NCBI GenBank assembly: GCA_011045995.1
Contig: DSBQ01000037.1
Span: forward strand, 1-59,448
Length of the DNA stretch: 59,448 nt
From: Methanoculleus sp.
Lineage (GTDB): Archaea; Halobacteriota; Methanomicrobia; Methanomicrobiales; Methanomicrobiaceae
Reading direction: 5' to 3'
Shown here: one piece after another, positions 1 through 59,448 of the stretch
Numbering within the stretch: position 1 is the first letter of the stretch
Layout: every line of letters begins with the position of its first letter
Notes under the pieces: model-generated
What the model was told of the DNA's origin: nothing
The model's input: only the letters and a program-made list of their open reading frames with translations
Databases searched by the model: none
Translations under genes and position numbers: made by a program

Positions 1-332
1 CGTTCGGTGGCAAGACGGGGGTTGAAGAAGACCTCCTGCATATCAAGCCGGTAGGAATACCCGTATTCCTGGTGGACGGTCTCGGTCCCGTTTCCTGCGA
101 TCACCTCATACTCACAGACCCGGCGGTCCCCCTCGAGACGGGAGACCTTGTTGAGCACCGTCGTTATGTTTCGCCGCCCCGCCTGCACCGCTCCGGCCAC
201 CTCCCCTGCATATGGCACGGCCTCCGGGGAGAGCGAGACGACGGCGACATCGCCAATCACATCGAAATGGTCGGATATGCATGAGAGTACCCCCTCCGGG
301 ACCGTACCTGCAAGACGCGCTCTGAGTGTCAT
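1..332 (-). CDS. trm5: tRNA (guanine37-N1)-methyltransferase Trm5, N-terminal part, cut by window edge
   Basis: Class I SAM-dependent methyltransferase that would make m1G at position 37 of tRNAs, a modification that prevents frameshifting. Only about the first 110 residues are in the window, read from an ATG at 332 towards base 1 and still open there. They match the family's N-terminal region: a DVIGDVAVVSL stretch near residue 24, a conserved TTVLNK segment, then an EY-containing strand and the segment ending in FFNPRLATER, which leads into the Rossmann methyltransferase fold lying outside the window. No strong Shine-Dalgarno precedes the ATG. Identification rests on family motif knowledge. 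The catalytic SAM-binding part cannot be seen here. Confidence 0.82.
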   Translation of the reverse strand, partial: MTLRARLAGTVPEGVLSCISDHFDVIGDVAVVSLSPEAVPYAGEVAGAVQAGRRNITTVLNKVSRLEGDRRVCEYEVIAGNGTETVHQEYGYSYRLDMQEVFFNPRLATE

Positions 333-426
333 GTCCGATATGCTGTAGTAGGAACCCTGTTGTGTTTAATGCATCGAACGCAGTGCCCGTTGTTTCAGTA
401 GAGAGAGCCCTGTGAAGCACCCTTCT

Positions 427-977
427 CTACGAAAGGCCGAGATCGCCACGGATCTCCTGGAGGGCGCCGACGGCAAGCCCATAGAATTCAGGCAGTTCCA
501 TGTATGCCTCGATCTTTCTGATCCTGTCCCGGTTGCAGCCGGCGGCAAAGGCCTTCTCCCTGAACTTCTTTTTTACTGATGTTGCCGTGACATCCGTGAC
601 GTTACCGCCCTTCACCATGGCGCAGGCAATGACGAGGCCAGAGATGTTGTCGGCCGCGGTCAGCGCGATGTCCGCGGGGTCGTCGAAGTCACCGAACTTC
701 ATGTAATTGTGGCGCCGGATAATCTCTGCAATATCTTCGGGGACACCCGCCTCCTTCAGGATGGTGTACCCAGCCTCCCCGTGCCGGTCCATGTCCTCTT
801 CAATCTCCTCAAAATCGATGTCATGTGGAGGATGCCGATGATCTCCCACTGGTCGGGGTCGCCGCCCATGACCGGTGCCACGGCCCGCATAATCGCGGCC
901 GTTGCGAGGCAGTGGTTTCTGAGGCTCTCTTTATGGACGTGGCCGTCCAGCAGTGCAAGGGCTTCGTCTCGGTCCAT
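427..977 (-). pseudogene. HD-domain phosphohydrolase-like protein with a reading-frame break
   Basis: A small HD-superfamily protein, probably a metal-dependent phosphohydrolase of unknown substrate. The N-terminal part starts at the ATG at 977 (MDRDEALALLDGHVHKES, then NHCLATAAIMRAVAPVM and EIIGILH). The C-terminal part continues in another frame with DIDFEEIEEDMDRHGEAGY and RHNYMKFGDF down to the stop at 427. The two halves join exactly at the HD motif: the DNA reads ctccacatgacatc where ctccatgacatc would give an uninterrupted LHDID. An extra CA dinucleotide near 834-839 therefore breaks the frame. Both halves are otherwise intact with no other stops, so this is either a recent mutation or a sequence error. 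It may be cotranscribed with trm5, 94 bases downstream. Confidence 0.72.
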
Positions 978-1234
978 ATACTGGCATTGGCGCCGCGGGC
1001 ATATAGATGCCGTGGAATTGTCAGTCTCTGCCCGGACAACCGGATTTGGGTGACCTTTCATGGTAATTGGCAGAGAGTCCGCCCCCGGTGAGGGGGAGAC
1101 CTTCAGAGATACGCGGCGCCGTCGCACCATTTCGTGCAGCAGTATCCGCCGAAACCCATATCAACCTGTACGTATCCTGTGCGTATACCAGACTGTCCGG
1201 GCCCGGTGCCGGGATGGTGAGGGAGAAGGGAATC

Positions 1235-2284
1235 ATGTCAGACGATATTACCCCCTGCACGGGCATCATCCGGGAGGCCGTCGCCCACCGCAGTTTCCTG
1301 AAACTTCTCGATTTCGAACCGAATGAACTGACCGCACTCATGGGTCTTGCCGCCGACCTGAAAACGGCGAATAAGCGTGGCCGGGAAAAACAGCACCTCA
1401 GCGGCCGGCACATTGCTCTCATCTTCGAGAAGAGCTCCACCCGCACCCGCTGTGCGTTCGAGGTTGCCGCCTATGACCAGGGCGCACTGGTCACCTACCT
1501 CGGACCCGAAGGGACACAGATCGGTCACAAGGAATCGATGAAGGATACCGCACGGGTGCTCGGCCGGCTCTACGACGCCATCGAGTACCGGGGATTTTCG
1601 CAGGAGAGCGTCGAAGTGCTCGCGAAGTATGCCGGCGTCCCGGTCTACAACGGCCTGACCGACGAGTTCCACCCGACCCAGATCCTTGCCGACGTCCTCA
1701 CGATGGTCGAGCATGCCGGCCGGCCGCCGCAGGATATTGCCTTCTGCTTCATGGGTGACGGGAGGAACAATGTCGCCCACTCGCTCATGGTCGGTGCGGC
1801 CAAACTGGGGATGGACATCCGCATCTGCGGCCCCCCCTCACGTATGCCGGACGAAGACCTGGTGGGGAGATGCCGGGATATTGCCCGTCTGTCCGGGGCA
1901 CAGATCGTCCTCACCGATGACGTTACAGAGGCGGTGTCAGACGTCGATTTCATCTATACCGACGTCTGGGTCTCTATGGGCGAGCCGCAGGAGGTATGGG
2001 ACGAACGGATCCGTTTGTGCACCCCCTACCAGGTTACGTGGGACACCCTTGAGGCCGCCGGCAACCCCGATGTGAAGTTCATGCACTGCCTCCCCTCAAT
2101 CCACAACCGTGCGACGACGGTGGGGGAAAAGATCTTCGAGAGGTACGGCCTCGAGGCCCTTGAGGTTACCGACGAGGTGTTCGAGTCCGACCGGTCCATT
2201 GTCTTCGACCAGGCCGAGAACCGGATGCACACGATTAAGGCGATCATGGTCGCCACGCTCTGCGGCGGGGTGATGGCACCATGA
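1235..2284 (+). CDS. arcB: Ornithine carbamoyltransferase, probably catabolic (ArcB)
   Basis: Cytoplasmic transferase linking citrulline plus phosphate with ornithine plus carbamoyl phosphate. The 349-residue protein carries the carbamoyl-phosphate loop SSTRTR (STRTR at residues 68-72), the [10 protein letters not shown] segment, and the HCLP ornithine-site motif at 284-287 (in [10 protein letters not shown]). I chose the ATG at 1235 because GGAGAAGGGA precedes it by a suitable distance; an upstream in-frame extension has no family support. The stop overlaps the start of arcC (ATGA), and arcA follows, so the context favours the degradative arginine deiminase direction. Sequence alone does not exclude a biosynthetic ArgF role, and the enzyme could serve both. 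Confidence 0.9.
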
Positions 2285-3207
2285 GAATCGTCATCGCACT
2301 CGGCGGCAACGCCCTCCTGCGGCGGGGTGAACCGATGACCGCCTTCACCCAGCGTCAGAATATCCACCAGGCCGCCGCAACCATCGCCCCGCTTACCCGT
2401 GACCACGAGATCGTCCTCACGCACGGCAACGGCCCACAAGTAGGTCTTCTTGCCCTTCAGGCGGCCTACGCCGGCACCGAGGCCTATCCGCTCGACGTCC
2501 TCGGCGCGGAGACGGAGGGGATGATCGGCTACATGGTCGAACAGGAACTCTCCGGCCTCCTCCCGCCCCATACCCCGATCGCCACCCTCCTCACCATGGT
2601 CGAGGTGGACCCGGACGATCCGGCCTTTGACCATCCCACGAAGTTCGTGGGCCCGGTCTATACGAAAGAACAGGTGGAGGCCATAAAAAAGGAGCAGAAC
2701 TGGACCTTCGCCCGTGACGGAGGCCGGTGGCGGCGCGTCGTCCCGTCCCCCGACCCGAAACGCATCTTCGAGATACGGCCGGTCATATGGCTGCTGGAGA
2801 AGGGAGTCATCGTGATCTGCGCAGGCGGCGGGGGAATACCCACTGCCTTTGCGACCGAGCTGAAACGGAAGCTCCGGGGGGTCGAGGCGGTGGTGGACAA
2901 GGATCTTGCAAGTGCCCTTCTTGCAGAGGAGGTGGAGGCCCATCTCCTCGTCATGGCAACCGACGTGGATGGCGTCTATCTCGACTGGGACACCGACCAC
3001 CCGAAGCTGATAGAAGGGATCACTCCCGAAGAACTCGCATCCCACCGGTTTGATGAAGGGTCGATGGGCCCGAAGGTCGAGGCCGCCTGCCGGTTTGTCA
3101 GCCGGACCGGTGGCCGGGCCGCTATCGGAAGCCTCACCGAGCTGAGCGAGCTGGTTGCAGGCACCGCCGGGACCCAGGTCGGCGGCGGGGGACAGGGGCA
3201 TGCCTGA
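2281..3207 (+). CDS. arcC: Carbamate kinase (ArcC)
   Basis: Amino-acid-kinase-fold enzyme that makes ATP from carbamoyl phosphate and ADP, releasing carbamate (CO2 and ammonia). The 308 residues match the usual family length. Visible marks are the N-terminal glycine loop [12 protein letters not shown], the HGNGPQVG segment, a CAGGGGIP loop mid-protein, and the C-terminal [10 protein letters not shown] region that completes the nucleotide site. It overlaps arcB by four bases and arcA by eight, so translation is probably coupled across the three genes. Its presence beside arcA and arcB is the strongest reason to read the block as an energy-yielding arginine deiminase pathway. Confidence 0.92.
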
Positions 3208-4462
3208 GTTCGGTGTCCACTCCGAGGTGGGGCAGCTGAGAACGGCCCTCGTCCACCTTCCCGACCTCTCCCTGCGGAGGCTGACCCCTGACAACCACGA
3301 TGCTCTCCTCTTCGACGACATCCCATGGGTGAACCGGGCGAGAGAGGAGCACGACGAGTTCACCACCATCCTCTACAACGAAGGGGTCCAGGTCCTCTAC
3401 CTGCACCACCTCCTCGAGGAGACGTTCCGGGGGAGCCCGGCTGCCCGCGAGGAGATGACAGCACTCCTGATAAACGAGCTGACCGTCGGTATCTCGCTCA
3501 GGGAGCACCTCACCGACCTGTTCCTCTCGATGGAACCGCCCCTCCTCACCCGCCTGATGATCGGCGGGTTGACCTATGCCGAGGCAGGCTGTATCGGCCT
3601 TCCGCCGGGAACCGAACGTTCGCTGATGGCCGCAGCCGCCTCGGCTGACGATTTCCTCCTTCCGCCACTCCCGAACACGCTCTTTACCCGGGACTCCTCG
3701 TTCTGGGTCTATGGGGGAGTCGGCCTGAGTTCAATGCATTACCCCGTTCGCCAGCGGGAGGTGGCAAACGTAGCGACCGTCTACCGCTATCACCGCCTCT
3801 TTGCCGCGGAGACATTCCCCGTCTGGTACCCGACGGATGATGCCGGGGGCACCTGTGGCAAGGAACATTTCGGTCTCGCCTCGCTGGAAGGCGGCGATGT
3901 GATGCCCATCGGAAAGCGCACCGTCCTTGTCGGGCTCTCCGCCCGGACGAACGCCGCAAGCGCCGAAGTGCTCGCCGACCGCCTCTTTGCCGCGGGTGCC
4001 GCGGACCGGGTGATCGTCTGCAGCATCCCCCACGAACGGGGCCAGATGCACCTCGATACCATCTTTACCATGCTGGATGCCGCCACCGCAACGGCCTACC
4101 CGCGGGTGCTCGAACAGACGAGTGCATGGTCCCTGTACCCCGGCGAAGGGGACGCTGCCTTTGCCGTCGAGGAGGAAGTAAGCTTTCCCGCTGCCGTCGC
4201 CGACGCTTTGGGCGAGGACGGCATCATGCTCATCCCCACCGGCGGGGACCGGTACGAATCCGCCCGCGAACAGTGGGACGACGGGAACAACGTTCTCGCC
4301 CTCCGGCCGGGGGTCGTCGTCGCGTACGCCCGCAACACCTGCACGAACAGGAACCTGGAGGAGGCGGGCATCGAGGTGCTCACCATCAGCGGTTCCGAGC
4401 TCGGCCGGGGTCGCGGGGGGAGCCACTGCCTCACCTGCCCGGTGCGCAGGGACGGAATCTGA
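3200..4462 (+). CDS. arcA: Arginine deiminase (ArcA)
   Basis: Hydrolyses L-arginine to citrulline and ammonia, the committing step of the arginine deiminase pathway. The 420 residues are close to the usual size. The protein starts [19 protein letters not shown], carries FTRDSSFW and an EGGDV segment for guanidinium binding, HLDTIFTM, a NNVLALRPG stretch, and ends in [12 protein letters not shown], where Cys410 is the expected nucleophile. The ATG at 3200 lies inside the end of arcC behind a GGGGGACAGGGG stretch that can act as ribosome-binding site. Arginine deiminase is known in some haloarchaea and many bacteria but is not a standard methanogen gene. No arginine/ornithine antiporter is encoded in the window. 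Confidence 0.93.
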
Positions 4463-4624
4463 GGAGGTGCAGAGTCTCCGGCCTCTTCCGGCAGTATATT
4501 GATGGTCGCTAAATACCACACCATTCTGCCTATTCCTTCGGAATTCCCCCTTTTTCCCGGTGATCCAAACCATTATCAATAGTCAGGGTGTTTCTTCCCC
4601 ATCCACAACAGGGAGGGAAGATGG

Positions 4625-6181
4625 ATGGGGACAATCACCTATGTCTCACTTGAAGGGGACGAAAGCATACACCCGCAGTATGAAGAAGGACTGGCACGGG
4701 CTGAAGAACTCCTGGGAAAGACCCACCCGCTCTATATCGGCGGAAGGGAAGCGTTTGCGGGGGAGACGTTTACCGTCACCTCACCTATCGACCGGCGGCT
4801 TGTCATCGGGACCTTTCAGCGGGCGGGTGCCGGGCTTGCCGGAGCCGCCGTCGACGCGGCGGATGGTGCCTTCGAGGCGTGGCGAAGCCGGCCGTGGGAA
4901 GAACGGACAGTGATAATGGACGAGGCGGCGGACCGGCTCGAGGCCTCGCTCTTCCTCCTCGCAGCCCTCATTACCCTTGAATCGGGCAAACCACGGGGCG
5001 AGGCCATTGCGGAGGTCGGCGAGGCCATCGAACTCTTCCGCTACAATGCCCGTCAGATGTGGGAGCAGAACGGCTTTGTCAGGCAGATGCCCGCAAGCAC
5101 CCCGGCGCAGCCGCATACGAGCGTTATGCGGCCATATGGTGTCTGGGCGGTCATCTCACCCTTCAACTTCCCTCTCATGCTTGCCGCAGGGGCAGCCTCC
5201 TCGGCAATCATGACGGGGAACACCGTCGTCCTCAAACCGACGAGCGCCGCACCTCTTACTGCCGTCCACCTCTACCACGTCCTTGCTGCGGGGGTACCCA
5301 ATGGCGTCGTCAACCTCATCACCGGACCGGGCGAACCGTTCGGGGACGCAATCGTCGGCTCGCCAAAGGTAGCGGGCATCGCCTTCACCGGGTCACGGGC
5401 CGTCGGGATGCGCCTTCAACGGGAGTTTGCCGCCTCGCAGCCGTACCCGAAACCAATCGTCCTCGAGATGGGGAGCAAAAACCCCTGCATCGTCACCGCC
5501 CATGCAGATCTGGCAAAGGCGGTGGAGGGCGTTACCCGGGGCGCATTCGGGGCCACCGGCCAGAAATGCAGTGCGACCTCGCGGGTCTACATCCACGAAT
5601 CCGTCTTCGACGCGTTTGCGGGCGCCCTCACCCAGCGTGTGCAGGAGATCAGCGCCGGTGACCCGCGTATCAGGGAGACGTTCATGGGCCCGCTCATCGA
5701 CGAACGGGCTGCAGCACGCTTCCGGGCAGCGGCCGAGGAGACCCGGGCGGTGGGGGGTATGGTTCTCTGTGGCGGCGATTTCATCCATGGGGGGATCCTG
5801 GACGAGGGATATTACCCACAGGCAACCGTGGTGACCGGCATCCCCGGCACCCACCGGCTGATGAAGGAAGAGCTCTTTGTCCCCTTCGTCATCCTCGCCC
5901 CGTATACGACCCTGGAGGAGGCGCTCGAGCGTGCGAACGACACAGAATACGGGCTGACCGCGGGCATCTTCACCGAAGACCCCGCGGAGGCCGACGAGTT
6001 CTTCGAGCAGATCCGCTTCGGGGTCTGCTATGCCAACCGTAAGGGCGGCGCCACGACCGGCGGTTGGCCGGGCGCCCAGTCGTTCGGCGGATGGAAGGCA
6101 AGCGGTGCGACCGGAAAAGGGGTGGGGGGCCCGTATTACCTCCTGAACTATATGCACGAACAGGCACAGACACGCCTTTAA
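4625..6181 (+). CDS. pruA: L-glutamate gamma-semialdehyde (1-pyrroline-5-carboxylate) dehydrogenase
   Basis: Aldehyde dehydrogenase that oxidises glutamate semialdehyde (open P5C) to glutamate with NAD(P)+. The 518 residues include the WAVISPFNFP segment, the nucleotide-site stretch TGNTVVLKPTSAAPL, the general base Glu281 in VLEMGSKNP and the nucleophile Cys315 in GQKCSATSR. The C-terminal NRKGGATTGGWPGAQSFGG and TGKGVGGPYYL stretches are typical of the P5C dehydrogenase branch rather than generic aldehyde dehydrogenases. GGAGGGAAG lies just upstream of the chosen ATG at 4625. Proline dehydrogenase follows after 12 bases, which fixes the likely substrate. The 162-base gap behind arcA may carry a separate promoter. 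Confidence 0.88.
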   Translation: MGTITYVSLEGDESIHPQYEEGLARAEELLGKTHPLYIGGREAFAGETFTVTSPIDRRLVIGTFQRAGAGLAGAAVDAADGAFEAWRSRPWEERTVIMDEAADRLEASLFLLAALITLESGKPRGEAIAEVGEAIELFRYNARQMWEQNGFVRQMPASTPAQPHTSVMRPYGVWAVISPFNFPLMLAAGAASSAIMTGNTVVLKPTSAAPLTAVHLYHVLAAGVPNGVVNLITGPGEPFGDAIVGSPKVAGIAFTGSRAVGMRLQREFAASQPYPKPIVLEMGSKNPCIVTAHADLAKAVEGVTRGAFGATGQKCSATSRVYIHESVFDAFAGALTQRVQEISAGDPRIRETFMGPLIDERAAARFRAAAEETRAVGGMVLCGGDFIHGGILDEGYYPQATVVTGIPGTHRLMKEELFVPFVILAPYTTLEEALERANDTEYGLTAGIFTEDPAEADEFFEQIRFGVCYANRKGGATTGGWPGAQSFGGWKASGATGKGVGGPYYLLNYMHEQAQTRL

Positions 6182-6193
6182 GGACATACTACC

Positions 6194-7009
6194 ATGACAC
6201 CATCAACAGGCCCACAGCGCTGGACCCTCCCCGACCTGCCAGGCGCCCTTGCCTGGTGCAGCGAACGGGCGGATGAAGGTATCCGGGGGATACTCCACCC
6301 CCTCCGGGAGTTTGCACAGACAGAACAGGAGGCACTGGACAATGCCGGGGCGTATATGACCTGCGCCGCCGCCATCGCGGACGCGGGTCTGGATGCCTCC
6401 GTTGCGGTCAAACCGACGGCCATCGGCATCTCGTCTGACAGGGACCGTGCGACGGAGGTCTTTGTCACCATACTCGAAGCCTGTGCCGGTCTCGGCGTCC
6501 CGGTGGAATGTGATATGGAAGGGGCGCCGATGGTGCCTGCCACGGTCCGCATGGCCCTTTCAGCGGCAGAGCAGGGCCATCTGTTCACCATCACTCTCCA
6601 GTCCTACCTCACCCGGACTCCCGAAGACATCGCCCATTCGACGGGGTCGGGGCTGACCGTCCGCCTGGTGAAGGGGGCATACCTTGGGGATATCCGGAAC
6701 CGGGAGGAGATCCGAAGCGCCTATCGCACCCATCTCCTCCTCCTCGCGCGCCAGCAGCCGAGATTTCGCATCGGCACACTGGACCGTTCCCTCATCCGGT
6801 GGGCACAGGAGACCTTTCCCGAAGCCCGTGCCCGCATGGAGTTTGGATTCTTAAAAGGCATCGGCGAGCGTACGGCCGTTCAGATGGCAGGGGACGGATG
6901 GAGGGTCGCCCAGTACATCCCGTACGGAAATGACACCAGCAGCTACACCCGGCGACGCGAAATCTACCTGAACCTCCTCGCCCGGGTCGGAGAAGCCCCT
7001 CTCAACTGA
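6194..7009 (+). CDS. Proline dehydrogenase (FAD-dependent, monofunctional)
   Basis: Oxidises proline to P5C, which the upstream gene then converts to glutamate. The 271-residue protein is a stand-alone beta/alpha-barrel PRODH, somewhat short for the bacterial monofunctional type (about 300). Visible conserved parts are SVAVKPTAIGI near residue 70, the RLVKGAYLG strand, ARMEFGFLKGI, and the C-terminal substrate segment YIPYGNDTSSYTRRREIYL, whose paired arginines bind the proline carboxylate in known PRODHs. The 12-base gap to the P5C dehydrogenase gene indicates one transcript. Electrons must leave through FADH2; no obvious quinone or partner subunit is encoded nearby, so the acceptor in this organism is open. 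Confidence 0.85.
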   Translation: MTPSTGPQRWTLPDLPGALAWCSERADEGIRGILHPLREFAQTEQEALDNAGAYMTCAAAIADAGLDASVAVKPTAIGISSDRDRATEVFVTILEACAGLGVPVECDMEGAPMVPATVRMALSAAEQGHLFTITLQSYLTRTPEDIAHSTGSGLTVRLVKGAYLGDIRNREEIRSAYRTHLLLLARQQPRFRIGTLDRSLIRWAQETFPEARARMEFGFLKGIGERTAVQMAGDGWRVAQYIPYGNDTSSYTRRREIYLNLLARVGEAPLN

Positions 7010-7228
7010 GGTCTGAACCGCTCTCTTCAACTCATTTTTTTACCCGGATGCCATCCGCCTATTGTACCCGGATTGGGCATCAGAAACCCCATACCTGCAG
7101 GTAATGCCAAATTATAGGATAATCTCAAAAATCATTCCTGAAATGCGGTTTTTAGAAACCCAAAGGTTCATATTTTTTCCCACCGGGATACTTTTACCGG
7201 ACTTATCGGGGCATCGACGGGAGTGGCA
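7010..7228. other. Intergenic gap after proline dehydrogenase
   Basis: A 219-base stretch, AT-rich in its second half. A TTCATATTTTTT-type run and ACTTTTACCGGACTTATCGGG lie before the next gene. They may be promoter sequence, but no clear TATA spacing can be fixed. No RNA or coding feature seen. Confidence 0.4.
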
Positions 7229-8382
7229 ATGGACGAGGAAAGGAGAGGGAAGGAGAACGGTCTGTACCTCCCGGGCATCGCGCTTGTTCTTGCCGGACTC
7301 TTCGGATGCCTCGCCCTCGTAGCCTGCGGCTGCGGCGGCGGGGAACTGCAGGAGTTTGCATGGTCGGGGCTCGAGATTTTCCCCCTCGCCTTTCTTGCAA
7401 CCTCGCATGGGGAAGCACCCGCAGACCCGAACTCAAATGGGCCGCCATCCTCTGGCTCTTCTTTACGGTCGTCATCATCTACGGAGTAACGCTTGTTTTC
7501 GGTATCCTCAGCCTTGTCCCGCCGGAGGGAATGACCGGTGATCATCCTGTCCTGCTGTTAAACGAAGAGACCACCCGCAACGCCTGGCTGATTGCGGCAG
7601 GGTGTTTTATGGCCGGCCTGTTTAGTCTCATGCCGTTTGAAAAACAGTTCACCACCCGGCTAGCCCGCCACTTCCCCATCGACCCCGACTCCACCATCCA
7701 CATGCTCGCCATGTGTGTCGTCCTGGCGGCAACGCTTATCCCCCTCGTTCCGCTCATCGTAACGGGAATCCCCCCCTATCTCTCGCCGTTCTTCCAGACA
7801 GGTGTGGAAACGGGCGCCATCGCTCCGGCGGCAGGTGTCGGCCTCTATAGCCTTTTCTGGATGGTGGTCCTCTCCCTGGTGGCAGTCGGCTTCTGGATCA
7901 CCCGTGACAGGACAGGCGTCCTCGGCCGCCTCGGGCTGACCCGGCCAAGCCTCAACGAATGCGGCATTGCCATTGGGACGGGGCTCGCTCTTGTCGTCCT
8001 CTTCATTCTCGTCGAGATGGGCATCAGCAGCCTCTGGACGATGCTCGGATGGCCGGTCACCGACACCGCAGGATTCACGGTGCTCATTGCCCACGCTTTG
8101 ACGCCCGCAGGCATCCTTCTCCTCGCCGTCTCAGCAGGGGTGGGGGAGGAGATTGCTTTTCGCGGGGTTCTCCAGCCGCGGTTCGGGATCATCATCCCCT
8201 CGCTCCTCTTTGCCTCCCTGCACAGCTTCCAGTACGGCTGGGACGGCCTGATCTCGGTATTTCTCCTGGGGATTGTCTTTGCCCTTATCCGCCGCAGGTA
8301 CTCCACGACGGTGAGTGCCATCACCCATACCGTCTATGATCTCGTGCTCCTCGCGGCGCTCATGGTGGGCATTGCACTCTGA
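7229..8382 (+). pseudogene. CPBP-family (Abi/CAAX-type) intramembrane protease with a reading-frame break
   Basis: Polytopic membrane protein of the CPBP family, relatives of Rce1 CAAX prenyl endopeptidase. The first about 62 residues read from the ATG at 7229 (MDEERRGKENGLYLPGIALV, a hydrophobic helix, then LEIFPLAFLATSHGEAP). The remainder continues in another frame from about RRPELKWAAILWLFFTVV to the stop at 8382. The catalytic segments are intact: GVGEEIAFRGVLQPRFG supplies the EExxxR motif, SLLFASLHSFQYG the FxxxH motif, and THTVYDLVLL the last conserved helix. The break lies near 7412-7430. A start inside the second frame would lack the N-terminal helix. Either a real mutation or a base-call error in a C-rich stretch. 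Confidence 0.75.
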
Positions 8383-8415
8383 GCACGGGAAGGGACCTCG
8401 AATAAAAAAAGAAAA

Positions 8416-9033
8416 TCATTTCTGTTCAGCAATCGTTTTGAGGATGGCCTTAATTTCCCTCAGTTCTCCAAGGACTGCCCCGGATTCCATCCCGCCGGGT
8501 GAGGCTGAGGAGCGTTCCTGTACAGATCCCGCACCCCCGGTCACCGCAGCAACAGGGGGGCGTTCCCGGACATACCCCATGATCACATCCCGCAGGGGAG
8601 TGGGATCCGCGATACCGTTGAGCCTGATTTCCGCGGTCGCCTTGGCCGAATACCCTGCAGTCTGGATACGAAGATCAGAGATGCCGAAGAACCGCATCAC
8701 CGGCCCCTGCACGATATCCACATTCGTGATCCGGTTGTAAGGGACGATGCCCGTCTGGCGGAACCATACCCCGCGGCGCCAGGCAATCTCGGTCTCGTTC
8801 AGGTTGTAGATCACCGTATCGAAATAGAGATGGGCCCAGAGGACGGTGAACCCGCCCCCCGCACCGAGAATGGCAATTCCGGCCACGAGGCCATAGAATC
8901 CTCCCGCCATCGCGATCGGGAATACAAGGAAGAGGAGGATGAAGAGGACGAGGAGGGGGGACGTAACAGAAAGATACGTCCGGTAGGCCGGTTCGGGCCC
9001 GAAATCCTCACCGGGGTGCATTCTTCCGGTCAT
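8416..9033 (-). CDS. PH-domain (bPH2/YdbS-like) membrane protein
   Basis: About 205 residues from the ATG at 9033 (MTGRMHPGEDFGPEPAYRTY); a start at the next Met, 9021, is also possible. Two close hydrophobic segments (SPLLVLFILLFLVFPIAMAG and GLVAGIAILGAGG) anchor it. They are followed by the hallmark bPH2 sequence WRRGVWFRQTGIVPYNRITN, VQGPVMRFFGISDLRIQTAG and an RLNGIADPTPLRDVI end. The last 60 residues are a low-complexity linker and a short helix. Function of archaeal bPH2 proteins is not established; bacterial relatives sit in the membrane and may bind other envelope proteins. It is convergent with the CPBP gene and probably monocistronic. Confidence 0.8.
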   Translation of the reverse strand: MTGRMHPGEDFGPEPAYRTYLSVTSPLLVLFILLFLVFPIAMAGGFYGLVAGIAILGAGGGFTVLWAHLYFDTVIYNLNETEIAWRRGVWFRQTGIVPYNRITNVDIVQGPVMRFFGISDLRIQTAGYSAKATAEIRLNGIADPTPLRDVIMGYVRERPPVAAVTGGAGSVQERSSASPGGMESGAVLGELREIKAILKTIAEQK

Positions 9034-9355
9034 GGATATCTCTGCATCACGGGGGGCAATAGAGATTGTGGTAACCAGGAGGGGGGAGCACCTGTTGGGC
9101 AGAATGTACACCTGTTTTCCAGACCCGGAATACCCGGAGAGAAAAACCCGGCAGCGCCTTTGCGAAATTTGGCATCATCTTCTTTCAGAGGATGCCACCA
9201 TATTGTCCCCCGGCCAATGTTCCCTTCTTGCATATAATCAACCGATTGGTTTTCAAACGGCGAAGACCGTCGTTAATCCCCATTTTCCTTAACCGTCATG
9301 ATTATGCCGCCATCGGTGCAACGACTCAATCATCATACAGGACACCGGTGCGACC
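9034..9355. other. Intergenic region between divergent genes
   Basis: 322 bases upstream of both the minus-strand PH-domain gene and the plus-strand aldo/keto reductase. No coding stretch with family resemblance. A TTTTCAAACGGCG and TTAATCCCCATTTTCC tract lies about 100 bases before the reductase start, but no convincing TATA box was fixed. Confidence 0.4.
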
Positions 9356-10600
9356 ATGCAGTACAGGACAATGCCCGCCGGCGGGGATCGCCTCTCCGCC
9401 CTCGGATTCGGAACGATGCGGCTTCCGCTGAAGGAGAAGAAGATCGACGAGGAGCGGGCCACCCGCCTGATACGGGACGCGATAGATGCAGGCATCAACT
9501 ACATCGACACCGCGGTGCCCTACCATAACGGCGAGAGCGAGAGCTTTCTCGGGCGGGCACTCGCGGACGGCTACCGCGAGAGGGTGTTTCTGGCAACAAA
9601 ACTTCCCCCATGGTCCGTCTATTCGAGAGGCGATATGGACCGTCTTCTTGCGGCGCAGCTTGCAAAGCTCCGGACGGACTACATCGACTACTATCTCATC
9701 CACAGCCTCACCCGGCAGAGCTGGGAACGTATGCGCGACCTGGGGGTCATTGAATTTCTCGAAGATGCCAAGGCAAAGGGCCTGATCCGCCATATCGGGT
9801 TCTCCTTCCATGACGGCACCGAGGCATTCAGGGAGGTGGTCGACGCCCATTCCTGGGACTTCTGCCAGATCCAGTATAACATTCTCGACGAATACCATCA
9901 GGCAGGGACCGCCGGGCTCGAATACGCCGCCGACCGTGGCCTTGGAATCATCATTATGGAACCCCTCAGGGGAGGCAACCTGGCGAGGGACGTCCCGGAT
10001 GAGGTGCATGCCATCGAGGCCGGGGCAACGGTTCGGCGCACCCCGGCCGAATGGGCCCTCCGGTGGGTCTGGAACCGTCCCGAGGTGACCGTTGTCCTCT
10101 CCGGCATGAACGACGAGGCGCAGGTCAGGGAGAATATCCGCACAGCAGAAGACGCTCTCGCAGGATCACTCACAGAGGAAGAGCTGGGCATGATGGCACA
10201 GGTCAGGGACGTCTACCGGGCCCGGATGCTGGTCAATTGCACGGGATGCGGGTACTGCATGCCCTGCCCCTTCGGGGTCGACATTCCCGGATGCTTTGCC
10301 CACTATAACAACTACGGGCTCTTCGGAAAGAACCCCGCCTTCCATTATTATATCGGGCAGATGGTGGGAATCATGGAAAAGGAGAGCTACGCGGGGCTCT
10401 GCCGCCGGTGCGGCAGGTGCCTTGAGGCATGCCCGCAGCACCTCCCCATCCCCGACCTCCTGCAGGATGTCTCCCGGACCTTTGAAGGCCCCCTTTTTGC
10501 CCTTCTCCGGCGCGCCCTGAAGCACCTGAAGGTGCTGTACCCTCACTGGACGCACCTGAAGAACCGTCGCTACACGTCCAGGAAAACCAAAGAGGCATAA
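9356..10600 (+). CDS. Aldo/keto reductase with C-terminal double 4Fe-4S ferredoxin domain
   Basis: The 414-residue protein joins a TIM-barrel aldo/keto reductase (residues about 1-280) to an iron-sulfur tail. Barrel marks include GFGTMRLPL, the catalytic Asp and Tyr in YIDTAVPYHNGESE, Lys in FLATKLPP, and His in YYLIHSL. The tail has CTGCGYCMPCPFGVDIPGC and CRRCGRCLEACPQHLPIP, enough cysteines for two [4Fe-4S] clusters. The family is common in anaerobes and methanogens; substrate and electron partner (ferredoxin or NAD(P)H) are unknown. Start chosen at the ATG at 9356, where the barrel sequence begins at once. It stands alone, with a 172-base gap to the next gene. Confidence 0.9.
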   Translation: MQYRTMPAGGDRLSALGFGTMRLPLKEKKIDEERATRLIRDAIDAGINYIDTAVPYHNGESESFLGRALADGYRERVFLATKLPPWSVYSRGDMDRLLAAQLAKLRTDYIDYYLIHSLTRQSWERMRDLGVIEFLEDAKAKGLIRHIGFSFHDGTEAFREVVDAHSWDFCQIQYNILDEYHQAGTAGLEYAADRGLGIIIMEPLRGGNLARDVPDEVHAIEAGATVRRTPAEWALRWVWNRPEVTVVLSGMNDEAQVRENIRTAEDALAGSLTEEELGMMAQVRDVYRARMLVNCTGCGYCMPCPFGVDIPGCFAHYNNYGLFGKNPAFHYYIGQMVGIMEKESYAGLCRRCGRCLEACPQHLPIPDLLQDVSRTFEGPLFALLRRALKHLKVLYPHWTHLKNRRYTSRKTKEA

Positions 10601-10772
10601 TCAACCGGTCGCACGGTATCCGCTGGTCCGGCCCGTGCAATGATACGGAGAAAGGAGGTCCATTTCCCTTTCTGATCCCGTGAATATAATGGAAATGCTG
10701 ATGTATGCCGCAGGCAACATCATCCTGACTGGTACGGAGACGAATCGGGAAATCGCCCGAGGAGCCGCGGCA

Positions 10773-12845
10773 ATGAACCTTTTCAGCACCCCTCACCGCA
10801 GCAGAACCAATGACCCTTCGTCAGGCAATTACGCAAACGGGGGGAAACCTGCTGCACGGCCCGACGGTAATGCCGGTAATGCCGGCAACCGTTCCGACAT
10901 GCTCCGGTTTATCGGGCCCGGCCTGTTGCTTGCCATTGCTGCCGCCGGCGAGAGCGGTATTGCCGAGGCGATCGAGATCGGGGCCCACTTTGGCTATGCC
11001 GTCATCTGGGTGATCGCCCTCACCCTGATGTTCAAGTTTGCCTTTGCAAACGGTATCGCCCGCTACACCCTCGTCACCGGGGAGACGATCTTTGACGGTA
11101 TTGGCCGCATTCCGGGCCCCCGTCACTGGGCAAACTGGCTCGTGATGACCATCTACCTCCTCGAGATGTTCGCGTTCGGGGGGATGCTCCTCCTCGGTGC
11201 CATATTCATGGACTATCTCCTCCCCGGGGCCTTCTCCCCCGAAATTATCGCGATCATCACCATCACCGCCGTCATCCTCCTCCTCTGGAAAGAATCATAC
11301 GAACGTCTCGAGACGATAATTCTTGCAATCGCCCTTCTCCTCTTCTTTGGCATCGGCTTCTCTCTCCTGAAGTTCCCGCTCAGCCTCACCGCAGTATCGA
11401 CCGGCATCGTCCCGCAGATCCCGGACGGTTCGCTTTTTGCCATCATGGCCCTGGTGGGGGCTGTCGGGTCCGGTCTCAACATCCTCCTCTCCTCTATCTG
11501 GCTCAGGGAAAAGACCGGTGGCGAACACGGGACCGACTGTTTCCGGCGCTGGATGCCCGGCGTCAATTTGGACCTTGCCCTCGCGTTCCTCTTCATTGGT
11601 CTCGTCACCGTCCTCTTCATCTCGCTCGGGATGACCGGGTTTGCCGTCTCCTACATCGAACACGGAGAGTCCTTCCCGCTCGACTCCCTCATTGCGCAGG
11701 TTCTCTACGTGATCGCCTATATTCCGTATGGAGTCCCGGTCTTCCTCGCCTTCGGGTACCTCATCATGTTCGGTGCCGTCCTCACCGGGATGGATGGACG
11801 TGCCCGGGCGATCTCCTCGTTTCTCCGCACCGATATGGGAATGCAGTACGAAGAACGCGACCTCTTCCTTCTCCTCCTGATGCTCCCTTCCCTCATGATC
11901 CTCATGGCTGTGGTTGCCGGGGAACCGATGGCCGTTGTGCACGGGGTATCGGCAGTTGCCGCCATCGCCTTTGCAGTGATGGGATTTGTCCTGATGTACC
12001 TTGACATGCAGCTGCCCGAAGGGGGCAGAGGGTCACGCCTCTGGCTGCTTATCATCGGCACGGGAAGCACCGTCTTTCTGCTGATGGCGCTCTTCATGGA
12101 GGAAGCCGTCCTTTCCTTCGGTCTTCCGCTTGCTGAACGGCTGATCGTCGTCGCCTTCGTCCTCTTCGTCTTTGCCCGGACAAAGCTCTTCAGGTCGCTC
12201 ATTGACGGGACGACGGGGGCGTGGGACCGCCTCTGGGCCGTCCTTATCTTCGGTGTCCTCTCGGTCTACGGAACCTTCCGCGGGATACCATACGAGGATA
12301 TCATCATCAACTTCCGCGACCTCGGACCCATCCTGGCGGGAATGGTCGGCGGCCCTCTCGTCGGGGCGGGTGCCGGAGTCATCGGCGCTGTGTACCGGTA
12401 TCCCATCGGGGGCAGCACGGCCCTCGCCTGTGCGGCTGCGGCCGTCGCGGCGGGTATCATTGCCGGCCTGTATACGAAGATGTTCCGGGGTGACATCACC
12501 GTCCCCCGGGCGATTCTCCTGATCATCATCGTCGAGGCGGTGCACATCTTCATCCTCATCCCGCTCCTCTCCGGTATCCCTGCCTTCACCGACTTCCTTG
12601 TCATCGTGCGGGTCACCTTTCTCCCGATGGTGGCAGCCCAGTCCCTCGGGGTGGTCATCTTCCTCTTCATTCTGGCGGATGAAGGTCTTTCCCTGAAGAC
12701 ACGGTTTTCCGGCACCGGCAACCGGCCGGGGGACGGCGGCATCCCCCCGGAAAGGAGCGGGGCCGGGACCGACAGGCCTGAACAGTTCCGGGGCGAAGAT
12801 GCATGGCAGACAGCGGCACCCGTCTCAGAAGGTGAGGATGCATGA
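10773..12845 (+). CDS. Nramp-like transporter fused to a LytS-type 5TM receptor domain
   Basis: A 690-residue polytopic membrane protein in two parts. Residues about 40-450 look Nramp-like (FIGPGLLLAI, TLMFKFAFANGIARYTLVTG, EMFAFGGMLLLG). The canonical metal ligands are absent, however: helix 1 reads AAAGESGI where metal transporters have DPGN, and helix 6 reads GAVGSGLNILLSSIW without MPHN. From about residue 500 the sequence switches to the 5TM-5TMR_LYT sensor fold: FRDLGPILAGMVGGPLVGAG, YRYPIGGSTALACAAAAVAA and IIAGLYTKMFRG. A GAGGAG Shine-Dalgarno eight bases before 10773 sets this start over earlier in-frame GTG/ATG codons. It overlaps the binding-protein gene by four bases. A ligand-gated transporter is an inference. 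Confidence 0.78.
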   Translation: MNLFSTPHRSRTNDPSSGNYANGGKPAARPDGNAGNAGNRSDMLRFIGPGLLLAIAAAGESGIAEAIEIGAHFGYAVIWVIALTLMFKFAFANGIARYTLVTGETIFDGIGRIPGPRHWANWLVMTIYLLEMFAFGGMLLLGAIFMDYLLPGAFSPEIIAIITITAVILLLWKESYERLETIILAIALLLFFGIGFSLLKFPLSLTAVSTGIVPQIPDGSLFAIMALVGAVGSGLNILLSSIWLREKTGGEHGTDCFRRWMPGVNLDLALAFLFIGLVTVLFISLGMTGFAVSYIEHGESFPLDSLIAQVLYVIAYIPYGVPVFLAFGYLIMFGAVLTGMDGRARAISSFLRTDMGMQYEERDLFLLLLMLPSLMILMAVVAGEPMAVVHGVSAVAAIAFAVMGFVLMYLDMQLPEGGRGSRLWLLIIGTGSTVFLLMALFMEEAVLSFGLPLAERLIVVAFVLFVFARTKLFRSLIDGTTGAWDRLWAVLIFGVLSVYGTFRGIPYEDIIINFRDLGPILAGMVGGPLVGAGAGVIGAVYRYPIGGSTALACAAAAVAAGIIAGLYTKMFRGDITVPRAILLIIIVEAVHIFILIPLLSGIPAFTDFLVIVRVTFLPMVAAQSLGVVIFLFILADEGLSLKTRFSGTGNRPGDGGIPPERSGAGTDRPEQFRGEDAWQTAAPVSEGEDA

Positions 12846-14006
12846 CCCGGCTTCTTGACATACTCCCCTATCTGTTTGCTGCCGGTCTCATCACCGCAAT
12901 CGTCACCGGGACACTGGTCGCGACCCCCGACTATGGCGAGGCGGAGACTCTCGATGTCGGCCTCGTCCTCCCCCTCTCCGGCAGCCTTGCCGGCTACGGG
13001 GTGGACATCAGGGACGGCATCACCATTGCAGTCGACGAGATAAACAGGGACGGCGGTATCGGCGGAAAGGATCTCCGCATCATCTGCAGGGACAACCAGG
13101 GCTCGGCGAACCGAACCGCTGCGATCGTGGAGGATTTTGCGGCAGAGGGCATCCCTGTCGTCATAGGGCCGGTGACGAGCACCAGCGCGCTTGCGGCCGC
13201 CAAGGTCGCCGATGAACGGCAGATCGTCCTGATAACCCCGACCGCGACGACCCCTCTTCTCTCCGGAGCCGGCAGGTATGTCTACCGCACCATCTCTTCG
13301 GACACCTATCAGGGACGCGGGATGGCGACAGTGCTCATGAGCCTCCACCCGGAGGTGGAGAACGTAGCAGTGATGTATATCGACAATGCCTACGGCAACG
13401 GCCTCCGGGAACCCTTTGCCGGCACCCTTGCCGCACTCGGCGGGACCGTCGTCTGTGAGGTCCCGTTCAGCGAGGGTCAGGATACCTTCACCGACGCCAT
13501 CGCTGAGGTCCGCCTATCGGGGGCAGAGGCGGTTGCCCTCATCAGCTACCTCTCCGAGGCAGAGCATATTATTCGTGAGGCAAGACGTCAGGACCTCGCG
13601 GTCGCATGGATTGGCTCGGACGGCATCGTCACCTCGGAACTCATCACCGTGGCAGGTGACGCAACCGAGGGAATCGTTGCAACGATCCAGGCAAACCAGG
13701 TCCGGTCCTCCTCCTTTATCGCGAAGTACGGCAGCCTCACAGGAAAGGACACCGTCAACTGGGAGGCGGCATATGCATACGATACAATGATGATCGTCGC
13801 CGAGGCCATTGAGTACGGCGGCTATTCGGCAGACGGCATACGCAGCCATCTCGACCGCATCAGGTACGTCGGCATCTGCGGACCGAAGGTCTTTTGACGA
13901 AAACGGGGATGTACCCCCCGCATTCGATGTGATGCGGGTAGAGGAGGGCGCCTGGACCCGCGTTCCCTGGAGCGAGCTTGCTGCCGCCAGTATGACCGGA
14001 CACTGA
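12842..14006 (+). pseudogene. Periplasmic ligand-binding protein (Leu/Ile/Val-binding type), frame broken near the C-terminus
   Basis: Peripla_BP_6 fold protein, exported or membrane-anchored by one N-terminal helix (LLDILPYLFAAGLITAIVTG). The mature part begins LDVGLVLPLSGSLAGYGVDI and contains RDGITIAVDEINRDGG, VVIGPVTSTSALAAAKV, VAVMYIDNAYGNGLREPF and WEAAYAYDTMMIVAEAI. The first frame ends GICGPKVF-stop at 13897, but the family's closing strand SFDENGDVPPAFDVMRV...GAW follows immediately in another frame and ends at 14006. Removing one base in AAGG near 13887-13892 restores GPRSFDENGD. No ABC permease or ATPase gene follows. Its four-base overlap with the fused transporter suggests they work together. 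Confidence 0.76.
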
Positions 14007-14296
14007 CTTCCTCCTCACCGGTGAGATCGTCACAGCCTCCTCCAAGACGTTTCCTTCGGAAACGGTGTTCCCGATGGTCCGCAGCATCAATCCTCTTCGC
14101 GGCCTCCATGCCCGACAATGCTTACCGGAGTAGTGGAGAGTCGGCCGGCAGGGCATGGAGCCGCGCACAGGGGTGCCACCGCCGGACCTTCACATGGTCT
14201 CCGCCGGGTTGGCGGCCTCCCCCATCACGTCCCCTCGTGCGCACCACACTTCCGGGGGAGAAAATCTCAAATAGGGATTCAAGAGTATCAGATATG
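14007..14296. other. Intergenic region before small acidic protein gene
   Basis: About 290 bases with short GC-rich inverted stretches (for example TTTCCTTCGGAAA near 14048) that could terminate the upstream operon. AATCTCAAATAGGG near 14264 is a possible TATA region for the following gene. No coding feature recognised. Confidence 0.4.
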
Positions 14297-14310
14297 GGAC
14301 AATATTGTCC
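14297..14310. promoter_or_regulatory. Perfect 14-bp palindrome, candidate operator
   Basis: GGACAATATTGTCC is a perfect palindrome 23 bases before the ATG of the small acidic protein gene at 14334. Position between the possible TATA region and the start codon fits a repressor site. Which regulator binds is unknown. Confidence 0.5.
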
Positions 14311-14333
14311 ATAAAGAAGGATGATTGCATACC

Positions 14334-14522
14334 ATGTGGGTGAAGGTTGAACGACCTGACGGAGAGATCACCGAAAAGGAGATCCCCGCCTGTACATATC
14401 TGACCATCGGTGATGTGCTGGAAGACGGCTCCATCATCATCGACCTCCTGTTTTCCGATGATGATGATGATGACATGACGGCCTACGGCATCTACGACGG
14501 AGAAGACGACGAGTACTTCTGA
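14334..14522 (+). CDS. Small acidic protein, unknown function
   Basis: Predicted 62-residue protein beginning MWVKVERPDGEITEKEI, with a middle CTYLTIGDVLEDGSIIIDLL and a very acidic tail (six consecutive Asp, then GEDDEYF at the end). AAGGATGATT lies at ribosome-binding distance before the ATG at 14334. No family recognised. Reasons to accept it are the start context, the palindrome just upstream, and balanced amino-acid use before the Asp run. The acidic tail is partly encoded by a (GAT)n tract at 14456-14472, which could vary in length by slippage. No membrane segment or signal peptide. Confidence 0.55.
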   Translation: MWVKVERPDGEITEKEIPACTYLTIGDVLEDGSIIIDLLFSDDDDDDMTAYGIYDGEDDEYF

Positions 14523-15823
14523 TACGACCACCAGAACCTGAGAGGGCACCTGACAGGGAACCGGATCATAACAGGGACCGGGAACCAACCGCCATCCCTG
14601 GAGAATGGGCCACGAACAGAGATGGATGGAAGAAGAAAGAGAAGAATACCGGGGGGCGGCCCATGCTCAGCCGTTCTGCGGACAGAAAACCCGTTCATCT
14701 TCCTCTTCGCACGCCTTGTCATCGTCATCCTTATCCACCCTTTGCCGGGTTCCCTGACCCGGAGGGCTCCTCCTCAGAACCGGGAGACCCGCACTCCTGA
14801 TCCTAAAAGGATCTACGCCCTTCATCCGCACGAAACGCCATTTTGTCATCGCCATGCTCCTCCACATCCCCCGGCCGCCGCGTTGCCACGTCGCTGGCAT
14901 TCCCCGGCGAAGAGAGCGCTCTCATTATTTCTCCTGCCGGAACCCCCGCCATGACATTCTTCCTCTTTCTCACCCCCGTCATCCTGCTGAGCGCCGCAGT
15001 TCGGGTATCGGAACGGCACTCTTCAGGACCAAGCCCATGCCGGGACGCGGACCATCGGCGGCGACGGTGTCTATGCAATGCAGGACAACTATCAATCGGG
15101 AAAAGGTTTCTCATATGGCTGGCGAACCAACCGCCGGGAAGAGACCGCACACGAAATGGCATCGGACACCTCCGTCCCGGTGAAGAAGGTCACGTTTTCG
15201 GTACTCCTCGCCTGGGGTGCACGCCACTTCTTCTGCCAGTGTGCCAGCGTGCCACCGTTCCCGAACAAAAGGGTATGCAGCCCGGAGCGGTGGCTTTCGC
15301 CTCGTTCGATGGAGGAGAGGATACAGGGGTACGGGATGATTCCCCCATGCCGGCAGGGCACACATCCGGACCACTCTTTGCCGAATCCCCTGCGACTGAG
15401 GGGGAGATCATCACCGCTCTCGTGGCACATGTCCGGGGAGATGCGTCCGTCTTCGGCACTCCCGATAGAAATCCCGCAACTGTGGTGCCTGCGAGAACGA
15501 ACGGGATGGAGGAGGTCTTCGGAACAGCGCGCATCTTCCCCGGAAGGGTGCCCGGACTCGCGCTGGAGCCTGGCTATGGCATCACCTTCTTCGAACGTGG
15601 ACGATGCATGGGAAAAGAAGAAGGATTATACCAGCCACAGGCAGGGCGTTTCCTGCATAAACCTGCATACGGTTTATAATTCTTAGGCGCTATTGCCAGC
15701 GCAGGGATGGGTAAAAGGGGGGAGGGGAGGCCCCGGGAACGGCCCGTGTCCCGGGACGGAAATCCTGCTGCAGCGATGGAACGTTGGGAGGGAGGAGAGG
15801 GACCAAAAATTCAATGTCTCTTT
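14523..15823. other. 1.3 kb with no supportable intact gene; possible remnant of a secreted or sensor protein
   Basis: Long open frames exist but composition argues against coding in most. Two pieces look like gene debris. A hydrophobic signal-like segment is encoded from an ATG near 14952 (MTFFLFLTPVILLSAA). In a neighbouring frame at about 15000-15130 there is a well-behaved stretch with YRNGTLQDQAHAG and GGDGVYAMQDNYQSG. Downstream, a third frame has EGEIITALVAHVRGDASVFG. Together they suggest one frameshift-riddled gene, perhaps an extracellular sensor, but no family is certain. The 15690-15820 part has G-rich runs and nothing recognisable. Confidence 0.3.
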
Positions 15824-16009
15824 TTAGTCGACCTCATCCCGTTCGGAGACCATGACCAGAATTTCGCGATCCTCGATGTGCCACTCTGACGCATAGTCGA
15901 GGCTTGAGATGTCCGAGTACCTCTCGGGAACATACTCATCGCGTTCCTCCATGTCATAGATCCTCATGGGCTTAAGGGCTCCAAAGCCGGTGATGAAACC
16001 AAACACCAT
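15824..16009 (-). CDS. Small conserved-looking protein, unknown function
   Basis: Predicted 61-residue protein starting MVFGFITGFGALKPMRIYDM, followed by a charged part (MEERDEYVPERYSDISSLDY) and ending EILVMVSERDEVD. A TATA-like ATTTATACG sits about 35-40 bases upstream on the minus strand, so the message has a very short leader, typical of archaea. Charged, strand-like composition and the promoter support it as real. No family recognised, no partners: it stands alone between a gene-poor region and an AT-rich island. Confidence 0.6.
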   Translation of the reverse strand: MVFGFITGFGALKPMRIYDMEERDEYVPERYSDISSLDYASEWHIEDREILVMVSERDEVD

Positions 16010-16040
16010 TTTTCTCTACATTGAAGCCTCTTACACGGGC

Positions 16041-16050
16041 ACGTATAAAT
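16041..16050 (-). promoter_or_regulatory. TATA box for the small gene at 15824-16009
   Basis: Read on the minus strand the sequence is ACATTTATACG, an archaeal TATA-box match preceded by an A-rich stretch (AACAAA). It lies about 35 bases before the ATG at 16009, placing transcription start within roughly ten bases of the start codon. Confidence 0.5.
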
Positions 16051-16548
16051 GTTTTGTTAATGTCAATTAAAGATTTGAACCTTGTTTATAAAAAGAGAAC
16101 CAAAAAACGCCCGGATTCGCATTCTATGAAGGAATACAGCCATATGAGGCAAAATCAAAGATTTTAGGGGCACATTAATTTAAAAAATAGCAAAGATGCT
16201 CCAGAATCATATTTAGACTTATTTTAGAGTGAATATCGGATCCAATACCAACAGGGGAGGAGGCACCAACGCCTTGGCGCGCGTAATACGCAAAGGAAAA
16301 ATCCTGATGTATTGCTACGTGCCGCAGGAATCTTTATATTAATTTCTCCGATGGATGGGAACTACACTCACCAACCTCATGAAAGTATCTCCTCCACATC
16401 GAAAGGAGAACAGGATTATCGGAATGGTACGCCACCTCCACAGGAGATGCATCATGGGCCCCGCCAGAGGCCCTTGGGGAACCCGCCCTCCATTTGATAG
16501 GCAATACACACTGCACTATTTCAACAGATGTCGAATGCCCTACATCCT
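16051..16548. other. AT-rich intergenic island
   Basis: About 500 bases, strongly AT-rich from 16050 to 16240 against the GC-rich background, then mixed. Contains several TATA-like words (TTTATAAAAAG near 16085, CTTATTTTAG near 16218, TTTATATTAATT near 16332) and a purine-rich GGGGAGGAGG at 16254. No open frame here has family resemblance. An unannotated small RNA is possible but I see no defined secondary structure. Confidence 0.35.
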
Positions 16549-16971
16549 TCACGGGAGGAGGTCAAATGCGGAAACGAGGTGTTTTCGGATGACTTCTTTA
16601 GGGTAGGCCCCGGTCAGCCGCCCCACCATCTGCCCGTTCCTGAAGAACAGGAGCGTGGGAATGGCACTGATCTGGTAGGACTGCATCAGAGCGGGGTTGG
16701 CATCCGCATCACATTTTGCCACTGTTACGATACCGGCAAACTCAACCGCCAGTTCGTCAATCACCGGACCCACCATCCTGCATGGCCCGCACCATTCCGC
16801 CCAGCAGTCAACAAGAAGATTATCGTTCTCACGGATGACGTCCGAAAAGTTCAGGTCTGTCACCTCCACCACCCCGGTCGCTTCCTCTCCCTTACCCATC
16901 AGCGCCTCCAGTTGGCGACGTCGTTTCTCGCGCAGCTGTTCGAGCTCTTCGTCATGGGTTCCATCACTCAT
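16549..16971 (-). CDS. trxA: Thioredoxin with charged N-terminal extension
   Basis: Cytoplasmic disulfide reductase of 140 residues. The thioredoxin fold starts at about residue 38 (TDLNFSDVIRENDNLLVDCW), has the active site WCGPCRM, the cis-proline segment ISAIPTLLFFRNGQ and a final helix. Before it lies a highly charged helix (DEELEQLREKRRRQLEALMG), about 30 residues longer than a minimal thioredoxin and resembling the N-terminus of archaeal PDCD5-like DNA-binding proteins; this extension may mediate protein or nucleic-acid contacts. The ATG at 16971 is preferred over the in-frame TTG two codons upstream. Single gene, next to the initiator tRNA. Confidence 0.9.
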   Translation of the reverse strand: MSDGTHDEELEQLREKRRRQLEALMGKGEEATGVVEVTDLNFSDVIRENDNLLVDCWAEWCGPCRMVGPVIDELAVEFAGIVTVAKCDADANPALMQSYQISAIPTLLFFRNGQMVGRLTGAYPKEVIRKHLVSAFDLLP

Positions 16972-17066
16972 ACCCAACCGGTGAGTCGCCCGGATATTTA
17001 TTGGTGGCTGTTAAAACCCCCTTTGGACGGATTTTCCCGGAATCGAACCCCAGGGGAACAATCAAA

Positions 17067-17075
17067 AGTTATATC
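17067..17075 (+). promoter_or_regulatory. TATA box for initiator tRNA gene
   Basis: AAAAGTTATATC centred near 17071, about 42 bases before the mature 5' end of the tRNA, consistent with an archaeal promoter and a short 5' leader removed by RNase P. Confidence 0.55.
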
Positions 17076-17112
17076 ACCAGACGGATCATAGTAGTATGGC
17101 ACAGGTCTGAGA

Positions 17113-17187
17113 AGCGAGGTGGGGTAGTCAGGAAATCCCGACGGGCTCATAACCCGTAGACCGATGGTTCAAATCCATCCCTCGCTA
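17113..17187 (+). tRNA. Initiator tRNA-Met (CAU)
   Basis: 75 nucleotides fold as a cloverleaf. The acceptor stem AGCGAGG (17113-17119) pairs with CCTCGCT (17180-17186), followed by discriminator A; the 3' CCA is not encoded. The anticodon loop CTCATAA carries CAT. The T arm has GATGG/CCATC around TTCAAAT. Two features mark it as initiator: the A1-U72 acceptor pair and an anticodon stem ACGGG/CCCGT with three consecutive G-C pairs next to the loop, as in archaeal initiator tRNAs. A T-rich tract (ATTTTACGCGTTTATTTTTC) follows and probably terminates transcription. The 14-bp tandem repeat lies just downstream. Confidence 0.93.
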
Positions 17188-17210
17188 TTTTACGCGTTTA
17201 TTTTTCTTTC
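17188..17210 (+). terminator. T-rich terminator after the tRNA
   Basis: Two T clusters (TTTTACG and TTTATTTTTCTTTC) directly after the tRNA 3' end, the usual archaeal intrinsic termination signal. Confidence 0.5.
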
Positions 17211-17236
17211 ATTTCCATCATTCATGCGTTATCGTC

Positions 17237-17278
17237 GTTTTTTCCATCGGGTTTTTTCCATCGGGTTTTTTCCATCGG
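17237..17278. repeat. Three perfect tandem copies of a 14-bp unit
   Basis: GTTTTTTCCATCGG occurs three times without a mismatch at 17237-17250, 17251-17264 and 17265-17278. Each copy carries a T6 run, so on the plus strand it could act as a serial termination signal behind the tRNA. No coding frame uses it. Confidence 0.85.
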
Positions 17279-17415
17279 TGTTCTTTCATCTTTTCTGCAC
17301 GAAAACCTCTGGCTGTCTGCGATGCCGGACACATCAGAAGATATCCGGGGCCATTCCCCGGGCCATGGTACAGGAGCGAAACGGGCATAGGTGCCCGGGC
17401 AGGCGGCAACCCCCT

Positions 17416-17423
17416 TAAAAAAT
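17416..17423 (-). terminator. Probable terminator of the lsm-rpl37e-purF transcript
   Basis: On the minus strand a T6 run (AATATATTTTTTAAGGGGG) lies about 50 bases past the purF stop codon, a typical archaeal oligo-T stop. Confidence 0.4.
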
Positions 17424-17471
17424 ATATTAAGCAATATCCCCGGGATGGGCGCCGGTGCCCCTGCGCAGGTG

Positions 17472-18941
17472 TTAATTCTTCTGGAAGATCTCTGCCGGGG
17501 GCGTCTCCACCGGGGAGGCCTCCTTCGAGAACGTCTCCAGCCCGGACTGGTAGCTGCGTGCAACGCACCGCAGTGTCCGGGGGCAGCAGCACTCCCCGCT
17601 TATCGGGAGCGGATACTCGCCGGTCAGGCATCCCACACAGAGGTCTTCACGGGGAATACCAACGGCTGCCAGGAGAGAGTCCAGCGTAATGTGGTGCAGT
17701 GACGTTGCCCCGATGGAGGCCCGGACCTCTTCGGTATCGAGATCGGAGGCAATGAGTTCAGCCCGTGTCGGCATGTCGACACCAAGATAGCAGGGTGCCC
17801 TGATGGCAGGCGACCCGATACGCATATGCACCTCACGCACCCCGGCTTCACGCATGATATTGATGATCCGCCGGGAGGTGGTCCCGCGCACAATCGAATC
17901 GTCGATGAGCACCACGGAACGGTCGTTCAGGTGGCCGCGGATCGGATTGAGCTTCATCCTCACCGCCGCCTCCCTGCCCTTCTGGGTCGGCATGATAAAT
18001 GTCCGTCCTATGTACCGGTTCTTCATCAGTGATTCAAGGAACCGGATACCCGATGCCTCGGCATACCCGGCGGCATGAGCGGTTCCCGAGTCAGGCACAG
18101 GTGAGACCTGGTCCGCCGGTACAGGAGCCTCCTCATGGAGCGCCTTGCCGATCCTTCGGCGGACATCATACACCAGTCTTCCGTCGATCACCGAGTCCGC
18201 ACGGGCAAAATAGACGTATTCAAAGATACAGTGGGCCTTGTGGGAGGCCTCGGCGACCATCAGGGACTCGATGCCCTCCGGTGTGATGTGCACGAGCTCC
18301 CCGGGGCGCACGTCCCGCAGGAATGTTCCGGCGAGTGCGTCGACCGCGACTGATTCCGAGCAGACAACGTGACCCCGTTCGGTTCTCCCGAGGCAGAGGG
18401 GACGAATGCCAAGAGGGTCCCGGAAGGCCCAGATCTCGGCGTCCACCATCATCACGACGGAGTACGACCCTTTCAGCTTCTGCATGCACACCTGGACCGC
18501 TTCCAAAACATCCTCCGATTTCCTGAATTCGTCTGCGATGATGTTGCTGATGACCTCGGTGTCAGACGTCGTGCAGAATATCTGACCGCGTGCCTCAAAT
18601 TCGTCCCTCAACGACTGCGCATTGACCAGATTCCCGTTATGCGCTATGGCAACCTTTTGGCCCCGGAAGGTAAAATTAAACGGCTGAATATTTTCCGGTA
18701 TCTTTGAACCGGTAGTGGGGTACCGGACATGACCGATTCCCGCGGTGCCGATGAGCGAGCGAAGTATCTCTTCATTGAATATCTCTGATACGAGTCCCTG
18801 CTCCTTGTGTTTGTAGAGCAGAAGCCCGTCAAAAGTTGATATTCCCGCGCTCTCCTGCCCGCGATGCTGCAGGGCATAGAGAGCATAATACAACGGGAAA
18901 GATGCTCCGCCAGCATCCACGATGCCAACGATTCCACACAT
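17472..18941 (-). CDS. purF: Amidophosphoribosyltransferase (PurF)
   Basis: First step of purine biosynthesis: moves ammonia from glutamine to PRPP to give phosphoribosylamine. The 489-residue protein starts MCGIVGIVDAGG, so Cys2 is the N-terminal nucleophile of the glutaminase domain, with HRGQESAGIS and AHNGNLVNA following. The C-terminal phosphoribosyltransferase domain shows the PRPP loop VVLIDDSIVRGTTSRRIINI. A Cys-rich stretch near the end (CVGCLTGEYPLPISGECCC) could bind an iron-sulfur cluster as in the Bacillus enzyme. Last gene of a minus-strand unit, 13 bases behind rpl37e, together with lsm. Confidence 0.96.
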   Translation of the reverse strand: MCGIVGIVDAGGASFPLYYALYALQHRGQESAGISTFDGLLLYKHKEQGLVSEIFNEEILRSLIGTAGIGHVRYPTTGSKIPENIQPFNFTFRGQKVAIAHNGNLVNAQSLRDEFEARGQIFCTTSDTEVISNIIADEFRKSEDVLEAVQVCMQKLKGSYSVVMMVDAEIWAFRDPLGIRPLCLGRTERGHVVCSESVAVDALAGTFLRDVRPGELVHITPEGIESLMVAEASHKAHCIFEYVYFARADSVIDGRLVYDVRRRIGKALHEEAPVPADQVSPVPDSGTAHAAGYAEASGIRFLESLMKNRYIGRTFIMPTQKGREAAVRMKLNPIRGHLNDRSVVLIDDSIVRGTTSRRIINIMREAGVREVHMRIGSPAIRAPCYLGVDMPTRAELIASDLDTEEVRASIGATSLHHITLDSLLAAVGIPREDLCVGCLTGEYPLPISGECCCPRTLRCVARSYQSGLETFSKEASPVETPPAEIFQKN

Positions 18942-18954
18942 AATAAATCCGGTA

Positions 18955-19137
18955 TTAATGAGTGGGGGTCTTCGATTTCTTGGTCAACCAGCTGTATTTA
19001 CGCAGCCGGGGGCTCTTGCCAAAGCCGCAGGAGGAGCAGACTTTGTGGCGTGCGTGGAAGGATATCTTCCCACAGCGTCTGCATGCGATATGCGTGTGTT
19101 TCTGCCGTTTTCCCATTGAGGGTGTGCCTTTACTCAT
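18955..19137 (-). CDS. rpl37e: Large ribosomal subunit protein L37e
   Basis: 60-residue zinc-binding ribosomal protein found in archaea and eukaryotes but not bacteria. [20 protein letters not shown] is followed by CRRCG and CSSCG, the four zinc ligands, then a basic tail. Size and cysteine spacing match the family exactly. Lies 21 bases after lsm and 13 before purF on the same strand; the lsm-rpl37e pairing is a common archaeal order and gives the operon a steady housekeeping promoter. Confidence 0.96.
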
Positions 19138-19158
19138 TTCATGTCACCTGTTTGAATG

Positions 19159-19386
19159 TTATTCCACTGACGGGGAGATATAAAGTACATTGTCCCCGCG
19201 AACGATTAGAGTCCCGCGTTTCTCGGTTACTCCGTCATTTTCCTCCTCAGCATTGTCGAGGACGAGGTTCATATGGACATCGTATCCCTGAAGGATACCC
19301 CGCAGCTCCCTGCCCCCTTTGAGGCTGACGATAACCGGTTTCTGGTTTAGAGCCTTATCTAAAATTTCCAATGGTCTTCTGGTCAT
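19159..19386 (-). CDS. Sm-like archaeal RNA-binding protein (SmAP/Lsm)
   Basis: 75-residue protein of the Sm fold that forms heptameric rings binding U-rich RNA. The Sm1 motif ([20 protein letters not shown] and [11 protein letters not shown]) and the Sm2 motif ([14 protein letters not shown]) are both complete. First gene of the lsm-rpl37e-purF unit. On the minus strand a CAATTATACTAA TATA region about 30 bases upstream and a GGGAG Shine-Dalgarno directly before the ATG support the start at 19386. The promoter region is shared head-to-head with the PUA-domain gene. Confidence 0.95.
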
Positions 19387-19498
19387 TCGACTCCCTTCTC
19401 TAATCGATGAGGATTAGTATAATTGCGCAAGGAAGATAGATAAATATAGCGACAATACACACCGCAACCGAGCGTTACCCGGTAAAAAAAGGTCCAGA

Positions 19499-20014
19499 AT
19501 GAGGTTGAAAAAACAAATGTCAAAAATTTTACCGAAAAAAAGGCACACCATCCGCAGGTCCAGAGAGTCGAAAGTCTTCGCTGCTTTACGCGAAGAGATA
19601 GGGGAGAGTGCGCAGGCCTACAACGGGGAAAGTATTGAGATGCTCGAGACGACCAGCGAAACGACCCTTTTCCTGGTGGACAAACGTCCCGTGCTCATGG
19701 AGGCGGGCGAGATTGTCTTTCCCACCCTGCGGGGTGCAGTGGACCGCCCCTTCCCCGAAAAGAACGTGACCGTGGATGCCGGAGCGATCCCATTCATGGT
19801 AAATGGCGCGGATGTCATGCGCCCCGGGATCGTGAGGATTTCACCCGATGTCAAAAAAGACCATCCGGTGCTCATTGTGGAGGAAAATTACGGAAAACCC
19901 CTTGCCGTGGGAATCGCCCTGTATGATGCGGATGAGATGGAGACCTGCAAGAAGGGGAAGGTCATCAAAACCATTCACTATGTGGGTGATGACCTCTGGA
20001 ACATGGAGATCTGA
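19499..20014 (+). CDS. PUA-domain RNA-binding protein (archaeal MCT-1/DUF1947-like)
   Basis: 171-residue protein with a basic N-terminus (MRLKKQMSKILPKKRHTIRR), a small alpha/beta domain (pre-PUA), and a PUA domain from about residue 85, recognised by VDAGAIPFMVNGADVMRPGI and VIVEENYGKPLAVGIAL. The order matches archaeal proteins related to eukaryotic MCT-1, which act with density-regulated protein in translation; the archaeal role is not proven. Two starts are possible: 19499 (behind AAAGGTCC) or the Met six codons later (behind GAGGT). A TATA box AGATAAATATAG lies about 50-60 bases upstream. Confidence 0.85.
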   Translation: MRLKKQMSKILPKKRHTIRRSRESKVFAALREEIGESAQAYNGESIEMLETTSETTLFLVDKRPVLMEAGEIVFPTLRGAVDRPFPEKNVTVDAGAIPFMVNGADVMRPGIVRISPDVKKDHPVLIVEENYGKPLAVGIALYDADEMETCKKGKVIKTIHYVGDDLWNMEI

Positions 20015-20074
20015 GCACCCCGGAACAAGGGGGGAAAGATATCCTTAAATAAATTCATTCGATAATGTATTTTC

Positions 20075-20449
20075 ATGTCAGTCCTGGACAAAATCCTTGG
20101 CAAGGGGTCCTCTCAGGCAATCGAGTCCGATTACATGGATCTCGATCTTGCATCATTTGAATCGGTATCGGGCGACCGGCCGGCATCGATGTATGTGAAG
20201 ATCGCCGCAATCAATGATCTGAAGGATACACCAAAGGTGAAGGACGAGGTCTACAATGGTAACATCGTCATCGTTGATATCTCGCGCCTGAAGATGGACA
20301 AGATCACCTACGAACGGGTCCTCAAGGACCTCTCCGCTGTCGCAAATGACATCAACGGAGACATTGTGGGTCTTGGCGACCAGAAGTACGTGATCATCAC
20401 CCCAATGTCGATCAAGATCTCCCGTGACAAGATCGTCGGAGGGGCCTGA
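20075..20449 (+). CDS. sepF: Cell division protein SepF (archaeal)
   Basis: Membrane anchor of the FtsZ ring in archaea. 124 residues: an N-terminal amphipathic stretch (MSVLDKILGKGSS), an acidic linker (ESDYMDLDLASFE), and the SepF core from about residue 36, with YVKIAAINDL, EVYNGNIVIVDISRLKMDK and GDIVGLGDQKYVIITP. Length and ending (SIKISRDKIVGG) fit archaeal SepF. The promoter probably includes CCTTAAATAAATTC about 30 bases upstream. The ZPR1 gene follows after two bases, so the two are translated from one message. Confidence 0.93.
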   Translation: MSVLDKILGKGSSQAIESDYMDLDLASFESVSGDRPASMYVKIAAINDLKDTPKVKDEVYNGNIVIVDISRLKMDKITYERVLKDLSAVANDINGDIVGLGDQKYVIITPMSIKISRDKIVGGA

Positions 20450-20451
20450 GG

Positions 20452-20985
20452 GTGCGCCGGGTCATCGTTGCCCCGTGCCCTTACTGCTCCAGTGAAATAG
20501 AATACCTATACCAAACGGAAGAAATTCCTTATTTTTCCGACATTCTCCTGACGACTGCGATCTGCAACAGTTGTGGCTTTCGGTCGGTCGATGTGATGGT
20601 GCTCGGTGAAGGTGAGCCCGTCCGGTATGAATTTTCGGTCTCCGAACCAAAGGATCTCGAAACACGAGTCGTCCGCAGCACCACCGGACTCCTCGAGATT
20701 CCTGAACTGGGAATCCTGGTCGAACCGGGACCTGCATGCGAGGGGTTCATCACCAATGTCGAGGGCGTCCTGCAACGGTTCGAAGAGGTGATGGACAGGA
20801 TACTCAGCTGGGCGGAGGGAGAGGAGCGCGACAACGCCCTCGCATTGAGAGAAAAAATCCGCGAGGCGAGGGAAGGCCAGGTACCCTTTACCCTGATTGT
20901 TCAGGATGCTGACGGGAACAGCGCCATCATTCATCCTGCAGCGGTGAAGAGCGCACCCGTCGAACTGCCTGAAGAAAGGTGCTGA
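20452..20985 (+). CDS. ZPR1-type zinc-finger protein
   Basis: 177-residue archaeal homologue of one half of eukaryotic ZPR1. The zinc finger is CPYCSSEIEYLY with the second pair CNSCGFRSVDV, and the beta-helix-like domain follows (RSTTGLLEIPELGILVEPGP, CEGFITNVEGVLQRF). Starts with GTG at 20452, two bases after the sepF stop and behind CTGAGG. Eukaryotic ZPR1 is an eEF1A chaperone, so an elongation-factor folding role is plausible in archaea but inferred. Part of the sepF operon; the 2H phosphoesterase gene follows. Confidence 0.88.
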   Translation: MRRVIVAPCPYCSSEIEYLYQTEEIPYFSDILLTTAICNSCGFRSVDVMVLGEGEPVRYEFSVSEPKDLETRVVRSTTGLLEIPELGILVEPGPACEGFITNVEGVLQRFEEVMDRILSWAEGEERDNALALREKIREAREGQVPFTLIVQDADGNSAIIHPAAVKSAPVELPEERC

Positions 20986-21017
20986 AATATCATTGCCCCC
21001 CATGTCAACCCCCCATC

Positions 21018-21767
21018 ATGAAGCAACGTCCGCGTTTGGCGCCCCTCCGGTATGTGATTGAGGCACATCCGGTTCCTGAGCATGCGGATCTCGCACAGGC
21101 CATCCAGCGTATCGCCATGATCTTCACTCTTTCTCCGACGCAGTATCACCGGGTCCCCCATATCACCCTCTTCGGCAGCTTTGATCTCAGGGAGGGCGCC
21201 GATGAGGAGCAGGTGGCGGGAGCAATCGCCGATACCTTTGCCGGCGGACGCCCGCCGGCCTATAGATTTGACGGCTGGGAACGGCGGCAGACCGGCGGGA
21301 CGTGGACCATCGCCTTCAGGATGAAACCGTCCCGTCATCTCATAAAGGTGCGCAGAAAACTCCTGCGGGCTCTTGAGCCGTTCACCGTCCCCCAGTACGG
21401 CCGTGACGTGCCCGGCAGACTTTACCCCGGCGACGAGGTCTGGTTTCACTGCACCCTCGCCCGCAACCTTTCCAGAGAAGAGTGCATACGAATTTGGGGT
21501 TACCTGCAAAATGCGGAGAAACAGAACGCCGCTCACCGTCGCCTGTGGCGGTTCATTCTCTACCGCATCCTCCAGAGCCCACAGATCACCAGCCTCCCGG
21601 TCCAGCCCCTCAGGACAAAGAGCGCCGTCCTGAGGGTGTCCCTGGTGCGGGGGTTCAGGATTGTATATGCCTATGACCTGCTTAATCACCGTATCCTATC
21701 AAGAGACGAGGCCCTGAACCGGACCCTCTGGAGAACAACGGTACGCCATTACCGGGGCCGGTTATAA
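21018..21767 (+). CDS. 2H phosphoesterase-superfamily protein (2',5' RNA ligase-like)
   Basis: 249 residues from the ATG at 21018. The two catalytic HxTx signatures of the 2H fold are HITLFGSF (near residue 48) and HCTLARNL (near residue 143), spaced about 95 residues apart as expected. The C-terminal 60 residues (VRGFRIVYAYDLLNHRILSR and an Arg-rich end) extend past the minimal fold. Likely acts on cyclic phosphates or RNA ends; substrate unknown. A GTG at 20979 overlapping the zpr1 stop would add CPPC-containing residues and couple translation, so the true start is uncertain. Belongs to the sepF-zpr1 cluster. Confidence 0.75.
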   Translation: MKQRPRLAPLRYVIEAHPVPEHADLAQAIQRIAMIFTLSPTQYHRVPHITLFGSFDLREGADEEQVAGAIADTFAGGRPPAYRFDGWERRQTGGTWTIAFRMKPSRHLIKVRRKLLRALEPFTVPQYGRDVPGRLYPGDEVWFHCTLARNLSREECIRIWGYLQNAEKQNAAHRRLWRFILYRILQSPQITSLPVQPLRTKSAVLRVSLVRGFRIVYAYDLLNHRILSRDEALNRTLWRTTVRHYRGRL

Positions 21768-22068
21768 CGAACGAACGCGCAACGGCAGGCAACATTTCCT
21801 TCTCATGGTTCGCCCATACTTCAGAAATACTTCCATTTAAGTACCAAATTGATTGAAAATTTCATTATATTGCTCAAAAAAAGATAAAAACCACTATTCG
21901 CCGATTTTAATGGCTACGCTTGCAAATGAACCTCTCATGCATTCTGTTTTGTTATTTTGTGCCTTTAATGATGAAATCAGACCCGGCCTTTCGCTGACCT
22001 GTCCGGTAAGTATATAATCTCCCGTGCGGATTCCCGGTCAGACACCAAGAGGAGGTGGTAGTAAACAA
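21768..22068. other. AT-rich intergenic region
   Basis: 300 bases, very AT-rich between 21825 and 21960 (TTAAGTACCAAATTGATTG, AAAAAAAGATAAAAACC). Possible TATA words are TAAGTATATAATC near 22008 and TTATATTGC near 21865. The first lies about 55 bases before the next ATG and probably serves it. No coding feature. Confidence 0.45.
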
Positions 22069-22275
22069 ATGGGTTACCGATGGACCAGCATGACTGATGT
22101 GGATGAGGCCGTCGTCGTAGTGATGAACTCACTGGACGAAGACGGCGCTATTCCCGGATGGCTTTCAAAAACAATAAACCAGTCGATTAAAGACTCAGAC
22201 GCTGAATATGGGAGATATTTCTTCGAACAAGTCAGGCAGCACGCACCCGCTGCTCTCAAATATTTCGCAGAATAA
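22069..22275 (+). CDS. Small protein, unknown function
   Basis: Predicted 68-residue protein (MGYRWTSMTDVDEAVVVVMN ... YFFEQVRQHAPAALKYFAE), all-helical in appearance, acidic, without membrane segment or cysteine. The start is supported by a strong GGAGGTGG Shine-Dalgarno at 22051-22058 and a TATA-like GTATATAATC about 55 bases upstream. Not recognised as a known family. Stands alone between the sepF cluster and convergent purM. Confidence 0.6.
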   Translation: MGYRWTSMTDVDEAVVVVMNSLDEDGAIPGWLSKTINQSIKDSDAEYGRYFFEQVRQHAPAALKYFAE

Positions 22276-22548
22276 TCCCGATGGGAAGACAAATACCAAT
22301 TCCACCCCAAACAACACCTGCCGGGGTCCGCGCCTCATGACGGCGGACAGCGGCCCCCATCACAATGTTGATGCCGTTCCTTCAGGAGTCTCCACCCTGG
22401 CTCCCGGAATGGTTCCTTTTTTGGATGATGTGGCAGGAGGCAAAACGCGCTTTTTTCATCGTAATTCTGTTCTTATTGGGTGCAGCCGGAAACAAGCCTT
22501 TACAGGTCCGATTTTTTCATTGGTCAGATAGTTTGAAAAGAGGGGGAT

Positions 22549-23550
22549 TCAGGAGATCTCTTCGCCCCTGAGGCGCACCCCGGGTTCGTCGGATACATGC
22601 CCTGCCACCCGGGCATCGTGGACGACCGAAAGAACCGTTGCCACACTCTCTTCGGGAACGATGAAGCAGTAGCCCATGCCCATGTTGAAGGTCCGGTACA
22701 TCTCGTTGGTGGAGACACTGCCGACGGATGCCATCCATTCGAAGACCGGCAGAACCGGCAGAGGGTGGGTGATCTCGTATCCCCACGCACCGAGGCGCCG
22801 GAGGTTCAGGAGACCGCCGCCGGTGATGTGGCACATGCCATGGACCTCGCAGGCGGCAGTGACCTTCAGGACCTCAGTATAGATACGGGTCGGTGTGAGA
22901 AGCTCCCCGCCGAGGGTCCGGCCCCACGGCATCTCCCGGTCATAGTCCGCATAGGTCTCCACAAGCTTTCTGGCAAGGGTGTAGCCGTTGGAGTGGATCC
23001 CCGTCGAGGGGATGCCGATGATCGTATCTCCCGGTGTGATGGACGCGCCGTTGATGACCTTCGCCTTCTTCTGGATGCCAAGACAGGTCCCCGCGACATC
23101 GAGACCGGTAACCATGCCCTTCAGGGTCGCCGTCTCGCCGCCGATGACCGTCATGTTGGCAAGGCGTGCCCCTTCGTTCAGGCCTGCACCAACCTGCTTC
23201 ATCTTCTCCACGTCAAGGGCGTCGGTTGCCACATAATCGACGAAGGCAACCGGCTCCAGGTTCATCACATAGAGGTCATTCACGTTCATCGCGATGCAGT
23301 CGATGCCGATCGTCGACCAGTCCTCCATCCGGTCGGCGACGAGCATCTTCGTCCCGACCCCGTCGACGGCGAGCGCAAGGACATGGTCGCCAAATTCTAT
23401 GAGCCCGGCAAAATGTCCGGACCCGGATACGGGGGCAAAATCACCCTCCCGGCGGAAGGTCAGGCGTGAGACGAGCGCCCGCACGGCATCCGCCTCGAGG
23501 TCAATGTCCACCCCCGCATCGCGATAGGTATGGCCCCCGGACCCGCTCAT
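22549..23550 (-). CDS. purM: Phosphoribosylformylglycinamidine cyclo-ligase (AIR synthase, PurM)
   Basis: ATP-dependent ring closure giving aminoimidazole ribotide, step five of purine synthesis. 333 residues, normal length. Visible family marks are YRDAGVDIDLEADAV, the DGVGTKM motif, GIDCIAMNVNDL, VIGGETATLKGM and the GIHSNGYTLARKL and HITGGGLLNL stretches. Its ATG overlaps the stop of lysC, so the two genes are translationally coupled even though they serve different pathways. With purF 3.6 kb away, two purine genes are in the window but in separate transcripts. Confidence 0.95.
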   Translation of the reverse strand: MSGSGGHTYRDAGVDIDLEADAVRALVSRLTFRREGDFAPVSGSGHFAGLIEFGDHVLALAVDGVGTKMLVADRMEDWSTIGIDCIAMNVNDLYVMNLEPVAFVDYVATDALDVEKMKQVGAGLNEGARLANMTVIGGETATLKGMVTGLDVAGTCLGIQKKAKVINGASITPGDTIIGIPSTGIHSNGYTLARKLVETYADYDREMPWGRTLGGELLTPTRIYTEVLKVTAACEVHGMCHITGGGLLNLRRLGAWGYEITHPLPVLPVFEWMASVGSVSTNEMYRTFNMGMGYCFIVPEESVATVLSVVHDARVAGHVSDEPGVRLRGEEIS

Positions 23551-24944
23551 TCGTCCTCCTCAGAGAGGCCGAATTCATCATGCAGCACACGTACCGCACG
23601 CGGACCGTCGCTCTGTTTGACAACAAAGGAGATATTGACCTCGCTCGACCCCTGGGTGATTATCATCAGGTTGATGCCCGCGTCGCCGAGGGCGGTGAAG
23701 ATCCGCCCTGAGATCCCCGGGGTGCCTGCCATGCCGACACCGACCACCGCAACGGCAACCACGTCGCGATCATGGGTGACATCCTGGACATACCCCTTCT
23801 CCATGACATCATTGAGGGCGATGAGGGCGGTCTTCAGGTGCTCGTCGTCGACGATCAGCGAGATATTCGCCTCGCTCGACCCCTGGGAGATCATCATGAT
23901 ATTGACGTCATACCCGGCAAGGGCGGTGAAGATCTCCCTTGCCACACCGGGGCGACCGATCATCTGCGCACCGGCGATGTTGATGAGCGAGACCTTCTCG
24001 ATATAGGTGATCGCCTTGACCACGCGCCGGTCATGGTACTCGGCATCGACAACGCAGCTGCCCGGCGCTGCCGGAGAGAAGGTATTCTTCACCCGTATGG
24101 GAATGCCTTTCGCCATCGCAGGCTCAATAGAGCGCGGGTGCAGGACCTTTGCCCCGAAGTAGGAGAGCTCCATCGCCTCCAGGTAGGAGACGCCGGGAAG
24201 GACGCGGGCGTCATCGATGATCCTTGGGTCCGAGGTCATCACCCCGTCAACATCGGTCCAGATCCATATCTCGTCCGCATCGATGGCGGCCCCGACGATC
24301 GCAGCAGAGTAATCCGACCCGCTGCGGCCGAGCGTGGTGACGATCCCGTCAACGGTGCAGCCCATATACCCCATGACGACCGGCACATATTCGGCGAGGA
24401 ACGGGACGATCCTGCTCTTAATCTTGTTCTCGCTCTCCGGCAGCACATGGGCACAGCCGTGATGGCCGCTGGTGAGAATCCCCGCCTCGCAGCCGTTCAT
24501 CGGCCGTGAGGCAATCCCCGCTTCGCGCAGGGCAGCCGAGACGATGACCGCAGAGAGCCGTTCGCCGAAGGAGATGATGTAATCACGTGAGCGGGCGGTG
24601 AGCTCGCGCAGGTTGTAGACCGAGGTGAGGATGGTCCGCAGGTTGTCGAGACGGTTGTCGATCTCCGGCATCACCGTCCCTAATTCCCCGGGCGCAACAC
24701 CCCGCAGCACCTTTTCGTGACGGGCCCGCATCGAGGCGATAAAGGTCTCGATCGGCGGTTCGTCCCGCGCTGTTTCGACTTCTGCCGCAATGGCATGGAG
24801 CTGATCGGTGACCCCGGCCATCGCTGACACTACCACGACCAGTTCGTTGCCGGTTGACCGATAATGCGAAAGAATCTTCACAACACGGCCGATGCAGTCC
24901 TCATCGGCGACCGAAGTGCCGCCGAATTTCATCAAAAGCCTCAT
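23547..24944 (-). CDS. lysC: Aspartate kinase
   Basis: Phosphorylates aspartate, the entry to lysine, threonine and methionine. 465 residues: N-terminal kinase domain with KFGGTSVADEDCI, VVVVSAMAGVTDQL, GRSGSDYSAAIVGAAIDADE and DVDGVMTSDPRI, then two ACT domains (each containing an IxxISQGSSEANIS or ITQGSSEVNIS strand) that usually bind lysine or threonine for feedback control. Starts at ATG 24944, 46 bases from divergent tfrA, and overlaps purM. Could be monofunctional only: no homoserine dehydrogenase domain is present. Confidence 0.95.
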   Translation of the reverse strand: MRLLMKFGGTSVADEDCIGRVVKILSHYRSTGNELVVVVSAMAGVTDQLHAIAAEVETARDEPPIETFIASMRARHEKVLRGVAPGELGTVMPEIDNRLDNLRTILTSVYNLRELTARSRDYIISFGERLSAVIVSAALREAGIASRPMNGCEAGILTSGHHGCAHVLPESENKIKSRIVPFLAEYVPVVMGYMGCTVDGIVTTLGRSGSDYSAAIVGAAIDADEIWIWTDVDGVMTSDPRIIDDARVLPGVSYLEAMELSYFGAKVLHPRSIEPAMAKGIPIRVKNTFSPAAPGSCVVDAEYHDRRVVKAITYIEKVSLINIAGAQMIGRPGVAREIFTALAGYDVNIMMISQGSSEANISLIVDDEHLKTALIALNDVMEKGYVQDVTHDRDVVAVAVVGVGMAGTPGISGRIFTALGDAGINLMIITQGSSEVNISFVVKQSDGPRAVRVLHDEFGLSEEDE

Positions 24945-24967
24945 TCTGGCTCACACACCCAGCTATT

Positions 24968-24978
24968 TCTTTATGTAA
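24968..24978 (+). promoter_or_regulatory. TATA region of tfrA
   Basis: TTTCTTTATGTAAGTC, centred about 18-20 bases before the tfrA ATG at 24991, inside the 46-base gap shared with divergent lysC. It implies a leaderless or nearly leaderless tfrA message, or use of the in-frame ATG at 25003. Confidence 0.4.
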
Positions 24979-24990
24979 GTCAACCGCATA

Positions 24991-26631
24991 ATGGATAATA
25001 TCATGCCTGGAGACGATGTGGTGGACTGTCATGTGCTGGTCATAGGTTCCGGCGGCGCAGGGTGCCGGGCGGCACTGGAGGCACAGCAGTACGGAGATAC
25101 CGTGCTTCTCTCCCGGACGCTGACCGGCAAGGGAGGATGCACAATAATGGCCGAGGGCGGGTACAACGCCGTCCTCAACGAAAACGATTCATGCCTGCTT
25201 CATTACGAGGATACGCTCAGGGGCGGCGCCTACCTCAATGACCCGGAGCTTGCAGAGGTGCTGGTCGCCGAATCGCCTGAACGGTTCTTCGATCTTGCCC
25301 GCTGGGGGTCCGTCTTCGACGTCGCCGAGGACTTTGTTGCCGCGCAGCGGCCCTTCGGCGGCCAGCGGTTCAACCGGACCTGTTATGCGGGCGACCGGTC
25401 GGGCCATGAGATCATGGCAACGCTCGTCGAGCAGGTGCGAAACTCCGACATCCACCAGATCCAGGAAGAAGCCGCGATCGAACTCCTGATGGAGGACGGA
25501 AGGGCGGCAGGGGCATTCACCCTCGACCGTGACGGCACCCCCGGGGTGATCCGTGCCGATGCGGTGGTGATTGCAACCGGCGGCGGGACACAGATTTACG
25601 ACATATCGACGAACTGTGCGGCAGGGACCGGGGACGGATTTGCCCTCGGGTGGCGGGCCGGTGGCGAGCTTGTCGACATGGAGATGATCCAGTTTCACCC
25701 GACAGGCGCAGTCTACCCGCCCGACGCCCGGGGGCGGCTTATTACCGAGGCGGTCCGCGGGGAAGGCGGCGTCCTGAAGAACAGTGAGGGCGAGCGGTTC
25801 ATGGCACGCTATGATCCCGGGAGAATGGAACTTTCCACCCGTGACGTGGTCTCCCGTGCCATCGCAAACGAGATCCTCGAGGGCAGGGGCACCCCGCATG
25901 GCGGGGTCTACCTCGACGTCTCGCACCTCCCGGCGGCGCAGATTGAAGAGCGCCTGCCCATCATGCTCGAACAGTACCTCACATTCGGGGTGGATATCAG
26001 GACTGAACCGATGGAGGTCGCCCCCACCGCCCACCACATCATGGGCGGCCTGCGAATAAGTCCCGGATGCCAGACAACAATCCCCTCCCTCTTTGCCTGC
26101 GGCGAGGTGACCGGCGGCGTCCACGGCGCAAACCGTCTCGGCGGCAATGCGCTGGCCGACACGCAGGTCTTCGGCAAACGTGCCGGTGAAGGGGCAGGGA
26201 AGGCCGCCGTGCGAAAGAAGGCGGATTATGCAGCCCGGCTGGCCCGGCAGGAGGAGCGGTTCGCCCGCTTTGAAAACGGGACCACGCCGCCCCACGAGAT
26301 CGTCTCTGCCCTGAAACGGGCGATGTGGGACGGTGCCGGCATCTTCCGCACCAAGGAAGGGCTCCTTGCCGCACAGGCGGAGGTGACCCGCCTCTCAGCG
26401 CTTATCCCGAAGGCATACGGGCAGCGGGGACGTCTGGAGTGCTGCACGGTGGAGAACATGCTTTGCCTCTCCTCGCTCATCATCCGGGGGGCCCTCGTCC
26501 GCGAAGAGTCACGCGGTGCCCATGTGCGAAAGGACGTCACGCAGGACTGGATGCCGGAGAGATCTCCCTTCGGCCATACCATTCAGAAGGGAGATTCCTG
26601 CATTATCGAAAAGAAGGGAGGTGCCGCATGA
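24991..26631 (+). CDS. tfrA: Thiol:fumarate reductase subunit A (TfrA, flavoprotein)
   Basis: Flavoprotein subunit of the cytoplasmic methanogen enzyme that reduces fumarate with coenzyme M and coenzyme B, giving succinate and the CoM-S-S-CoB heterodisulfide. 546 residues with an N-terminal FAD fold (VLVIGSGGAGCRAALEA), RTLTGKGGCTIMAEGGYNAV, the active-site QFHPTGAVYPP and TEAVRGEGGVL segments, and HHIMGGLRI with FACGEVTGGVHGANRLGG. The stop overlaps tfrB by four bases. Homologous to SdhA/FrdA, but the partner tfrB type assigns it to Tfr. Serves an incomplete reductive TCA route for biosynthesis. Confidence 0.94.
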   Translation: MDNIMPGDDVVDCHVLVIGSGGAGCRAALEAQQYGDTVLLSRTLTGKGGCTIMAEGGYNAVLNENDSCLLHYEDTLRGGAYLNDPELAEVLVAESPERFFDLARWGSVFDVAEDFVAAQRPFGGQRFNRTCYAGDRSGHEIMATLVEQVRNSDIHQIQEEAAIELLMEDGRAAGAFTLDRDGTPGVIRADAVVIATGGGTQIYDISTNCAAGTGDGFALGWRAGGELVDMEMIQFHPTGAVYPPDARGRLITEAVRGEGGVLKNSEGERFMARYDPGRMELSTRDVVSRAIANEILEGRGTPHGGVYLDVSHLPAAQIEERLPIMLEQYLTFGVDIRTEPMEVAPTAHHIMGGLRISPGCQTTIPSLFACGEVTGGVHGANRLGGNALADTQVFGKRAGEGAGKAAVRKKADYAARLARQEERFARFENGTTPPHEIVSALKRAMWDGAGIFRTKEGLLAAQAEVTRLSALIPKAYGQRGRLECCTVENMLCLSSLIIRGALVREESRGAHVRKDVTQDWMPERSPFGHTIQKGDSCIIEKKGGAA

Positions 26632-28103
26632 AGACGCTCACCTTTACTGTTGCCCGGTTCGACCCGGCAACGGACGATTCTCCCCATTTTGAGAAGTACA
26701 CCGTGGAGGTCAACGAGGGCGCCCGCATCCTGCACGCCCTGCACGCCGTCAGGGATGCCATCGATCCGACGCTCGCCTACCGCTACTGCTGCGGGTCGGG
26801 CCAGTGCGGGAGCTGTGCCGTCCGGGTGGACGGGGAGCCGGTCCTCGCCTGCATGGAGGAGGCAACCGAAGGCATGGTCGTCGAGGCGCTCAACCTTCCC
26901 GTCGAACGTGACCTGATGGTCGAGATGGAAAGCTACCTCAGCGGGATGGAGGGGCTCGTCCCCGTGGGTGAGACACGCCTCCTCACCCGGGCGGAGAACG
27001 ATGCCATCAGGCCCCTGCGGGACTGCATCGAGTGCCTCGCCTGCGTCTCCGGGTGCCCCGCCCTGCAGGTGGCGGAGTTTTCCGGCCCGACGGCGATGCG
27101 GCAGGAGATGCGTATCGCACTCGACCCCCGCGACCCCCGTGACCGGGTGGAGCGCACCGTTGCAGACGGGCTTTTCACCTGCACGACATGCCAGCGCTGC
27201 GTACAGGTCTGCCCGAAGGAGATCAAAATCCCCGGCAAGGCAATAGAGAAGCTGCGGGAACTTGCGAACCGGAAGGGGCTCACCCTCCCGAAGCACAAGG
27301 AGGTCGCCCTCCTCGTCCAGCGGACCGGGCGGTCGGTGGAGCGCATCAAACCGACCTTCATGGAGCAGGTGCCTGACGTCATCGAACCGGTGGGCGAGGT
27401 GAAGGGCGAGGTCGCCTTCTTCGTCGGCTGCATGTACAACAGCAGGCTGCCCGAGACGGCGCTCGACATGATCGAGGTGATGCGGCGAAACGGCTACCGG
27501 ATTCACATCCCGAAAGACCAGGTCTGCTGCGGCTCCCCCCTGATACGGACCGGCCAGACGTGGTTCCTCGACGAGCTGAAGCACACGAACATCCGGGTGT
27601 TCGAGAAGACCGGGTGCGACGTGGTGCTGACGATGTGCGCCGGGTGCGGCTCGACCCTCAAAAACGATTACGTGACCCCCTTCACGGTCAAAGACGTCAA
27701 CGAAGTCCTCACCGAAGGCGGGTTCGAGGCGCCGGAGAAGCTGCCGGTCCGCGTCACCTACCACGACCCCTGTCACCTTTACCGCGGGCAGGACGTCCAC
27801 GACCCGCCCCGGGAGATCCTCCGGTCACTCGTCGAGGAATTCGTCGAGATGCCGGCCCGCTGCTGCGGTGCGGGCGGCGGCGTCCGCTCGGGCCTCCCCG
27901 AGGAAGCGGCCGAACTTGGCCGGCAGCGGGGCGAGGCGATCGAAGAGACGGGTGCGGAGATGGTCGTCACTTCCTGCCCGTTCTGCGAGTTCCATATCGC
28001 CGAGCACACCGACAAACCGGTGATCAACATCACCACGCTTCTCAGGGAGGGGTATGCGGAGAAGGATGAGGGAAGCGAAGAGGAGAAGGCCGGGGAGAAA
28101 TGA
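26628..28103 (+). CDS. tfrB: Thiol:fumarate reductase subunit B (TfrB, FeS and CCG domains)
   Basis: 491 residues, the known TfrB length. The N-terminal half is an SdhB-type iron-sulfur protein: [2Fe-2S] ligands in CCGSGQCGSCAVRVDG, then 4Fe-4S motifs CIECLACVSGCP and CTTCQRCVQVCP. The C-terminal half carries two CCG cysteine-rich domains (DQVCCGSPLI, MCAGCGSTL, HDPCHLYRG, ARCCGAGGGVRSG, TSCPFC), as in heterodisulfide reductase HdrB, which handle the CoM and CoB thiols. This fusion separates Tfr from ordinary fumarate reductase. The ATG at 26628 overlaps the tfrA stop and has GGGAGG before it. Confidence 0.94.
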   Translation: MKTLTFTVARFDPATDDSPHFEKYTVEVNEGARILHALHAVRDAIDPTLAYRYCCGSGQCGSCAVRVDGEPVLACMEEATEGMVVEALNLPVERDLMVEMESYLSGMEGLVPVGETRLLTRAENDAIRPLRDCIECLACVSGCPALQVAEFSGPTAMRQEMRIALDPRDPRDRVERTVADGLFTCTTCQRCVQVCPKEIKIPGKAIEKLRELANRKGLTLPKHKEVALLVQRTGRSVERIKPTFMEQVPDVIEPVGEVKGEVAFFVGCMYNSRLPETALDMIEVMRRNGYRIHIPKDQVCCGSPLIRTGQTWFLDELKHTNIRVFEKTGCDVVLTMCAGCGSTLKNDYVTPFTVKDVNEVLTEGGFEAPEKLPVRVTYHDPCHLYRGQDVHDPPREILRSLVEEFVEMPARCCGAGGGVRSGLPEEAAELGRQRGEAIEETGAEMVVTSCPFCEFHIAEHTDKPVINITTLLREGYAEKDEGSEEEKAGEK

Positions 28104-28338
28104 GCGCGGGGGGAGAATTTCCAGCATGATGGGGTCGCATCATCCCTTCTTTGTTTTCTCAGATTTTTACTTCAATTACAGGAAATGTAGAGTCCCCGCC
28201 AACAAGGGTGTGGTGGTCTTTGTTCTTTTCAGTTGAATCCGGAGAAACGCAGTAGAAGCCGCATGCCTTTCACTCTACCGGTCGCACCGATATCTTTGGG
28301 GGGAAAAACTAAAAATTGAATATTTGGCGAGCAGAAGG
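28104..28338. other. Convergent intergenic region
   Basis: 235 bases between the ends of tfrB and the HEAT lipoprotein gene. T-rich runs (CTTTGTTTTCTCAGATTTTTACTTC near 28150) probably terminate tfrAB. Nothing else seen. Confidence 0.45.
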
Positions 28339-28944
28339 TCACCCCTCCCCCCCATCTCCGCTCGTCACATTCAAGCCGCCCTGCCGGAGCTGAGCGGTAT
28401 ACTGCAGGGAGAGGAGAAGCACCTGTGCCTCGGCCCGTTCGCCTTCGTCATCGCTGATGTATTTTCCCTGGAGGAAGGGGACTGCCGTCTCGCCCATCCG
28501 TACGATGACCTCCTTTGCGCCGTTCTTCGTCTTTGTATTGCCGTCCATCACGCCGTCCCAGAGGGCGGGGAGGGCGACCGTGCCCATGCCGACGAGGGTG
28601 CTTTTTGCGACGATTACGGTGTCCGCATCGGGGTGGTCGAGGGCGCCTACCAGCGGGGCCGCCGCGGGTTCGCCGATCCGGGAGAGGATAAAGGCGCCGT
28701 AGATTCTTGTCTTGTTGTCGCCCGTTGCAAAGGAGGCGATGATCGGCTGCACCGCCGGTTCGCCGATGGCGGTAAGCGTATTGATGGCGGCAAGCTCGGC
28801 TGCCTGATCGCCGGAGGAGAGGCCGGCAATCGCCCCCGTGACCTCTGCATCCTCTTCGGGGGTGCCGGTGGTGCACCCGGCGATGCAGACCGCGAGAAAG
28901 AGGGCGGCCGCAAGGAGGAGATATCCGCGTAGTGTGGTATTCAT
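28339..28944 (-). CDS. HEAT-repeat lipoprotein
   Basis: 201 residues, secreted and lipid-anchored: a hydrophobic signal (YLLLAAALFLAVCIAGC) ends in the lipobox IAGC. The mature part is a series of about four helical HEAT/PBS-like repeats of roughly 30 residues, each with an xAxxAL-G-PAV pattern: AINTLTAIGEPAVQPIIASF, FILSRIGEPAAAPLVGAL, STLVGMGTVALPALWDGV and EVIVRMGETAVPFLQGK. Such proteins act as protein-binding scaffolds; no partner is evident here. The tail ends NVTSGDGGEG. Single gene. Confidence 0.85.
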   Translation of the reverse strand: MNTTLRGYLLLAAALFLAVCIAGCTTGTPEEDAEVTGAIAGLSSGDQAAELAAINTLTAIGEPAVQPIIASFATGDNKTRIYGAFILSRIGEPAAAPLVGALDHPDADTVIVAKSTLVGMGTVALPALWDGVMDGNTKTKNGAKEVIVRMGETAVPFLQGKYISDDEGERAEAQVLLLSLQYTAQLRQGGLNVTSGDGGEG

Positions 28945-29129
28945 CTACCCGAAAGGTTGGCGCGGCAGACCAAAAAAGATGACGCGGATGCAGAGCTTAG
29001 GGCCGGAGGGGACCGGAAGAAGATCCAACAGCCGGGCAGCAGGAAACGCTGACAGGTTCGGGCTGTTGCGGCTGAAAATGTCTGAAAAGAGAAGAGCGGG
29101 AAATAAGGACCTATCGCTCTGCGGCCGGG

Positions 29130-30287
29130 TTACCCGAGCCTCCCCAGATACTCATAGGCCTCGAGCGCCGCTTTCGCGCCGTCACCGGCGGCGACGATGA
29201 TCTGCTTGGCCTTCACTGCCGTCACATCCCCGGCCGCAAAGACCCCCTCCTGCGACGTGTGGCAGTTGATGTCGATGACGATCTCCCCCTGCTCGTTCAG
29301 GTCGACGAAGCCGTCCAGAAACCCGTTGTTCGGCTCGTGGCCGATCGCAAGGAAGAGCCCCTCCACCGGGAGTGCCCGCTCCTCGCCGGTATCCCGCTCG
29401 GTCACCGTGATGCCTTTTAAAAGGTCCTCACCCGAGAGGCCCGTGACCACGTAGTTCTGGAGGATGGTGAGGTTGGTAAGCCCGTCGAGCTGGGAGGTGT
29501 ACACCTCGTCCGCCCGTATCTTCGACCGGACGATGAGGGTAACCGAGCGTGCGATCGGGCTCATCTCGATCGCGGTCGTCAGCGCATAGTTGCCGCCGCC
29601 GACGATGGCGACGTCCTTCCCGCGAAAGAGCGGGCCGTCGCAGGTCGAACAGACGCTCTCGCCCCTGCCGATATACTTCTCCTCGTACGGCAGGCCGAGC
29701 CAGCGTGGCTTTGCCCCCGAGGTGATGACAAGCGTGCGGCCGGTGAACTCCTGTTCCGAGACCGTCTTCACCGCAAAGCTCCCGTCATCGCGCTTTTCGA
29801 CGGAGGTCACCGGGTCAAGCTCGATGACGATGCCCTCCTCGCGGACCTTCTCCTCGAACCGGTCCATCAGTTCGGCACCGGTCACCAGCCGAAAGCCCAT
29901 ATAATTCTCGATGGACCATGACTCGAGAGCCTGCCCGCCGATGTTCTCGGTCACCACGAGGACGGAGAGCATCTTTCGTGCGCAGTACATCGCCGCCGTC
30001 AGGCCCGCCGGGCCGCCGCCTATGATCAGGACATCATAGACATCCCTGCGCCCCTTTTCCCCGAAAAGCTCATTGAACCGCGCCGCATCGAATCCGACGA
30101 TCACCTCGCCGTCGACGATGGTCACCGGCACGGCGTACTGGCCGGACTTCTCCACCATCTCCGCCGCGGCGGCCGTATCCGTCCCGACGTCGATCTCTTC
30201 ATACTCAACGCCCTGCTTCTGCAAAAACGCCTTTGTGAGGCGGCAGTACTGGCAGGTCGCTGTCGTGTATATGGTAACCTTTGGCAT
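29130..30287 (-). CDS. Glutaredoxin-thioredoxin reductase fusion flavoprotein
   Basis: 385 residues. The first 80 are a glutaredoxin domain, IYTTATCQYCRLTKAFL with active-site Cys12 and Cys15 and a TVPV-like AVPVTI segment. The rest is a thioredoxin-reductase-type flavoprotein: FAD loop DVLIIGGGPAGLTAAMYCAR, redox CSTCDGPLF, NAD(P)H loop VAIVGGGNYALTTAIEM and FAAGDVTAVKAKQIIVAAGD. The redox pair reads CSTC rather than the usual CATC. The ATG at 30287 has GGAGTGGAG seven bases before it. It lies 64 bases after rubrerythrin on the same strand, so it is probably the second gene of a rubrerythrin operon supplying electrons. Confidence 0.92.
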   Translation of the reverse strand: MPKVTIYTTATCQYCRLTKAFLQKQGVEYEEIDVGTDTAAAAEMVEKSGQYAVPVTIVDGEVIVGFDAARFNELFGEKGRRDVYDVLIIGGGPAGLTAAMYCARKMLSVLVVTENIGGQALESWSIENYMGFRLVTGAELMDRFEEKVREEGIVIELDPVTSVEKRDDGSFAVKTVSEQEFTGRTLVITSGAKPRWLGLPYEEKYIGRGESVCSTCDGPLFRGKDVAIVGGGNYALTTAIEMSPIARSVTLIVRSKIRADEVYTSQLDGLTNLTILQNYVVTGLSGEDLLKGITVTERDTGEERALPVEGLFLAIGHEPNNGFLDGFVDLNEQGEIVIDINCHTSQEGVFAAGDVTAVKAKQIIVAAGDGAKAALEAYEYLGRLG

Positions 30288-30351
30288 AATCTCCACTCCT
30301 GTGCACTCCGCTATTACGGTGTCGCCGAAAAGTGAGGCGGGAAAGTCCCCC

Positions 30352-30852
30352 CTACTCAACCAGGATGAACTTCGAACCCGGCACGCCGCAGATCGGGCAG
30401 TGTTCCGGCACTTCATTCAGCACGATGTACCCACAGTACGGGCAGACATGGACCTCCTTTCCCTCGATGTCCCTGCCCTCCTGTACTGCAGCAAGCGCCG
30501 CTGCGTAAATCTTCGCGTGCACCTCCTCCGCCTTCATCGCGTGGGTGAAGATATCGACCGGGGCAGTAACCCCCTCCGCCTCCGCCTCTTTGATGAATCC
30601 GGGGTACATCGCCTCATACTCCTCTGTCTCCCCGCTCACCGCGGCGGCAAGGTTCTCCTCGGTCGTGCCTATCGCCTTGAGGGCGACAAGGAGCCTTCGT
30701 GCATGGATGGCCTCCGCCTCGGATGCCGCACGAAAGATCCGTGCCACAAGAGGGAATCCTTCTGAATCCGCCTGTTGTGCAAAGTTCGCATACTTCCGGT
30801 TCGCCTGTGATTCACCGGCAAACGCCGCCCATGCATTCTCTTCCGTTGTCAT
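30352..30852 (-). CDS. rbr: Rubrerythrin
   Basis: Non-haem di-iron peroxidase that reduces hydrogen peroxide in anaerobes. 166 residues: the ferritin-like four-helix part with the iron ligands in FAGESQANRKYANF, AEAIHARRLL, ETEEYEAMYPGFIKEA and KAEEVHAKIY, then a C-terminal rubredoxin domain with CPYCGYIVLNEVP and CPICGVPGSKF. Probably the first gene of a two-gene unit with the glutaredoxin-thioredoxin reductase fusion, a plausible electron donor. A perfect inverted repeat just upstream is a candidate stress operator. Confidence 0.95.
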   Translation of the reverse strand: MTTEENAWAAFAGESQANRKYANFAQQADSEGFPLVARIFRAASEAEAIHARRLLVALKAIGTTEENLAAAVSGETEEYEAMYPGFIKEAEAEGVTAPVDIFTHAMKAEEVHAKIYAAALAAVQEGRDIEGKEVHVCPYCGYIVLNEVPEHCPICGVPGSKFILVE

Positions 30853-30865
30853 CGTTTCTTTAACT

Positions 30866-30887
30866 CCTCTATAATCCCGTATAGAGG
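30866..30887 (-). promoter_or_regulatory. Perfect inverted repeat upstream of rubrerythrin, candidate redox operator
   Basis: CCTCTATA (30866-30873) and TATAGAGG (30880-30887) are perfect 8-base arms around ATCCCG, 13 bases before the rubrerythrin ATG. On the minus strand a CTTTAATAAGG TATA region lies about 30 bases further upstream, so the repeat covers the expected transcription start, a typical repressor position. It also contains a Shine-Dalgarno-like GAGGAG on the minus strand. Confidence 0.6.
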
Positions 30888-30990
30888 GGATCTCCTTATT
30901 AAAGCCTCTGTTTGCAATGTAATATCTTCAGTTTTTGCGTCCCATCTCTTTATAGTCCTGTTTTGCCTACTATCTGATATTTAAGAAGGA

Positions 30991-31662
30991 ATGCATGTGA
31001 GAGTAAAACCACTGCGCGATTTTCACGATATCGACAAGCCGAGAGAGCGAATCAAATCCGTTGGAGCCACCGCCCTGAAAGAGCGTGATCTCATTGCTGC
31101 CATCATCGGCCGCGGGGTGCCCGGCCATGACGTCAATGCCATTGCCACCGACATCCATCACCTCCTGGAGAAGAAGGGGGGAGATGTCTCACATGCAGAA
31201 CTCATGGAGATCCAGGGGGTGGGGGAGACAAAGGCATCGCAGATCCTCGCCGCCTTCGAACTTGCCCGCCGCTATCTCGACCGCAACGGGAGAGCCATCA
31301 CCACACCCGCTGATGTCGCCCTTATGACAAAGGATATCGCCGGAAAAAAGCAGGAATACTTCCTGACCTTCACCCTCAACGGTGCCGGACAGATCATCGA
31401 ACGCCGGATCATCACCAAGGGTATTCTCAACCACAGCCCCGTGCACCCAAGGGAGGTCTTTGCACCGGCGCTGGATGACCGGGCAGCCTCCGTGATCCTT
31501 GTCCACAACCACCCGTCGGGCAACCCCGAACCCTCCTCGGCAGACATCGAGATCACCCGGATGCTGAAGGACGCGGGGGACCTCCTCGGGATCTCGGTTC
31601 TCGACCACATCATTGTAACCAGTGGAGATTATGTCTCACTGAAGGAACGGGGACTCCTGTGA
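30991..31662 (+). CDS. radC: RadC family JAB/MPN-domain protein
   Basis: 223 residues. N-terminal helix-hairpin-helix region (MEIQGVGETKASQILAAFEL) is followed by the metal-binding MPN core with EHIHxTxxG-type spacing replaced by VILVHNHPSGNPEPSSADIE, the RadC JAMM motif (HxHPSGxxxPSxxD). Despite the name, RadC has no proven DNA-repair role; it may be a nuclease or hydrolase. ATG at 30991, with AAGGA and a CTTTATAG TATA region upstream. Divergent from rubrerythrin. RadC genes are frequent near mobile elements, but no such element is visible here. Confidence 0.9.
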   Translation: MHVRVKPLRDFHDIDKPRERIKSVGATALKERDLIAAIIGRGVPGHDVNAIATDIHHLLEKKGGDVSHAELMEIQGVGETKASQILAAFELARRYLDRNGRAITTPADVALMTKDIAGKKQEYFLTFTLNGAGQIIERRIITKGILNHSPVHPREVFAPALDDRAASVILVHNHPSGNPEPSSADIEITRMLKDAGDLLGISVLDHIIVTSGDYVSLKERGLL

Positions 31663-31715
31663 AGGGATGACAGGGCATCCGGGAACGGGGGAAGGAGAAG
31701 GGAAAAAGAGGCCCC

Positions 31716-32495
31716 TTAGAAAATATCGTGCCCGCAGCCGATCTGGGGATCAAAGGCAACAATAAACGATCGCATCATGAAGGTGAGTTCGGGAGCCATG
31801 ATAACGGTCGCAACATTGCCCCCGCTCGCCTCTTCGAGGATGAGGGATTCCTTTCCGTCGGCAAAGAGCAGAAATCCGGGATGTGACAGATGATCCGCCC
31901 GCACCACATGGCACTCTTTCATCTTATTCATATATTCCTGCAGCCGCTCATTCGGGATCTGGACCTCCACCGGGAGGCCGGCGCCGGTATCTCCTTCATT
32001 GAGTGAGATGACGGAGACGCGAATCCTCTTTTCCGCCTCCCGTATTTCCTTCGTGAAGGGAAAGAGGGAGGAGGAGTCCATGAAGAAGATGATCACCTCT
32101 TTTCTGGCATTCTCTATCATGGAGCGGATGCGGCGGTTGATGCCCCATTCGCTGTGGATGGACCAGAAAGGAAGCGGATGGCCGGTCTCAATTCTCAGCG
32201 ATTTGAGATGGGCAAGGGATCGGTCCACCTTCTCATTGAGTTTTGCCTTCAGCCCGCCGATGACGAACTCGGGATCCTCCGCCCGGAAGTACGTTGGCGA
32301 TCCCTTCTGCACCGTCACATATCCCTTCCCGGAAAGGGCCTTCAACACCGAATAGATTCTCCCGTGCGGAACACCGGAGATATCATGCACCTCACGGGCC
32401 GTCCCCATCCCCAGGCCGACGAGTGCGGCGTACGCCTTGGCCTCGTACTCGGTGAAACCGAGCATGACCAGTGATTCATGGACCTCATTTTGCAT
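31716..32495 (-). CDS. TrmB-family transcriptional regulator
   Basis: 259 residues. The N-terminal winged helix (MLGFTEYEAKAYAALVGLG, then SGVPHGRIYSVLKALSGKGY with VTVQKGSPTYFRA) is the standard TrmB DNA-binding domain. A short coiled linker (LNEKVDRSLAHLKSL) leads to a C-terminal ligand domain of about 150 residues resembling the phospholipase-D-like sensor part of TrmB proteins (MIENARKEVIIFFMDSS, FLLFADGKESLILEEASG). Usual TrmB ligands are sugars; here the effector is unknown. The start codon sits in a palindrome that is probably its own operator. Confidence 0.88.
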   Translation of the reverse strand: MQNEVHESLVMLGFTEYEAKAYAALVGLGMGTAREVHDISGVPHGRIYSVLKALSGKGYVTVQKGSPTYFRAEDPEFVIGGLKAKLNEKVDRSLAHLKSLRIETGHPLPFWSIHSEWGINRRIRSMIENARKEVIIFFMDSSSLFPFTKEIREAEKRIRVSVISLNEGDTGAGLPVEVQIPNERLQEYMNKMKECHVVRADHLSHPGFLLFADGKESLILEEASGGNVATVIMAPELTFMMRSFIVAFDPQIGCGHDIF

Positions 32496-32515
32496 TGCAA
32501 CTACTTTAGTTGTAA
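32495..32515. promoter_or_regulatory. Inverted repeat over the TrmB start, candidate autoregulatory operator
   Basis: TTGCAACTA (32495-32503) and TAGTTGTAA (32507-32515) form 9-base arms with one mismatch and a three-base spacer. The repeat touches the TrmB ATG; an AT-rich TATA region (minus strand ATTAAATTTATT) lies just upstream. Binding there would block transcription of a leaderless message. Confidence 0.6.
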
Positions 32516-32579
32516 TAAATTTAATATGTTTTGTTCAGAATACGTACCTGTCATAATCGCAGAGGGATGCCACATTACC

Positions 32580-33104
32580 ATGCAAGTACACAGGGACCTG
32601 AAACCAGCGCAGATCATTGAGACATGGCAAATCTGGGAAGAATCGGGAATATCTCCCGAGCCCGGATGGCTCATTGCCGTCGAGTGCCTCCACCGGCACG
32701 CGATGCACGAGCCGGAACCCGCCATCGCCCCTGCACCGCTTCCTACCTCATCGCGTGAGATCACGGATCCCATGGACAGGTGGAATATGTTCTTCAATCA
32801 TATCAGGGATTCCACCCTGTTCCGTGAGATCATTGATACGGCAGCAACCCACCCCGGATTTTGTGTCCTGGACAGACAACGGATGATCACGTATGCACGC
32901 CTCTGCGGGCACGACGTGACCGGACGTTCCGATTACGAAATTGCTCTCCTGATTACACGAACCATTCTGAGCGATTATGGCGTCCATATTCCCGATATCT
33001 ACGGCCTGATCCTGCCCGTCTCGGTTCATGGACCGCTCCGCTCTTCGGGCCGCTCCATTCGTCCGTCCGGACAAACAACCATCCCCTCGGAAATCACCCT
33101 CTGA
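32580..33104 (+). CDS. Protein of unknown function
   Basis: Predicted 174 residues from the ATG at 32580. No membrane segment or signal. An N-terminal helix (VHRDLKPAQIIETWQIWEES) is followed by WLIAVECLHRHAMHEPEP, a Pro-rich linker, and an alpha/beta stretch (MFFNHIRDSTLFREIIDTAA, FCVLDRQRMITYARLCGHDV). The C-terminus turns Ser/Pro-rich and may be disordered. An in-frame extension upstream to 32478 would overlap the TrmB gene and lacks support. Divergent from TrmB, so it could be a TrmB target. No family recognised. Confidence 0.5.
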   Translation: MQVHRDLKPAQIIETWQIWEESGISPEPGWLIAVECLHRHAMHEPEPAIAPAPLPTSSREITDPMDRWNMFFNHIRDSTLFREIIDTAATHPGFCVLDRQRMITYARLCGHDVTGRSDYEIALLITRTILSDYGVHIPDIYGLILPVSVHGPLRSSGRSIRPSGQTTIPSEITL

Positions 33105-33303
33105 CGGTATCCCCGAAAAGGCCGAAAAGTATCAAGATGCCCGGCACCTGTTTCCTTCACACCGTACCCGGGGCAGGGCACCCCGGCACCAGGCCTGCCT
33201 TCGCCCCCTCCATATCAGGTGAAGGCGGGACTTGCCGGGAAAAGAGCAACTGAATGACGGGGGCAGGTCGGTAACCACACCGCCACCCCCGTTATCAATT
33301 GCA

Positions 33304-33912
33304 TCACCTCTTCTCACTATCGTTTTTTATGAGCGTGCACATCTCATACGATTTTGTATAGGCATCCCGCATCACCGCGGGACGGGTGGTGATGTCGATG
33401 ATCTCGTCCATGTTGTTCTGCAGCACCTCGCCCCAGTATCTGATGTCGAGGATATCGCAGAAACACTGGACCGTCGTTCGCAGGCCGTCGAAGTCATGCT
33501 CAATATTCTGCCCCCCTATGGAGATGAGAAGGGCGCGCCGGTGCTTCTTCTTCGCCGGGTCTGTAAGCGGCTCTTTCCTGAAGTATTTTGCCATAAAATA
33601 GACCTGGAACCGGTCCATAAACGATTTCAGGGCACCGGGAACGCCCATCGTCATGACCGGCGTTGCGATGATCATACCGTCGATGCTCTTGAACTTCTCG
33701 AGGTAGGGCGTAACATCGTCCTGGAGGCCACAGGCCTCGTGGTCCTCGCAATAGAGGATTTCCATGCATGGCTTGAATTTCATATGGGGGACGTCGACGA
33801 CCTCAACCTCACACCCGGCATCCTGCGCTCCCCTGACCGCCTCTGCGAGGAGTTTGCCGGTATTTCCCTTCGGGCGGGGGCTGCCCATAAGCGCGATGAT
33901 CTGCGGTGCCAT
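33304..33912 (-). CDS. NADPH-dependent FMN reductase / iron-sulfur flavoprotein-like protein
   Basis: 202-residue flavodoxin-fold protein. The FMN phosphate loop is ALMGSPRPKGNTGKLL; after it comes KFKPCMEILYCEDHEACGL, which holds cysteines in the place where iron-sulfur flavoproteins bind a cluster but with altered spacing, then DDVTPYLEK, ATPVMTMGVPGALKSFMDR and a C-terminal helix. Such flavoproteins in methanogens may reduce oxygen or peroxide or act as electron shuttles. A palindromic GGTATACC lies about 30 bases upstream (33943-33950) next to an AATTATA promoter-like stretch. Monocistronic. Two relatives are encoded at 37650-38911. Confidence 0.85.
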   Translation of the reverse strand: MAPQIIALMGSPRPKGNTGKLLAEAVRGAQDAGCEVEVVDVPHMKFKPCMEILYCEDHEACGLQDDVTPYLEKFKSIDGMIIATPVMTMGVPGALKSFMDRFQVYFMAKYFRKEPLTDPAKKKHRRALLISIGGQNIEHDFDGLRTTVQCFCDILDIRYWGEVLQNNMDEIIDITTRPAVMRDAYTKSYEMCTLIKNDSEKR

Positions 33913-34083
33913 GAGAGGGTATGTGCAGATAGAATAATTATAGGTATACCCTTTTTGGCCCGCATTGTTCCGCATCACCACCACGGATCTGCTGATGTGG
34001 TACAGAACCCTTCCTCGTTCCACTGCCGTTGAGCAAAGAAATAAATAGGTATCTCTGTAATTAGGGAATTGAGGGAATCGACA

Positions 34084-34302
34084 ATGACAGAAAGCCCCAA
34101 GAAAGTAAAAGCCGGTGAGAAGGTGGGTCCCGGCAAATACGTGTGCGTCGACTGTGGTCTCGAATTCGCTATCGGTGAGGCCGACAAGGACCTCAGGCCA
34201 TGCCCGTCGTGTGCCTGCGAGATGTACAACTGCTTCCCGATGACCCATATACGGGATGACATCAAGACACCGGAAGACGCACGGGACCCTCCAAAACGCT
34301 GA
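34084..34302 (+). CDS. Rubredoxin-like zinc-ribbon protein
   Basis: 72 residues from ATG 34084, which has TTGAGGGAATC before it. KVKAGEKVGPGKYVCVDCGL followed by LRPCPSCACEMYNC gives two CxxC knuckles about 25 residues apart plus a further Cys, a metal ribbon of the kind found with rubredoxin-like proteins; iron or zinc cannot be told from sequence. First gene of a four-gene redox unit (zinc ribbon, desulforedoxin, AhpD-like, peroxiredoxin) read in the same direction. Confidence 0.78.
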   Translation: MTESPKKVKAGEKVGPGKYVCVDCGLEFAIGEADKDLRPCPSCACEMYNCFPMTHIRDDIKTPEDARDPPKR

Positions 34303-34365
34303 CAGAACCGGACAGGTCCCCCGAAGGGGGGCTGCAGGAGTGAAATCCAAAAAAAGGTGGAACGT

Positions 34366-34491
34366 ATGGTAAATGTAACAGAAGAAGGGCAGATATTCGA
34401 GTGTGAAATCTGCGGAAACGTGGTGAAGGTGCAGAGCGTCGGCGGCGGCGAACTGGTCTGCTGCGGCGAACCTATGTCCCTACAGGAGTGA
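34366..34491 (+). CDS. Desulforedoxin-like small iron protein
   Basis: Only 41 residues. Begins MVNVTEEGQIFECEICGNVV, then a CC pair in LVCCGEPMSLQE. The arrangement CxxC plus adjacent CC is exactly that of desulforedoxin, the N-terminal Fe(SCys)4 domain of desulfoferrodoxin, here as a stand-alone protein without the superoxide reductase domain. AAGGTGG lies at ribosome-binding distance before ATG 34366. It is seven bases before the AhpD-like gene, so it probably passes electrons within this operon. Desulforedoxins act as homodimers. Confidence 0.86.
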   Translation: MVNVTEEGQIFECEICGNVVKVQSVGGGELVCCGEPMSLQE

Positions 34492-34498
34492 GATCAAA

Positions 34499-34840
34499 AT
34501 GAAAAAAGATCTCAATGAACTGGAAGAGAATATCGGCAAAGTACCGATGATCATGAAGAAATGGGCCGACGAAGACCCCGAGATGGCAAAGTTTGTCCTT
34601 GCCCTTGACAAGGGTATCTGGAGTGACGGAGCCCTGAGCAAACAGACGAAAAAGATCATTGCCATCTGTGTTGCCGCTGCCCTTCGCGACAGTCACGCAG
34701 TCCGCGCACAGGCAGCGGGAGCAACTTCGATTGGTGTCAATTATGACGAGGTCGAAGAGGCTCTGCGGGTCACCTTCCTCCTCGCAGGAATGCCCGCCTA
34801 TGTCTGGGGCAGGACCGCAATCGACGAATTCATGAAATAA
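34499..34840 (+). CDS. Carboxymuconolactone decarboxylase/AhpD-like protein without the CxxC pair
   Basis: 113-residue helical protein of the CMD/AhpD fold (DEDPEMAKFVLALDKGIWSD, LSKQTKKIIAICVAAALRDS, then HAVRAQAAGATSIGVNYDEV). In AhpD the reactive site is ExxxxCxxCxxxH; here the segment reads CVAAALRDSHAVRAQA, so both redox cysteines are replaced while the histidine is kept. The protein may therefore be a CMD-like enzyme or a partner rather than a disulfide reductase. GGAGTGAGATC precedes the ATG at 34499. Sits between desulforedoxin and peroxiredoxin. Confidence 0.82.
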   Translation: MKKDLNELEENIGKVPMIMKKWADEDPEMAKFVLALDKGIWSDGALSKQTKKIIAICVAAALRDSHAVRAQAAGATSIGVNYDEVEEALRVTFLLAGMPAYVWGRTAIDEFMK

Positions 34841-35018
34841 CCACCTTCTCCATTTTTCATGGCGGGGATGATGTGGTTTTTCGATGATCTCCATGAGGGG
34901 AGCGGAGCGTATGCATCGCCTCCACCCATGCAGTGAGGAAACCAGCCTTTTGCGGCCGCGAAACAGCCATGCGGAAATTCCGCAGAAAATCTACCCCAAA
35001 ATCCATGAGGTAACCACC

Positions 35019-35690
35019 ATGTGCGAAGATGAAGAACTTTACGAAGAATATTCTTATGGCGGGGTGTCACTCCCCGTCTTGGGAGAGGAGGCACCCCTCT
35101 TTGAGGCACTCACCACCCACGGACCAAAAAAACTGGAGGATTACCGCGGGCAGTGGGTCATCCTCTTCTCCCACCCGGCAGACTTTACCCCCGTCTGCAC
35201 CACTGAATTCATGGCCCTTGCCGGTGCCAACGACGAACTTAAGTCGCTCAATGCACAGCTGATCGGCCTCTCCATCGACTCAGTCCACTCCCATATCGCG
35301 TGGGTGCTCAACATCAAAGAGAAGTTCGGGGTAACGATTCCATTTCCGGTGATCGCCGATCTGGACATGAGTGTCGCACGGATGTACGGAATGGTTCATC
35401 CGGGCCAGAGCTCGACCGCGGCCGTACGGGCAGTATTTTTCATCGACCCTGAAGGGATCCTGCGCGCCATGATCTACTACCCGCTCTCCAATGGCCGCTA
35501 CATCCCGGAGATCGTGCGGCTGGTCAAGGCACTCCAGATGACCGATGAGAAGGGCGTCGCCACCCCCGCCAACTGGCAGCCGGGCGACAAGGTCGTCGTA
35601 CCCGCACCGGCAACCCAGGAGGCTGCAGAAAAACGCCTCACAGAAGGCTTCGAGTGCAGGGACTGGTATCTCTGCTTCAGGGAACCATGA
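35019..35690 (+). CDS. Peroxiredoxin (archaeal Prx6-type)
   Basis: Reduces hydrogen peroxide and alkyl hydroperoxides with a peroxidatic cysteine. 223 residues: Cys60 in SHPADFTPVCTTEF is the peroxidatic residue, the GLSIDSVHSHIAW and RAVFFIDPEGILRAMIYYP segments are typical, and the long C-terminal arm ends ECRDWYLCFREP, with Cys213 and Cys219 as resolving cysteines of the archaeal type. The ATG at 35019 has ATGAGG before it; an in-frame ATG at 34884 would add 45 residues with no family support. Last gene of the zinc-ribbon operon. Confidence 0.94.
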   Translation: MCEDEELYEEYSYGGVSLPVLGEEAPLFEALTTHGPKKLEDYRGQWVILFSHPADFTPVCTTEFMALAGANDELKSLNAQLIGLSIDSVHSHIAWVLNIKEKFGVTIPFPVIADLDMSVARMYGMVHPGQSSTAAVRAVFFIDPEGILRAMIYYPLSNGRYIPEIVRLVKALQMTDEKGVATPANWQPGDKVVVPAPATQEAAEKRLTEGFECRDWYLCFREP

Positions 35691-35809
35691 AGTCCCATCC
35701 TCTCCTTTTTCCCTGATGCCATCGCATTCCCGTCAGAGGACAATCGACACGACATATGTCGTGGCATTTATCGTTTCACGCAGCCAACCACCACATTGAT
35801 GCGGGGAGC

Positions 35810-36615
35810 ATGGCACCGTTAACGAATGACTTCAGTGCACTGAAGAACGCGTGGCTGAAGACCAAGGAGCACCAGCTGCTCCGCCTTCTCGAGGAGGAGT
35901 ATGCCTTTGACCGTCCGGTCTGCCGGTCGCTTGTGCACCTGATGCACGAATTTTCCGAGGAATACTACGGGTGGCAGCGGGGCGACCAGCAGATCATCTA
36001 CGAGGCCGTAGCATTGCGGGAACCCTCCGGTAAACCAATGGACGATCTTGCAACGATCCCTGTGAAACTCACGGTTTTCCACCCCGATGATACAGAAGTC
36101 CTGATGCAGGAGGGGCCGGGCGGCCTTCGCAGGTTCAAACTCCTGCGGCTTGCAAACGAGGCATATGACCAGGGGGGCTTCTTATCCAGGCCGACCTCGC
36201 TCTCCTCCTGACCACCTCCCTGCGCACCATCCAGCGGGATGTAAAGGAGATGCGCCATGCCGGAATCTTTGTTCCGACCCGTGGATGGGCCCAGGAATCA
36301 GGCCATCGGCCGGCCCTCTACACCCGCTGCATCTCCCATTACCTCGACGGAGAGACGCCTGCCGGGGTTGCACAAAAGACCGGAATCTCCGAACAACGGG
36401 TGCAAAAGGCATACCGCCTCTTTGCAGACACCATCATCCTCTATAGCCGCGGTTACAACGCGGACCAGATCCTCGAGATCACCGGTCTCCCATCACGGGT
36501 TGCCGGGGAGTTTCTGCTCCTGTATGAGACAACAGGCCGCAGACAGGAGACCCGTCTCGACGACCTCTTCTCCACATATACGACCGGCATCTCCCAGCGC
36601 CCGGTCCGCACCTAG
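35810..36615 (+). pseudogene. DUF1670 family protein with a one-base frame break in a G run
   Basis: Family of DNA-binding-like proteins in methanogenic archaea; function unknown. First part from ATG 35810 (MAPLTNDFSALKNAWLKTKE, EEYAFDRPVCRSLVHLMHEF, EGPGGLRRFKLLRLANEAYD). The frame then runs out about a dozen codons later. The protein continues in another frame with QADLALLLTTSLRTIQRDVK, a helix-turn-helix-like stretch, then ALYTRCISHYLDGETPAGVA and a C-terminal helical region to 36615. At 36171-36176 there are six Gs; seven would keep the frame (DQGGLLIQAD). A missing G in a homopolymer is the classic sign of sequencing error, but phase variation is possible. Confidence 0.78.
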
Positions 36616-36772
36616 AGCGCGCGGGGACCCGACATATGCCATAAATAAAACGGAAGCGGCACTCTCCTTCCCTTCATTGAACCCTGTATCTTGTCGTGTA
36701 CGGACCAATTGGTATATATCAGCGATTATTTTGTATTTTTTGGAATCTCCGGTAAATTTTCGGAATTCTTTA
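36616..36772. other. AT-rich intergenic region
   Basis: About 160 bases with TATA-like ATAAATAAAACG (36642) and GGTATATATCAGC (36711), then a T-rich run (GATTATTTTGTATTTTTTGG). It may hold the terminator of the DUF1670 gene and promoter parts of the next unit. Confidence 0.4.
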
Positions 36773-36810
36773 TTCGTAAGGTTACGAACATTCCGCGAAC
36801 TATTAAATAC
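36773..36810 (+). promoter_or_regulatory. Palindrome plus TATA box, candidate regulated promoter
   Basis: TTCGTAA (36773-36779) and TTACGAA (36782-36788) are perfect 7-base arms around GG. Twelve bases on is CTATTAAATAC (36800-36810), a good archaeal TATA box. The start would be near 36835, beside a tiny open frame (MTNVVSLPSRQKRRNT). The promoter may drive the short transcript up to the winged-helix gene at 37101, whose product could bind the palindrome. Confidence 0.5.
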
Positions 36811-36828
36811 TGGTTCGAACAAGTATAG

Positions 36829-37100
36829 GATGACAAATGTCGTGTCACTCCCCTCCCGGCAGAAACGCCGGAACACCTGAGGGGAGATGAATGCGGGAAT
36901 CGTCCCCATGACCACACCGGTTATCGGCACAGGACCCGCCCGCGGCGGAAAAAACGCTTACGTAACCTCACGCTGTATGACGACATTATCATACAGCAGA
37001 CGGCCACCACCGCAGACCCTCCCGGTTGCGGGTGGCGAGAGGCCGCAGAGCTGACCGACGACGACATGAACACCATACCAGTGTATCGGAGTGATGTACC
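36829..37100 (+). other. Leader-like region with short open frames before the winged-helix gene
   Basis: Contains a 16-codon open frame at 36829 and a second frame from ATG 36888 behind GAGGGGAG (MNAGIVPMTTPVIGTG...). This second frame changes phase at an A6 run (36949-36955), after which LYDDIIIQQTATTADPPG and AAELTDDDMNTIPVYRSDVP read well and overlap the next gene's start. It could be a small gene broken by another homopolymer indel. I cannot assign a family. Confidence 0.25.
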
Positions 37101-37364
37101 ATGGCAGCAATTACCAACGCAAACGAAGTATTAGCAGCAATTAACCAGACGAACGGAAAGGACACGAAGCTTCCGAGCTCAGCGAAGTCAGTCCTCGACA
37201 TTCTCGAAGACCACGAACCAAGAACCTTCTCGGACATCTCTGACCGCGTGAACTGGGCCCCCCGCACAGTGAGAAATGCACTGCGCAGACTCATCGAAGA
37301 GGGACTGGTTGTCAGGAAATTTAATTTCCAGGACGCACGCCAGGTCTTCTACATGCGGGCCTGA
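37101..37364 (+). CDS. Winged helix-turn-helix transcriptional regulator
   Basis: 87-residue single-domain DNA-binding protein. After a short lead (MAAITNANEVLAAINQTNGK) the wHTH is clear: SAKSVLDILEDHEPRTFSDI, the recognition helix WAPRTVRNALRRLIEEGLVV and a wing ending RQVFYMRA. Resembles MarR/ArsR-type regulators of methanogens with no effector domain. GGAGTGATG lies directly before ATG 37101. The promoter at 36773-36810 upstream has a palindrome that may be its autoregulatory site. Followed by 285 non-coding bases. Confidence 0.82.
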   Translation: MAAITNANEVLAAINQTNGKDTKLPSSAKSVLDILEDHEPRTFSDISDRVNWAPRTVRNALRRLIEEGLVVRKFNFQDARQVFYMRA

Positions 37365-37649
37365 GTGGGCAGAAAATGGTTTTCGCCCAAGGCCGGCAGG
37401 TAGCGACCCCCCAATTCTCCTTATCGGCACCAGGTTTCCGGGACCTATGAACTCACCGGTCCGGGGCCCCGTCACGGGTTCAGGGAAATGAATTGCCTCC
37501 TTTTCTCATCCATCCGCATACCGGAATTCTCATTGTTGCTCCATTGCCCTGCCGGATACCCGAACTCCTTCCTCAGCTCTCCGGCCGTTGCCCGCCACCG
37601 GACGACGCTTGCAAAACCCTAAAGTAGCATTCCCGCAAACCATCCGCCA
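37365..37649. other. Intergenic region
   Basis: 285 bases without recognisable gene; moderately GC-rich. CCTAAAGTAGC near 37618 is a weak promoter candidate about 30 bases before the next ATG. Nothing else seen. Confidence 0.4.
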
Positions 37650-38306
37650 ATGGCTGTACAGGTGCTTGCCTTCGCGACCAGCCCGCGCCGGCATGGAAAT
37701 TCAGAGGACCTCCTCGACTTCCTCCTCAGGGGGATGGAGGAGGAGGAGGAGGAGGAGGAGGAGGACGAGGTCGTCATTGAAAAATATGCACTCGATGAGA
37801 TCGAGATCCGCCCCTGCAGGGGATGCAATGCCTGTGAAAAACTGAACCGCTGCATCATCGAAGACGATGATCTCCACTGGATTCTGGACAAAATTATTGA
37901 GGCTGATATCGTCGTGATGGCCTCGCCGGTCTACTGCATGGGCCTCTGCGCCCAGGCAAAAGCCCTCGTCGACCGCATGCAGGTGCTCCGGTCCAGAAAA
38001 TACGTCCTCCGGCTGCCGGTTGTTCCCCCGGAACGCCAGGGCAAACGCCTGGGTGTCTTTCTTGCCACGGCCGGCCAGGACTGGGACTACGTCTTCGACG
38101 CCCTCATCCCGTCGGTGAAGTGTTTCTTCCATGTCATGGACATTAAAAACAAAGACATCTCGTATCTTATGATCAACAATGTCGATCACAAGGGCGAACT
38201 GCAGGCCCATCCAACAGCACCGAAGGAGGCAGAAGAGCTGGGCCGGACTCTCGTTCGTGAGATCCAAAAGAGGCTTGCAGGGGAAGATGCAGGAGACAGA
38301 ACATGA
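37650..38306 (+). CDS. Iron-sulfur flavoprotein-like NADPH-dependent FMN reductase with poly-Glu tract
   Basis: 218-residue flavodoxin-fold protein. The FMN loop is AFATSPRRHGNSEDLLDFLL; the cluster-type cysteines are in RPCRGCNACEKLNRC (CxxCxxCxxxxxC spacing as in Isf family proteins). ASPVYCMGLCAQAKALVDRM and a C-terminal helix complete it. Unusual is an acidic insertion directly after the first helix: Met29 followed by nine Glu codons, all GAG, then Asp-Glu. This lies where relatives have a short surface loop, so it should be tolerated. Overlaps the next, related gene by four bases; the pair may form a heterodimer. Confidence 0.86.
   Translation: MAVQVLAFATSPRRHGNSEDLLDFLLRGMEEEEEEEEEDEVVIEKYALDEIEIRPCRGCNACEKLNRCIIEDDDLHWILDKIIEADIVVMASPVYCMGLCAQAKALVDRMQVLRSRKYVLRLPVVPPERQGKRLGVFLATAGQDWDYVFDALIPSVKCFFHVMDIKNKDISYLMINNVDHKGELQAHPTAPKEAEELGRTLVREIQKRLAGEDAGDRT
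37737..37763. repeat. (GAG)9 trinucleotide microsatellite inside a coding region
   Basis: Nine consecutive GAG codons with no synonymous change encode nine Glu in the flavoprotein gene. Because every codon is identical the tract can lengthen or shorten by slippage without breaking the frame. Confidence 0.9.
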
Positions 38307-38911
38307 AGGTCCGGGTTCTTGGCATATCAGGAAGCCCCCACAGGAGGGGCAATACGGAACAGCTGCTCGACAGGTTCCTCGCGGGCGCAGAGGAGGCAGG
38401 AGGGACGGTGGAGAAGGTCGTCATCAGCACGCTCACCTACCGGCCCTGCCAGGGATGCAATGCCTGCCACAAGACCGGGGTCTGTGTCATCGATGATGAC
38501 TTCACCCCCCTTCTTACGGAAAAGGTGCCGGGGGCGGACATCGTCGCCCTCGCATCCCCCATCTACTCGATGTCCATTACCTCGGAACTCAAGTCGTTCA
38601 TCGACCGTGCCCACACCATCTGGGCACTCAAAGAGAAGCTGAAAAAGGTCACATACAGTAAGGAACACCTGAAATCCCATCTCGGGTACTTCATCGGCAC
38701 GGCGGGAATGGATCGAAACGACATATTTGACTACGCAAAACCGGTGATCACCGCATTCTTCAACGGCTACGGGTTCTCCTATCCGCAGGAGCAGAACATC
38801 ACCGCCGGAGGCATGGACCGCCACAGGGGCATCCGGGATCACCCGACCGCCCTTGCCGATGCCTTTGAAGCGGGGAAAGCGGCAGTCGAACGGCTGAAAA
38901 AAACCGGGTAA
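38303..38911 (+). CDS. Iron-sulfur flavoprotein-like NADPH-dependent FMN reductase (paralogue)
   Basis: 202 residues, same family as the upstream gene and overlapping it (ATGA). FMN loop GISGSPHRRGNTEQLL, cluster cysteines YRPCQGCNACHKTGVC (CxxCxxCxxxxxC), ASPIYSMSITSELKSFIDRA, and IGTAGMDRNDIFDY followed by a helix. Compared with its neighbour it lacks the poly-Glu insertion. The family donates electrons from ferredoxin in methanogens and can reduce oxygen or peroxide; the role here is inferred. The translational coupling suggests a functional pair from a tandem duplication. Confidence 0.9.
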   Translation: MKVRVLGISGSPHRRGNTEQLLDRFLAGAEEAGGTVEKVVISTLTYRPCQGCNACHKTGVCVIDDDFTPLLTEKVPGADIVALASPIYSMSITSELKSFIDRAHTIWALKEKLKKVTYSKEHLKSHLGYFIGTAGMDRNDIFDYAKPVITAFFNGYGFSYPQEQNITAGGMDRHRGIRDHPTALADAFEAGKAAVERLKKTG

Positions 38912-39214
38912 CGGCTGCCGCCGGGGCTGGTATTCCATGAAGATGGCCCTCTCCTGCACGCCGGAAGAAGGCACCCGGCGCCCGTGCACCACCGGAACGG
39001 TCTGTTCTTCACCCTCTTTTTCATCTCACCGGTGAACCACGTGTAGCAGGGCCATGTACCGGGCAAAAACGTTGGAGCCACCGCGCATATGACATCAATC
39101 ACCGGGATTAGATACAATCTATATTTATACTTTACTATTAAAGCAGAAAATACTTATATCCATAAATAGTGACTTTTTAAGAAATTGAGAGATCTGGGGC
39201 ATTTTTTTGGTGCA
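38912..39214. other. Intergenic region before the surface-protein cluster
   Basis: About 300 bases. GC-rich until 39110, then sharply AT-rich (TTTATACTTTACTATTAAAGC, ATACTTATATCCATAAATAG, GACTTTTTAAG). Several TATA words here may be a second, upstream promoter for the surface-protein gene. No gene seen. Confidence 0.45.
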
Positions 39215-39258
39215 TTGCCTATCTGTTATGATAGGCAAATGTGCAATACTCTTATATA
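39215..39258 (+). promoter_or_regulatory. Promoter of surface paralogue 1 with 9-bp palindrome
   Basis: TTGCCTATC (39215-39223) and GATAGGCAA (39230-39238) are perfect arms with a six-base spacer. The right arm starts a 29-base block ending in the TATA box CTTATATA (39251-39258); 23 of these 29 bases recur at the same spacing before paralogue 2. The TATA centre is about 27 bases before the ATG at 39283, so the message is leaderless or nearly so. Confidence 0.7.
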
Positions 39259-39282
39259 GCAATCTTAAGTAAATCATACATC

Positions 39283-42200
39283 ATGAATGGATCTTTCAGG
39301 CGTGTAGTGGGGGCACTCCTAGTCTTCCTCCTGATCGCGGTCGCAGGTGCGGCGGCGCTCACGGAAGACGAGATCTCAGCAGCCCCCGATACCGCAAAAA
39401 TCACCGCCGGGGATGCAGGGGCACTCATCACCGTGTCCATTGATAATCATTCGGCGGCAATCGACCGTGTCACCTTCACCTACCCGGGCAAGACCGGGGA
39501 CCCGTCGGGCACCCTGAGTGTCACGAGCGATACCACGGCACCGTACCAGACAAGGTTTACGTCCACCCTTGCCGGTGATGCCGACATCGTAGCAACCGTA
39601 TCCTATCACGAAGGCGGGACAATAACGTCTGTTGAAACAACCTGCCGCATCCGGGTCATCCCGGACCACCCGTACGCCTACAGCGAACCCATCAGTTTCG
39701 ATGACGAGGTGCAGGTGACCCACACGCTGCCGGTCACCGTCCGGATGAAGGACAAATACGGCAATGCCATCAATGATGAAACCGGCGCTGCCGTGGACTT
39801 CAGGGTATCCGCCCCCGGAACCGGATTTGTCGATGGAAGCACGATATCCCAGCAGGTCAGTGTGCCGTTCAACGCCGGGGGGGACTGTATTGCAACCTTC
39901 CAGGCATCAACGGTTGCAGGCCCTGTCATCTTCAGCGTAGACCCGGGATATGGGGACAATCTCAAATATCTCGCTACAATAGAAGTAGTGGGTGAGCGCA
40001 TTCCGGCGGAGATCGCCGCCGACTTTATTACGGTTCCCTATTACCCGGTGCCCTTTGAATGCCCGGCAAACGGAGAGAGCTACTTTGACATTACCTACCT
40101 GGTACGTGACCAGTACGGCAATCCCATCAGTGACTACCAGGTAAACTTCTCAACGACGCTCGGTGAGACGAAGACCATCTTCACCAACGACAACGGCCTC
40201 GGTGGACTGGAATACGGCCGAAGGATCGCTCTGGGGAACGTGACGGCGACGGCAGTCGCGGGCACTATCACGTACGAACAGGAACTCATCTTCACCGGAG
40301 GAGTGGGCACGGATTATGCGGTCACCACGAACCCGAGCAACCTCCCGAGCGGCGATGTGGACCCCTCGGCACGCATTGCCGTGCAGGCACGTGTCTTCAA
40401 TGACTACGGGACCGGTGTCGCAGGAGAGAACGTCACCTTCTGGTTCACTCCGGATAGCATATGGAGCTCGAACAACATGACCTCGGAGCCCGGCATCTCG
40501 CTGACCGGCAATTCCGCGTGGACGCAGAACTCACTGAAGGCGACAACCGGCCCGGACGGGTATGCGACCGTCTACTTCAAGGCCGGTTCATTCCCGGTCA
40601 GGGGTGAAGAGGACTTCGATCCCTTCTCCCGCGGAAACTGCACCATCACGGCAATGTGGAAGAGCGAGTCCAAGGTATCACCCGTTATCACCTGGAGAAA
40701 CTATCCGTACCTCAGGGTGGAGTCAGAGGTCTCGAGTGTCCAGGTCGCCCCGGGAGATGACCTCGATGTGACCATCCGCCTCATCGGCGACGGCAACGAA
40801 CTCCTCAACCACAACCCCATCGACGTGGTGCTCTGCCTGGACAGGGGCGAGGATATGCTGCTTGACGAGGGAAAAACGGGGAGGGACAGAATGGAGGCTG
40901 CCCGTGAGGCTGCCATGTATCTTGTCGGCGGTGGAACAACCGGCGAGATCGGGCTGACACCGGGAATGGACCGGGTGGCACTGATGACCTACAGTGATCC
41001 AACCACAAATCCACCCTATACTACCGGGACGGCCGACCTCCTTGTCCTCAATGAATCGTACAAGAACTGGGTGAATAATGTCGGCAAAGACGGAAATAAA
41101 AACGACGATGAAGCCTATCTCAACGCCCATTACCCAGGGAACGGAGTAACCGCATACAGCGACTTTGCAACGCTTGATTATGCTTTCAGCTACGGCGCCC
41201 AGAATGACTGGAACGGACTGGAGAACACCCTAAACCATGTCGTTCCCCTGAAGAAAAATAAAGACGGCCAGGCAAGCGCACCTCTCAGACTCGGCCTGAA
41301 GGAGTCCATCGGTTACATTGAAAGTAACGCCTCATCAAGCGCAGTTAAGGCAATTGTCCTTTTAATGCAGAACAACTATCGCTACTATGGCAACCCCTTT
41401 GCCGAAGGATCGGTGATGGCCGTGGCACCGGATGACAACACATTGCCTGTTGGTGGCAAAAGCTATCACCATTTCACCGATTTGCCGAATGAATACCAGA
41501 ATATGGTAACGTATGCAGTGGCGAACGATATTAAAATCTATGCAGTCTACTACCCGCAAAGTAGTTCCAACGACTATCTGGTCCCCCAACGTCTGGCAAA
41601 TGAAACGGGAGGGGAATTCTACTATGCAGGAAACGAGGAACAGCTCAAAGACGCCTTCCGGAAGATCCGCGACAGCCTCCTCCGCGATGCGGGCGTCAAC
41701 ACCAAGGTCAACCTGAACTTCGCCGGCCAACCGGAGAACTTCACCTACTCGGCAACCGAACTTCTCAGCTACATCCCGGAGACGGCCATTGACTTCTATA
41801 ACTGGTCGGTGGATGGCTACACTCCGACCGAACACATAACGGGCTACCCGGCCTCCATCAACCAGACGGAGATGTGGACCGGGGCTGACGGCAGCAAACC
41901 TGCATCCCTCAGCTTTACCGTCGGCAACGTCACCGTCAAGCAGACCTGGATGACCGAGTTCTCGCTCAGGATCAACAGCTCTATCAACCAGCAGGTCAAT
42001 TTCAACCTCTTTGCCGACGGTTCGTATGTGGAGTTCGAAAACCAGGATGGAGGCACAACCATGGAGGAACTGCCCTCGATCATCATCTCGGTGATCCCGG
42101 GCCTGACGGCCGAAGGGCTCATCAATGCGACGGTCGCCATCACCAGCTTTGAATTGACCAGCCAGGACCCGTTCTTCGCCAACCTTGCATGGGATATCTC

Positions 42201-42462
42201 CTACAACGGTGACTTCAATATGACCGAGGAACTCTTCTACAAGGACATCAACGAACCGGGCCCCACGTGGAAGAAGCTGGGAGTTCAGACACTGCTCATG
42301 GGTGAAACGACGGATTCGTCCTCCGTCTATATCGCCGACATGCCCATCGGCACCTATCAGGCGCGCCTCCATGTCTCGACATGGGATGCCGGTACCGATG
42401 ACGCCAATCTCACCTTCAGCGTCGGCGATGTAAACGATGACGTGTTCATCCGTCTGGCCTGA
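39283..42462 (+). CDS. Secreted Ig-like/vWA-domain surface protein, paralogue 1
   Basis: 1,059 residues with a signal peptide (VVGALLVFLLIAVAGAAALT). The mature protein is a chain of beta-sandwich domains. A CARDB-like unit comes first, then Big_1/invasin-like units (VTVRMKDKYGNAINDETGAA, YLVRDQYGNPISDYQVNFST, ARVFNDYGTGVAGENVTFWF). A vWA domain follows at about residues 512-800 (IDVVLCLDRGEDMLLDEG ... GGEFYYAGNEEQLKDAFRKI), then C-terminal Ig-like domains ending VFIRLA. The vWA metal site normally DxSxS reads DRGED. There is no C-terminal membrane helix or PGF-CTERM signal, so anchoring is unclear. First of three tandem copies. Confidence 0.85.
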   Translation: MNGSFRRVVGALLVFLLIAVAGAAALTEDEISAAPDTAKITAGDAGALITVSIDNHSAAIDRVTFTYPGKTGDPSGTLSVTSDTTAPYQTRFTSTLAGDADIVATVSYHEGGTITSVETTCRIRVIPDHPYAYSEPISFDDEVQVTHTLPVTVRMKDKYGNAINDETGAAVDFRVSAPGTGFVDGSTISQQVSVPFNAGGDCIATFQASTVAGPVIFSVDPGYGDNLKYLATIEVVGERIPAEIAADFITVPYYPVPFECPANGESYFDITYLVRDQYGNPISDYQVNFSTTLGETKTIFTNDNGLGGLEYGRRIALGNVTATAVAGTITYEQELIFTGGVGTDYAVTTNPSNLPSGDVDPSARIAVQARVFNDYGTGVAGENVTFWFTPDSIWSSNNMTSEPGISLTGNSAWTQNSLKATTGPDGYATVYFKAGSFPVRGEEDFDPFSRGNCTITAMWKSESKVSPVITWRNYPYLRVESEVSSVQVAPGDDLDVTIRLIGDGNELLNHNPIDVVLCLDRGEDMLLDEGKTGRDRMEAAREAAMYLVGGGTTGEIGLTPGMDRVALMTYSDPTTNPPYTTGTADLLVLNESYKNWVNNVGKDGNKNDDEAYLNAHYPGNGVTAYSDFATLDYAFSYGAQNDWNGLENTLNHVVPLKKNKDGQASAPLRLGLKESIGYIESNASSSAVKAIVLLMQNNYRYYGNPFAEGSVMAVAPDDNTLPVGGKSYHHFTDLPNEYQNMVTYAVANDIKIYAVYYPQSSSNDYLVPQRLANETGGEFYYAGNEEQLKDAFRKIRDSLLRDAGVNTKVNLNFAGQPENFTYSATELLSYIPETAIDFYNWSVDGYTPTEHITGYPASINQTEMWTGADGSKPASLSFTVGNVTVKQTWMTEFSLRINSSINQQVNFNLFADGSYVEFENQDGGTTMEELPSIIISVIPGLTAEGLINATVAITSFELTSQDPFFANLAWDISYNGDFNMTEELFYKDINEPGPTWKKLGVQTLLMGETTDSSSVYIADMPIGTYQARLHVSTWDAGTDDANLTFSVGDVNDDVFIRLA

Positions 42463-42987
42463 TTCCTCTTTTCCCCCTTTTCTTTTGTGGTATCCATCCA
42501 GATTCCCAGTACCCTCAGGTATCCTGCAGGCCACGGAGGTGCGGCGTTTCCGTAGGTGCCTTCCCGATCCTCCCGATGGGTACCAGCGGCACATACCCTG
42601 ACGGAGAGGGCATGCACCACGCCATCACGAAACCCACCCGGCATGCACTGCGGCGTGGCCCGCCCTGCAATGAAATACACCCATCATTTCCTGTAAAAAT
42701 TATGAATTCCCTGCTCCTGCATTAAAAAATCCGTCCACTGACTACAGGAGAGGACAGGATAATATTATATAATTTCATTTTTTCTTTCCCACCAGGAAAT
42801 ATCCTTTCCCGGAAATTCCTCGACAGGCCCTTTAACCAATCGCACCTGAAATATGCCCATAAACCGCCAGAAACGGGATTTGGACTTATAATAATTGCCC
42901 CAATTTCTAACAGCCTTTATATATGAAATCCTGTTCTCACGACGAAATCGGACATTCTCACCTCGCCTATATATGCATGTCGTTCCC
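42463..42987. other. Intergenic region between surface paralogues 1 and 2
   Basis: About 525 bases. The first 200 are GC-rich and featureless. From 42700 the sequence is AT-rich and contains several TATA-like words (TATTATATAATTTC at 42758, ACTTATAATAATTG at 42884, CCTTTATATATG at 42915, GCCTATATATGC at 42966), suggesting multiple promoters. GCCTAT at 42965-42970 pairs with ATAGGC at 42989-42994. No gene seen. Confidence 0.45.
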
Positions 42988-43016
42988 GATAGGCAATACT
43001 GCATTACAGTTATATA
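42988..43016 (+). promoter_or_regulatory. Promoter of surface paralogue 2, shared 29-base block
   Basis: GATAGGCAATACTGCATTAC followed by AGTTATATA matches 23 of 29 bases in the block before paralogue 1 with identical length. The TATA centre lies about 26 bases before the chosen ATG at 43039. An upstream GCCTAT half-site at 42965-42970 completes an inverted pair. Confidence 0.65.
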
Positions 43017-43038
43017 CTATGCCCGGAAACAGATGATC

Positions 43039-46000
43039 ATGCACAGAACGTACAGGTGTGTCTGGGGGGCACTCCTTGTTCTTCTTATTGTCACGGTCGG
43101 CACCGCTGCCGCACTGACAGAGGACGAGATCTCCATACTCCCCGATACCGCAACCATAACTGCCGGCGATGGGGGGACCCTCATCCAGGCGACGGTGCTG
43201 AATGCATCCGTCAGTGTACAGCGTGTGACCTTTGCCTACCCCGGCCAGACGGCGGATCCGTCCGGGCACCTGAGCGTCACATCGACGACCGCCACCCCGT
43301 ACCAGACGGTCTTCACGTCCACCCGCGCCGGGGATGCGGAGATCGCCATCACCGTTGAATACATCGCAGGCGGTGTCCGTGAGACGGTTACCAGGACCTC
43401 CCTTGTGCGGGTAATCCCGGCAAACCCCTACAGCTACTCATCCATCAGCTTCGATGAGAATATACCGGCGGCATCCACCGCACCTATCACCATCGTAATG
43501 AAGGATGTCTACGGCAACACCATCAACGACGAGACCGGCGCCACGGTGGAATTCAGGGTTGCCGCTGAGGGAGCGGGATTTGCCGACGGCGCAACAACGG
43601 TCGATCATATCCTTGTCCCCTTCAGTGGGGACGGGAAATGTGTGGCAACCTTTCAGGCGCCGAAGCGCGCAGGTTTAGTCAGCGTACGGGTGGACCCGGG
43701 GTACGGGACAAATCTTGTAAAGTTCATAAGCCTCGACGTGATCGGTGAAGATGTTCCGGCCGAAATCACCCCCTACATCGTGACGGTGCCGTCGTACCCG
43801 GTGCCCTACGAATGCCTCGCTGACGGAACCAGCCACTTCGATGTGCGCTATCTCGTCCGGGACCAATTCGGCAACCCCATCGGCAACTATGCAGTGATCG
43901 CCACCACATCCCTGAACGAGACCACCACCATCGTTACCAATGAATACGGTATTGCCCGGATGACCTACGGTCCGAGGACCGGTATCGGCAATACGACGCT
44001 CACCGCAACAGCGGGAGATGTAAACACGTCGCAGCTCCTCACCTTCACTGGTGGCGAAGGGAGGTCTTTTGCCGTTACTATTAACCCCATTAACCTCCCG
44101 AGCGCTGATGTGGACCCCTCTGCCACCATCGCGGTCCAGGCAAGGGTCTTCAACATTGCCGGGACCGGAGTTGCGGGTGAGACGGTGACCTTCTGGATCA
44201 CCAGCACAAAGACCTGGAGCTCGGCACCCATGACGGCAGACCCTGCTCTCTCCGCCACGAAAGAATCCGGGTGGACAGAGTCTGCAATTACCGCGACCAC
44301 CGATGAGAAGGGCCTTGCAACGATCTTCTTCAAAGGCGGGGCATTCCCCGCCCATGGCAGCGAAAACTTCGATCCCTTCGCACGGGGCAACACCACGGTG
44401 ACGGTAATGTGGAACGATGAAACCCAGAAGTCACCGGTGATCACCTGGAGAAACTACCCGTACCTCCGGGTCGAGACCGAAGTCTCCGACCTTGCGGTCG
44501 CCCCGGGAGATGAACTGAATGTGACCATCCGCCTCATCGGCGACGGGAATGAACTGCTCCACCACAGCCCCATCGATGTCGTCCTCTGTCTTGACAGGGG
44601 AGAGGATATGCTCTGGAACCAGAAGAAATCAGAGAGGGACAGAATGGAGGATGCCCGGGAAGCAGCGATGTTTCTGGTCGGTGGGGACGCAAACGAAGAG
44701 ATCGGATTTACACCGGGCCTGGACCGGGTGGCGCTTATCTCATACAGTGATCCAACAACAACCACCCCTGAAGCATTTCCCCTGGGAACGGCCAATCTAC
44801 TCACCGTACCCGGTACTTTTAACTGGGCAGGATATGTCGGGGACGATAATGCCAATCTAAACAGTACCCAGGATCAACTCTATGTCGCTAAAAATTATCC
44901 CGGGAACGGTATTACGTCCTATAGTGACTTTGCCACCCTTGACTACGGGTTCACCTACAGCCCGGAGACCGACTGGTCAGGCCTTCGCAGTGCCCTCTGG
45001 AACACCGTACCGGTGAAGAAAGATAAAGACGGCCAGGCAAGCGCACCTCTCAGGCGGGGCCTGAAGGATTCTATCCAGTACCTTGAGAACAACTCCTCCT
45101 CCACTGCGGTCAAGGCAATCGTAGTCCTGATGCAAAACAATTACCGATACTTCGGGGATCCGTTTGCCGAAGGGTCGGTGTTGACGGTCGCCCCTGATGC
45201 GGGTAGTCTGAGTCCGGGGTCGCCGAATTACCATGAATTCCCGGACCTTTCTGAGGAAAACCAGAACATGGTGAACTATGCCCGTGCAAACGACATCATG
45301 ATCTTTACCATCTACTACCCGAAAAGTAGTTCCAATGACTATCTGGTCCCTCAGCGCCTTGCAAATGAAACGGGAGGCGAGTTCTACTATGCGGGAGACG
45401 AGGAACAGCTCCAACTCGCCTTCAAAAAGATCCGGGACCAGCTGCTCCGCGAGGCGGGCGTCTCCACCGTCGTCAACCTGAACTTTGCGGGCGAACTCGA
45501 TGAGGGGCTCGACTACACGGCAAGCGATCTCCTCGGTTATGTGCCCCCCACCATGATCGATTTCTACAACTGGACCGGGAGCCCGTACGAGGTCGCGGAC
45601 CACCTTCCCGGCTTCGCCCACTATGATGATCAGACGTCAATGTGGAACGGCGATGACAGCAGCCAGCCCGCCTCTCTCCACTTCGATGTGGGCAACATCA
45701 CCATCAAACAGACATGGACGACGCAGTTTACCCTGCGCATCAACGACTCGGTGGTCGAACCGCTCAATTTCAGCCTCTTTGCGGAGGGGTCGTTTGTAGA
45801 ATTCAAAAACCAGGAAGGAAGCCTCACAGTCGAGCAGCTCCCGAAGACCATCATATCGGTGATACCCGGGCTGACGCCTGAGGGACTGATCAACGCCACC
45901 GTTGCCGTAACGTCCTTTGGGGTGACCGGCCAGGACCCCAGCGTTCTAAACTTCGGGTGGGAGATCGTCTATAACGGCGACTACGCAATGACGGAGGACG

Positions 46001-46221
46001 TCTTCATCAGGGACTCCTCCACTGGCAGCTGGAAGAAAGTCGGGAATAAGATCCTCCCCTCCGACGGCAATTCAGATACATTGCCGATGTATATCGCCGA
46101 TCTTCCCCCCGGCCGGTATGATGCCTGGATACGTGTCTCCACGGAGGATGCGGGGTTCGATGACGCGTATACCACCTTTACTATCGGGGATGCCACCGGC
46201 ACCTACATCCGGCTGACCTGA
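43039..46221 (+). CDS. Secreted Ig-like/vWA-domain surface protein, paralogue 2
   Basis: 1,060 residues; signal peptide CVWGALLVLLIVTVGTAAAL and a mature start LTEDEISILPDTATITAGDG nearly the same as paralogue 1. Same domain order: CARDB-like, Big_1-like repeats (VMKDVYGNTINDETGATVEF, YLVRDQFGNPIGNYAVI), vWA (IDVVLCLDRGEDMLWNQKK), and C-terminal Ig-like domains ending GTYIRLT. The altered vWA motif DRGED is kept. ATG 43039 is preferred over 43033 because the TATA spacing then equals that of the other copies. No membrane anchor. About as close to paralogue 1 as tandem duplicates under selection. Confidence 0.85.
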   Translation: MHRTYRCVWGALLVLLIVTVGTAAALTEDEISILPDTATITAGDGGTLIQATVLNASVSVQRVTFAYPGQTADPSGHLSVTSTTATPYQTVFTSTRAGDAEIAITVEYIAGGVRETVTRTSLVRVIPANPYSYSSISFDENIPAASTAPITIVMKDVYGNTINDETGATVEFRVAAEGAGFADGATTVDHILVPFSGDGKCVATFQAPKRAGLVSVRVDPGYGTNLVKFISLDVIGEDVPAEITPYIVTVPSYPVPYECLADGTSHFDVRYLVRDQFGNPIGNYAVIATTSLNETTTIVTNEYGIARMTYGPRTGIGNTTLTATAGDVNTSQLLTFTGGEGRSFAVTINPINLPSADVDPSATIAVQARVFNIAGTGVAGETVTFWITSTKTWSSAPMTADPALSATKESGWTESAITATTDEKGLATIFFKGGAFPAHGSENFDPFARGNTTVTVMWNDETQKSPVITWRNYPYLRVETEVSDLAVAPGDELNVTIRLIGDGNELLHHSPIDVVLCLDRGEDMLWNQKKSERDRMEDAREAAMFLVGGDANEEIGFTPGLDRVALISYSDPTTTTPEAFPLGTANLLTVPGTFNWAGYVGDDNANLNSTQDQLYVAKNYPGNGITSYSDFATLDYGFTYSPETDWSGLRSALWNTVPVKKDKDGQASAPLRRGLKDSIQYLENNSSSTAVKAIVVLMQNNYRYFGDPFAEGSVLTVAPDAGSLSPGSPNYHEFPDLSEENQNMVNYARANDIMIFTIYYPKSSSNDYLVPQRLANETGGEFYYAGDEEQLQLAFKKIRDQLLREAGVSTVVNLNFAGELDEGLDYTASDLLGYVPPTMIDFYNWTGSPYEVADHLPGFAHYDDQTSMWNGDDSSQPASLHFDVGNITIKQTWTTQFTLRINDSVVEPLNFSLFAEGSFVEFKNQEGSLTVEQLPKTIISVIPGLTPEGLINATVAVTSFGVTGQDPSVLNFGWEIVYNGDYAMTEDVFIRDSSTGSWKKVGNKILPSDGNSDTLPMYIADLPPGRYDAWIRVSTEDAGFDDAYTTFTIGDATGTYIRLT

Positions 46222-46318
46222 ACCGGCACCCCTTTTTTTGAAAAATTGATGTTGTTGATCCCTTCCGGGAAAAACCCTCAGAATATTGCCCCTCAGTTAT
46301 TGTGAGCAGGGATCTTCT

Positions 46319-46540
46319 TCAGGCATCGTCGGCCCGGATCTTCTGCACCCGGCCGACCCGGCCGTCGGCGAGGCGCACCTTGATCCCGTGCGGGTGGGAC
46401 GAAGAGTTGGTCAAAATCTCCTTCACGATCCCTTCAGTCAGCTTCCCGGTCCGCTGGTCCTGTTTTTGTACGATGCTCACGGCAGCCCCCTGCCGGATAT
46501 TCTTCCGTTGTTTCGGGTCCGCCCCTGTGTCGTCTGGCAT
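46319..46540 (-). CDS. ywbE: YwbE family protein
   Basis: 73 residues, a small conserved family (YwbE) of unknown function in bacteria and archaea. After a short lead (MPDDTGADPKQRKNIRQG) the family core is intact: AAVSIVQKQDQRTGKLTEG, IVKEILTNSSSHPHGIKVRL and GRVGRVQKI. The basic, SH3-like composition suggests nucleic-acid binding, an inference. Start set at ATG 46540, where the homology begins; the frame stays open upstream without support. Convergent with surface paralogue 2. Confidence 0.86.
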   Translation of the reverse strand: MPDDTGADPKQRKNIRQGAAVSIVQKQDQRTGKLTEGIVKEILTNSSSHPHGIKVRLADGRVGRVQKIRADDA

Positions 46541-46792
46541 GGTATCTGATCTGAGCCTGACCGTGGATGTGGACCCTCTCTCAATAGCAGGGTACACCCC
46601 GACAGTCCGATCCGTCTTCATAGGTTGCACCGGATACCTGATGAATATCATGAACCGGGCATCGCCCCGCAGGAAGCGCCCACTGCCGGAGAACGATAAT
46701 TCCGGTGGACACGGGTGACGCCTCCTTGCGTGTATTGGAAACACCAGGGGAACGGGAAAATACCTATAGTGCTTGGCGCCGCAGTCTGTATC

Positions 46793-47630
46793 ATGCGAAG
46801 AGTACTGGTAGCCGGTCTCTGTAGTATCCTCTGTATCGTTGTCGTAAGCTGTGGATGCCTGTCGGGACCCGGCACTGCCGAACCCCCCGTTCAGGAAGAA
46901 GACCCAACAGAACTGCTTTCGCACCTCACCGCCGCAATGACTGCGGATTTCTCCGCGATTGACGGAGTCATGGCAACGACGGCAGAGACCCTCTCGGATG
47001 CCGATCTCTCGGGAAGCATGGCGCAGACGGCACTCGCCGGGGCATATGACCTCCTTCCGGCAGCCATCTCAATTTCCACCATCGGTGATGACGGGACGTG
47101 GCTCCTGCGGGTGCCGGAGAACCCCGCCGGGGCAGCCGGAACGGGCACCGACCTCTCCACGCAGGAATGGTATGCGAAGGCCTCGGCCGGCAGCGTGCCC
47201 CTGATGACCGATCTCTTCCCCCTGGCGGAAGGGGGATACGGCGTCGCCGTCATCCACCCGGTCACCGGGACGAACACAACGTCCGGATACCTTTCGATGG
47301 CCCTCGACCCCGCGACGCTGGTAGGGTCCCGCGCCCATGCGATTGAAAACAATACGTCGTACACGGTGATGGTCCTGCAGGAGGACGGGATAATCCTCTA
47401 TGATGCGGACCCCGCAGAGATCGGCAGCAGCACCTATGACAACCCCTACTACGCTGCTTTTCCCTCGCTCATGGCGACGATGGAAGCCGTTGCCGAAAAC
47501 CCCGCAGGTACCGGCTCCTATACCTTCTACGCGACGGGGACCACCGTGCCGGTCACCAAACATCTGGTGGAACACGGTCGATATGCACGGTACGGCGTGG
47601 CGGGTTGCCATAATCCATGAGCGCACATAA
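46793..47630 (+). pseudogene. Cache-domain lipoprotein with a frame break near the end
   Basis: Extracellular sensor-type lipoprotein: signal LVAGLCSILCIVVVSCGC carries the lipobox. The mature part is a double Cache-like fold (FSAIDGVMATTAETLSDADL, LSTQEWYAKASAG, GGYGVAVIHPVTGTNTTSGY, YTVMVLQEDGIILYDADPAE, STYDNPYYAAFPSL). The first frame ends with an unfamiliar tail (HGRYARYGVAGCHNP, stop at 47620). The family's normal ending, NTVDMHGTAWRVAIIHE, lies in another frame from about 47570 and stops at 47630. A one-base indel near 47565-47575 explains this. There is no signalling domain, so it may present ligands to another protein. Confidence 0.78.
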
Positions 47631-47860
47631 GAGTCGCGCAGAGCCATCAAAACAGCCGGACCCCCCACCTTTTTGCCCCTGATGCAACCGGTCTTCCCCC
47701 GATTCCTGTACAGCGCCCCCACCACAAGTAATATTAATGATTGCCCAAATCCGCCAAACAGGTGGTTGCGGAAAGTATGCCGCGTTTTTTGCATTACAGG
47801 AATTATTCTTGACCAGTTCGGCACGACAGGATATTTCCCAAAATCCGGATATACCTCACT
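47631..47860. other. Intergenic region before surface paralogue 3
   Basis: About 230 bases, mixed composition. It lacks the GATAGGCAA block of copies 1 and 2; a direct repeat GGATAT appears at 47829 and 47847. No gene seen. Confidence 0.4.
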
Positions 47861-47868
47861 TATATATA
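47861..47868 (+). promoter_or_regulatory. TATA box of surface paralogue 3
   Basis: CACTTATATATACTTTGG, TATA centre about 27 bases before the ATG at 47892, the same spacing as in the other two copies, but without their upstream 29-base block. Confidence 0.6.
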
Positions 47869-47891
47869 CTTTGGTTCCATTAATGCGTACT

Positions 47892-50800
47892 ATGGGAAGA
47901 TTATCCTGGCGTGCCGGGGGGGCACTTCTTCTCTTCCTGTGTATAGTTGTTGCCGGAACGGCAGCACTCACAGATCAAGAGATCGAAAGATCCCCATCCC
48001 CAGGCACCCTACAAATTACCGCCGGAGACGGCGGAGGGACGATCGACGTTACCATCAACAACGGGTCGGTGACCGTCGACAAAGTCACCTTTGAGTACCT
48101 GAACGCAAGCAGTGACCCGACCGGGACGCTGAGCGTGACGAGTGATACGGAAAAACATTATCAGGCAGTATTTTCTTCGGAAAAGGCAGGCAATGCAACG
48201 ATTGGAATCACTGTCGATTCTCACGATAATCATTCGTCTATGAGGACGAGCATCGATTATCCTGTGCGGGTAATACCATCCGACCCGTATGCATATATGA
48301 ACCTCACCTATAATCAGACCGTTCCCGTGGGCGAGACTACCCCTATCACCGTCCGTATGGTAGACAAATTCGGGAATGTAATAAACGGTGAAACGGGGGC
48401 AACTATTGATTTTGTGTTCTTGGATACGAACCTCACGCAACCATTCGATGAGTATGGCAACTGCACGGTCACCCTGAAGGCACCTACAACAGCAAGTACA
48501 ATACTCATCGGTATTTATCCCGGGTATGGAAAATATCTTGACAGAATCATCAGCATAGATGTGGTCAGCTTACGAATACCCAATTCAATCGATTCAGATA
48601 TCAAGGTCGTGGCACCGGATGGTTCGACCATTGTTTCAAACATATGCATGGCCGATGGAATAAGCTTCTTTGATGTCGGGTATGTGGTATCAGACGAGTT
48701 TGGCAACCCAATAGCAAATTACCCCGTGTACTTCACCACCACCATGGGCGGGACCCAGACCCTCATCACGGGTATGGATGGTAAGGCTCATGCAAAGGTG
48801 GGGCCACAGAAGACATTAGGGTCAGTGACCGTGACCGGCAAGGCAGGAACCTACACGAAGACAGACTTGTTGACCTTTGCCGGCGGTTCAGCGCAGGGAT
48901 ACGGCCTCTCGGTCAACCCATCGGATATCCCCAGTTATGAAGTAGACCCTACCGTGCGAGCTGCCATTCAGGCGCGGGTCTTCAATGCGATGGGGACCGG
49001 AGTCGAAAATGAAACGATCGACTTTGCCATAATGGTCGACAACATTACCAATAACACGCCAATGATCAACGGACCGGAACTGTCATATTCGTCTGCAAAA
49101 ACTGACGAGAATGGATATGCAACCGTCTACCTCCAGCCAGGTGAGTTTCCCGGTTTCGGTAGTCCTGATTTCTATCATTCAGCAATCGGAAGTTGTCAAG
49201 TTAAGGCAACCTGGAATGGTTCTCCTAAGACCTCACCAGTGATAACCTGGCGAAACTATCCCTACCTCCGGGTTGAGACGAATGTATCTAAAAGTGTGGT
49301 CGCACCCGGTGAAACCATCGACGTGACGATTCGCCTGATCGGTGACGGCAACGAGTTCCAGAACCCCGGAAATATCTCGTTGGTCCTTTGCCTTGACCGC
49401 GGTGAGGATATGCTTCTGGACGAGATGGAAGGTGTTCAGCGAGACCGCATGCTTGCGGCAAGAGAGGCCGCAATGCACCTCGTGGAAGGCGGTGATGAGC
49501 TTGAACCCACATCTACCAACGTAGCGCTTGTGACCTACGGGGATCCGACAACAAATACAGACATTTACCCTAAAGAAATAGCGGACTATCTTACCATCCC
49601 TGCTAATTCAGGAGCTACCTTCTGGAAAAAAGTTGGAACTCCCGGCGATGATGATAAAGCATATATATTAGAGCATTACCCAGGAAACGGGAATATTTCA
49701 TACCCATTCTATTCGAAAGTGGATAGAGAATTCGACACCGCAAATAATGACTGGGAATATCTCCGGACCGCTCTCAATAAAACTGTTCCTGTCAAAGGAG
49801 TAAAGGATCTGCAGGTAAGCGCACCCATCAGGGACGGCCTGAAAACCTCCATTGATTACCTGAAAAATAGCAACCCAGGAGATACGAGAGCAATCGTGCT
49901 TCTGATGCAGAACAGCTATCGGTACTTCGGTGATCCACTAGCAAGGCCCGGAGGTGACACGTTGACATATAACGAATCGATCGATGTTAAACTTGAAAAA
50001 AATACACGTGATTATTTCCCTTACAATCTTACAAACGAGAGTATGGCGGCATATGCAGCAGAAAATAACATTGTAATCTATGCCATTTACTACTCCACCG
50101 GGAATGCACAGGGTGAGTTAGAGACGGCCCAAATACTCACCCAGAGCACAGGAGGGCAGTTATTTGTTGCTTCGAGCTATTCAGAACTTGTTGATGCCTT
50201 TGAACAAACCAAGGCTGATATTCAGCGTAAAGCAGGTATCGATACAAGCGTCCACCTCAGTTTCGCCGAGGTTCCTGAGAACTTCACCTACACGTCAACC
50301 CAGCTGCTCAACTACGAATCGCCGACATACATTGATTTCTACAACTGGAGTGTCAGCCCCTATATTGTGGACAACCACCTCCCCGGCTACTATAAAGATG
50401 ATATTAACCAGACAGATATGTGGCTCGGCACCACCCCCGGGACCAGCCCAGGGACCCTTGAGTTTGATGTCGGTAACATATCGGTAAAACAGACCTGGAT
50501 GACCAAATTCTCCTTCACCATCAACAATTCTATCAGCGAACCGCTCAACTTCACCCTCTTCGGCGGCGATTCTAACATCACGTTCGAAAACGAAGATGGT
50601 TCCACCCTGACGCAGTTCCTGCCCCCCATTATGGTGACGGTCATCCCAGATCTTGCTCCCCAGGCCCTCTTCGATGCAACGGTTGATGTCTCTATGCTTC
50701 CACCTACCCATGATGAGCCATTTACCAAATTCTCATGGCAAATCAATTACACCGGCCAATTCCCAATGGAGCAACACTTCTATATCCGGAAAATGGATGG

Positions 50801-51008
50801 TGACGATACCTCCTGGAAAAAGATCGGGTCGATGCCCCTCCCCAAGAATGCAACCTATTATGAGTTGTCATTATTCACCGATGACATGGAAACAGGACTC
50901 TATGAGGCAAAGACAAGAGTATCCACAGCCGATGCCGGGTATGCTGAAGATACAAAACCATTTGGGGTTGGCATCTTCGGAGTGGATTACTACATCCGGT
51001 TGAGCTGA
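47892..51008 (+). CDS. Secreted Ig-like/vWA-domain surface protein, paralogue 3 (divergent, AT-richer)
   Basis: 1,038 residues; signal peptide AGGALLLFLCIVVAGTAALT. Domain order matches copies 1 and 2: CARDB-like start, Big_1-like repeats (VRMVDKFGNVINGETGATID, VVSDEFGNPIANYPVYFTTT), vWA (ISLVLCLDRGEDMLLDEME), and Ig-like end YYIRLS. It is clearly more diverged and its codons are visibly richer in A and T than its neighbours, which suggests a different age or origin. DRGED is conserved even here, so the altered metal motif is an old, selected feature. ATG 47892 chosen by TATA spacing; 47883 is possible. Confidence 0.84.
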   Translation: MGRLSWRAGGALLLFLCIVVAGTAALTDQEIERSPSPGTLQITAGDGGGTIDVTINNGSVTVDKVTFEYLNASSDPTGTLSVTSDTEKHYQAVFSSEKAGNATIGITVDSHDNHSSMRTSIDYPVRVIPSDPYAYMNLTYNQTVPVGETTPITVRMVDKFGNVINGETGATIDFVFLDTNLTQPFDEYGNCTVTLKAPTTASTILIGIYPGYGKYLDRIISIDVVSLRIPNSIDSDIKVVAPDGSTIVSNICMADGISFFDVGYVVSDEFGNPIANYPVYFTTTMGGTQTLITGMDGKAHAKVGPQKTLGSVTVTGKAGTYTKTDLLTFAGGSAQGYGLSVNPSDIPSYEVDPTVRAAIQARVFNAMGTGVENETIDFAIMVDNITNNTPMINGPELSYSSAKTDENGYATVYLQPGEFPGFGSPDFYHSAIGSCQVKATWNGSPKTSPVITWRNYPYLRVETNVSKSVVAPGETIDVTIRLIGDGNEFQNPGNISLVLCLDRGEDMLLDEMEGVQRDRMLAAREAAMHLVEGGDELEPTSTNVALVTYGDPTTNTDIYPKEIADYLTIPANSGATFWKKVGTPGDDDKAYILEHYPGNGNISYPFYSKVDREFDTANNDWEYLRTALNKTVPVKGVKDLQVSAPIRDGLKTSIDYLKNSNPGDTRAIVLLMQNSYRYFGDPLARPGGDTLTYNESIDVKLEKNTRDYFPYNLTNESMAAYAAENNIVIYAIYYSTGNAQGELETAQILTQSTGGQLFVASSYSELVDAFEQTKADIQRKAGIDTSVHLSFAEVPENFTYTSTQLLNYESPTYIDFYNWSVSPYIVDNHLPGYYKDDINQTDMWLGTTPGTSPGTLEFDVGNISVKQTWMTKFSFTINNSISEPLNFTLFGGDSNITFENEDGSTLTQFLPPIMVTVIPDLAPQALFDATVDVSMLPPTHDEPFTKFSWQINYTGQFPMEQHFYIRKMDGDDTSWKKIGSMPLPKNATYYELSLFTDDMETGLYEAKTRVSTADAGYAEDTKPFGVGIFGVDYYIRLS

Positions 51009-51290
51009 GACCTACATCCTCTTTCTTTTTACCAGATCCAGGAACACCATCATTGCTAATGGCATGCTCAACCCTCAGAAATTTGCTAACAGGCGAACGA
51101 TACAAACTGATAATCTCCTTCGTTTGCATCAATAAGTTATCAGTTATCTGCTCGTTGAAAATTGCGTGAACGCAATCATTCTCTTACGTGGCTTACTCAC
51201 TGTGACGAATTGCTTGTTGCCGGACAGGTGTATGTGACATTGTCAATATCGCTCCACCCACCTCCGAAAAATTCCCCCTCGTGCCTATCC
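51009..51290. other. Intergenic region with two inverted repeats
   Basis: About 280 bases. ACTGATAA (51106-51113) pairs with TTATCAGT (51137-51144) across 23 bases. ATTGCGT (51161-51167) pairs perfectly with ACGCAAT (51170-51176) around GA. The first may be part of a terminator or an operator; the second is a candidate repressor site about 120 bases before the TATA box of the next gene. Confidence 0.5.
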
Positions 51291-51300
51291 TTATGTATAA
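51291..51300 (+). promoter_or_regulatory. TATA box of the polymer-forming membrane protein gene
   Basis: CCTTATGTATAAGCG, centred about 25 bases before the ATG at 51321 and 16 before the ATG at 51312; spacing favours 51321 and a leaderless message. Confidence 0.5.
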
Positions 51301-51320
51301 GCGCCACATCAATGACTCCT

Positions 51321-52454
51321 ATGAAATTCATCCTCCCCCTCCTACTTCTCCTGCTCTGCTGCGGCATCGCAGCACCGCCTGCGGCGGGCATGGTCATCAC
51401 GTCAGGAGACTACGTCGTCATCAACACCACCACCGATGACGACATCCTCTCCGGGGCCGGCACCCTGATCATCGACGCCCCGGTAAAAAGCGTCACCTGG
51501 GCGGGGACGACCCTTACCGTCAATGCCCCCGTGGAGACGAACGTTATGGCGGCGGGAGATACCGTCACCCTCAATGCCCCCGTCGGGGCGGACATCATGG
51601 TCGCCTCCGGCACCCTCACCACACAGGGTGACATCGGCGGCAAGGCGATGGTCATCGCTGATACGGCGGTGTTGGGCGGCAATGCCACGAATATGATGGT
51701 GACCGCCACCGCGGTAACCCTCGGGCCCGCAGGCGTCATAAGCCATGACATGATGGTCTCGGCACGGTCCTACGATGAACAGGGCACGGTCTTGGGAAAC
51801 ACCTCCTTTGACCGGCAGGACCCGTTCGACGTCGCGGTCTTCGCCGCCCTGCTCGGGTTCGTCCTCCTCATCATCAGGATCCTCTTTCTCATCGGCCTCT
51901 TCCTGCTGGGCCTCGTCCTGATCGCAACTGCCGGTGATCACGTCCGGGCGGCGGCGGTGCCGATGGCCACGCCGGGAGGGGCGCTGCTCTCCTTCGTGGC
52001 GGGCCTTGCGGGCGTCCTCGTGGCGGGCATGCTCCTCTTCCTCCTCGGCCTGACCGTTGTGGGGATACCTCTTGCCATCGCCCTCTCCTGCCTCTTCCTC
52101 ATTGCCCTCCTCGCGGCCGTTCCGGTCGCCGCCTGGTGCACCGGGAGGTGGGTGATGACCCGCGCAGGAACAGAAGTCAGCGGGGACAGCACAGGCCCGA
52201 TGTATCTCCCCTTCACCGTCGGGTACGTCATCCTCGCCCTCCTCTTCCTCATCCCCTGGGGCATCGGCTTTGCCATCCAGGCAGTCACCGTCTTCACCGG
52301 CCTCGGCGCCATCCTCCAGATGGTCTACAGCGAATACAACCGGCGCAGGGATGCCAACAAGACCGGACAAGAAGGAGGGGGAACCATCGGAACACAACCG
52401 GCCACGGATCCCGAACTTCGACGTGAGATAGAGGGCGCCGCAGAAGAGGAGTGA
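51321..52454 (+). CDS. Membrane protein with polymer-forming (bactofilin-like) N-terminal domain
   Basis: 377 residues: signal peptide (FILPLLLLLLCCGIAAPPAAG), then about 140 residues of short right-handed beta-helix turns (ILSGAGTLIIDAPVKSVTWA, LTVNAPVETNVMAAGDTVTL, GADIMVASGTLTTQGDIGG, ITATAVTLGPAGVISHD-like repeats with A-P/G-D at regular spacing). After them come four or five hydrophobic helices (LGFVLLIIRILFLIGLFLLG, VLVAGMLLFLLGLTVVGIPL, FLIALLAAVPVAAW, YVILALLFLIPWGIGFAIQA) and a polar tail. The beta-helix would face outside. Bactofilin-like domains polymerise; here fused to a membrane part, function unknown. Confidence 0.8.
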   Translation: MKFILPLLLLLLCCGIAAPPAAGMVITSGDYVVINTTTDDDILSGAGTLIIDAPVKSVTWAGTTLTVNAPVETNVMAAGDTVTLNAPVGADIMVASGTLTTQGDIGGKAMVIADTAVLGGNATNMMVTATAVTLGPAGVISHDMMVSARSYDEQGTVLGNTSFDRQDPFDVAVFAALLGFVLLIIRILFLIGLFLLGLVLIATAGDHVRAAAVPMATPGGALLSFVAGLAGVLVAGMLLFLLGLTVVGIPLAIALSCLFLIALLAAVPVAAWCTGRWVMTRAGTEVSGDSTGPMYLPFTVGYVILALLFLIPWGIGFAIQAVTVFTGLGAILQMVYSEYNRRRDANKTGQEGGGTIGTQPATDPELRREIEGAAEEE

Positions 52455-52753
52455 AGGGGGGCGCACCCTTCGCCGGAGGAAAGGGCGTATACCCCACCCA
52501 CCTCCCGTAAAAGCCCCTTTTGCTCCAACCATCCAAATATTCCTTTTTTCCGGTCATGTTAATGGCAGACCAGAGCCTTTGGACGCCCCATCAAAGGGGC
52601 AGTCGCAACAACCCCCTCCCCCGTGAGGGAGGGGACAGGGGGAGGGGGGCAATCAGGGAGCGGAAACCTTCCCACCATCTCAACCAATCAGGATTATCAA
52701 AAAAAAGGCCCGAATAGGCCGGTTAAGGAGGAGGCCCCCAACCCTCTTCACCC
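52455..52753. other. Intergenic region with G/C-rich inverted runs
   Basis: About 300 bases between convergent genes. CCCCCTCCCCCGTGAGGGAG, continuing GGGACAGGGGGAGGGGGG (52611-52650), can fold into a hairpin and holds several G runs. AAAAAAAAGGCCCGAATAGGCC (52698-52719) has a second short stem next to an A/T run, suiting bidirectional termination. No gene. Confidence 0.5.
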
Positions 52754-55009
52754 TCACGGTCCGCTCACCGCAGGCTCTTTCACCGCATGGTGATCCGCAT
52801 ACCGGCAGGTGACCGAGAGCACCGCGGGCATCACGAGGATGGCACCAATAAGTGAGAAGCCGACGGTCAAGACCGTCACCAGCCCGAAGTTGGACAGGAT
52901 GGGAAACTCCGAGAGCATCAAAGCAGAGAACCCAAAGACGGTGGTCAGCCCTGAGATGGTGATCGCCGTACCGATCCTCTGGATGGCGGTCTGAATGGCT
53001 TCCGTGCATCCGCACCCGCGTTCCCGCTCCTCGTCGAACCGCTCCATGATGAGGATCGTATACTCGGATGCGATACCGATGGACATCGCCCCCAGAGTTG
53101 CCGTCAGGATGTTGTACTGGAGGTCGATGACATACATGATGACCGTATTCCACCCGATGATCATGATGATGGGGATCATCGGCGTAATGGCGGCGGCCCG
53201 CCGGTAGACAAGGATCAAAAATGCCGTAATCAGCACGAACCCGAGGACATTCATCCCTGTCTTCGCCGCGGTGATATCGGTCATCATATCGGTGAACATC
53301 ACAATGCTGCCGGTAAAGACCGCAGAAACACCTGCCGGAGGTTCCATCCATGCGAGGTCGCTTGTGAGCTTTGATACGACACCCTCGGCCTCGGACATAC
53401 CGATATCAGTCATCGAGAACTGTATCACCGCCTCGGTCCCGCCGTTCAGGTAACTGTTCCGGGTATCCTCGGGGAGGAGGGCGAGCGCCTCCTGAATTGC
53501 TATCTTGCTCTTTGGAAGCGTCCCGCCGTTTGCAGCGGTAAGGAGTGTTGCAATACTGGTTGCCCCCGTAATCTCGTCATTTTGCGCTGTCGCATAGTCG
53601 CCGAATCCCGCCATCCACTGCAGGACATCGGGAGCAAGGACATCGTTCGAACGGACGATGAGAGGAAGGCTGCTGGTCGAACCGATCACATCCCCGAGCT
53701 TGGACATGCTCACTAAGGCAGGCATATCCGGCGGCACCATATCCGCCTCATCGGTGCTGATGATCACCTCGCTGTCGAGCGGGATCCCGAGGACCGCCAC
53801 ACACCCGAGGAGGAGCAGGATGGGGACCGGGTTTCGTGCAATCTTCCCGGCAACACTGCCGAGCGCCATATCATACCGCTCCATCATGCCGGGACCTGAT
53901 TTCTTCCCCTTCGACCGCACCTCCCTTGACTCGAGGGGCCGGTACTGCACCAGCGTTCCGAAGGTCGGGATGAGCACGAGAGCGGAGAGGTAGCAGCACG
54001 ATACCCCGATGATACAGATGACGCCGAAGTCAACGACCATGGGGAACGGTGCCGTAATGAGCGCAACGAATCCGAGACACGTGGCGCCGAGCGCAATGAC
54101 CACGGCAGGGCCCGACTGGGTGATCGTCGTCGTGACCGCGTCGGCTATCGAGCCCTTTCTGACCTCCTCGTCAAACCTCGTCTGGAACTGGATCGCATAG
54201 TCGATGCCGATACCGATCATCACCGGGAAGGCCGCCATCACCACCATGGAAAGGGGCGTGCCGCTCCACCCCATCACCCCGAAACTGAGAATTACGCCCA
54301 TCACGACGATGCCGACCGGAAGGAAGCGGTACCGCACGTTGCCGAAGAGAAAACCCATCGCAACGACCATGAGGAGGAGGGCAAGGCCGATGAGCATCCC
54401 GGTGGAAGTGCCCATCTCCTGCTCCATCTCATCGGCAAATGCGGCAGACCCTGATACCGTGACGGTCACGCCGGGTGGTGCCGGGGTGATATCGATGATG
54501 GCCTTCAGATTCTGCAGGACGGCAGACTGTACGTCCATCGAGACCGCAGGTTCCAGCCCCACCATCATCAGGGTCATCATGCCGCTCTGCCCGCCAGTGG
54601 AGAGGAGACTCGGCTGTTCATCGACGATCGCCTGGATCTCCGCGGCACTGCCCGGTATGGTTCCGCCGGTCCTTCCTTTCACCACATCGGCGATGCTGAG
54701 AACGGATGTCACATGCTGTTCATTGGAAAAGTCCGCCGTGATCGTCCCGAGATATTCGAGCACCTGTGGATCGTAGAGGTTCTCCCCCTCGATCATCAGG
54801 AAGATCATGTCGCTCCCGTAGGTATTCTCATACTGGTAGACGAGCGACCCTTCGGGTGTCGTGATGTCGATATAGGTCTCAGTGCCGGTCGCCATCTCCA
54901 CCATGCTGGCCCCAAACAGGGCAAACACCATGATCACCGCCGCAGTGAGGGCGACACTCTTCGGGTGGTTGTTGATGATGCCGGCGAGGGCGCCAAATAT
55001 TGATTGCAA
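52754..55009 (-). CDS. RND-superfamily exporter (HAE3/MMPL type)
   Basis: 751-residue transporter with the repeated RND layout: helix 1 (ALTAAVIMVFALFGASMVEM), a large extracytoplasmic loop, a block of helices including GIGIDYAIQFQTRFDEEVRK, a cytoplasmic linker, then a second half with IPLDSEVIISTDEADMVP, another loop, and SIGIASEYTILIMERFDEER in the second block. The two GIxIDYAI/SIGIASEY helices carry the proton-relay acidic residues. The family exports lipids or hydrophobic compounds; substrate unknown. Translation starts at a TTG (55009) behind a strong AGGAG, since no ATG is in place. Divergent from an MFS gene. Confidence 0.9.
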   Translation of the reverse strand: MQSIFGALAGIINNHPKSVALTAAVIMVFALFGASMVEMATGTETYIDITTPEGSLVYQYENTYGSDMIFLMIEGENLYDPQVLEYLGTITADFSNEQHVTSVLSIADVVKGRTGGTIPGSAAEIQAIVDEQPSLLSTGGQSGMMTLMMVGLEPAVSMDVQSAVLQNLKAIIDITPAPPGVTVTVSGSAAFADEMEQEMGTSTGMLIGLALLLMVVAMGFLFGNVRYRFLPVGIVVMGVILSFGVMGWSGTPLSMVVMAAFPVMIGIGIDYAIQFQTRFDEEVRKGSIADAVTTTITQSGPAVVIALGATCLGFVALITAPFPMVVDFGVICIIGVSCCYLSALVLIPTFGTLVQYRPLESREVRSKGKKSGPGMMERYDMALGSVAGKIARNPVPILLLLGCVAVLGIPLDSEVIISTDEADMVPPDMPALVSMSKLGDVIGSTSSLPLIVRSNDVLAPDVLQWMAGFGDYATAQNDEITGATSIATLLTAANGGTLPKSKIAIQEALALLPEDTRNSYLNGGTEAVIQFSMTDIGMSEAEGVVSKLTSDLAWMEPPAGVSAVFTGSIVMFTDMMTDITAAKTGMNVLGFVLITAFLILVYRRAAAITPMIPIIMIIGWNTVIMYVIDLQYNILTATLGAMSIGIASEYTILIMERFDEERERGCGCTEAIQTAIQRIGTAITISGLTTVFGFSALMLSEFPILSNFGLVTVLTVGFSLIGAILVMPAVLSVTCRYADHHAVKEPAVSGP

Positions 55010-55420
55010 AATAATATCTCCTGTATTTCTGAATGATCGCTCCGGGATGTGATTTTTCTTTCAGGCTGCTCTCCTGTCTTTAGGCATCTTCGGCCGCCGC
55101 CCGTTCGAAATCCCATGCGGGGCCTGCATCCCTCATGGCTCTCCCTTTCACCGCACCACTAGGACGGCGGAGGAGGGGGAAACTATGTGAAGATATTGTT
55201 GCGGTGCCTAAATATTAATACTATTACAACTCCCTGAGTTGCGATCTACTTCCCGCCGACAAATTCTGCCAATCAACCTTATCCGCGGGGATGGTCCGAT
55301 GCCGCCGCAGACACCCGCCACGGGTGTTCGGCGCGCATCATCCTTACATGTGCAGTACGCAACGGATGCAAAGAGTGCCTGTCAGGCCATGGGGACCATC
55401 GGAAACCGAATATTCTTCGG
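55010..55420. other. Intergenic region between divergent exporter genes
   Basis: 411 bases. AGGAGATATTATT (minus strand, 55009-55025) is the ribosome-binding site for the RND gene. AAATATTAATACTATTAC near 55210 is a good TATA region for the MFS gene but lies about 210 bases before it, so a leader or second promoter is likely. No gene; a frame running through on the plus strand has no family resemblance. Confidence 0.45.
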
Positions 55421-56866
55421 ATGGAGGAGTACAACTCTATCTCAGATACCATCATGGAATCCTCCCGCGCAACGCCCGTCGTCCTCTCCAGGAGAAACCT
55501 TGCCGCCATTCTCCTGACCACCTGCCTCTCATCGTTTGCCACCCCCTACATCTCATCGGGCGTCCAGATCGCCCTCCCGGTCATCGCGGCGGAATACGGC
55601 ATCAGTGCAACGCTCATCGGCTGGGTGCCAACCGCCTTTCTCATTCCCTATGCGATCTTCCTCCTTCCCTTCGGCAAGATCGCCGATACGTGGGGGCGGC
55701 GCCGGATCTTCCTGGGCGGTACCGCAACGATGGCCGCAGGCATTGCCATAGCAGGGCTTGCCCCGGACTTCTGGTTCATCCTCGCGGGAATGACCGTCGC
55801 AGGCTTCGGGAGCGCCATGACCTTTGCCACCTCTGTTCCCCTGCTCACGACGAACTACCCCCTCCGGGAGCGGGGCAAGGTCATCGGCATCAACACCGCA
55901 GTGGTCTATATCGGCCTCTCATCGGGACCGTTCATCGGCGGCATCCTGACCGATGCCTTCGGCTGGCGGGCCCTCTACCTCGTGGCCGTCCCGGCGGCCC
56001 TCGCAGCCCTTGCGGCAGGCGTCCTCTTTGTGCCCCGCGATACCGGACTCAGGCAGGAACAGGGGCTGCGGTTCGATGCCACAGGAACGGCGGTCTATGC
56101 GGCAGGACTGCTCCTCCTCATCCTCGGGGCCTCCCGACTGCCCGCATTCTGGGCGTTTGCGCTGGTGATCGCAGGAACAGCAGGCATTGCAGGGTTTCTC
56201 ATATGGGAGGGAAGGGCCGTCAATCCCATATTCCCCGTCCGGACCTTTGTCGGCAACCGGCCCTTCACCTACTCGAATATCGCCGCACTGATCAACTACT
56301 CCTCAACGTATGCCATCACCTTCCTTCTCTCGATGTACCTCTACTACATCCAGGGATTCTCACCCGCGGCCGCCGGCACCGTCCTCGTCGCCCAGCCGGT
56401 GATGATGGCGGTAATGACCCCCATCGCCGGCCGCCTCTCGGACCGGATCGAGCCCCGCCTTCTTGCGACCACAGGGATGGCCATCGTCGCCGCCGGGCTC
56501 TTTGCGCTTGCCTTCATCGGATGGGACACCCCGGTGGCAGCGATTGCCGGCATTCTTCTCTTCCTCGGGTTCGGCTACGGGGCCTTCTCCTCGCCAAACA
56601 TGAACTCGATCATGAGTTCGGTGGCAGACTCGCGGGCGGGCATTGCCTCCGCGACCGCCGGGACGATGCGGGTGCTGGGGCAGATCGCCTCCATGGCGAT
56701 TGCGATGACCGCCTTCTCCGTCCTCATCGGGACGGTCGTCATATCGCCGGAGGTGGCAGACGAGCTGTTGCGGGCGATCTCCGCCTCCTTCGTCGTCTTC
56801 GGCTGCCTCTGCACCGCGGGCATCTGGTTCTCCTACGCCCGGGGAGACCTGCGGGCAAAGGGCTGA
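55421..56866 (+). CDS. MFS transporter, DHA2-type (14 helices)
   Basis: 481 residues of a drug:proton antiporter type. Fourteen hydrophobic helices can be placed; between helices 2 and 3 is the MFS signature LPFGKIADTWGRRRIFLGG, and in helix 5 GPFIGGILTDAFGWRALYLV, the antiporter motif C pattern. Repeat signature in the second half: PIAGRLSDRIEPRLLATTG. Starts at ATG 55421 (EEYNSISDTIMESSRAT) or at the next Met, 55454. Likely exports small toxic molecules; substrate unknown. Divergent from the RND gene, forming an efflux block with the arsenic gene nearby. Confidence 0.9.
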   Translation: MEEYNSISDTIMESSRATPVVLSRRNLAAILLTTCLSSFATPYISSGVQIALPVIAAEYGISATLIGWVPTAFLIPYAIFLLPFGKIADTWGRRRIFLGGTATMAAGIAIAGLAPDFWFILAGMTVAGFGSAMTFATSVPLLTTNYPLRERGKVIGINTAVVYIGLSSGPFIGGILTDAFGWRALYLVAVPAALAALAAGVLFVPRDTGLRQEQGLRFDATGTAVYAAGLLLLILGASRLPAFWAFALVIAGTAGIAGFLIWEGRAVNPIFPVRTFVGNRPFTYSNIAALINYSSTYAITFLLSMYLYYIQGFSPAAAGTVLVAQPVMMAVMTPIAGRLSDRIEPRLLATTGMAIVAAGLFALAFIGWDTPVAAIAGILLFLGFGYGAFSSPNMNSIMSSVADSRAGIASATAGTMRVLGQIASMAIAMTAFSVLIGTVVISPEVADELLRAISASFVVFGCLCTAGIWFSYARGDLRAKG

Positions 56867-57064
56867 GCCGAAGGGAGCCCGCTCCCGTCAGCGATTCTCC
56901 GGTATTTTTCGGATTATCCCGCTTTTCATGGTTTCAAAACTCAGGTTGTTTGCTTTTTTTTATGTCCGGGGAGATCCGGGGGGCAGCCGCAGCCGCCATG
57001 GTCTCCCCACTCCCTCCCGGGAGGGAGATTCCCGTGGAAAGAGTTATAAATAATTAACATAGTG

Positions 57065-57078
57065 TTATGTTTACATAA
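57065..57078. promoter_or_regulatory. Palindromic operator before the DUF2178/XRE pair
   Basis: TTATGT and ACATAA form a perfect 6-base inverted repeat around TT (57065-57078), followed by a partial third copy (ACATAA at 57079-57083). AAAGAGTTATAAATAATTAAC near 57040-57055 is the TATA box. The site lies directly upstream of the unit that ends with an XRE repressor, so autoregulation is likely. Confidence 0.6.
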
Positions 57079-57113
57079 CATAAAGTAAGAAATAACTCAC
57101 ACACGGAGAACCC

Positions 57114-57506
57114 ATGACCGAACGAAATTATACCCTGAAGAACTGGATGGGCGTCGGGCTCATCATCGTGGGAGCAGTCATGCTCCTGTTTGCGCCAGCC
57201 TCCTCGCTGATGGGAAGCATCGTCATTAATGCGGGTGCGGTTATCATCTTCCTCGTCTTTGTCCAGCGCAGGTGGCGCAGGGAACCGGACATCCAGGACG
57301 AGCGGACAAAAAAGATCGGTGCACACGGCCTCTCATGGTCGTGGATGTTTACCCTGATGCTGATGGCAATTCTCTACCTCCTGATCGCCGGACAGGTCAT
57401 CGACCCCGACCCCGGCCTTCTCCTCGTCGGACTGATGCTCTTCACCGGGGTCAGCGGCCGCCTCTTTCAGGTCTACTTCTACCGGAAGGGAGACATCGGG
57501 TACTAA
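57114..57506 (+). CDS. DUF2178 family membrane protein
   Basis: 130 residues with four hydrophobic segments: [56 protein letters not shown] and [18 protein letters not shown], and a cytoplasmic charged part ([20 protein letters not shown]). Archaeal DUF2178 proteins are very often paired with an XRE regulator, as here. Function is unknown; a membrane sensor for the repressor is an inference. The start at ATG 57114 follows the palindrome and TATA box closely. Confidence 0.86.
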
Positions 57507-57531
57507 CCCCGGTTTTGCGGAGCGCACCGAT

Positions 57532-57753
57532 ATGCAGACGAGAATGAAGGAGTTTCGCGCCCGGCACGGTATCACGCAGGCCGATCTTGCGGACCGGGTC
57601 GGCGTCCGGCGCGAGACGATCGTCCACCTGGAGAAGGGGGCCTATACCCCCTCGCTGCGCCTGGCGTGGCAGGTAGCACGGGAGCTCGGGACGACGGTGG
57701 ATGAGCTCTTCAGCTTTGATGATGAAGACACGCGAACAACAGCAACGAAATAA
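57532..57753 (+). CDS. XRE-family helix-turn-helix regulator
   Basis: 73-residue Cro/C1-type DNA-binding protein: [20 protein letters not shown], then [20 protein letters not shown] and [20 protein letters not shown], a full five-helix XRE domain with no effector part, and a short acidic tail ([11 protein letters not shown]). Lies 25 bases after the DUF2178 gene. It probably represses the pair from the palindrome at 57065-57078. Similar DUF2178-XRE pairs are common in methanogens and haloarchaea. Confidence 0.9.
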
Positions 57754-57823
57754 TAGAAGAGTGGAGATCAGCTGACAGGTACTTACCCTCTTCCGGGAGT
57801 GGGGTGCGTCTGCCCTGCTCCTC

Positions 57824-58666
57824 TCATAGCATCTTTTTTGCCTGAATTTTTACGGAGGCAACGGCGCCCGCGACCGCGGCAACCTCCTCTGCTGTAAAGG
57901 CAGGCCCTTCGGCGAGCTTCTCATCCGGCACGCAGCATGCGGCCTCTTCCAGCGGATAGGGCCGGGACTCCAACATCTCGATCGCCATAAAACCCGCCTT
58001 CTCAAGGAGACGGACATACTCTTCCTGTGAGACGGCCCCTGCGATGCAGCCGGCGTACATCACCGCCGATTGGCTCACCTTCTCCGGAAGAATCCCGGTG
58101 ATGACAATATCCGAGATCATCAGAGTCCCGCCCTGCCGCAGGACACGGTATGCCTCCCTGAAGACCTGTTCCTTGTCGGGGGAGAGGTTGATGACGCAGT
58201 TGGAGATGACGAGGTCAATTGATTCGTCCTCAACCGGCAGGTGTTCGATCTCCCCGAGCCTGAACTCGACCTGGGAGAGGGCCGCGGTCTCGGCATGCTC
58301 CCGCGCCCGCCTCACCATCTCATAGGTCATGTCCACGCCGATCACATGCCCCTTCGGTCCCACGCGGTAGGCGGCAAGAAAACAGTCGAACCCCGCACCC
58401 GACCCGAGGTCGAGCACCGTCTCCCCTCCTTTCAGGGAGGCAAGCGCGAGCGGGTTTCCGCACCCGAGACCGAGATGAGCGCCTTCCGGCACTTTTTCGA
58501 GGTCCTCCTCACTGTACCCGTGGGCTTCTGCGATAGCATCGAGGTCAGGTCCGCCACAACAGCAGCCGGATTTTCGCTGCGCAACAGCGGCATAGCTAGT
58601 CCGCACCATATCCTTTATGCTCCCCGCTTTCCCCGAAAGTCCCGTATCATCTGCTTTTTCTGTCAT
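57824..58666 (-). CDS. arsM: Arsenite S-adenosylmethionine methyltransferase (ArsM)
   Basis: Methylates As(III) to volatile or less toxic forms with SAM. 280 residues. The N-terminus has YAAVAQRKSGCCCGGP, the methyltransferase fold holds the SAM loop VLDLGSGAGFDCFLAA and GVDMTYEMVRRA, then VISNCVINLSPDKEQVFREA, which supplies an arsenic-binding Cys, and a second Cys in MYAGCIAGAVSQEEY. A C-terminal region with ACCVPDEK matches the family. GGAAGAGGTGG before ATG 58666 sets the start; an in-frame extension upstream is unlikely. Single gene, near two exporters. Confidence 0.92.
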   Translation of the reverse strand: MTEKADDTGLSGKAGSIKDMVRTSYAAVAQRKSGCCCGGPDLDAIAEAHGYSEEDLEKVPEGAHLGLGCGNPLALASLKGGETVLDLGSGAGFDCFLAAYRVGPKGHVIGVDMTYEMVRRAREHAETAALSQVEFRLGEIEHLPVEDESIDLVISNCVINLSPDKEQVFREAYRVLRQGGTLMISDIVITGILPEKVSQSAVMYAGCIAGAVSQEEYVRLLEKAGFMAIEMLESRPYPLEEAACCVPDEKLAEGPAFTAEEVAAVAGAVASVKIQAKKML

Positions 58667-59448
58667 TTTCCACCTCTTCCCCACATCACGATATCATGAG
58701 ATTGTCGCATGAGAGGATGAATATTTCCCGATACCGTCGTCACAGTTGACCAGGAACGGGGGCCGACCTCTCCGTTCTGGAGACCGAATACCGCCGGTTC
58801 AGGATGGCGTCCCCCTTCGGGACGATACGGCGTATCTGTACGATGAAAACCGCGGCATCAGCGGCAAGTCTCAGAGAGACACCGGGCGGCAGATGGCCCG
58901 GGCTTCCGGAGCTTCACCGGCACTTCTTCGGCAGGGGCATTCCCGGCCACCACTCCGCTCCTGCCGATGCACGGGCATGCGCACCGTGGTATCGGAAACT
59001 CCTCCGCCGGGGCGAGCGGATGGTTCCGCCGTGATGAGAGAGCATAAGAAGGTACATTGTAGAGGACGGAAAGAATCTGCTCTTCAGCGATGGATGCCGG
59101 CAGAACTTTTGGTTTCTGTCCCCCCTGTCCTGTCCCGTCCCGGCCCCCGGTTTACGTGCAGCCTATCTCTGCACATGCATTTCCGGTTCGTCATGCTCCA
59201 CCCTTTCCAGCCCTTATTCCCCGCGATCACTTCGACAGAGGCATAATACGAGAGGAGACAATCTTTCAGCAGACGCACTATGCATCCCAAGGACAACGCA
59301 CCGTCATCCGAAGGGCGGAGTGAACAGTTTCACCCTGCAGGAGAAGCCTTATTCAGAAACGGCAGGCGAATTCCCGATATGGCTACTGCCGGCGCCATCA
59401 CATCATCATTTCCCCCCCCCTCTCCCCCCGGTTCTCCCTTCATTGCCA
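58667..59448. other. Window end: no supportable gene
   Basis: 780 bases with open frames on both strands but no family resemblance and no strong start signals. A frame with DGVPLRDDTAYLYDENRG near 58800-58860 looks coding-like for about 20 residues and may be debris. A frame opening at ATG 59280 (MHPKDNAPSSEGRSEQFH) stays open to the edge, so a gene could begin there, but without a ribosome-binding site I do not call it. Confidence 0.3.

Follow-up and report, generated by a model that had tools for sequence, protein, structure and literature searches.

What task do a transporter-like protein, a receptor domain and a solute-binding protein perform when they are encoded as one unit? The question is raised by two overlapping genes in the window, by which we mean the whole 59,448-nucleotide stretch analysed (Methanoculleus sp., contig DSBQ01000037.1). 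The first gene encodes an Nramp-like domain fused to a LytS-type 5TM-5TMR_LYT (LYT) domain, and the second a LivK-type binding protein. An earlier note had proposed that they could form a new ligand-gated transport or signalling system. The fusion, its lost metal ligands, its partner without ABC components and the conservation of the pair all agree with that proposal, whereas an output domain for signalling is missing. We conclude that the pair probably constitutes a so far unstudied system in which uptake or sensing depends on the binding protein.

Results

Domain architecture of the fusion protein

The features of the locus are listed below; all lie on the forward (+) strand.

10773–12845 (+): Nramp-LYT fusion of 690 aa from an ATG start; an in-frame GTG at 10680 is an alternative
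10947–10967 (+): TM1 motif G59-E60-S61-G62-I-A-E65, replacing DPGN; G59, E60, G62 and E65 invariant in 39/39
10959–11981 (+): Nramp-like domain (PF01566), LeuT fold; Pfam E 1.8e-16, Foldseek matches to Nramps
11469–11480 (+): TM6 motif S233-G-L235-N236, replacing MPHN, from the alignment with Nramps
12183–12680 (+): 5TM-5TMR_LYT domain (PF07694) with ECF S-component fold; Pfam E 8.8e-36
12315–12317 (+): Arg515, aligned with BtsS Arg72 (pyruvate site; PMC10653868)
12396–12398 (+): Arg542, aligned with BtsS Arg99 (pyruvate site)
12429–12431 (+): Cys553, aligned with BtsS Cys110
12842–12845 (+): ATGA, four-base overlap of the fusion stop and the binding-protein start, as in 12 of 27 downstream pairs
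12842–13897 (+): binding protein of LivK type (Peripla_BP_6/ANF_receptor), anchored in the membrane at its N-terminus; 351 aa in the assembled frame
13892–13895 (+): TTTT run, frame break relative to intact relatives
13898–14006 (+): remainder of the binding-protein gene in a shifted frame, ending in a terminal His, by comparison with relatives

A Pfam search placed the Nramp domain at residues 64–404, with a score above the gathering cut-off, and the LYT domain at residues 472–637; the numbering of these spans (protein P0001) begins one codon ahead of the ATG. Both domains of the predicted fusion, an Nramp-like part followed by a LytS-type part, were thereby detected in the expected order, although the second starts near residue 470 and not near 500 as first supposed. 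No other family was found: nothing matched beyond residue 640, leaving no kinase or output domain after LYT, and the elevator-type permease families DctM, TctA and GltS were absent, as were SLC5, STAC and kinase domains. The AlphaFold model of the fusion (pLDDT 81, pTM 0.72) resembled solved Nramp structures over its first 410 or so residues, with TM-scores of up to 0.85 by target length, and Foldseek matched this part to DraNramp, BfraNramp and EleNRMT at a lowest E of 6.7e-9. The protein ends in a poorly conserved, disordered tail of about 40 residues (648–690; pLDDT below 50, 37% identity within the genus), which, providing no output domain, counts in favor of transport. Compared with a copy from the same genus (L048), dN/dS was approximately 0.20 for the whole fusion, 0.18 for its Nramp part, 0.15 for its LYT part and 0.25 for the binding protein; both proteins are under purifying selection.

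Replacement of the metal site

Alignment with DraNramp and BfraNramp showed the substitutions D56 to G59, N59 to G62, M230 to S233 and H232 to L235. TM1 thus reads GESG and TM6 reads SGLN, and the DPGN and MPHN ligands are missing, as had been noticed earlier from the sequence. The canonical ligands are replaced in each of 39 full-length fusion relatives, and G59, E60, G62, E65 and E131 are invariant across the same 39, which argues for transport; the new TM1 signature is G-E-x-G-x-x-E. Given the low dN/dS of both domains, the metal site has been replaced and has not decayed. Nramp-like domains without LYT occur at three further loci (L045:5989–7242, L126:4971–6221 and L128:4977–6389, all on the minus strand), where TM1 reads SSAGW or SSSGW.

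The binding protein

The product of the second gene is a Peripla_BP_6 protein (E 1.4e-46), and both the overlap and the Leu/Ile/Val-type assignment proposed earlier are confirmed; the end of the gene at 14006 is not, the assembled frame stopping at 13897 and 14006 being reached only by a change of frame at the TTTT run. In intact relatives, including the same-genus copy, a single uninterrupted frame encodes roughly 385–415 residues, of which about 35–60 lie beyond the window's break point. The break in the window therefore reflects either a mutation at that site or a fault of the assembly. As read from the alignment, most of 26 copies carry a hydrophobic N-terminal anchor, often after a short charged tail, and no lipobox.

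S113, T136 and Y184 are kept in all 26 aligned copies, and position 260 is Asp or Glu in every one of them. We take these positions to correspond to the site residues S79, T102, Y150 and E226 of LIVBP. Because these equivalents are conserved, the ligand of the operonic protein is likely an amino-acid-like solute. A terminal His closes 20 of 25 operonic binding proteins (L048–L074, with the window's copy left out), as against 3.4% of neighbouring proteins; the copies bearing it are kin, so that a binomial significance computed on them is not a probability. The tail ahead of this residue varies in length and is flexible.

Search for an ABC partner

No ABC permease or ATPase gene lies near the pair in the window, as the earlier note had stated, and the same holds for the LivH/LivM permease family BPD_transp_2 (PF02653) on a genomic scale: none was found above the cut-off in the 28 genomes carrying the pair, the window's own included. 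Applied to 99 relatives and 14 control genomes, the identical search detected the family in 22 and 12 of them, respectively. The window's genome is a 1.57-Mb draft that is just 82% complete, and the argument from the missing permease therefore rests on the relatives. In 17 of the pair genomes the operonic protein was the sole Peripla_BP_6 found, and six of these genomes (G003, G004, G006, G009, G014 and G017) are about 99% complete.

Conservation and distribution of the pair

We surveyed 100 relatives, many of which have the fusion, mapped forty-odd loci and aligned 39 full-length fusions. Sequence relatives came from records of Methanogenium, Methanocorpusculum, Methanocalculus, Methanoculleus and Methanospirillaceae; viral relatives were sought and none was found. 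The full-length proteins fall into group A (n = 28) and group B (n = 11), separated by a branch with support of 100/99 in a tree whose root is not known and some of whose long branches are uncertain.

In group A, sampled from Methanomicrobiales, a LivK-type gene adjoins the fusion in 28 of 28 cases, 27 times downstream and once upstream (L070, in reversed order). The exact four-base overlap, ATGA or GTGA, is present in 12 of the 27 downstream pairs, and the remainder have a plausible start no farther than about 20 bases from the stop, the broken copy L055 being the exception. Six more loci (L132–L136 and L139) also have a binding-protein gene downstream. None of the 11 group-B fusions has one adjoining. 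A Peripla_BP_6 gene follows the fusion throughout group A, apart from the reversed locus, and not in group B. Neither of the outcomes that the earlier note had named as refuting it was observed: similarity to LYT is strong, and the pair recurs in conserved order. Flanking genes change from genus to genus and the pair stays together; the pair is old.

Several variants and neighbours were also recorded. Nramp-LYT-LYT proteins occur at L037 and L130, and a protein of 1126 aa with three tandem LYT domains (L170:5953–9333, minus strand) comes from another family of the phylum. Four further proteins (L120:4378–7836 on the minus strand, L121:5959–9459, L122:2685–6140 and L123:1433–4873) have two LYT domains and, after them, some 280 conserved C-terminal residues for which no profile match was found. 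This region looks like a histidine kinase by eye, an identity that we rejected (hhalign probability 1.5; no solved structure matched). A second paralogue, which belongs to group B and has no binding-protein gene, occurs at L032, L034, L035, L038 and L039, with a response-regulator/histidine-kinase gene upstream on the same strand. At two Methanocorpusculum-type loci a gene judged by eye to encode a BMP/PnrA-like lipoprotein runs divergently to the fusion (L067:3844–4872, minus strand; L066:7924–8952, plus strand).

The LYT module

With E. coli BtsS, in which pyruvate is bound by R72, R99, C110 and S113 (PMC10653868), the window's LYT domain shares 26% identity (E 1.5e-12). Three of these four residues are kept, the Ser113 position being Ala556. 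Across group A the equivalents of R72, R99 and C110 are present in 18, 23 and 23 of 28 proteins, respectively, a pattern that argues against a transporter with a carboxylate-binding LYT module; since the equivalents are not universal, LYT ligands may differ within the family. A separate AlphaFold model of the domain had a pLDDT of 92, and its first 27 Foldseek matches were all S-components, with TM-scores mostly of 0.5–0.65 and modest E values (4e-3 to 0.3). ECF-ribofla_trS (PF07155) likewise matched 23 of 31 LYT members at E ≤ 1, with a best value of 5e-8. These results agree with the relation between S-components and 5TMR domains already published (PMC11109136).

Discussion

We tentatively favor, as close to an even prospect, a reading in which the pair is a binding-protein-dependent, Nramp-related transporter of the amino-acid type with a built-in carboxylate-receptor module. 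The LivK-type protein, tethered outside the cell by its N-terminal helix, would catch an amino-acid-like solute and, by way of a presumed contact between the two proteins, pass it to the Nramp-fold part of the fusion. This part, with its G-E-x-G-x-x-E and S-G-L-N site, would carry the organic solute by alternating access. The C-terminal LYT module, with its S-component fold, would bind a small carboxylate of the pyruvate or acetate class and would gate or tune the transporter inside the membrane.

The Nramp family offers a precedent for such transport in PxpT, which is needed for growth on 5-oxoproline (PMC13274462); against it, the PxpT relative YcsG is reported as a Mn importer (PMC10448178). 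So far as the available portions of these sources go, PxpT/YcsG and EleNRMT (PMC8806188) share with the fusion its membership of the Nramp family, with divergent or disputed substrates (5-oxoproline, Mn and Mg), but are described with neither a LYT domain nor a binding protein. Also weighing against transport, known binding-protein-dependent secondary transporters are of the elevator type and not of the LeuT fold (PMC12344293). Proline was considered as a substrate and rejected: proline dehydrogenase is absent from many pair genomes and present in genomes without the pair. In the window, 3.8 kb upstream of the pair, lie a P5C-dehydrogenase-like gene and, after it, a short proline-dehydrogenase-like one (4625–7009), and such a gene pair is also found near the fusion pair in a sister genus.

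The closest rival to the transporter reading, possible if unlikely, is pure sensing. Here the binding protein and LYT would supply two inputs, the Nramp domain would be a former transporter turned switch, and output would pass through a separate histidine kinase or effector. Characterised proteins use LYT for sensing (PMC10653868), and within the same archaeal order the domain heads SpoIIE/PP2C-type phosphatases and histidine kinases (domains assigned by eye). A divergent PAS-HATPase gene adjoins six group-A loci of one genus, a REC-HisKA_2-HATPase gene lies directly upstream in group-B loci of that genus and of the window's genus, and the additional 280 or so C-terminal residues in four relatives point the same way. 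That region, however, matched no kinase profile, no kinase is kept beside the pair across genera, group A has no cytosolic output domain, and the transporter core is strongly conserved.

It is quite improbable that the fusion has stayed a metal transporter, as an NRMT-like carrier of divalent ions with a new site formed by E60, E65 and E131 and regulated by LYT and the binding protein; the latter may bring a metal–amino-acid chelate or lend its C-terminal His as a ligand. The closest solved structures to the Nramp part are all metal transporters, which speaks against carriage of an organic solute, the acidic residues in TM1 and TM3 are conserved, and the enrichment of the terminal His would fit a metal ligand. 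Nramp-related proteins lacking DPGN/MPH are moreover diverse and include a Mg transporter (PMC12873925). Yet the canonical side-chain ligands are all gone, and the partner protein retains the site residues for an amino acid and not for a metal. Genes resembling metal ABC importers (by eye) stand near eight or nine loci, but they are mostly convergent and confined to some genera of one family, and we rejected them as partners of the pair.

That the two genes share an operon by coincidence, the binding protein serving independently as, for example, a scavenger or a co-receptor of something else, is very improbable. The group-B fusions, which do without the binding-protein gene, speak for it; against it stand the complete linkage in group A despite differing flanks, with one locus reversed, and the frequent four-base overlap.

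The transporter reading finds its nearest functional precedent, by analogy, in TAXI-GltS (PMC12344293), in which a tethered binding protein lacks its usual transporter class and translational coupling joins its gene to a secondary transporter gene. The pair shares with the TRAP, TTT and TAXI-GltS class this linkage or coupling of the two genes, but none of the elevator-type permeases of that class. GltS is thought to be of the elevator type and the TAXI protein binds glutamate, whereas the present pair combines a LeuT-fold Nramp domain and an S-component fold with a LivK-type protein. HAAT (LivK) ABC importers share with the pair a Peripla_BP_6 protein with amino-acid-site residues but depend on the LivH/LivM permease missing here. 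The fusion has the family and fold of canonical Nramps (SLC11/MntH) without their DPGN/MPH motifs. It resembles the BtsS/LytS pyruvate receptor kinases in its LYT domain and the R72, R99 and C110 equivalents, but it has no kinase, carries Ala in place of Ser113 and has LYT at its C-terminus, behind the transporter part. In the CbrA/CrbS SLC5-STAC-histidine kinases (PMC13022988, PMC9100948) a transporter fold is likewise joined to a signalling-associated module, but the transporter family is another one, and the fusion has neither STAC nor kinase.

The bare Nramp-LYT fusion is already known, which limits the newness that the earlier note had claimed. In 2024 Partipilo and Slotboom (PMC11109136) reported NRAMP-5TMR fusions, exceptional and prevalent in archaea, with the identical order of an Nramp-like part and a C-terminal 5TMR. 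Their paper presumes divalent-metal transport, whereas the window's fusion has lost the metal ligands, and in its accessible part makes no mention of a binding-protein partner, of that loss or of forms with two or three LYT domains. Our search of the open literature found no report for the fusion of the binding-protein pairing, the ligand replacement, the terminal His or the repeat-LYT forms; such absence is no proof of novelty.

The known partners of binding proteins are ABC transporters and a small number of elevator-type secondary transporters, and the strict linkage of a LivK-type protein to an Nramp-like one, in genomes lacking the LivHM permease, makes a new and directly testable pairing. 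It is conceivable, as a more doubtful claim than the transporter reading itself, that this is the first binding-protein-dependent transporter on the LeuT/Nramp (rocking-bundle) fold, with a LivK protein captured as its partner and a module of the S-component type fused in cis. If so, the pattern by which binding proteins pair with ABC or elevator-type transporters alone would be broken, and the fusions would represent a branch of the Nramp superfamily that does not handle metals. The fusion places transporter and S-component/LYT receptor modules on a single chain, which in some methanogens carries as many as three LYT copies; if the transporter reading is right, the Nramp fold would have been turned to a task other than metal transport.
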